Origin: a virus
DNA: 25,772 bases
Strand: one strand, 5' to 3'
Virus record (IMG/VR): IMGVR_UViG_3300046012_000364
Location: 1 to 25,772 of that record
In this document: positions 1 to 25,772 of the stretch, piece by piece
Numbering within the stretch: the first letter of the stretch is position 1
Layout: each line of letters opens with the position of its first letter
The notes under the pieces: model-generated
The model's input: the letters and a program-made list of their open reading frames with translations, nothing else
What the model was told of the DNA's origin: nothing
The model's database searches: none
Position numbers and translations under genes: made by a program

Positions 1-357
1 AAAGAGAGTAGTTGTCCGAGAGATCGGCCTCTCGGAAAAAACTGCGTCGTCTGTGTCGTCGTTCTCCGCGTCGTGGGGAGACGCGTCGTGCGTTTCCTGC
101 GCTGCGCGTCGTGCTTGTCGTGCTCCGAGTCGTACGAGTTCGCGTGAGAGTTCGCCTCCGGCTTTCCTGTTGCATGTCCGATGCGCGGGACGTGCTTCGT
201 GATCTTGTCCGCCGAGCGCGCGTGCTGTCGGATGATCGAGGTCCCATTCGTCCCAGGGTTGGACGAGTTGTCCGCAGCGGAGACAGGGGACGGGGAGTCT
301 CTGCTTCCAGCGCTGTCGTCGCGCTGTCCATTCGTGGGAAGTGAGGGAGTTTGTCAC
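1..357 (-). CDS. HNH endonuclease, runs off left edge
   Basis: The minus strand from 357 encodes a beta-beta-alpha metal nuclease of the phage HNH family. Visible in order are a CLRCG knuckle, WDLDHP (catalytic-type D-H), GGQDH, then RPAHRTCNRKAG, which supplies the second Cys and the closing Asn. The tail is basic, then acidic. The start is taken as GTG at 357 because the frame upstream has no other convincing start; the ribosome binding site is weak. The gene reaches position 1 still open. Such HNH genes sit directly upstream of terminase genes in cos-type phages and are needed for cleavage of packaged DNA. If the window is circular, the protein continues at 25772 and ends at 25728, giving about 133 residues. 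The family is clear; the start is less so. Confidence 0.85.
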   Translation of the reverse strand, partial: MTNSLTSHEWTARRQRWKQRLPVPCLRCGQLVQPWDEWDLDHPTARALGGQDHEARPAHRTCNRKAGGELSRELVRLGARQARRAAQETHDASPHDAENDDTDDAVFSERPISRTTTLF

Positions 358-512
358 GATCCGTCGAGCACCTGTCGTCGTTCTGGGATCGTCACTCCTG
401 CGGGCGAGTGTGCTCGTGTTCGTCGTGCTTCGGAACCGCAGAGGATCTCGTCTGTGTCGCGCGCGGTCACAAGCCGGGAGTTCCGCGCGATGGGTGACTA
501 TGGGTGTCCGTT

Positions 513-531
513 CGTCCGTCCGTCCGTCCGT
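513..531. repeat. CGTC tetranucleotide tandem repeat
   Basis: Nearly five uninterrupted copies of CGTC run without spacers, preceded by a degenerate copy. The repeat is on the HNH-gene side of the inverted repeat at 566-599. It is a simple microsatellite; a role as a terminase binding site is only a guess from its position. Confidence 0.8.
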
Positions 532-565
532 AGCATTACGGGACCTATCTGTTTGCTATCGGTGG

Positions 566-599
566 ACTCATAGGTCCGGACATGAGCGGACCTATGGGT
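566..599. repeat. Strong inverted repeat with extra direct copy
   Basis: CATAGGTCCG (569-578) and CGGACCTATG (587-596) form a perfect 10-bp stem around an 8-nt loop. Three more pairs, one of them G-T, extend it outward. A third GGACCTAT copy lies at 541-548. There is no T-run, and no gene is being read toward it on either strand except from its flanks, so an operator, cruciform or packaging signal is more likely than a terminator. Confidence 0.65.
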
Positions 600-667
600 C
601 GTGTTAGCGTCGTGGACTGTTCGGACGTCCCGCTCATCCCGAGACAGCGCGGGACGTCCGGACGCTT

Positions 668-740
668 CGGAGTGTGGCGCAGTCGGTAGCGCGCGTGTCT
701 GGGGGACACGAGGTCGCAGGTTCAAGTCCTGTCACTCCGA
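668..740 (+). tRNA. tRNA-Pro (anticodon GGG)
   Basis: A complete cloverleaf is visible. The 7-bp acceptor stem is CGGAGTG with CACTCCG. The 4-bp D stem is GCGC with GCGC. The 5-bp anticodon stem is CGTGT with ACACG around the loop CTGGGGG (anticodon GGG at 701-703, G at position 37). The T arm closes around TTCAAGT, and the discriminator is A at 740. CCA is not encoded. The D loop is one base shorter than in typical actinobacterial tRNA-Pro, which it otherwise resembles. It reads CCC and CCU, and CCC is common in the phage genes. It is intact, so it is more likely a phage-borne tRNA than a truncated attachment-site copy. Confidence 0.93.
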
Positions 741-744
741 CGTG

Positions 745-990
745 ATGCGTCCTCCTCCTCCGCCGCGTCGTGTCCTGATCTGTTGCGCGATCGCGTGGAC
801 TGTCGACGTGATCGGAGTCGGCCTCGCGATCGTCGAGCGCGACTGGATCGTCGCTGGCTATGCGTTGAGCGCTGCGATCGCTGCGGCAGGATGGACGCTC
901 GCTGTCCGACAATGGAGCGCGTGGCGCGAGCTCGCGGAGGCGACGCTTGCTGCGTCTGCGTTCCTGTTGCAGCGTAGAGACGACGACTGA
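745..990 (+). CDS. Small membrane protein, two transmembrane segments
   Basis: This encodes 81 residues starting four bases after the tRNA end. A short Pro-rich basic N-terminus is followed by a hydrophobic stretch at about residues 10-30, a short loop (ERDW), a second hydrophobic stretch at about 34-55, and a tail ending QRRDDD. The topology is a two-helix hairpin with little outside the membrane. No family was recognised. An in-frame GTG lies directly before the ATG and no good ribosome site is visible, so the start is uncertain. It shares a unit with the tRNA and the next small membrane gene, apart from all virion genes. A lysogen-expressed accessory role is possible but not shown. Confidence 0.6.
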   Translation: MRPPPPPRRVLICCAIAWTVDVIGVGLAIVERDWIVAGYALSAAIAAAGWTLAVRQWSAWRELAEATLAASAFLLQRRDDD

Positions 991-992
991 TC

Positions 993-1118
993 GTGGATCG
1001 TGGACTGCGTCGCGTGCTCGCGATCGCGTTGCTCGTGCTCGTCGGACTCTTGTGGATCGGATCGTGCGAGCGCGGTCCAGTGTGCGAGCCGACGGAGTCG
1101 CTTCACTGTTTCCGCTAG
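993..1118 (+). CDS. Very small membrane or lipoprotein-like protein
   Basis: This encodes 41 residues from GTG, two bases after the stop of the previous gene, which suggests translational coupling. The N-terminus MDRGLRR is basic. A hydrophobic core follows (about residues 8-22), then IGSC, a passable lipobox with Cys25, and a short tail with two further Cys (31 and 39). It may be a lipoprotein or a single-pass peptide. No family was recognised. A hairpin follows at once (1120-1151), which fits the end of a transcription unit. The gene is very short and rests on the pattern of the hydrophobic core and on its context. Confidence 0.5.
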   Translation: MDRGLRRVLAIALLVLVGLLWIGSCERGPVCEPTESLHCFR

Positions 1119-1119
1119 G

Positions 1120-1151
1120 ACGCCCGTGGGGTTTGGGATCCGTCCGGGCGT
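1120..1151. terminator. Hairpin after the plus-strand tRNA/membrane unit
   Basis: ACGCCCG at 1120-1126 pairs with CGGGCGT at 1145-1151, two bases after the stop of the 41-residue gene. There is no U tract, as is usual in high-GC hosts. A second, weaker stem, TCCGGGG (1156-1162) with CCCCGGA (1180-1186), follows. Confidence 0.5.
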
Positions 1152-1208
1152 AGCCTCCGGGGTGTCCGTCGCGTTCCTCCCCCGGACGCGATGCCGCGCG
1201 AAACACGA

Positions 1209-1241
1209 ACGTCCCCGGAGCCTGTCGGCTTCCGGGGACGT
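1209..1241. terminator. Hairpin terminator at end of leftward early operon
   Basis: ACGTCCCCGGAGCC pairs with GGCTTCCGGGGACGT around TGTC, giving 14 pairs with one bulged T. It lies 13 bases beyond the stop of the last early gene at 1255, so it probably ends that operon. It may also stop readthrough from the plus-strand unit. Confidence 0.75.
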
Positions 1242-1254
1242 CGCTCTTGCTGGA

Positions 1255-1632
1255 CTACGCGACGCGTTCGCGACAGTCGGGGAGTCGACAGCGTCGCTGT
1301 CCACGGACGGGGAGATCGTGGAGCGGGATCCACAGATCCCAGAACGACTCCGCGACGTGCGCTCGTGCGTGCTGGTGGATCAGTCGGAAGTGGATCTCGT
1401 GGAGGAGTTCGTCCGTCCGGAGATACCACTCGGTGTCCTGCGTGAAGATCCCGACAGGCTCGTGACGCTTCCGCGCGTAGCGATGCCACGCGCGCTCCGT
1501 GGACTGTGTCCCCGCGTGCCAGCCGAGCGTCTCCCAGCCGATCCGCTGCGACGCGTGCGTCCGACAGCGCGCGGACGCGTCCCAGGAGTAGCCGACTTTG
1601 ATCCGATCCCCCGCGATCCCGTAGTAGATCAC
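1255..1632 (-). CDS. GIY-YIG / T5orf172-like nuclease domain protein
   Basis: This encodes 125 residues from GTG at 1632, which overlaps the previous stop by GTGA. The N-terminus reads MIYYGIAGDRIKVGY, then R-C-R around 22-24, then an E-x-A-W-H segment, and later TEWY followed by a helix. This order resembles the T5orf172 branch of the GIY-YIG nuclease superfamily: a Y-x-x-G strand, I-K-V/I-G-Y, R, E, and finally an acidic aromatic EW[YF]. The C-terminal 35 residues are basic with two Cys and fit no family I know. It is the last gene of the early operon and ends in a hairpin. Nuclease activity is inferred from the fold only. Confidence 0.6.
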   Translation of the reverse strand: MIYYGIAGDRIKVGYSWDASARCRTHASQRIGWETLGWHAGTQSTERAWHRYARKRHEPVGIFTQDTEWYLRTDELLHEIHFRLIHQHARAHVAESFWDLWIPLHDLPVRGQRRCRLPDCRERVA

Positions 1633-1775
1633 GACTGCTCCTCGATCCCTGCGAGCGCTGCGGCGAGGAGATCGTTCACGACGTAGGAGACGCTCCTGTC
1701 CTGGCTCTCCGCGATCTCGGAGAGTCGTTCCCAGATCGCGTCCGGGATCCGGATGGAGCGTGCGCGCGTGCTCAC
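1629..1775 (-). CDS. Ribbon-helix-helix DNA-binding protein
   Basis: This encodes 48 residues from GTG at 1775, overlapping the upstream stop by GTGA and the downstream start by GTGA. The sequence ARSIRIPDAIWERLSEIA followed by SVSYVVNDLLAAAL is the classic CopG/Arc pattern: a short beta strand with alternating basic and hydrophobic residues, then two helices. Proteins of this size act as dimers on short operators. Its target is unknown. The palindrome at 2417-2433, in front of the gene before it, is the nearest candidate site. Being coupled to the GIY-YIG-like gene, it may regulate that short end of the operon. Confidence 0.75.
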   Translation of the reverse strand: MSTRARSIRIPDAIWERLSEIAESQDRSVSYVVNDLLAAALAGIEEQS

Positions 1776-2407
1776 CAGCGTCCCGCGAAGTCGAACGTCG
1801 GGACGACGGACGCGATCGTGTCGAGCGTGGACTCGTGCAGCGTGGGACGTCCTGCGATCAGGAGCGGGCCGACGAGCGGGGCGCCACTGTGGAGCGCGAG
1901 TCGCTCTCCTGCGAGCGTCTCGACGATGCGCGTCCCTGTCGCGTTCGCGGGTCGTTCGTCCGTCGCTCCGTTCGCGTCGTAGTAGACGCGGACGTCGTCG
2001 AGGATCAGGCAGTCGATCTCGCGTGCTCCGAGGAGCGTCCGGATCCCTTCGGTGGAGTCCTGGATCGTGACGCGGATCGCGCGTCCGTCCGTGGTGAGGG
2101 AGAGCGCGTCGACTGTCGGGACGGGTCCGTCGAGTTCGTGTGCTGTCTCGTCTAACTCCTCCCCGCCGTCCGCGTCGTCTCTGTGGACGTAGCCAGGCTC
2201 CGCGATCCCGCGCAGTCCCCGTCCGTAGTCGGGATCCGTCGCGTCGCGCAGCGCGGCGACTGCTCCCTCCACTTCGCCGCACGCTTCGGAGAGCGCGTCC
2301 GCGTCGTTATCGCGGAGCGTCTGCTCGATCCAGCGCAGTCCTTCGCGAGCTCGACGGACGTACGCGATCGCTTCGGTCTTGGTCATGGGCTGCTCTTGTG
2401 TCGTCAT
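1772..2407 (-). CDS. DUF3846-like protein with N-terminal helical region
   Basis: This encodes 211 residues from ATG at 2407. The first 60 or so are helical and charged, with no recognised domain. The second half reads like DUF3846: a beta-rich segment ending VYYDANGATDERPANATG, then LVGPLLIAG. The family pattern is (D/E)xxGxxxxxPxN, a helix, and G-(D/P)-x-(L/V)-(L/V)-(I/V)-G. DUF3846 proteins occur in many phages and plasmids; their function is unknown to me. GGAGG sits only one base before this ATG, so the second ATG at 2386 is an alternative start. The gene has its own upstream palindrome and may have its own promoter. A second DUF3846-like gene lies at 6123-6494. Confidence 0.6.
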   Translation of the reverse strand: MTTQEQPMTKTEAIAYVRRAREGLRWIEQTLRDNDADALSEACGEVEGAVAALRDATDPDYGRGLRGIAEPGYVHRDDADGGEELDETAHELDGPVPTVDALSLTTDGRAIRVTIQDSTEGIRTLLGAREIDCLILDDVRVYYDANGATDERPANATGTRIVETLAGERLALHSGAPLVGPLLIAGRPTLHESTLDTIASVVPTFDFAGRW

Positions 2408-2416
2408 GCCTCCACT

Positions 2417-2433
2417 GTATGACAGCGTCATAC
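2417..2433. promoter_or_regulatory. Perfect palindrome GTATGAC-AGC-GTCATAC, operator candidate
   Basis: Seven-base arms flank a 3-base centre in the only non-overlapping gap in the second half of the early operon (2408-2439), 10 bases upstream of the next start. The size and symmetry suit a dimeric regulator such as the RHH protein at 1629-1775. A weak TATGAC -10-like element lies within it. Binding is not shown. Confidence 0.6.
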
Positions 2434-2439
2434 GCTGGA

Positions 2440-2667
2440 CTAATCGACGTCCCCGGACGCTTGCTGCGAGTTGAGCGCGATCGTCAGGACGTGTCGTCCC
2501 CAGGAGTCGACGTTGTCTGGACGCTTCCCGCAGTGACAGCCGAGTCTCCCCCGGAAGCGATGCTCGACGAGCACGCGTTCGACGAGCGTCGCGATCCGTT
2601 GCGCGCGTCGTCGTTCGTACTCGCGTTCGATCCGCTTCCACTGCTGCGCGATCTCTGCGTCGCTCAT
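2440..2667 (-). CDS. Hypothetical small protein with CHC motif
   Basis: This encodes 75 residues from ATG at 2667, ATGA-coupled to the previous gene. The first half is a highly charged helix (IAQQWKRIEREYERRRAQR). The second half has a C-H-C-G segment around residue 45 followed by a WGRHVLTIAL helix. The Cys-His cluster may bind a metal. I recognise no family. It ends with TAG just before the palindrome at 2417-2433, so it is the last gene of the unbroken coupled chain. Confidence 0.65.
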   Translation of the reverse strand: MSDAEIAQQWKRIEREYERRRAQRIATLVERVLVEHRFRGRLGCHCGKRPDNVDSWGRHVLTIALNSQQASGDVD

Positions 2668-2753
2668 GCGCGATCCCTCCGTCCCAGATATCTCCCGACT
2701 GCGATCGCGATCGGGATCACTCCGATGGAGTAGAGGACGACTGCGAGTCTCAT
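2664..2753 (-). CDS. Very small membrane protein
   Basis: This encodes 29 residues, ATGA-coupled on both sides. The sequence is MRLAVVLYSIGVIPIAIAV followed by a basic end (GRYLGRRDRA): a single transmembrane segment with an inside-positive C-terminus. The coupling to both neighbours is the main reason to accept so short a gene. Its function is unknown. Confidence 0.6.
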   Translation of the reverse strand: MRLAVVLYSIGVIPIAIAVGRYLGRRDRA

Positions 2754-3109
2754 GTCTGCTCTCCTGTCAGGACTCGTCGGATGAGGATCTGTGCGCGCTT
2801 GGAGGGACGTCGCGTCCGGAAGGGACGTCGTCGTCCCTGGTCGTACGGGACGGGAGTCGCGAACTGGTCTGCTGTCGCGTCGACGACGTTCCCGTCTGTG
2901 TCGATCAGGAACCAGTGAGGGGTCTGCTCGTGGACGATCCGGACGGGACGGAGCGTGCGTCCTGTCAGATGGAAGATCGTCTCTGACGCGACGTAGCAGT
3001 GTCCGGCGCTCGCGCTGCGTCGTGGCGTGTTCCTGGACTCGGGTCGGAGGAGATCGTCGGACAGACACGAGCGCACGAGCTCGACGAGTCGGTCCATGTC
3101 GGGAGTCAT
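2750..3109 (-). CDS. Hypothetical protein with Cys-His-Asp triad pattern
   Basis: This encodes 119 residues from ATG at 3109, ATGA-coupled on both sides. A helical N-terminus is followed by SAGHCYVASETIFHL (Cys38), then EQTPHWFLID (His65), then GNVVDATADQF (Asp77). A Cys at a helix start, a His on a strand next to a Trp, and an Asp in the following strand is the layout of papain- or transglutaminase-like cysteine enzymes. I have seen this HWFL...DATxxQF type among phage hypothetical proteins without a function. It is too small for a complete classical protease and may be a minimal domain or a non-enzymatic relative. Confidence 0.65.
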   Translation of the reverse strand: MTPDMDRLVELVRSCLSDDLLRPESRNTPRRSASAGHCYVASETIFHLTGRTLRPVRIVHEQTPHWFLIDTDGNVVDATADQFATPVPYDQGRRRPFRTRRPSKRAQILIRRVLTGEQT

Positions 3110-3546
3110 GCGCGCTCCCCGGAGACGTAGAGGAAGCGGAGTCGTGTCGCGTAGTCCCAGACAGACCACGCGAGCGTGTCTCTGTTGGTGAAGTTCATCC
3201 GGAGCCGATAACCGACTCCGGATCCCTCCCATGAGAGGACGACGAGTCTCAACCATGCTTCCGGTTCGGACGCGTGAATGATGCGGAGTCGTGCGAGAGC
3301 GCGATCAAGATCCCGAACGTCGTCGAGGATCGGGGCGGGCTTCGTCTCGACGTAGATCACTTGCGTCCCGTAGCGCGTGCGGAAGTCGGGGACGTAGTGA
3401 TCGCTTTCGTTCGCGAACCCGCGCGGTTCGTACTCCCACGATCGTCCGTTGTGGTCAAGGATCCCGGCGTACGTGGCTTCGAGTCCTGATCTCATGGGAG
3501 TGTCTTTGTACGTCGTCGGACGCGCGGCGATCCCGTACGTCGTCAC
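3106..3546 (-). CDS. PD-(D/E)XK (TnsA-like) endonuclease domain protein
   Basis: This encodes 146 residues from GTG at 3546 (GTGA overlap). The signature is SGLEATYA (Glu23), WEYEPRGF (Glu40), HYVPDF (Asp54) and IYVETKPAP (Glu67-x-Lys69). These are the ordered active-site positions of the restriction-endonuclease fold as used in TnsA and phage endonuclease families. The rest alternates helices and strands as expected. A later ATG at residue 18 is an alternative start, but the 4-nt overlap favours the GTG. It lies among DNA-metabolism genes, so it probably cuts DNA. The substrate (host DNA, junctions or competing phage DNA) cannot be told. Confidence 0.7.
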   Translation of the reverse strand: MTTYGIAARPTTYKDTPMRSGLEATYAGILDHNGRSWEYEPRGFANESDHYVPDFRTRYGTQVIYVETKPAPILDDVRDLDRALARLRIIHASEPEAWLRLVVLSWEGSGVGYRLRMNFTNRDTLAWSVWDYATRLRFLYVSGERA

Positions 3547-3728
3547 GGCGCGCCGTCGATCCCGAACAGAGCGTCTGCGTCTGCGTAGTCGTCGACAGGA
3601 TCGGACGACGGCGCGAGATGCTCGTCGATCTCGTCTGCGATCTGGATCCAGAGCTCGCGATCGCGTTCCTCGATCTCGGGATCGTCTGCTCGCTCCCGGC
3701 AGTAGTCGCGGAACGATTCCAGGCTCAT
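3543..3728 (-). CDS. Small acidic hypothetical protein
   Basis: This encodes 61 residues from ATG at 3728, ATGA-coupled upstream and GTGA-coupled downstream. It is strongly acidic and mostly helical (ESFRDYCRERADDPEIEERD, then a disordered Asp-rich tail). No family was recognised. Small acidic proteins in such operons are often protein-binding or DNA-mimic inhibitors, but nothing here shows that. Confidence 0.65.
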   Translation of the reverse strand: MSLESFRDYCRERADDPEIEERDRELWIQIADEIDEHLAPSSDPVDDYADADALFGIDGAP

Positions 3729-4129
3729 GCTCGCGAACACCCCTCTCCCTCGATCCAGCAAGCGGGACCGTGCCAGCGCAGGCACGCGGAGCGCGCTCCT
3801 GCGATCTTGCGGATATCGCGCAGCGCACGCGACGACGACGCTGTCGGCTGTCTGTCTGCGAAGTTGTGGATCAGGAAGCCGGGAGGCTCTTCGTGCCAGA
3901 GGTCGTACTTCACGAGCAGTCGCGCTGTCACGGGAGTCCCGTGCATGTAGATCAGCGCGGAGCGTGGGATCCGTCCGTCTGTCTCGGAGTCCACGGACCA
4001 TCCGATCGCGCAGACGTAGGAGAAGAGCGCGCGATACTTCGCGGACGCGGGAGCGGGATCGTCGAGCAGCGCGAGGACTTTGTCGTGAGACGCGAGCGAC
4101 GTGTCGACGCGGAACCAGGGGAGGCTCAT
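3725..4129 (-). CDS. Replication-type N-terminal domain protein (short)
   Basis: This encodes 134 residues from ATG at 4129 (ATGA overlap). The opening MSLPWFRVDTSLASHDKVLA, then a helix with SYVCAIGW, then DGRIPRSAL and LLVKYDLWHEEPPGFLIHNF resembles the winged-helix-like N-terminal domain of actinophage replication-initiation and DnaD-like proteins (W-F-x-V-D, a helix, D-G-x-[IV]-P, then LW...G.....F.DW/F). Those proteins usually carry a further C-terminal part. Here only about 40 basic residues with three Cys follow. It may be a truncated or minimal form that loads host replication proteins at the phage origin. Confidence 0.55.
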   Translation of the reverse strand: MSLPWFRVDTSLASHDKVLALLDDPAPASAKYRALFSYVCAIGWSVDSETDGRIPRSALIYMHGTPVTARLLVKYDLWHEEPPGFLIHNFADRQPTASSSRALRDIRKIAGARSACLRWHGPACWIEGEGCSRA

Positions 4130-4812
4130 CCGTCGTCTCTCTTCGGGTAGGGGAGGACAGGGAAGCGGAGCAGCGCGCGTCGCTGTCGGAGTTGCGTCCG
4201 CGATCCGAGGAGGTAGACGTAACGGTGTTTCCCGCCGCCTTTGTGTCGGGTCCAGCCGAGCGACTCTCCGCGCTCGACGTCGACATGTCCGGAGAGGTAT
4301 GTCGAGTGACGTCCTCCGCGTGCGTCCACGAAGTAGTAAGGATCTCCCGCGACTCCTGTGTAGAGCGCGTTCGTCGCCTGGTAGACGTATCCCAGGTGTC
4401 CGACTTCCGTCGCTGCGTACGTGACGATCCCCCAGACGTCGGGGAACAGTCGACGGATCTCGCGCAGGGATCCTCCGATCAGTCGCGACTCTGCGTTGAT
4501 CGGGGAGCGATCCGCGAACGCGAGTCGTCCCATATGCCAGACGTGATCGTGTCCGCCTTCCTCCCCGAACATGGCTTCGCAGACGTCCCGCGTCGGCAGG
4601 TTGTAGGACACGATCCCGTGAAGCGTCGCTCCCTCCCACAGTCCCCAGCGCCACAGTCGGGATCCGCCTGTGTCTGTGTAGTGATAGCGATGGGAGAACT
4701 CGTCGACGTCGCGTGTCGTGACGGGAGCGATCGTCATGTCGCGGACGTGCGGTGTCCGCGTCCTGGACTCGACGTCGAACAGATCCGGGTTGATCGACTC
4801 GCGCGGACTCAT
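4126..4812 (-). CDS. Mom-like DNA modification protein (GNAT-fold type)
   Basis: This encodes 228 residues from ATG at 4812 (ATGA overlap). An internal ATG at residue 26 (MTIAPVTTRDVDEF) matches the usual family start, so the first 25 residues may be an extension. The conserved core is SRLIGGSL (109-116), then TYAATEVGHLGYVYQ and ATNALYTG (131-153). This pattern is shared with proteins annotated as Mom-family adenine modification enzymes, relatives of phage Mu Mom, which hypermodify adenine in DNA and block host restriction. It sits directly downstream of a cytosine-5 methyltransferase, which supports a role in protecting phage DNA. The chemistry and target site are unknown. Confidence 0.6.
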   Translation of the reverse strand: MSPRESINPDLFDVESRTRTPHVRDMTIAPVTTRDVDEFSHRYHYTDTGGSRLWRWGLWEGATLHGIVSYNLPTRDVCEAMFGEEGGHDHVWHMGRLAFADRSPINAESRLIGGSLREIRRLFPDVWGIVTYAATEVGHLGYVYQATNALYTGVAGDPYYFVDARGGRHSTYLSGHVDVERGESLGWTRHKGGGKHRYVYLLGSRTQLRQRRALLRFPVLPYPKRDDG

Positions 4813-5654
4813 GAGACGAGTCCAGCTTCTAGACAGTCCAGGCACAGGACAGATCCCTCTGTCGGATCGTCGTTCCCGCATTCGACGCACGCGGACGGAC
4901 GCTCCATCGCTGCGAGGATCTGCGTCCCGACGTGCTCTGTGTAGATCGGCGGGATCGCTTCGGAGAGTTGATCGACGGACATGGGCCAGTCGACTCCCAT
5001 GAGCGCGAAGCGGACAGACGGCTCCGGCGTGTATCCGCCGCGCGACTTGCGAGGATTGTCCCGCGAGCGATCCGGGGAGCCTCCTCCGTAGACTCCTCCG
5101 ATCCGGTTCCGTCGACGATCCTCCGCGCAGCGACAGACGTCGTGGCGTCGGAGCGGGACGTTCGACAGGAACAGACGATGACGTCGGAGTCGCAGATCGC
5201 GTCCGTCGTGATCGAACGCGACGAGCGGGAACTCCGATCCGCAGACGAGCAGCGCTCCCGGCATAGGCGCTCCGGGGACGTTCTCGATCACGTAGGGACG
5301 CGTCCACACTGCTGCGAAGTAGTCGACGAGTCGCTCCACGTCGCGCGGATACTCGCGTCCGTGATCGTTCCGCGTGATCGAGTATTCCTGACACGGCGGG
5401 GACGCGTGGATCACGTCGAACTCGTCGAGCGGGAGTCGACCGTTCACGAGCTCGACGTCTCGTGCGGGCGGGAGCAGCGAGTCGACGTCGACGCGCATGT
5501 CGAGCAGGACGTCCCAGACGTCCGCGAGGACGCAAGGAAACGGGTAGGACGCGAGCGCGCGCGGATCGCTGTCTACTCCGACGACGTCGAAGCCTGCGCG
5601 GGCGTAGCCCACGCTTGCTCCTCCCGCTCCGCAGTAGAGATCCAGGAGTCGCAC
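4809..5654 (-). CDS. DNA (cytosine-5) methyltransferase with C-terminal zinc ribbon
   Basis: This encodes 281 residues from GTG at 5654, preceded by GAGGAG. Motif I is DLYCGAGGASVGYARAGF (5-22). The catalytic SPPCQ has Cys88. ENV is at 124-126 (YVIENVPGAP). An LRRHRLF block (about 156-162) fits motif VIII, and a GTQIL helix near 243 fits the closing motif X. The enzyme would methylate C5 of cytosine in a short site. The region for target recognition is brief (about 170-215), so specificity cannot be read. Cys256, 259, 271 and 274 form an added zinc ribbon, unusual for this class. It may protect phage DNA together with the following Mom-like gene. Confidence 0.88.
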   Translation of the reverse strand: MRLLDLYCGAGGASVGYARAGFDVVGVDSDPRALASYPFPCVLADVWDVLLDMRVDVDSLLPPARDVELVNGRLPLDEFDVIHASPPCQEYSITRNDHGREYPRDVERLVDYFAAVWTRPYVIENVPGAPMPGALLVCGSEFPLVAFDHDGRDLRLRRHRLFLSNVPLRRHDVCRCAEDRRRNRIGGVYGGGSPDRSRDNPRKSRGGYTPEPSVRFALMGVDWPMSVDQLSEAIPPIYTEHVGTQILAAMERPSACVECGNDDPTEGSVLCLDCLEAGLVS

Positions 5655-5658
5655 GTCG

Positions 5659-6126
5659 CTACTCCTCGATCGGGTAGATCCGGACGAGCACGCCGGGGAC
5701 GGACAGGACGTCGTCCCCGAACCAGTGGCCTCCGGGATAGGACTTGCGGGACAGGACTTCGACGACCTGGGAGTCGTCGTCGAGGACGTGCGCGTCCTGT
5801 AGCGCGTCCAGGACGAGACGCGCGAGTTTGTCGACGTCTCCTGTCCGTCCGAGCGCAGGGAACGCAGGAGCGTTCGCGCGCAGCGATCCTCCGCGTCCTA
5901 GATGGGACTGCGGACGCGGGACAGTCGACGTGATCTCGACTCCGATCGGCTGGTGTCGATCTGCTTGCGGAAGATCTCCGACAGCCGCGACGATCTCGTC
6001 CCTCCATCGTCCGACGTTCGGGCTGTCGTCGATCAGACGGTGGTGTCCGTTCCGCCCGACACACTTCAAGGATCCTTTCGGCGCAGGGAGTCCACGGACG
6101 ACGAAGCCGACCTCTCCCCGGATCAC
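5659..6126 (-). CDS. rusA: RusA-like Holliday junction resolvase
   Basis: This encodes 155 residues from GTG at 6126, overlapping the previous stop by GTGA. It opens with a strand ending GLPAPKGSLK, then has GDVDKLARLVLDALQ (Asp97, Asp99, Lys100, Asp107) and DDDSQVVEV (116-124). These are the RusA features: a P-D-x-D-N/K helix with D-A-L, and the D-D-x-Q-V strand carrying the catalytic acids. RusA dimers resolve branched DNA formed in recombination and replication. It lies downstream of RecT and the exonuclease, completing a small recombination set. Confidence 0.85.
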   Translation of the reverse strand: MIRGEVGFVVRGLPAPKGSLKCVGRNGHHRLIDDSPNVGRWRDEIVAAVGDLPQADRHQPIGVEITSTVPRPQSHLGRGGSLRANAPAFPALGRTGDVDKLARLVLDALQDAHVLDDDSQVVEVLSRKSYPGGHWFGDDVLSVPGVLVRIYPIEE

Positions 6127-6494
6127 GGCGGGGACTCCGCGTCGACGACGATCGAGTCCGCGACGATGGAGTCCAGCGTCCGGAACAGATCGAGGAGTTC
6201 GTCGGGGACGTCGCTCCACTGTCCGTCCGCGTCCAGTCCGAACAGGATCGTCGTCCCGTTGATCCCGTGGAAGGGACCTGGACGCGCTGCGAAGATCAGG
6301 AGCGACGCGTACATGTTCAGCGGAGCGACGTCGCGTGTCGAGTAGCGATCGACGAGCAGGACTGCTCCGGAATGGATCCGGACGGGATCGACCATCTGGG
6401 AGTCCAGGTACGCAGCGAGCACGTCGGGACGTTCCGGATCGACGTCGATCTCGCGGATCTCGCCGTCTGTGTAGAGGATCAGCGCTGTTGTCAT
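6123..6494 (-). CDS. DUF3846-like protein
   Basis: This encodes 123 residues from ATG at 6494, ATGA-coupled with recT and GTGA-coupled with rusA. A beta strand rich in small residues (ALILYTDGEIREIDV) leads to VLLVDRYSTRDVAPLNMYA, then FHGINGTTILFG. That is the DUF3846 order: acidic strand, P-x-N-x-x-A, and a late glycine-hydrophobic strand. It is a likely distant paralogue of the second half of the protein at 1772-2407. The function is unknown; its place between recombination genes suggests a role in DNA metabolism or its control. Confidence 0.6.
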   Translation of the reverse strand: MTTALILYTDGEIREIDVDPERPDVLAAYLDSQMVDPVRIHSGAVLLVDRYSTRDVAPLNMYASLLIFAARPGPFHGINGTTILFGLDADGQWSDVPDELLDLFRTLDSIVADSIVVDAESPP

Positions 6495-7711
6495 GCTGGA
6501 TCCGTACCCGGATCGAGTCCAGGCAGCGGAAGCGTGTCGTCTGCGACGTAGTCCGGTCCCGCAGGAGGAGTCGGAGCGCTCTTCGCTGTCGTGTCCTCGA
6601 TCCCGATCACTTCACCGAGCGTCGTGATCGACGACGACGCGAGGAGTTCGTCGAGCGTCTCTAGATCCTTCACAGTCGACAGGATCATCGTCAGGGTCTT
6701 GCCTTCGTCCTGCGTGAGATCGTTCGCGCTGTCGAGCTCGGAGCGCTCCACGAGACGAGCGAGGATCGAGAGCCTGTTCTCCCGCTCCTCTGGACTCTTG
6801 TCCTTGATCCCGAGTCGTCGGAGTTGTCCGAAGATCACGCGCAGCGTCACGGTGTTGATTCGTCCGCTGTCGGACGCTTGCTCCTCTGCGATCGTGGGAA
6901 CCGGAGGAGCGGGAGGAGGAGTCGCCGTCCGTCCCGCTTCCTCCGATCCCGACTGCTTCCCTTGCTTCTCTGGGAGTGACGGCTCGCGAGGAGCGCGGGG
7001 AGCAGCCGCGTCGTCGACCACAGGCGACGACTCCACAGGAGGAGTCGCGTCGTCGCTCTCCTCCCGCTTCGGGGATCTCGGACGACGCGAGACAGAGCGA
7101 GTCGTCGAGCGCTTACGGGGACTCGCGCTCTCGTCTCCCTGTCCCGCGCCGCGATCCGGGCTGCGTTCCATGTCGTCGAGTTCCTCCACGGAGCGGAATC
7201 CGTGGATCACGTCCGGGAAGAGGAGACGACAGAGCGCAGTCGTCGCGCGCGCGACGAGCATGTCGCGCGGATAGAACTCCCACGCGGAGCCGCGTCGGAG
7301 CAGACCTGCTGCGCGAGCCATGTCGATCGACCACTCGATCGGAGTCCAGTCCGTCGAGCGGAGACGACGTCCCCGGACACGACAGATCGCTCCCGTCGTC
7401 TCGTCGAACACGATCTCGTGTCCCGCTGCGAGGACGAGCGCGCGCATACCTTCCGCAGACAGTCCAGGACGTCCGTCGACGACATGGATCTGCGAGAGCG
7501 CAGTCATCGGAGGGAGTCCGACTTCGCGTCCGTAGAGCATCGCTGCGGCAGTCGCAGGGATCGAGTTGCGGATCCCCTTCGGGACGAAGTCTGTTCCCGC
7601 GATCTGCTGCGCGAGGAGTGTGACCTCGCGGACGACGGACACCCACGAGTCGGTGTCCTGTCGCGCGGGGAGCATGTCCGGACGATGCGTGTCGATCTGT
7701 GCGAGTGTCAT
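6491..7711 (-). CDS. recT: RecT-family single-strand annealing protein
   Basis: This encodes 406 residues from ATG at 7711 (ATGA overlap with the exonuclease gene). Residues 1-180 carry the RecT core: LAQQIAGTDFVPKGIR, then AAAMLYGREVGLPPMTAL, QIHVVDGRPGLSAEGMRALV, and a W-x-x-YPRDMLVARATT helix. RecT anneals complementary strands after a 5'-3' exonuclease has resected the ends; the upstream gene supplies that exonuclease. A long Pro/Ser/Ala-rich linker (about 190-280) joins a helical C-terminal domain (about 283-370, RINTVTLRVIFGQLRRLG). That domain resembles the helical tail seen in some actinobacterial RecT-like proteins and is not needed for the family call. Confidence 0.88.
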   Translation of the reverse strand: MTLAQIDTHRPDMLPARQDTDSWVSVVREVTLLAQQIAGTDFVPKGIRNSIPATAAAMLYGREVGLPPMTALSQIHVVDGRPGLSAEGMRALVLAAGHEIVFDETTGAICRVRGRRLRSTDWTPIEWSIDMARAAGLLRRGSAWEFYPRDMLVARATTALCRLLFPDVIHGFRSVEELDDMERSPDRGAGQGDESASPRKRSTTRSVSRRPRSPKREESDDATPPVESSPVVDDAAAPRAPREPSLPEKQGKQSGSEEAGRTATPPPAPPVPTIAEEQASDSGRINTVTLRVIFGQLRRLGIKDKSPEERENRLSILARLVERSELDSANDLTQDEGKTLTMILSTVKDLETLDELLASSSITTLGEVIGIEDTTAKSAPTPPAGPDYVADDTLPLPGLDPGTDPA

Positions 7712-8496
7712 GCGGGAACTCCTGTCCCGATCGTGATCGCGTCCCCGATCACTGGATCGAGTCCCCGAAAGCCGTGAGCGTCGAGCCAGCGTGCGACCTG
7801 TAGGACGTAGAGGAACGTCCGATACTCGTCTGCCTCCGCGACGACGGGGAGGAGTCGGACAGCGTCAGGCAGGACGTGCGCGACGTAGACACGTCGGACG
7901 TCGGGGACGTCGTCGCGTTCGATCCCGTCGACCTGCCAGAGATCTGCGTTCCGATACGCCGCGAGTTGCAGCGCGACGGACTCATAGACTCCCCGTCCGG
8001 TCTTGAGGTCGATCAACGCAGGCTCGTCGTCGAGGATCCCGATCGTCGCCCAGAGATCCGCAGTCCCTGCGTAGCCGTACTCCGTATTGGCGAGCGGAGT
8101 CTCCGTCGCGATCGGCTCGATCTCCCAGGAGTCCAGGAATCGCGCATACGCCTCCGCAGGTCCGACGTACTCCTCCGGGATCTCGACTGCGTCCCCGTGG
8201 ACGATCCGCTCGCCGTACTCGTGGATCTGTGTCCCCCGCAGGGACGCGGAGGAGAGCGTCTGCTTCCACGCGTAGCGCATGGAGTCCAGTCGCTTCGTGA
8301 GCGGCTGCTCCGCGAGTTCTGTCCAGTGTTCGACTGCGTAGTTCGCAGCAGTGTCCGCTCCCCATTGTTTGAGCGACAGCGGGAAGCCGTTGGAGATCGC
8401 AGTCGTCACTCCGTACGCCTTGATCCCGTCGAGCGTGTAGCCGTGTCCGCGTCCGTAGTTCGTGCGGACGAGTCGTCCAGCAGGAGCGCCGCTCAC
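7708..8496 (-). CDS. RecB/Cas4-like PD-(D/E)XK exonuclease
   Basis: This encodes 262 residues from GTG at 8496 (GTGA overlap). The nuclease core is LRGTQIHEYGERI (His92), YAGTADLWA (Asp147), LIDLKTGRG (Asp163-x-Lys165) and LQLAAYRNA (Gln177 and Tyr181). This matches the RecB nuclease / Cas4-like exonuclease set (H, D, D/E-x-K, QxxxY). There is no helicase domain, and I do not see the four Cys of an iron-sulfur Cas4, so it is better viewed as the phage exonuclease partner of RecT. No CRISPR array or cas gene is nearby, which argues against a Cas4 role. Confidence 0.88.
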   Translation of the reverse strand: MSGAPAGRLVRTNYGRGHGYTLDGIKAYGVTTAISNGFPLSLKQWGADTAANYAVEHWTELAEQPLTKRLDSMRYAWKQTLSSASLRGTQIHEYGERIVHGDAVEIPEEYVGPAEAYARFLDSWEIEPIATETPLANTEYGYAGTADLWATIGILDDEPALIDLKTGRGVYESVALQLAAYRNADLWQVDGIERDDVPDVRRVYVAHVLPDAVRLLPVVAEADEYRTFLYVLQVARWLDAHGFRGLDPVIGDAITIGTGVPA

Positions 8497-8615
8497 GAGT
8501 CGACCTCGTCCCAGGAGAAGTCCTCCGCCTCCTCGGGGAGAGCGTCCTCGATCGACATGATCGCGGACGTGGAGTCGACGTCGTCGGGGAGATCGAACTC
8601 GACGCGGATCCTCAT
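8493..8615 (-). CDS. Very small acidic protein
   Basis: This encodes 40 residues, starting MRIRVEFDLPDDVDSTSAIM and ending EDFSWDEVDS. It overlaps the MerR-like gene's stop by ATGA and the exonuclease's GTG by GTGA, so it sits exactly in the coupled chain; this is the main evidence that it is real. It is strongly acidic with one predicted strand (RIRVEF). No family was recognised. It could bind the exonuclease made right after it, but that is a guess from order alone. Confidence 0.6.
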   Translation of the reverse strand: MRIRVEFDLPDDVDSTSAIMSIEDALPEEAEDFSWDEVDS

Positions 8616-9088
8616 CGCGCGTCCTTCGTGATCGTGAAGCCGCCGACAGTCGCGGATCCGTCGCGGATGATCTGCTCCGCGAGTTCCGCAGAGCGCGCAG
8701 GAGTCATCGCGAACATGCGGACGAGCGATCCCATGATCCGCGCCTTCACGATCGTCGACGGAGGATAGGCGAGGACACGTCCGCTCCCCCGCTCCGTCGA
8801 CGTCGGGACGATCCAGCCGCAGGACGTCCAGTAGTTGATCTGGCGGTAGGACACTCCCGCGCGTGCTGCGAGCTCGGACGCTCCGATCGCTGTCGGATCC
8901 TCGATCTGTGTCACGACGTCTCCGAGTAGTTGCTCGTCCGCGAGTTCCTCCGCGAACTCCACGATCCGACGCGAGACGATCTCCCGCGTCGCTGGTGAGG
9001 GATCGAGCGCGACGACGAGTCGCTCCGCGAGTCCATCTGCGATCACTTGTCCTCCGAGTTGCTGGATCTGATCCCGTACTTCGGGCAT
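8612..9088 (-). CDS. MerR-like winged-helix DNA-binding protein
   Basis: This encodes 158 residues. The start is ATG at 9088, chosen because GGAGG lies a normal distance upstream. An N-terminal helical part (IQQLGGQVIADGLAERL) is followed by GASELAARAGVSYRQINYWT, SCGWIVP, then GSGRVLAYPPSTIVKARI. That is the MerR winged helix: helix-turn-helix, Y-W-x-x-x-G, a wing and an R-x-Y-like strand. A final helix and strand pair follows (SAELAEQIIRDG...GGFTITKDA). Proteins of this type in actinophages regulate early genes. It lies second in the leftward operon, 49 bases after the excisionase-like gene. Confidence 0.75.
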   Translation of the reverse strand: MPEVRDQIQQLGGQVIADGLAERLVVALDPSPATREIVSRRIVEFAEELADEQLLGDVVTQIEDPTAIGASELAARAGVSYRQINYWTSCGWIVPTSTERGSGRVLAYPPSTIVKARIMGSLVRMFAMTPARSAELAEQIIRDGSATVGGFTITKDAR

Positions 9089-9137
9089 GGCTTCGCCTCC
9101 GGTGGTGAGCGGGGAAGGTTGTTCGGGGACGCGTCTG

Positions 9138-9368
9138 CTAGGACGCGCTCTTGGAGCGTCGGACGTCCGCGCGCGTGACACGACGGTTGAGATGATCGAG
9201 GAGCGCGCGTCGCGTGATCCGGGGACGTCCGCGTCCGCTGCCGATCCGGACGACGTCGAGCTCGCGATCGGAGATCATCCGATACACAGTCGCGCGGGAG
9301 ATCTGTAGGACGTCCGCTGCCTCCTCGACTGTCAGCAGATCGTCGAGATCGTGCTCCGTGATCGGCAA
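9138..9368 (-). CDS. Excisionase-family helix-turn-helix protein
   Basis: This encodes 76 residues starting at TTG (9368), with a G-rich ribosome site upstream. The core LTVEEAADVLQISRATVYRM, then DRELDVVRIGSGRGRPRI and TRRALLDHLNRR is the standard small winged-helix excisionase/MerR-related domain. It is the first gene leftward from the divergent control region. It may act as a recombination directionality factor for the integrase, or as a Cro-like repressor of the 9.4-kb promoters. A second member of this family is encoded rightward at 10036-10323. Confidence 0.75.
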   Translation of the reverse strand: MPITEHDLDDLLTVEEAADVLQISRATVYRMISDRELDVVRIGSGRGRPRITRRALLDHLNRRVTRADVRRSKSAS

Positions 9369-9436
9369 GTCCCTAGCCCCTCTGTGTACCCGCTTCGCGG
9401 GCGGTCATGCGCGGCGTGTCGTTCCGGCGTGGACTG

Positions 9437-9465
9437 TTCACTGTGGTAGAGAATCCCGTTACTGT
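9437..9465 (+). promoter_or_regulatory. Candidate rightward promoter
   Basis: TTCACT (9437-9442) and TACTGT (9460-9465) are separated by 17 bp. The -10 fits the TANNNT form common in actinobacteria; the -35 is a poor match. The 11-mer CTGTTCACTGT at 9434-9444 covers this -35, so a bound regulator would block it. The RNA would start near 9472 and run through the GAGAC repeats. Confidence 0.35.
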
Positions 9466-9476
9466 GCAAGGGAAAC

Positions 9477-9510
9477 GTCTCGATTGAGACAACGTGAGAC
9501 AAAGCGAGAC
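9477..9510. repeat. Phased GAGAC operator-like repeats
   Basis: GTCTC (9477-9481) faces three direct copies of YGAGAC starting at 9485, 9495 and 9505, exactly 10 bp apart, so on one face of the helix. A further GAGAC at 9541-9545 overlaps the ribosome site of the gene at 9553. The same motif, in the form GTCYCA on the plus strand, fills the integrase leader at 12869-13095. Confidence 0.65.
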
Positions 9511-9552
9511 AACGGGAGCGCGGACAGCGCGACACAGAGGGAGACGAAGGAC

Positions 9553-10017
9553 ATGGCAGCGAGAGAAACGATCATCTACGTGTGTGATCTGTGCGGGAAG
9601 GAATCGCCGGACACTTCGGAGGTAGAAACGCGACAGATCATCGTCGGAGGACGTGGAGCAGAGGCAGAGGTCTGCGTCCCGTGCTGGACAGGAGTCGTCG
9701 GCGCGTTCGCAGAGTTCGCGAAGTCTGCGCGTCTGCTCCCGCTCCGGACGCCGGGGATCAGAGCAGCGAAGTCGATCCCCGGCTCCGCGTGGCGCTTCAC
9801 GTCGCACGCGCTCATCCGCTGCGGAGAGCGGAATCTCGATCCGTTGGAGATCGTCGCAGCGATCGACGATCCCACGATCGTCCGTCCGGGACGTGCGTCG
9901 GATCAGGAGATCCGCGAGCGCGGATCGATCAAGGCGGTCGTCGTCCCCGATCGTGGAGTCGTCGTCACTGTCGCCCGGAAGGGCGAAGCGGACGACGCTC
10001 TGTCCGACGCTTCCTGA
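9553..10017 (+). CDS. Zinc ribbon fused to DUF4258-like domain
   Basis: This encodes 154 residues from ATG at 9553, with GAAGGA upstream. Residues 9-45 form a four-Cys ribbon (YVCDLCGK ... EVCVPCW). A short helix follows. The second half reads FTSHALIRCGERNLDPLEIVA, AIDDPTIVRPG, then strands SIKAVVVPDRGVVVTVA. This resembles DUF4258, a small fold related to RelE/BrnT-type toxins (H-x-x-x-R near a helix, paired strands at the end). It is the first rightward gene after the control region, so it is probably made very early or in lysogens. Its role is unknown; toxin-like, DNA-binding and regulatory roles are all open. Confidence 0.6.
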   Translation: MAARETIIYVCDLCGKESPDTSEVETRQIIVGGRGAEAEVCVPCWTGVVGAFAEFAKSARLLPLRTPGIRAAKSIPGSAWRFTSHALIRCGERNLDPLEIVAAIDDPTIVRPGRASDQEIRERGSIKAVVVPDRGVVVTVARKGEADDALSDAS

Positions 10018-10035
10018 TCGCGGGACAGCCCCCCT

Positions 10036-10323
10036 ATGCCGCGAGATCGGGACAGCAAGCGCGACGGACAGCAACGCGACGGAGAAGCACGAGAGGAGGA
10101 CTGGACAGGAGATCACGACTGGGTCACGACACGACAGGCAGCGGACTTCCTACAACTCCACGTCCGGACGATCCAGCGCTACGCGCGGGACGGAGCGATC
10201 CAACATGCGCGCGTGGGAGGACGTGTCCGACTCCGCAGGATCGACGTCGAGCGTCTCCTCGGACACGCGATCCCGGAGGAGGACGTCGCAGACAACTACG
10301 AACGGGAAGAGGAGGAGTCGTGA
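10036..10323 (+). CDS. Excisionase-family helix-turn-helix protein (rightward)
   Basis: This encodes 95 residues from ATG at 10036. A highly charged first 28 residues lead to WVTTRQAADFLQLHVRTIQR, then YARDGAIQHARVGGRVRLRR and IDVERLLG, the complete small winged-helix excisionase domain. The acidic tail (YEREEEES) is followed by a GTGA overlap with the ParB-like gene. Being on the rightward unit, opposite the similar gene at 9138-9368, it could be the lysogenic regulator while the other is the excisionase, or the reverse. Confidence 0.75.
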   Translation: MPRDRDSKRDGQQRDGEAREEDWTGDHDWVTTRQAADFLQLHVRTIQRYARDGAIQHARVGGRVRLRRIDVERLLGHAIPEEDVADNYEREEEES

Positions 10324-11243
10324 AGTTTGCGATCGAGACGATCACACCGCGCGAAGCGCGTCGTCTCCTGGACAGGACAGAGGCGCTCGGCTTCACAAAC
10401 CGCGCGATCGTACGATCCCGCGTGGACAAGCTCGCGCACGCGATCGTCTCCGGACAATGGAGGATCACTCACCAGGGGATCGCGATCGGGGAGGACGGCG
10501 CAGTCCTGGACGGGCAGCATCGTCTCCGCGCGATCATCGCTGCGGATACTGCTGTCGAGACGCTCGTCGTCCACGACGCGGATCCGGAGACGTTCCGCGT
10601 CGTGGACACAGGAGCAGCGCGGACGACAGCAGACACGCTGCGGATCCAAGGCCACGCGAATCCGAACGTCCTGTCCGCGATGGTCCGCGGCTTCATCGTC
10701 TACGACGCTCTCGTCGGGACGACGGAGAACTTCTCCGGAGCGCTCGCTCGTCTGACGACGACGGACGTCACGGACTTTCTGGACGATCCGAAGCGACGCG
10801 ACGCGACGCACGGAGCGCTCCTCGCTGCGCGCTCTGTCGCGGGACAACTCGCACGTTACGGACTGTCCACGTCGCTCGGCGTCGCGATGATGGAGTGTCG
10901 TCTGCGTCCGAACGAACTCGGGAAGGACACGACAGCAGAGTTCTTCGCTCGTCTCGCAGATGGGACGATGCTCGCTCCGTCGTCTCCGATCCTCTCGCTG
11001 CGACGCTGGCTCATGGCAGACACGGGATACTCCCGTGTCGCGGGACAGTATCGGCGTCCTGTCGCGATCTCTGCGACGATCAAGTGTCTAAACGACTTCG
11101 CGCTCGGACGGGATCGTCTGATCGTGTCCTTCCGTCTCGGACAGGAGCCGTATCCTGCTCCGCTTCCACGCGGGACACGACGACGGATCGAGCGGGACTC
11201 GGAGCAGCGGGAGCGCGAACTCGCAGCGGAAGAGGAGTCGTGA
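10320..11243 (+). CDS. ParB/Srx-fold domain protein
   Basis: This encodes 307 residues from GTG at 10320 (GTGA overlap), with GAGGAG upstream. Residues 6-75 hold a ParB N-terminal-like unit: ITPREARRLLDR, then LAHAIVSGQWRITHQGIAI, and LDGQHRLRAII (D64-G-Q-H-R). The GQHR motif and preceding strands define the fold used in ParB nucleotide-binding and nuclease-like domains. The remaining 200 residues are mostly helical, with no recognised HTH. Phage proteins of this type are common in actinophages, with unclear roles. None of its roughly 40 alanine codons is GCC. Confidence 0.7.
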   Translation: MKFAIETITPREARRLLDRTEALGFTNRAIVRSRVDKLAHAIVSGQWRITHQGIAIGEDGAVLDGQHRLRAIIAADTAVETLVVHDADPETFRVVDTGAARTTADTLRIQGHANPNVLSAMVRGFIVYDALVGTTENFSGALARLTTTDVTDFLDDPKRRDATHGALLAARSVAGQLARYGLSTSLGVAMMECRLRPNELGKDTTAEFFARLADGTMLAPSSPILSLRRWLMADTGYSRVAGQYRRPVAISATIKCLNDFALGRDRLIVSFRLGQEPYPAPLPRGTRRRIERDSEQRERELAAEEES

Positions 11244-11446
11244 GCGAGTCCGACGAGCAGCGTCCCACCGCCGAGATTGACGCGGCCCTCGCGTTGGCCG
11301 ACAACGTGCGCGCGATGCTCAGACTTCTGACCCCGGACGACATCACGCCCATGGGGCGGCGACAGATCGAACGAGTGCTGGACGAGCACACCCGCGTCAT
11401 TCCGCCCGGATCGGGGGACGTGACGCAGGAGGACTCCCGTCGTTAG
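11240..11446 (+). CDS. Small orphan protein with PPGSGDV tail
   Basis: This encodes 68 residues from GTG at 11240, GTGA-coupled to the ParB-like gene. It is a helical acidic/basic protein (EIDAALALADNVRAMLRLL, then GRRQIERVLDEH) ending RVIPPGSGDVTQEDSRR. No family was recognised. Composition changes sharply here: three of six alanine codons are GCC, which the neighbouring phage genes avoid. Its 3' part carries a 28-nt repeat also found in the gene at 13192-13386, in the same frame. It may be a recent acquisition. Confidence 0.65.
   Translation: MSESDEQRPTAEIDAALALADNVRAMLRLLTPDDITPMGRRQIERVLDEHTRVIPPGSGDVTQEDSRR
11394..11421 (+). repeat. 28-nt near-perfect direct repeat, copy 1
   Basis: This starts GCGTCA and ends CGGGGGACGT, and matches 13307-13334 with one mismatch (11400). 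It lies inside the 3' part of the gene at 11240-11446 and encodes the shared PPGSGDV. Both copies have the same orientation and reading frame and bracket the integrase. Confidence 0.85.
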
Positions 11447-11472
11447 AAGCAGGGGGGGCGACGGGGGAACAT

Positions 11473-11518
11473 GACAGCGCCCCGGAGTGTGTCGCGTAGA
11501 CGACTCCGGGGCGCTGTC
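11473..11518. terminator. Bidirectional hairpin terminator
   Basis: GACAGCGCCCCGGAGT (11473-11488) pairs perfectly over 16 bp with ACTCCGGGGCGCTGTC (11503-11518) around a 14-nt loop. It stands between the convergent ends of the rightward unit (stop 11446) and the integrase (stop 11564), so it can serve both. No long T-run follows, as is common in high-GC hosts. Confidence 0.88.
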
Positions 11519-11563
11519 TCTGCTCCCTACCCCCCTACGAACTAAGGGAGCACAGGGGAGAAG

Positions 11564-12808
11564 TTACACCGCGATCTCGTCGTCGTCAGGAGATCCCCCA
11601 GACTGTCCCGCAGGCTGTCGCGTGGACTGTCCATCGCGACGTGACAGCGCAGCGGACGCGAGATCGTGTCGACGTCCGTCCGTCGTCGCATGGATATAGC
11701 GCGCAGTGGTCTTCTCGTCCGCGTGTCCCAGGAAGCGCGCGATCTCGTGACGCGGGACGCCTGCGTCCGCGAGACGTGTCCCGCAGGTGTGTCGCAGATC
11801 GTGGAAGCGTGTCCCAGGATCGATCTCCGCGCGCTCGCGCAGCGGGATCCAGGAGCGGTGTCGCCAGTTCGACGACTGCATGGGCTTCCCTCCCCGGACA
11901 GTGAACACGAGCGACGCTGCGAAGCGATCCCGCTCCCCGACGACTGCTGTCCACGCGTCCCACAGACGCTCCGTCGACAGCGGGACGAGACGTCGGGAGC
12001 CGTCCTTTGTGTAGGAGCGGACGAGTCCGCTCGACTGCTCCACGACAGCGCGGACGTCGACATAGCGTCTCCCGTCGCGGACGACGATCGCGTCCGTGGA
12101 GATCCCTGCGACTTCTCCCCAGCGCAGACCTGCGTCCAGTCCCAGGAGCACGCACAGACGCTCCTGCGACGTCCGACACGCGTCCAGGAGTCGACGCTCC
12201 TCCCGCTCGTCCAGGACACGATCCGGAGTCGTCTGTGTCGGGAGGAAGCGCAGCGACGCTGTCGGATCGAACGCGATCACGCGATCCAGGACAGCGAAGC
12301 GACAGATCATCCGGATCACCTTGAGCCGCGCGTTCAGCGTCGGCGCTCCCACTCCACGCTTCCGCGCAGTCGTCCTCCACTGCTCGACGTCGGAGGGACG
12401 CAGATCCTCGATCGCGATCCGTCCGAGATCGCAGCGCGCGAAGGACGCGACGTGGAATCCGTAGGTCTTGATCGTCCCGTGCGCGAGCGATCCCTCCCGA
12501 GCTCGCAGCCAGCGACGAGCGAACGCAGCGAACGACGGGGACGACGACGACGGGGAGCGCACGTCGACAGCGGGGACGGGGACGGGAGCCGGGACAGGAG
12601 CGTCTCCGACCGGGACAGGAGCGAGGAGCGGACGTCCGTCGTCGTCGTGTTCCAAGCCGAGAGCGTCGCACGCTCTCGCGCGCTTCTCTGCGTCCTGCGC
12701 CCACTGCTCCGCTTCGTAGGAGTAGTCAAACGTCCGCGTGATCTTGCGTCCCGCGCACGAGCGGAAGCCTCCCCGGACGCGTCCGGACGGGAGTGTCTCT
12801 GTGAACAT
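11564..12808 (-). CDS. int: Tyrosine integrase
   Basis: This encodes 414 residues. The start is ATG at 12808, with AAGGAA upstream. An upstream in-frame GTG would add a repetitive WDRTW-type extension that comes from DNA repeats, so it is rejected. An N-terminal arm-type domain is followed by a Pro/Val/Ser linker (about 60-92), a SAM-like core-binding domain (about 93-195), and the catalytic domain with Arg229 (GLRWGE), Lys268, His336 and Arg339 (FHDLRHT), His362 (GH) and Tyr371. All catalytic residues are present. It integrates and excises the prophage. The long repeat-rich leader suggests its own promoter and nearby attP. Confidence 0.93.
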   Translation of the reverse strand: MFTETLPSGRVRGGFRSCAGRKITRTFDYSYEAEQWAQDAEKRARACDALGLEHDDDGRPLLAPVPVGDAPVPAPVPVPAVDVRSPSSSSPSFAAFARRWLRAREGSLAHGTIKTYGFHVASFARCDLGRIAIEDLRPSDVEQWRTTARKRGVGAPTLNARLKVIRMICRFAVLDRVIAFDPTASLRFLPTQTTPDRVLDEREERRLLDACRTSQERLCVLLGLDAGLRWGEVAGISTDAIVVRDGRRYVDVRAVVEQSSGLVRSYTKDGSRRLVPLSTERLWDAWTAVVGERDRFAASLVFTVRGGKPMQSSNWRHRSWIPLRERAEIDPGTRFHDLRHTCGTRLADAGVPRHEIARFLGHADEKTTARYIHATTDGRRHDLASAALSRRDGQSTRQPAGQSGGSPDDDEIAV

Positions 12809-12868
12809 GGATCGAGTTCCTTCGTGTCGTCGTTCTCCGGATTCCACGCCGGAACGACGCCACGTCCT

Positions 12869-13095
12869 GTCCCACGTTCTGTCCCATCTCTGTCCCACGC
12901 GAGTCGGGGAGCGAGAGACACCCCGTCTGACGTGCGGAAACAGTGAACAGAACTAGAAGCCCCCAGTCCCACGAGATAAGCGCTCAAAACCGGGCGGATC
13001 GTCGTTCCTAAGCGTGTCAAAGTGTCTCACGTCGTCTCACTGCTACTCAACTCGTCCCACGTTTCCGCGTGTCTCGTCCCATGCTCGATCCCACG
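12869..13095. repeat. Array of GTCYCAY motifs in integrase leader
   Basis: Copies start at 12869, 12881, 12892, 12966, 13024, 13034, 13054 and 13076, with a variant at 13088. Most neighbouring copies lie 10-12 or 20-22 bp apart, so they face the same side of the helix. The consensus is GTCCCACG or GTCTCACG. TGTCTCACGT at 13023-13032 is the exact complement of 9492-9501 in the divergent control region. Arm sites for the integrase or operators for a repressor both fit. Confidence 0.7.
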
Positions 13096-13140
13096 ACGAC
13101 GGACGGAGATCGAGGGGTCCAGAGATCGCGATTCGACCCG

Positions 13141-13188
13141 CTTGACACCTGTAAAGGGGTCGACGTCCTCTGCGCGACTAGTGTCAAG
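13141..13188. repeat. Inverted repeat CTTGACAC / GTGTCAAG
   Basis: The two perfect 8-base arms (13141-13148 and 13181-13188) lie 32 bp apart, just upstream of the ATG at 13192. The right arm overlaps TAGTGT (13179-13184), a TANNNT -10 placed exactly seven bases before the ATG, as in leaderless actinobacterial mRNAs. An operator on this promoter is possible. Confidence 0.5.
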
Positions 13189-13191
13189 CGC

Positions 13192-13386
13192 ATGTCTCAA
13201 TCCGCCGAGAATGACGCGCCCCGCAAGCCCACCGTCGAGGAAGCCGAGGCCATCCTGACGCTGGTCCGAGGTGGGTGGCTGCGGTTGCAGTTGACGCTGG
13301 ATGACAGCGTCAGTCCGCCCGGATCGGGGGACGTCAGTCCTTCCGACGTCGACGACGTCCCGCGTGCGGGGGACGATGCATCGTGA
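13192..13386 (+). CDS. Small orphan protein with PPGSGDV segment
   Basis: This encodes 64 residues from ATG at 13192. No ribosome site is visible, but the -10-like TAGTGT seven bases upstream suggests a leaderless message. A helix (TVEEAEAILTLVRGGWLRLQ) is followed by a disordered acidic tail containing SPPGSGDVSPSD. Three of six alanine codons are GCC, unlike the phage genes. The segment after the repeat returns to phage-like composition. Its last 53 bases overlap the convergent holin-like gene. No family was recognised; it shares only the PPGSGDV portion with the gene at 11240-11446. Confidence 0.55.
   Translation: MSQSAENDAPRKPTVEEAEAILTLVRGGWLRLQLTLDDSVSPPGSGDVSPSDVDDVPRAGDDAS
13307..13334 (+). 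repeat. 28-nt near-perfect direct repeat, copy 2
   Basis: This matches 11394-11421 except at 13313. Its last base is the final base of the convergent holin-like gene's stop codon. It encodes PPGSGDV in the frame of the gene at 13192. Recombination between the copies would remove the integrase region and leave an in-frame chimera of the two small genes. Confidence 0.85.
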
Positions 13387-13492
13387 CGTGGATCGTGTAG
13401 CCGCGCACGAGAGCGACGATCACGACGACAGCGACGGGGACTGTCGCGACGAGCGCGATCGCTGCGATCGAGAGCGCCTGATCGGACGACAT
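13334..13492 (-). CDS. Holin-like single-pass membrane protein
   Basis: This encodes 52 residues from ATG at 13492. The upstream stop at 13494-13496 is one base away. A short polar N-terminus (MSSDQALS) is followed by a hydrophobic stretch of about 24 residues (IAAIALVATVPVAVVVIVAL) and a strongly basic tail (PPHAGRRRRRRKD type). Size, topology and position as last gene of the late operon, after the M23 lysin and the EEP-type gene, fit a one-segment phage holin. There is no sequence family signature, so a spanin- or accessory-type membrane protein remains possible. Confidence 0.6.
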   Translation of the reverse strand: MSSDQALSIAAIALVATVPVAVVVIVALVRGYTIHVTMHRPPHAGRRRRRKD

Positions 13493-13493
13493 G

Positions 13494-14255
13494 TCACTTC
13501 CAGACGATGATCTCGCCGAAGGGACGATGATCGGAGGAGTCGTCGTCCTGTAGGAGCGCGGTGTCCTTGAACGATCCGTCTGTCCAGGTCGCGTCGATCA
13601 GACGATCTCCGTGTGTCCCATCCTTCGGGGCGTTGTTCGCTGTCCACGTCCCCCGGAAGTTGTCCGGATCGTTCGCGATCCGTCCGTCGACTTCGCTGCG
13701 CCACTCCCCCATCCGGAGATTGACGTTCCAGTCTGCGACGTGCATTGAGAGGTTCGTGTCGAACTTGTCGCGCTGCGACTTGCGAGTCTCCCGCCAGTCG
13801 TCGACAGCAGACTTCCACGTCCGGACACGATCCGCGTCCGTCTGCGCTTGTGAGAAGTGATCGCCGTCCTGGACTGACGACGGCAGATGAGCGACGGAGA
13901 TCCAGAGTCGTCGTCCGGAGACGTGATCGAGGACAGCAGTCGCGCAGATGATCTGCTTCGTGTGTCCGTTCCCGTCGACGAACGTCTCCGTCCCGAGTCT
14001 GTTCGTGTGACAGTCCACGGAGTCAAACTCCTGTTTGTCCCAGACGACAGCGCAGTCCGTCTCCCCGTGCGGCGCGTACGTCCCCCAACCGTCTGTCCGG
14101 AGCGCGTCCGCGCGTTCCTTGGACTGGACTTCCGTGAAGGTGAGGACGTTCGCGTCCTTCGACGAGTTCGTCGCGCGCTTCACTTGCTCCGCGAGCGACG
14201 CCGGGGATCGATCGACCTTGGAGGAGGAGTGTCCGTGTCGGATGTTCTCACTCAT
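13494..14255 (-). CDS. Endonuclease/exonuclease/phosphatase (EEP) family protein
   Basis: This encodes 253 residues from ATG at 14255; the previous stop and the ribosome site fuse as TAGGAG. The EEP motifs appear in order: FTEVQ (Glu42), SVAHLPSS (His123), HVADWNVN (Asp175 and Asn177) and SSDHRP (Asp242 and His243). These build the metal-dependent phosphodiesterase site of the DNase I-like superfamily. Actinophages often carry such genes next to lysis or tail genes, and the substrate is not known to me. It lacks a signal peptide. It may degrade DNA or another phosphodiester during infection or lysis, or be a virion-associated protein. Confidence 0.8.
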   Translation of the reverse strand: MSENIRHGHSSSKVDRSPASLAEQVKRATNSSKDANVLTFTEVQSKERADALRTDGWGTYAPHGETDCAVVWDKQEFDSVDCHTNRLGTETFVDGNGHTKQIICATAVLDHVSGRRLWISVAHLPSSVQDGDHFSQAQTDADRVRTWKSAVDDWRETRKSQRDKFDTNLSMHVADWNVNLRMGEWRSEVDGRIANDPDNFRGTWTANNAPKDGTHGDRLIDATWTDGSFKDTALLQDDDSSDHRPFGEIIVWK

Positions 14256-14265
14256 GTCGGATCTC

Positions 14266-15093
14266 CTAGGGACGGAAGATCAGGAGCGCGATGCTCGCGC
14301 GTGACAGCGTCGCGTCGTGTCCCGTGACGCGGACGCGAGCTCGGAGTCGTCGATCCTTGGAGACGCTCCCGTTCCGCGTGTCGACACAGTGATCCAGAGC
14401 GCCGTGCGACGCTGTCGGGGACGTCTCCTCTGCTCCCCCGTCTGCGAACTCGACGAAGGACGTTTGGACTGTCGCTCCGTTCCGATCGGAGACGTCGACA
14501 CAGAGCGTCGCGGAGTAGCGACAGCCGTCGATCTTGATCCCTGGTCCGTCGAACACGTCCCCGGACGCTTCCCATTCGATCGGGTACCACTCCCCGTCGC
14601 GGAGCGTCGTGTCCTTCGTCCTCTTCGCGTGCGCGTACTCCGGCATGTCGTCGTCTCCTGTGTCCTCTGCTGCGTAGTTGATCGAGGGAGCGGGATCGCG
14701 GACGACGGAGCAGGACCATCCGCCGTACTCCGTCGCGTGTCTCTCAAAGTGGAGGTGCGGTCCCGTGACGTTGCCCTCTTCTCCGACTGTCCCGATCTGC
14801 TGTCCCGCGTCGACGTGCGCTCCGTTCCCGACGCTCCGCGTCGGCATATGCGCGTAGAAGTCGCGCGTCCCGTCTCCGCAGACGACGTCGATCTGGTGAC
14901 TCCCGAACGCGCTCCCGTGCGAGGAGTAGACGACTTTCCCCGGACGCGCTGCGACGACGCGCGTCCCTGTCGGAGCAGCGAAGTCCGCTCCGGTGTGGAT
15001 CCCGTTCCCGGACGCGTCGCGATCGCACGACCAGTAGGGACCGCGTCTCCCGTACGGAGTCGTCACGTTGTAGCCGGGGACTGGACTAGTCAT
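14266..15093 (-). CDS. M23 (LytM-type) peptidase, endolysin or tail lysin
   Basis: This encodes 275 residues from ATG at 15093, overlapping the previous gene by 8 bases. The zinc peptidase domain spans about 1-135 with HTGADFAAP (His33 and Asp37), FYAHM (His82) and GPHLHFE (His113 and His115), a complete M23 active site that cuts peptide cross-links in the cell wall. From about residue 150 a second domain begins MPEYAHAKR and reads as a beta-sandwich with paired Cys. It resembles phage tail or adhesin modules more than known wall-binding repeats. There is no signal peptide. Its position after tail genes and before the holin-like gene fits an endolysin; a tail-tip lysin is the alternative. Confidence 0.85.
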   Translation of the reverse strand: MTSPVPGYNVTTPYGRRGPYWSCDRDASGNGIHTGADFAAPTGTRVVAARPGKVVYSSHGSAFGSHQIDVVCGDGTRDFYAHMPTRSVGNGAHVDAGQQIGTVGEEGNVTGPHLHFERHATEYGGWSCSVVRDPAPSINYAAEDTGDDDMPEYAHAKRTKDTTLRDGEWYPIEWEASGDVFDGPGIKIDGCRYSATLCVDVSDRNGATVQTSFVEFADGGAEETSPTASHGALDHCVDTRNGSVSKDRRLRARVRVTGHDATLSRASIALLIFRP

Positions 15094-15262
15094 GAGAGCG
15101 GACGACGACGTCGTCGATCCTCTGCGAGCACGCTCCGCAGACGTACGCAGCGACGTCCTCGGGGACGTCGAGCGTGATCGGGATCCCGACGTTCACGCAT
15201 CCTTGCGTGGCGCAGACGACTGTCGCGGAGACGATCGTCGGCTCGACTGCTTCACTGGACAT
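15086..15262 (-). CDS. Small zinc-ribbon protein
   Basis: This encodes 58 residues. The start is ATG at 15262, with GGAAGAGAG upstream; a longer in-frame opening further upstream has no ribosome site. The pattern VVCATQGC (C-x4-C), about 20 residues, then YVCGACSQR (C-x2-C) is a compact zinc ribbon seen in small actinophage proteins between tail and lysis genes. The function is unknown. It overlaps the lysin gene start. Confidence 0.7.
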   Translation of the reverse strand: MSSEAVEPTIVSATVVCATQGCVNVGIPITLDVPEDVAAYVCGACSQRIDDVVVRSHD

Positions 15263-15276
15263 GACTTGCTCTCTTC

Positions 15277-15639
15277 CTAGACGACGGGGGACACGGGACC
15301 GACCGCGACCCAGGTGACGTCGAACACTGCTGTCCCCGACGATCGAGCACCCCAGACGACGCACCCCGCAGCCGTGCGTCCTGTCACGGATCCGAACACC
15401 TGGTGCGGGTTGTTCGTGACGGGCGTCGCGACTACGACAGGGATCGTGGAGTACGCGACGGGGAATGTCACGGCGACCGAGAGGGGCGCGTTCACTGCGA
15501 CGATCGGGATCGTCGCGCTCCCCGCCTGGATCATGTTGTCCACGGACTGCGCGAGTTTCCGGATCATGTCGTCGCCGTCCATAACGCGATCCGTCCCGAG
15601 CGGATAGGGAAGGCTCTTCCCAGCAGTAGCAGCAGGCAT
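15277..15639 (-). CDS. Minor tail or fiber-type beta protein
   Basis: This encodes 120 residues from ATG at 15639, with GAGGAG following the previous stop (TAAGAGGAG). A helical N-terminus (MIRKLAQSVDNMI) is followed by a beta-rich domain with SVAVTFPVAYSTIPVVVATP, then VFGSVTGRTAAGCVVW and DVTWVAVGP. The F-P-x-A/F...I-P-x-V-V and final W-x-A-V/I-G pattern resembles H-type-lectin-like folds found at phage tail tips. It may contribute to receptor or sugar binding, and is the only clear candidate for a host-range protein in the window. Confidence 0.6.
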   Translation of the reverse strand: MPAATAGKSLPYPLGTDRVMDGDDMIRKLAQSVDNMIQAGSATIPIVAVNAPLSVAVTFPVAYSTIPVVVATPVTNNPHQVFGSVTGRTAAGCVVWGARSSGTAVFDVTWVAVGPVSPVV

Positions 15640-15652
15640 GTCGTCTCTCCTC

Positions 15653-16927
15653 TTAGGCGTACGTGTCCCAGGTGATCGCGGGAGGGATCAGATCCCATCG
15701 CGTCGTAGCAGGGACGTCGTCCCATCGCCCCGCGCTCGGAATCGGTCCAAAGCAGGTCGCGTCGTCCCAGGTCGTCGATCCCATCGCGTCCCAGACTTGA
15801 TCGACTCGGACGTCGTTCCATCGCGGAGCGGGAGACGTGCGGCAGTAGCCGGACACGGTCAGAGTCATGTCGTGGATCCCCCATGCGAGCGTCTCGCTCC
15901 ATCCTTCGACCCATAGGGACGTCGACGTCGGAGCAGTCCCGACAGAGGGAAGTCCTGTGAGCTCGACGAGATCATGGATCTCTAGTCCGAGGAGGATCGT
16001 CGTGTCTGCTTGGGAGAGTCCGTCGACGTCGACGGGGAGATCGGACATGATCCACACGGGCTCCCTGTTGCGGACCAGGAGCATCTGTCCGAGCGCTTCC
16101 GCGTCCGCGAGCGCTGCGAGTTGCGTCGTCGTGGACAGTCCGAAGCGTCCGAACTTCGCGATCGAGTCGTCCCTCTTCGCGAGATAGCGCGGCTGCTCCC
16201 CTCCGTCCGGAGTCGCTCCGTAGCCGATCGAGACGTCGTTCACGAGCCCCGCTGTCGTCCGCGTCCACGTCGGGGTCACGAGCACGTCGCACGCGTCGAG
16301 CGTGAGCGACGGAGTCGTCCCCCGACGATGGGACGCGTCTGCGTATCGGATCTCCCCTGCGCGCGTGTCCCAGAGGACCCCACGCGCGTCCTGCGCCGTC
16401 TCCTGCGCGACGTCTAGAGCAGGCTGGGAGTCCACGTCCCGCGCGAGGATCTGCACCGTCCCAGGATCGGAGAACAGAGGATCGAGCACGATCCCGGCTG
16501 CCGACATGATCTGCGCGACGCGTGCTCCGTCGAGTTGCTGGATCCAGGGAGCGTCTCCGACGACTCGACGTCCGAGTTCTGCGAGGACAGACGTCGCGAC
16601 GATCGTCATCTCGACGCGATCGGGAGTGTCCTGTCCTGCGTCCTGCCACTGCTGTCCGAGATCTGTGATCCGTCCGACGAAGCGCGTCGACGTGAGCGAC
16701 GCATAGGACGTCGTCACTGTCACGATCGAGCCGATCTCGACAGCGGACGGGAGAGCGTCCTCCGACGTGTCGAACGACAGATCGAGGGAGCACGACGACG
16801 CCTCCGGCTGGGAGTCTGTGTCGTCGCGTCCATGATGGATCGAGACAGCGTCGACGAGACAGGACACGTCGACGGGAGCAGATCCCGCGACGGGCGTCCT
16901 CACTGTGACAGCGTGTCTCCCGATCAT
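15653..16927 (-). CDS. Minor tail (baseplate hub-like) protein
   Basis: This encodes 424 residues from ATG at 16927, ATGA-coupled to the tape measure. Its position straight after the tape measure is that of distal-tail and tail-hub proteins. The first 330 residues alternate beta strands and helices; segments such as TSTRFVGRITDLGQ and AQIMSAAGIVLD fit a phage hub (gp27-like) protein. The last 60 residues are unusual: six W-(D/N) units (WND, WDAM, WDDA, WDDV, WDLI, WDTY) separated by Pro/Thr-rich spacers. These may form a repeated tip or binding motif. No separate distal-tail protein gene is visible. Confidence 0.75.
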   Translation of the reverse strand: MIGRHAVTVRTPVAGSAPVDVSCLVDAVSIHHGRDDTDSQPEASSCSLDLSFDTSEDALPSAVEIGSIVTVTTSYASLTSTRFVGRITDLGQQWQDAGQDTPDRVEMTIVATSVLAELGRRVVGDAPWIQQLDGARVAQIMSAAGIVLDPLFSDPGTVQILARDVDSQPALDVAQETAQDARGVLWDTRAGEIRYADASHRRGTTPSLTLDACDVLVTPTWTRTTAGLVNDVSIGYGATPDGGEQPRYLAKRDDSIAKFGRFGLSTTTQLAALADAEALGQMLLVRNREPVWIMSDLPVDVDGLSQADTTILLGLEIHDLVELTGLPSVGTAPTSTSLWVEGWSETLAWGIHDMTLTVSGYCRTSPAPRWNDVRVDQVWDAMGSTTWDDATCFGPIPSAGRWDDVPATTRWDLIPPAITWDTYA

Positions 16928-18771
16928 GCGACACGTCTCCCGACTCGTCGCTCGTGTCCGGACAGGATCGCTCCGATACGTCGCGCGACTGCTTCGGGAT
17001 CAAGCGCGCCGTTGATAACGATCGTGATCCCGCTCCCCGCAGACGACGTCGTCGCGCGGGCTCGCATCCCGCGTCCGAGCGCGGGAGCAGCGACGTAGCC
17101 GCGTCCGGACGCAGCAGGAGACGGAGCAGACAGGGAGAGGGGATTGCCGGGGATCTTGCTTAGGAACGACGGAGGAGACGGGAACTTGATCCGTCCGATC
17201 CAGCCGATCAGCCCTTGGACAGCGGAGACGACACGATCGATCGCAGCCTTCACAGAGTCGAGCGGTCCCTTGATCGCGTTCATAGCAGCGGACGCGACGG
17301 ACTGTGCTCCGCGCCATGCTGCGGACCATCCTGCTTTGAGCGCGTCCGCGACTTCGGAGACGACGCGACGGATCGCGTCGATCGCGGAGCGGATGATCTG
17401 CATCTGTGTCCGCGCGACCTGCGAGACGACACGCCACGCGTCCCCGAACTTGTCGCGGACGAACGTCGCGACAGCGGACACGACTGCTCGCAGGATGGAG
17501 AACACTGCGCGGATGACAGTGACGTACGCGCGGACGTATGCGGACGCAAGCTTGAACGCGACAGAGAAGGCGGCGGCGATGATCTTCCCGACGATCTTCG
17601 CTGCGGACGCCACTGCTCGGAACGCTGCGTCGACGATCTTCCGGAACGTCGCGCTCCGTTTGTACGCGAGGTAGAGCGCAGCAGCCACGGCGATGATCAG
17701 GACGATGATCAGTCCTATCGGGGAGCCGACGAATGCTGCGTTGAGGAGTCGCGTCGCGATCGCCCACGCCTTCGACGCGACGGCTGCGATCTTCTGCGCT
17801 GCGGCGAGCGCGTAGACCTGGATCCGCGTCGAGATGAGCGCGCTTTCGTTCAACTTCGTCAGAGCAGTGTTCACTGCGACGACTGCGTTGGAGATCGTCA
17901 TCGCGGCATTGATCGCGAGGACAGCGACAGCGAGTCCGCCGACTACTCCCGCGAGGATCTGGACAGTCGTCGTGTTCTTCTCCGCGAACGTCGCGAACTT
18001 GCCGAGCAGCGCAGCACCCTTCGCGACGACGGGGAGGAGCGCAGTCCCTAGCGACGCCTTCGCGTTCTCCATCTGCGCCGCCATTGTCTGCGAACGTCCA
18101 GCGACGGAGTCCGCCTCCCGCGCGTACTGTCCAGCGGCCTTCGCGCTCTTCTTGTAGACCTGTTCAAGGATGATCGCCTTCTTCGCGGCGTCGAGTTGCT
18201 TCCCTGTGAGTTTGTCCTGTCCTTTCGCTGCGAGCTCCGCATTGACGGCTGTCATGTTCAGGGAGACGCCGTACTTCTCCAACGGATCGAACTCGCTGCG
18301 CGAGACGGCTGCGTTGATCGCGTCGACAGCGTCCGCAGTCGTCCCTCCGTAGAGCGCGGACAGATCCGCTCCGCGTTGCATGACCTTCCCCGACTCCGTA
18401 ACGGAGTCCTTCACGGAGAGTCCTGCGTTCTGTAGCGCTGTCCCGACGAGCGCCGCGTAGTTCTGATACTGCGACGCGGACAGTCCCATCGTCGTCGCAG
18501 CAGACTGGCTCGCTTGCTTGACTGCTCCCGCTTGCTTCCCGAAGACCGCCTCGACTGCTCCCTCTGCCTGTTGCAGATCGGACGCGCTCTTGACTGCTGC
18601 GGCTCCGAGCGCTCCGATCCCTGCGACGACTGCTGCGGCGGGGAGCGCAGCCTTCCGCATCGCTCCCGCGAACTTGCTCGTCGACTTCGCGCTCTTGTCC
18701 AGACCTGCGGCGGCTGCTGTCGCGTCGGCGACGACCTTGATCCGGAGGATCGCTTCCGATCCACTAGCCAC
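16924..18771 (-). CDS. Tail tape measure protein
   Basis: This encodes 615 residues from GTG at 18771, with GGAGG upstream. It is a long Ala/Lys-rich helical protein, with hydrophobic segments at about 40-60, 270-300 (VQILAGVVGGLAVAVLAINA) and 351-370 (PIGLIIVLIIAVAAAL), typical of tape measures that enter the host membrane. The C-terminal part has helical repeats and a Gly/Pro-rich end. Length scales with tail length. At roughly 1.5 angstrom per residue, 615 residues implies a short tail of about 90 nm. It follows the frameshifted chaperones as usual. No lysozyme or peptidase domain is visible. Confidence 0.92.
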   Translation of the reverse strand: MASGSEAILRIKVVADATAAAAGLDKSAKSTSKFAGAMRKAALPAAAVVAGIGALGAAAVKSASDLQQAEGAVEAVFGKQAGAVKQASQSAATTMGLSASQYQNYAALVGTALQNAGLSVKDSVTESGKVMQRGADLSALYGGTTADAVDAINAAVSRSEFDPLEKYGVSLNMTAVNAELAAKGQDKLTGKQLDAAKKAIILEQVYKKSAKAAGQYAREADSVAGRSQTMAAQMENAKASLGTALLPVVAKGAALLGKFATFAEKNTTTVQILAGVVGGLAVAVLAINAAMTISNAVVAVNTALTKLNESALISTRIQVYALAAAQKIAAVASKAWAIATRLLNAAFVGSPIGLIIVLIIAVAAALYLAYKRSATFRKIVDAAFRAVASAAKIVGKIIAAAFSVAFKLASAYVRAYVTVIRAVFSILRAVVSAVATFVRDKFGDAWRVVSQVARTQMQIIRSAIDAIRRVVSEVADALKAGWSAAWRGAQSVASAAMNAIKGPLDSVKAAIDRVVSAVQGLIGWIGRIKFPSPPSFLSKIPGNPLSLSAPSPAASGRGYVAAPALGRGMRARATTSSAGSGITIVINGALDPEAVARRIGAILSGHERRVGRRVA

Positions 18772-18789
18772 GGCGCGTCCTCCTCTCTC

Positions 18790-19220
18790 CTACTTCGCTG
18801 CTTCCGCGATCTGCGCTAGGACGTCCAGCGCTGTCGCGAGCGTCCTGTCGTCCTCCTCCCACCAGTCGCGCGGAGCGGTCCGAGTCGCGATCGCGATCTC
18901 GACGATCAGCCGGGATCGAGTCCCGGCTCCGTAGGGGTTCCCTCTTCGTCGTCGTCGTCCTCTAGCGACTCGACTTCCAGGACGTCGCTCTCCCAGGACT
19001 CGAAACGCAGATCGGACGGGATCGCTCCCGTCCGTCGAGCAGCAGCCCAGGACGTGAACGTGAGCCAGAGGAACGGAGCCTCTGTCGGAGGAGGCCACTT
19101 GTGCTTGTAGCGCGTCCGATCCCAGAGCACGAGATCCGCGTTCGTGGACTGGATCTCTAGATCGTCGAGTCCTTCGCGAACGACGCGGAGTCGTGGAGTG
19201 TGGAGTCGGATCTCCCCCAT
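18790..19220 (-). CDS. Tail assembly chaperone, -1 frameshift product
   Basis: This is the long chaperone, made if ribosomes slip back one base before the stop at 18906. A candidate slip site is GGGAACC at 18942-18936 (minus strand). After the slip the frame reads GNPYGAGTRSRLIVEIAIAT, then PRDWWEEDDRTLATALDVLA and QIAEAAK. That W-x-x-D-D-x-T-L-x-T-x-L-D-x-L tail is the hallmark of the second chaperone half in siphoviruses. The joined protein has about 143 residues. The frame is open on both sides of the site, so the exact point is not fixed. Confidence 0.75.
18906..19220 (-). CDS. Tail assembly chaperone (short form)
   Basis: This encodes 104 residues from ATG at 19220, four bases after the previous stop, with GGGAG upstream. 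The N-terminus is beta-rich (GEIRLHTPRLRVVREG), the middle has WPPPTEAPFLWLTFTSW, and the end is a very acidic, Pro-containing tail. It sits between tail tube-type genes and the tape measure, exactly where the lambda G-type protein lies. The order and the downstream W-rich frame make the assignment. It helps the tape measure fold before tube polymerisation and is absent from virions. Confidence 0.85.
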   Translation of the reverse strand: MGEIRLHTPRLRVVREGLDDLEIQSTNADLVLWDRTRYKHKWPPPTEAPFLWLTFTSWAAARRTGAIPSDLRFESWESDVLEVESLEDDDDEEGTPTEPGLDPG

Positions 19221-19223
19221 GAG

Positions 19224-19592
19224 TCATGCTCCCTTCACGCCAGCGAGGACGACGTCGACGCGCTTCTCGTAGTTCGACAGGATCAGTCGTCCGTTGTCCC
19301 AGACGACGGACGCTAGGAACGGCTGCGAACGCTGGTGGTAGCGCGCGTAGCCCCAGTGGGTGCGATTCGCGTACGCGAGCGACGACGTCGCTTCCGCGTC
19401 CGTCGCGGACGCAGACGAGCGGATCGAGCTCGACAGTCGTCCCGTCCGTACGGGAGCGTCCGAGCGTCCACGTCCCGCGACGAAACGCGCTGTCGCGTCT
19501 CCGGGATCGGACATGTCGCGGACGCGTCCCGCTGCGACGTGGAGTGTCGCAGCGAGGCGCGTGTCGCCTTCGACTCGGAGCGCGTCGCTCAT
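19224..19592 (-). CDS. Tail-completion / HK97 gp10-like protein
   Basis: This encodes 122 residues from ATG at 19592, ATGA-coupled to the tail tube gene. An N-terminal helix (TRLAATLHVAAGRVRDM) is followed by RTGRLSSSIR and ATSSLAYANRTHWGYARYH, then SQPFLASVV and a C-terminal helix. The V-R-T-G-x-L-x-x-S-I, then Y-A-x-x-x-x-x-G, then P-F-L order is that of HK97 gp10-type neck/tail proteins. Such genes normally precede the tail tube gene; here it follows it, a small rearrangement. It may join the head-tail interface. Confidence 0.7.
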   Translation of the reverse strand: MSDALRVEGDTRLAATLHVAAGRVRDMSDPGDATARFVAGRGRSDAPVRTGRLSSSIRSSASATDAEATSSLAYANRTHWGYARYHQRSQPFLASVVWDNGRLILSNYEKRVDVVLAGVKGA

Positions 19593-20056
19593 GCTGCGTC
19601 CGTCTCCCCGACGTGCGCTGCGCCTCCTCCGACTCCCGTCCCGTAGACGTAGGTCGGCTTCCCGACGATGGAGAACTCAAAGTCGGACGCCATGACGACT
19701 CCCGTCTCGTCTCCTCCGAAGTCGAGCGGATCGATCGTGAGTTGTCCGGACGCTTCCGTCCCCGCTTCCGTGGAAGGCATGAACGTGAAGTCCTGGACCT
19801 CTCCTGCGTGATCCTGCGACAGCGCGAACAGACCAGCGGGATCCGTGAGATCGAGATCGACGTTCCCGCCGAGCGTGTACGTGTACGTCACTGCTCCGGG
19901 GACGACGTCTCCGCAGAGTTTCGTCGTGGAGTCCCCTTCGTCCTTCGTCATCGAGACTGTGGCGTTGTTGATCAGACAGGACACGTCGATCGGTGTCCCC
20001 GTCGCTCCGATCGTGAGTTCCCCCGGGCCGAGTTTGTAGGTGTCTCCGGCAGCCAT
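19589..20056 (-). CDS. Major tail tube protein
   Basis: This encodes 155 residues from ATG at 20056, with a strong GGAGG (the previous stop is TAGGAGG). It is rich in beta strands and Gly/Thr/Asp: LGPGELTIGATGTPIDVSCL, then GAVTYTYTLGGNVDLDL, and GETDAA at the end. The size, composition, strong ribosome site and place directly before the tail chaperones identify the tube subunit. There is no added Ig-like domain. Confidence 0.85.
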   Translation of the reverse strand: MAAGDTYKLGPGELTIGATGTPIDVSCLINNATVSMTKDEGDSTTKLCGDVVPGAVTYTYTLGGNVDLDLTDPAGLFALSQDHAGEVQDFTFMPSTEAGTEASGQLTIDPLDFGGDETGVVMASDFEFSIVGKPTYVYGTGVGGGAAHVGETDAA

Positions 20057-20065
20057 GTCGTCCTC

Positions 20066-20464
20066 CTAGCGGACGTCGTTCGTGTTCAAGTGAGGCACGA
20101 CGCGGACGCGTAGCGCCGGGACAGCGGATCCCGCTTGGAACGTGAGCGAGATCGGATCCGCTGCCTGGACTTCCCCGACAGCGAGGAGCGCGGACGCGAC
20201 GCGATCGAGGAGGGAGTCGCCTTGCTCGACTGTGTCCGGCTCATAGCCAGCGGGGAGGACGACGAGCGCGTCGTACTCGTGGACTGCGAGCGATCCGAGT
20301 CGTCCTCCGACGTAGTTCGTGATCGCCCATCGCGGGAACGCGTCGAACGCGACAGGCTGGTCGGGAGCAGTCGGACGGACGTTGAGTCCTGCGACTGTGC
20401 GGAGCGCGTCGCAGATCGCTGTCCGTGCGAGGACAGCGGGACCGATCGGAGTCGCGAGACTCAT
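20066..20464 (-). CDS. Head-tail joining or tail terminator protein
   Basis: This encodes 132 residues from ATG at 20464 (ATGA overlap), chosen over a much longer open frame because of the overlap. Helix AVLARTAICDALRTV is followed by strands SLAVHEYDALVVLPAGY and, after DSLLDRVASALLAV, SLTFQAGSAVPALRVRVVP. The fold order helix-strand-helix-strand and the place just before the tail tube gene fit the tail terminator or a minor neck protein. There is no specific motif. Confidence 0.6.
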   Translation of the reverse strand: MSLATPIGPAVLARTAICDALRTVAGLNVRPTAPDQPVAFDAFPRWAITNYVGGRLGSLAVHEYDALVVLPAGYEPDTVEQGDSLLDRVASALLAVGEVQAADPISLTFQAGSAVPALRVRVVPHLNTNDVR

Positions 20465-20808
20465 GCGATCACGACCTGTCGGTAGGACGCTTCCAGTCGA
20501 CTGATCTCGGCGTCCCAGGAGCGCAGCAGCATAGGTCCGTACTCCTGCGCTTCTCCTCCGACGATCCCGAGCGGGAGCGACTTCGCTGCGATCTCCCGCT
20601 GGCAGCGTCGGAGCACGCTCCGAGACAGCGCAGCGGGATACGTCGCTTCCTCTCCCGACACGGGATCCGGATCCTCCGGCAGTCGACACGTCCGAGCCTG
20701 GATCGCGAGCTCCGCGTCGAGGATCTGTGTCAGATCCGCGTCAGAGATCGCGGACGCGGGTACTGCGACCCACGTCCGGATCTCTGGCAGCGTCGGAATC
20801 CCTAGCAC
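20461..20808 (-). CDS. Head-tail adaptor (gp6-like connector)
   Basis: This encodes 115 residues from GTG at 20808, 11 bases after the capsid stop. The N-terminus LPEIRTWVAVPASAISDADL followed by TQILDAELAIQARTCR is typical of small helical connector proteins (L-x-x-I/V-R-x-W ... D-x-x-L-x-x-I-L-x-A-E). The C-terminal helices contain LRRCQREIAAKSLPLG and an L-R-x-W-D-x-E-I-x-x-L-E segment, also usual in the family. Its ring would sit below the portal. The ribosome site is weak, but no better start exists. Confidence 0.75.
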   Translation of the reverse strand: MLGIPTLPEIRTWVAVPASAISDADLTQILDAELAIQARTCRLPEDPDPVSGEEATYPAALSRSVLRRCQREIAAKSLPLGIVGGEAQEYGPMLLRSWDAEISRLEASYRQVVIA

Positions 20809-20819
20809 GTCAGGAACCG

Positions 20820-22085
20820 CTAGTCGCTCTTGGAGCGCGAGGACGTCGCTCCTGCGACGGGAGGAACGCCAGCAGTCGCCTCGCAGAGCGCTCCCGCCTC
20901 CGTGACAGCGAACGCGGCGCGCGCTTCCGCAAGGATGACGAGTTGATTCCGGAGGAAGTAGTCGGAGTGACTGTCGGACATGTAGACGTCCGTGTTCCCG
21001 CGATCGAACCACGTCTCCCCGGTCTTGAAGTCCCCGACGTACGCAGTCCCCGCGACGATGGAGCGTGCGGCGACGATCGGGAGTCCCCAGATCGCTCCGT
21101 TCCGGACGGCTCCGTTGTTCGTCTGCGTAAACACGTTCATGTCGAGTCCAGCAGCGTCCGCAGGATTGACGAGTACGGCGTTCGGCTTGAACCCCGCGCT
21201 CTCGACAGTCGCGATCCCTTCGCGGATCGCTGCGACGAGATCCCCGTCGTCAGAGACAGCAGGGAGCGACGCTGCGACGAGCGCTGCGACTGCGGCTGCT
21301 TCCAGCGCGGACGCGACACCGGAGAGCAGACGATTCTGCACGATCGTCTGGATCTGCGGAATGTCCTCCAACGCCTGACGCGTCACGGCCTTGTGATGCG
21401 CGTACGTGGACAGCGCGATCGTCGCCTCGACGGGATCCATGATCGCCTCGGGCTTGAGCGCTCCCTCTGCGACGACAGGAGCGTCGCCGGGAGGCTGCGG
21501 AGTCCACGTCAGATACATGACAGCCGCCTGCGACGTCTGGACGCGTCCGATCAAGTTCAGGACGGTGTTCTCAAAGCGGGGAGTCTGCGGTCCCGCCCAG
21601 AGTTGCGGGACAGGACCCGTGTACGCAGCGAGTCCTACGTCTCCGGACATGATCGCTGCGCGGAACTCCGCCGACGCGGGACCGGGGAGCGTGACACGCT
21701 CCGACGTCCCCGCTCCGCGATAGTTGCGGAACGCAGTCGACTCCACGAAGCGCTGTCCGAACGCTGCGCGCGTCGCGAGCTCGCGTCCTTCGCTCTCGTC
21801 CTTCGGAGCGTCGTCGTGCGCGTCGTCGTGCGCGCGCTCGTGCTTCTCCTCCGCTTGCTTCTGCGCTCCGACGAGCGCAGCGAACTTCGCAGCGCCTTCG
21901 TCGAACGACTTGATCCGCTCGATCTCTTCGTCGAGCGCTTGGAGTCGAGCGACGATCTGATCGAACGTCGTCCGCTCTGCGTCTGTGAGGTCCCTCTTAT
22001 CGTCTGCGGCGCGCGTCTGGAGGCTCCGAAGGACCTCCGACTGTGACGCGCGCTCCTCGATCTTGGATCGGAGATACACGTTCAC
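20820..22085 (-). CDS. Major capsid protein, HK97 fold, with N-terminal delta domain
   Basis: This encodes 421 residues from GTG at 22085, with GGGAG upstream. The first 75 residues form a coiled coil (SKIEERASQSEVLRSL ... LDEEIERIKSF), followed by a charged His/Asp-rich stretch to about 105. This is the scaffolding-like delta domain that the protease removes. The rest fits the HK97 fold: VAEGALKPE (E-loop region), the spine helix HHKAVTRQALEDIP, NAVLVNPADA, GLPIVAARSIVAGTAYVGDF, then DSHSDYFLRNQLVILAE. The gene has a 170-bp leader with repeats and probably its own regulation. Confidence 0.92.
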   Translation of the reverse strand: MNVYLRSKIEERASQSEVLRSLQTRAADDKRDLTDAERTTFDQIVARLQALDEEIERIKSFDEGAAKFAALVGAQKQAEEKHERAHDDAHDDAPKDESEGRELATRAAFGQRFVESTAFRNYRGAGTSERVTLPGPASAEFRAAIMSGDVGLAAYTGPVPQLWAGPQTPRFENTVLNLIGRVQTSQAAVMYLTWTPQPPGDAPVVAEGALKPEAIMDPVEATIALSTYAHHKAVTRQALEDIPQIQTIVQNRLLSGVASALEAAAVAALVAASLPAVSDDGDLVAAIREGIATVESAGFKPNAVLVNPADAAGLDMNVFTQTNNGAVRNGAIWGLPIVAARSIVAGTAYVGDFKTGETWFDRGNTDVYMSDSHSDYFLRNQLVILAEARAAFAVTEAGALCEATAGVPPVAGATSSRSKSD

Positions 22086-22256
22086 GGAATCACTCCCGGC
22101 TAGGTGGATCGGCGGATAGTTCGCTCCGCGCGACCCCTAGCGAGTTGCGCTCCTGGACCCCTGTCGAGTCCATCCGATCCGGGGAGTCCCCTGTCGAGAC
22201 TCGGAACCCTGGATCGGCGGCGACAGTACGCGCGTCGTGGACTCGCTGCTAGCCGA
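22086..22256. promoter_or_regulatory. Capsid gene leader with paired repeats
   Basis: This non-coding gap has CCCCTGTCGAG at 22158-22168 and 22188-22198 and TGGATCGGCGG at 22105-22115 and 22210-22220, plus a GGGGACTCCCC element (minus strand). It is the largest gap within the late operon and precedes its most highly made product. An internal promoter or a structured 5' leader is likely; no clear promoter consensus is visible. Confidence 0.5.
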
Positions 22257-22343
22257 TCAGGGACGACGACGTCCCGCGAAGAGGAACGCGACGATCGCTG
22301 CGACAGCGATCACGACGAGCAGGAGCACGAGCCAGCCGCTCAT
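22257..22343 (-). CDS. Tiny transmembrane protein
   Basis: This encodes 28 residues, ATGA-coupled to the protease stop. The sequence is MSGWLVLLLVVIAVAAIVAF followed by LFAGRRRP: one transmembrane helix with a basic end. It lies between protease and capsid genes, an odd place for a membrane peptide. The 4-nt overlap and clean hydrophobic profile support it. Its function is unknown. Confidence 0.55.
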   Translation of the reverse strand: MSGWLVLLLVVIAVAAIVAFLFAGRRRP

Positions 22344-22921
22344 CGCGAGCCTCCCCAGACGAGACGGGACAGATCGACGAACTCGGGGAGCGTGTCGACG
22401 TCGTACGTCACTGCGAGGAGCGACTCGACGTCGGGGAGCGCAGCGCGGACAGCGAGGACACGCGCGTCCGCATACGCAGGCTCGTCGACGAGCGAGACGT
22501 GGAAGAGACGAGCGCGGAGGATCTCGCGTGCTCCGTCCTCCTCGGAACGTCGCTCCTCGATCGGGAGGAAGCCGACGGAGAGTCCGCCGTACGTCTCCTC
22601 CTGGACGTTCTCCCGCGCCCCGCGTCCCTCCGGAGTGTTGTAGAAGCGGAAGCGTCCGAACAGTCCGTCGTCTGTGTCGCGGAACTCCGTCGCGACTCCG
22701 ACAGGACGCTTCCCCGTCTCGTCGTGGGAGTCCGTGAGCCGGATCTTTGCTGGACCGGACTCTGCGAGCTCGCGGAACGCTCCTGCGAGGAAGCGCTCCC
22801 CGCGCGGGTATCCCGCTTTCAGTGTCGTCACTCCGTACGGGACGCACAGTCCGTCGAGACTGTGCTCCCCGTCGTGTCGGAGTTCCAGAGGGACGATCGT
22901 CGTCTCGGATCGGATGGTCAT
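22340..22921 (-). CDS. Prohead protease (HK97 family, U35)
   Basis: This encodes 193 residues from ATG at 22921, one base after the portal stop. The motifs are IRLTDSHDETGKRPVG (His66), EETYGGLSVGF (Ser115) and ARLFHVSLVDEPAY, which are the catalytic His, catalytic Ser and third conserved segment of the herpesvirus-like phage maturation proteases. It cleaves the delta domain of the capsid protein during head maturation. Length and gene order (portal, protease, capsid) are standard. Confidence 0.92.
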   Translation of the reverse strand: MTIRSETTIVPLELRHDGEHSLDGLCVPYGVTTLKAGYPRGERFLAGAFRELAESGPAKIRLTDSHDETGKRPVGVATEFRDTDDGLFGRFRFYNTPEGRGARENVQEETYGGLSVGFLPIEERRSEEDGAREILRARLFHVSLVDEPAYADARVLAVRAALPDVESLLAVTYDVDTLPEFVDLSRLVWGGSR

Positions 22922-22922
22922 G

Positions 22923-24194
22923 TCAGGACACCTCTCGTCGGTTCATCGCGGACGCGTAGTCGAGCGCCTTGCGTGCTTGGAGATCGGACAGAGGAGGGAG
23001 CGACTCCCGCTCCCGAACTTCGTCGATCGTCAGGAAGCCAGCGGAGAGTCCAACCGCGTACGCGTCATAGCGGGTCTTGGTGTCCGCGCGTCGGAGTCCG
23101 TCGAGGTTGAGTTTCAGCGTCGTCCCCCAGGGGAGGACAGCGTCGAACGCAGCCTCCGCGCGACGCGCCCACGGGAGCAGCGCGTCCTGGACGTAGTCGA
23201 TCGACGCGGACTCGACGTTCGCGTACGTGTTGTTCGATCCCATCGAGATCCCGAGCTTGTAGGGAGGGATCCCGTAGATGAGCGCTATCTCCCACGCGGA
23301 CAGTCGCAGGAGTTCTGCGAGTTGGAGCGCCTGCGGATCGAGTTGCAGAGGATGGAACTCCGTCGCTGCGTTGAGGACAGCGATCCGACGATCCCGTCCC
23401 CCGTGCGCTTCCCACCAGCGCTTTTTGAGGAGATCCGCTTCCGTCTGTTCCAGATCGGGAGAGTTCACTTTCAGATAGCCAGCAGGGATCCCGCGTCCGA
23501 GCATCTGCGCTGCGTAGTCGCGCGTCGCGATCCCGAAGCCAATGTCTGCGCGGAACTGGTCCCAGACTCCGTGTCCCCGCAGGTGTCCAGGCCAGACGCG
23601 TCCACGGATGATGAGGAGTTCCGTCGCGTCGACGGGGACGTCGTTCACGTAGTAGCGATCGCGCTCGATCTCGACGTCGCGCGGATTCAGGATGAAGCAA
23701 CCTCGCGCGCCGAAGTCGGAGACGACAGTCCCCGAGTCGTCAGTCGTCGGGGAGTAGACGATCCCCTCCCCGAGCTCGACAGCGGAGACGAACACTGTCG
23801 ACCAGAACTCGACTGCGGAGAGCGCGACGTTCCGGACAGTCGATCCCTTCCGTCCGTCGTCCGCGAGATTCTGCGGATCGAGGATCCATGTCGGAGTCGG
23901 GATCTGATCCCGTCCCTGGTAGACGTTGAACGGGACGCCTGCGAGCGCGTCGCAGATCAACGCGCGACAGCGTCCCATCGCAGGAAGCGACGAGCGTCCT
24001 CCCGCGAAGCCGTCTGCTCCGGGAGGCGGATTCCCCCAGACGACGTCCCCGTCCCCGGAGTCCCCGTTCCCTGTCCACCAAAGCCACGGGGAGTCGATCT
24101 CCCATCCGTCCGGAGAGTTCCGGAGCACGTCGCGCCCGTCCGTCGCGTAGAGGACTTTCCCTGGACGATCCGATCTTGCCGGCAAAGGGGACAC
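22923..24194 (-). CDS. Portal protein (HK97 gp3-like)
   Basis: This encodes 423 residues from GTG at 24194; the TerL stop forms the ribosome site (TAGGAG). Features of the phage portal family are LICDALAGVPFNVYQ near the N-terminus, LLIIRGRVWPGHLRGHG, and later LRLSAWEIALIYGIPPYKLG followed by SNNTYANVES, the conserved A-x-x-x-x-x-P-x-x-x-L-G region near the channel. Twelve copies form the ring through which DNA enters and leaves the head. Length is typical. Confidence 0.92.
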   Translation of the reverse strand: MSPLPARSDRPGKVLYATDGRDVLRNSPDGWEIDSPWLWWTGNGDSGDGDVVWGNPPPGADGFAGGRSSLPAMGRCRALICDALAGVPFNVYQGRDQIPTPTWILDPQNLADDGRKGSTVRNVALSAVEFWSTVFVSAVELGEGIVYSPTTDDSGTVVSDFGARGCFILNPRDVEIERDRYYVNDVPVDATELLIIRGRVWPGHLRGHGVWDQFRADIGFGIATRDYAAQMLGRGIPAGYLKVNSPDLEQTEADLLKKRWWEAHGGRDRRIAVLNAATEFHPLQLDPQALQLAELLRLSAWEIALIYGIPPYKLGISMGSNNTYANVESASIDYVQDALLPWARRAEAAFDAVLPWGTTLKLNLDGLRRADTKTRYDAYAVGLSAGFLTIDEVRERESLPPLSDLQARKALDYASAMNRREVS

Positions 24195-24202
24195 GGGGAC
24201 TC

Positions 24203-25772
24203 CTAGAAGATCGCTGGACGCGGAAGCGGGACGTCGACGTTGCCGTCGACGACGAGACGGACAGACGACGCGAGCGCTCGGACGAGATCCGTCCGATTCG
24301 CTCTGTGCGGGATGACGAGTCCGCCTTCACGCTGCGCGACACGACACGACGCGAGTTGCTGCGCGAACGCTGGATCGTTCCCGTGACGGATCCGTCCCTG
24401 TCGCGTCAGGATCCGGATCAACGCGAGTCCAGCGCGCATGTCGGACGGGGACGCCTTGACGACAGCGACGTCGGGGAGCGCTTCACGCACAGGCTCGATC
24501 GCGAGCGACGTCCCCGCGATCACAGTCGATCCGCGACGTCCGTCCGTGAGCCACGCTGCCCACGCGAACGCTTCCTCCCGTCCGGGGAACATGCTCCCCC
24601 AGACGACGACACGTCCGTCCGGAAGTCGCTGCGCTGCGACAGCGGACGCGCCGATCCCGAACCAGTCCTCGATCCCGACTGCGACAGGATCGTTCGTCGG
24701 CTCGACAGACAGATCCGCGAGCGTGCTCCACTCGTCGAGCTCGACGAGCGGCTCCTCCGACGTCGACGTCACGAGCGTCCGATCCGGCCAGACGTTGAGA
24801 TACTGCGAGCGGAACGACTCGACGGGATCATCTTCGTCGGGATCCTCCGACACTCCCCGCAGGACGCGCTCTAACTTCGCAGACAGCAGACGCTCCCGCA
24901 TCGCGGACCAGTGAGGGGACGACGAACGCCATGCGTCGCGATCCTCGATCGACGCGTCGCGAGGAGCAGACCATTCCAGGATCAGAGCAGTCCCCGGCTC
25001 GCTCATCGCGGAGACAGCGGCAGCGCGACGCAGCGGGAACAGCGACGACGCGCGACGATGAGCAGTCGACACGAGCCAGAGTTGCGGATCGACACGATCA
25101 CCGAGCGTCGGCTCGACACCGTCCTCCACGATCTCCGGCTCCACTCCCCACGCTTCGTCCACGAGTCCGACAGCGACGGGATAGCCGTACACAGAGAAGC
25201 GGGCACGCACGATCCAGCGCGACTCCCCGATCGAGATCTCCTCCGCGCCGTTCGCTTCACGGACTTTGTATCCCCCACGCGAACGCGCCCACACTCGCGC
25301 GGGACGCATGACCTCCTTGCAGACCGGGAGATCCTTCCCCGTATGCAGAACAGTCTGCGGCTCCCCGAACAGATCCTCCCGATGGATCCTCCACGTCGCG
25401 AGCGCGCGGATCGCGACAGACTTTCCCACCTGACGCGGAGTCGTGACGTCGATCTCGATCCAGCACAGACGACCGTCCGCGTCGTGTTCCAGAGCGCGCG
25501 TCAGAACCAGTCGCTGCCACCAGCGGAGATCCAGATCCGCGTTCGCAGACAGCCACGCGCACGCGTCCGCGCCGTACGATCCGACAGCGTCAGGATGCGG
25601 AGCAGACATGAGACGCGGCCACGCTGCGTCCTCCGGGACGCAGCGCAGATCGTCCAGCCAGATCGCGCGATCCCACGACGGATCCGACGACTCCGGACAG
25701 GACGCAGGGAGATCCGGGGACTCCCGGTCAGGGAGTGACAGGGGAGGGATTCCAGCGCTTGGAGTATTCCCC
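24203..25772 (-). CDS. terL: Terminase large subunit, N-terminus at the right edge
   Basis: The packaging ATPase and nuclease. Counting from the internal Met at 25609, the Walker A is TTPRQVGKS (56-64), Walker B is VGLVDEAWG (Asp151 and Glu152), and the coupling motif is WLVSTAH (Ser181 and Thr182). The C-terminal RNase H-like nuclease part includes VAVGIEDWFG and ends in an ASCRVAQREGGLVI segment. The frame stays open upstream of that Met with conserved-looking residues (PDRESPDLPASC, then SWDRAIWLDDL), so the true start is farther right. No ATG or GTG occurs before the edge. If the window is circular, TTG spanning the joint (2, 1, 25772) would start MGNTPSAG. Confidence 0.92.
   Translation of the reverse strand, partial: GNTPSAGIPPLSLPDRESPDLPASCPESSDPSWDRAIWLDDLRCVPEDAAWPRLMSAPHPDAVGSYGADACAWLSANADLDLRWWQRLVLTRALEHDADGRLCWIEIDVTTPRQVGKSVAIRALATWRIHREDLFGEPQTVLHTGKDLPVCKEVMRPARVWARSRGGYKVREANGAEEISIGESRWIVRARFSVYGYPVAVGLVDEAWGVEPEIVEDGVEPTLGDRVDPQLWLVSTAHRRASSLFPLRRAAAVSAMSEPGTALILEWSAPRDASIEDRDAWRSSSPHWSAMRERLLSAKLERVLRGVSEDPDEDDPVESFRSQYLNVWPDRTLVTSTSEEPLVELDEWSTLADLSVEPTNDPVAVGIEDWFGIGASAVAAQRLPDGRVVVWGSMFPGREEAFAWAAWLTDGRRGSTVIAGTSLAIEPVREALPDVAVVKASPSDMRAGLALIRILTRQGRIRHGNDPAFAQQLASCRVAQREGGLVIPHRANRTDLVRALASSVRLVVDGNVDVPLPRPAIF
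25728..25772 (-). other. Predicted C-terminal codons of the HNH endonuclease if the window is circular
   Basis: Continuing the HNH frame from position 1 to 25772 gives GEYSKRWNPSPVTP and then a TGA stop at 25730-25728. A short end with an S-x-x-W motif is usual for phage HNH proteins. The stretch overlaps the TerL N-terminus in another frame. Confidence 0.55.

Follow-up and report, generated by a model that had tools for sequence, protein, structure and literature searches.

The window analysed here, the whole 25,772-nucleotide stretch of IMG/VR record IMGVR_UViG_3300046012_000364, almost certainly holds a complete phage genome that is linear and cohesive-ended, the two termini of the window being its physical ends. 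Taken as a whole, our reading is that this complete cos-ended unit has its ends cut inside a single HNH-TerL gene and joined in the cell, to which we assign a probability of roughly 0.87. The supported genome form is linear in the virion, with cohesive (cos) ends, and circular after entry, and the unit length is about 25,756 bp once a 6-nt tail is dropped from each terminus and the shared AGTA/TACT is counted once. The original prediction of a complete circular genome thus stands as regards completeness and the adjoining of the ends in the cell (relatives, G003), whereas "circular" has to give way to linear and cos-ended in the virion. The gene order it described, HNH-TerL-portal-protease-capsid, agrees with the PHROG and Pfam matches (Table 1).

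Table 1. Features of the window bearing on its ends, the packaging gene and the adjoining structural genes (coordinates on the window).
Feature	Positions	Strand	Basis or remark
Probable non-genomic tail AAAGAG (CTCTTT on the coding strand)	1..6		homopurine reading inward; frame closes only without the tail
cos overhang, HNH-end copy (AGTA; TACT on the coding strand)	7..10	-	identical to 25763-25766
Fused gene, 5' half: from the GTG start through the HNH domain into the linker	7..357	-	PHROG HNH, E 4e-6 to 7e-4
T-run, TTTTTT in coding-strand orientation; its end lies 25 nt ahead of the 4-nt overhang	36..41	-	recurrent cos-flank feature
Major capsid protein	20820..22085	-	PF05065, E 5e-18
Prohead protease	22340..22921	-	PF04586, E 5e-13
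Portal protein	22923..24194	-	PF04860, E 5e-51
Fused gene, 3' half: remainder of the linker, then TerL ATPase and nuclease	24203..25766	-	large terminase subunit family PHROG_9 (E 2.6e-24)
C-rich motif CCCTCCCC, 14 nt downstream of the overhang	25741..25748	-	untailed relatives mostly start 12-17 nt before it
cos overhang, TerL-end copy (TACT)	25763..25766	-	expected distance from the C-rich motif
Probable non-genomic tail TTCCCC (coding strand: GGGGAA)	25767..25772		as in other tailed contigs; frame closes only without the tail
Proposed joined sequence: ...CGGACAAC-TACT-CCAAGCGCTGGAAT...			

Fixed genome ends among relatives

The record spans its whole contig and is given without a repeat in the end-class listing of IMG/VR. 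No terminal repeats above the chance length of 10-11 bp were found in the window, and a direct search of viral contigs returned no match to the window's own junction. That the ends belong together is confirmed from relatives, by comparison of their contig sequences. The nearest relative with a mapped genome (G003, 26,024 bp; 61-68% amino acid identity in TerL, portal, protease and major capsid protein) is circularly permuted with respect to the window: HNH (5769-6017) is followed without interruption by TerL (6045-7628) in its contig, whose own ends map to a region that is continuous in the window. This indicates that the window is a full unit. The size is unexceptional within the group, in which relatives range from 21.8 to 26.0 kb.

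The positions at which related contigs begin point the same way. Among the first 32 TerL relatives from IMG/VR, 13 contigs start 154-200 nt before the TerL Met, and the window starts 163 nt before it. A larger search yielded 475 confirmed relatives in this one virus collection, and in the best 80 of these, which were kept, start positions are bimodal, most of them lying either 88-252 or 390-473 nt ahead of the TerL Met. Two contigs from two metagenomes (L110 and L111) have the identical first base and represent one virus assembled twice. Coinciding starts of this kind suggest fixed physical ends, since independent assembly breaks would not give such coincidence. Ends that are unique, fixed and common to independent assemblies are those of a cos-type phage; the permuted ends of headful (pac) packaging were not seen, the ends coinciding across relatives. 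The window's lack of end repeats might in itself suggest ordinary assembly breaks and an incomplete genome, but its ends fall within a few nucleotides of those of many relatives, including the virus recovered twice at the same base, and the permuted relative agrees with it in length and gene order. We regard breakage as extremely improbable.

Probable library tails and the cos site

The outermost six bases at each end of the window (1-6 and 25767-25772) are probably tails of the Adaptase type, added during preparation of the sequencing library. On the coding strand, GGGGAA stands ahead of TACT at the TerL end and CTCTTT behind TACT at the HNH end. Homopurine starts of at least 5 nt occur in 16 of 20 contigs of metagenomes 3300037070, 3300037071 and 3300037119 and in 0 of 29 elsewhere (Fisher 1.4e-9, a descriptive value, as the contigs were grouped by metagenome once the pattern was already apparent). 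Two contigs of the same virus (L020 and L021) carry different purine runs ahead of the same genomic base. The Accel-NGS 1S (Adaptase) kit leaves a low-complexity tail and has been used for JGI soil viromes, from which a 10 bp tail was removed (PMC6612421); the same kit was presumably used for the three metagenomes above and for that of the window. The tail boundary is ambiguous by one base, and the run common to both ends could be GAGTA. We also considered GGGGAAT, which the window has in common with L002, as genomic sequence. This was rejected because L020 and L021 differ in their outermost bases, with the inner ones agreeing, and because the frame described below closes only without it.

The bases kept or lost at contig ends (G032, G011, G038 and the window) suggest that the virion DNA ends in 4-nt 3' overhangs (TACT), with the polarity and exact length in the window phage predicted from these comparisons. 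One relative tailed at both ends like the window (G038) has 4 nt common to both ends, and its frame closes. The untailed G032 ends on its HNH side in TTTTTTGACAGTGGCGCAATCTTCGTTGGG, and its TerL side, which begins 14 nt before the C-rich motif, reads GCCGCGTACTTTCC followed by TACCC. Compared with L057, which runs through the site and has GACT at this position, G032 lacks four bases, its HNH side being 4 nt short. Both G032 and G011 come into frame only with 1 or 4 missing bases (0-5 tried; 1 mod 3). Four bases missing from both sides are as expected if end repair trims 3' overhangs. A 14-nt 5' overhang was considered on account of G006 (25,968 bp; L034/L035), in which a 14-bp terminal direct repeat, TCTGGACAAATCTC, is found as a single copy in the near relative L008. 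We rejected this model because G032 and G011 require 1 mod 3 and G032 is without the four bases that are GACT in L057. The HNH side of G006 is nonetheless 14 nt longer than the 4-nt model predicts, which counts against that model.

The flanks of the site recur among relatives. The T-run precedes the cut by about 30-36 nt in L057, L004, L015, G032, G033 and G006, and the HNH-side ends of untailed contigs fall about 30 nt past its start. Beside the T-run, just inside the HNH-side genome end, the window also has an inverted repeat (CCGAGAG/CTCTCGG, 16-35), which could be a packaging recognition hairpin or a terminator.

An HNH-TerL frame across cos

As originally predicted, neither frame is closed at its edge of the window: the HNH frame (minus strand, GTG at 357) is still open on reaching position 1, and that of TerL as far as the right edge. 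When the tails are trimmed and the ends joined, the HNH frame crosses cos into TerL (...DDAVFSERPISRTTT-PSAGIPPLSLPD...WDRAIWLDDLRCVPEDAAWPRLM...), giving 636 codons from the GTG. In-frame closure is also obtained in G038 and, with 4 unknown bases, in G032 and G011. An HNH-type domain was found upstream in the TerL frame at all 24 spanning loci of the best-80 set, some of which are re-fetched copies. Over ten linkers, first-order shuffling gave a chance product of about 3e-17 for frame agreement and openness, a figure that is overstated because the loci are related, while its direction is clear. These observations argue that HNH and TerL form one continuous gene, from which a fused protein would be produced. 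Cos can be placed, from the sequence, inside the linker of this frame in the window's branch, so that virion DNA would carry the gene as two halves, and the gene appears to be whole only once the virus genome is circular.

Each half has recognisable family features. The window's HNH domain carries the motif CxxCG...WDLDH...ALGG...RPAHxxCN and is 51-59% identical to the HNH domains of relatives; Pfam HNH matches to the fused proteins fall below the curated cut-off, and NCBIfam gave no family. Homology to TerL ATPase and nuclease is seen both in the PHROG_9 match of the 3' half and in the fold of relative L015, whose best PDB match is the HK97 TerL (Foldseek, 6z6d; E 6e-13); confidence in the fold model is modest (pLDDT 69). 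The 3' half also has a conserved segment, W...xWL..LR.VP..A.WPRLM. A comparison of linker substitutions between two close relatives gave a weak pattern (pN/pS about 0.6).

Two other accounts of this region start from the same ends. The original prediction closed HNH after 14 codons and started TerL at a TTG across the joint. Simple concatenation does read GEYSKRWNPSPVTP and then a stop, and the TTG is likewise present, but both are products of tail bases: the joint arises through 12 terminal bases that carry the typical signs of library tails, it is seen in no relative, and it disrupts the frame that all spanning relatives keep. Neither the proposed HNH C-terminus nor the TTG start survives removal of the tails, and we give the literal joint almost no credence. 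Alternatively, the genome may be complete and cos-ended, with HNH and TerL nevertheless made as two proteins, the frames open by chance and TerL started internally at a non-canonical codon. GTG and TTG codons do occur in the linker of the TerL halves of several relatives, in which internal initiation is possible, and HNH and TerL are separate in HK97 (PMC9410871). The window has none of these codons: between cos and the Met at 25609 there is no in-frame ATG, GTG, TTG or stop. A start at that Met would cut off the conserved WL..LR.VP..A.WPR segment, and neither the single frame kept at 24 of 24 spanning loci nor the chance product over ten loci is readily accounted for by two proteins. We judge this account unlikely, if less so than the literal joint, and favour the single continuous gene.

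Packaging, relatives and neighbouring genes

Under the mechanism we propose, the window would be one complete unit of a temperate-looking siphovirus with linear, cohesive-ended virion DNA, its ends cut inside the gene of the enzyme most likely to cut them, which consists of an N-terminal HNH domain, a variable linker and a C-terminal TerL. In the virion, the TerL half would be the first gene and the HNH half the last. After injection, the 4-nt 3' overhangs (TACT) would anneal and be sealed, restoring one 636-codon frame. Late in infection, the fused protein would be expressed from DNA that is circular or concatemeric. Its two domains, HNH and TerL, may then make nicks in both strands at cos, which lies in linker DNA with the T-run on one side and the C-rich motif on the other, and so release the next genome. 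In a fusion of this kind, both nucleases would be carried to cos by a single chain. Since late phage proteins are made after circularisation or replication, a gene divided in the virion need not be a disadvantage to the phage. No TerS gene was recognised alongside TerL; an HTH protein (10036-10323) has a weak match to a TerS family and a better one to an excisionase family. As a tentative proposal, which we would place somewhat short of even odds, a large lineage of soil viruses would dispense with a conventional small subunit, relying on a single-chain HNH-TerL with its own cos in the linker, such that packaging cuts the packaging gene and ties its expression to circularisation.

The closest known parallel is HK97, in which a separate HNH protein, gp74, promotes cos cleavage by TerL (PMC9410871). 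In both systems HNH would work with TerL at cos, the overhangs are 3' (predicted in the window phage) and the TerL fold is similar; as in the HK97-type module, an HNH nuclease is encoded beside cos and terminase. The two differ in that HK97 HNH (gp74) and TerL (gp2) are separate polypeptides, whereas in the window phage they are read from the sequence as one chain, with one open frame at every spanning locus and cos within the coding frame. The predicted overhang is 4 nt, compared with 10-12 nt in HK97 (PMC9410871 gives both figures), and HK97 has a TerS (gp1), unlike the window phage, in which none was recognised next to TerL. HNH proteins are known helpers of cos cleavage, and this lineage, with its 475 relatives in one collection, would offer a natural single-chain version.

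Among cultured phages in INPHARED, no fused relatives were found. TerL proteins of actinophages (Gordonia, Mycobacterium and Rhodococcus phages; Corynebacterium phage BFK20) are homologous at 21-28% identity, and among the matches listed none covers the HNH part of the fused query; they are plain TerL by annotation and come from larger cultured phages. A prophage-like locus of Nocardioides soli DSM 105498 (L079:5890-7800) does have a 636-codon single frame with an HNH-like CxxC...GH...C and TerL. It is distant (36% identity), lies in the cultured strain's genome and is a possible laboratory entry point. Searches of an open-licence paper library yielded neither an HNH-TerL single-chain fusion nor a cos inside a gene. 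The window's branch would also show that a terminase gene can sit in two halves in the virion. More generally, contigs recorded as linear fragments may in fact be complete genomes with their ends at cos, where library tails left in place can produce false stops and starts.

Two layouts occur among the relatives. One, that of the window's branch, places cos within the frame, between HNH and TerL; in the other, represented by L014, L019, L025, L026, L028, L031 and further relatives, the cos motif and the start of the contig precede HNH, which belongs to a different subfamily. In the TerL tree, the 16 cos-before-HNH rows form one clade (100/100); tree labels were assigned by HNH type from the pattern and a few are uncertain, so our claim is limited to the layouts being clustered.

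Several other genes of the window deserve mention. A tRNA-Pro (GGG) lies near the HNH end (668-741, plus strand), with neighbouring genes on the opposite strand, and may be either a phage tRNA or an attachment-site remnant. A recombination module comprises a RecT-like annealing protein and an exonuclease (6491-8496, minus strand) and a RusA-like resolvase (5659-6219). A Mom-like DNA modification protein (PHROG_1384, E 1.6e-32) adjoins a C5 cytosine methyltransferase-like gene (PF00145; 4126-5535 and 4809-5654, minus strand), and the pair possibly provides a two-part protection of phage DNA.
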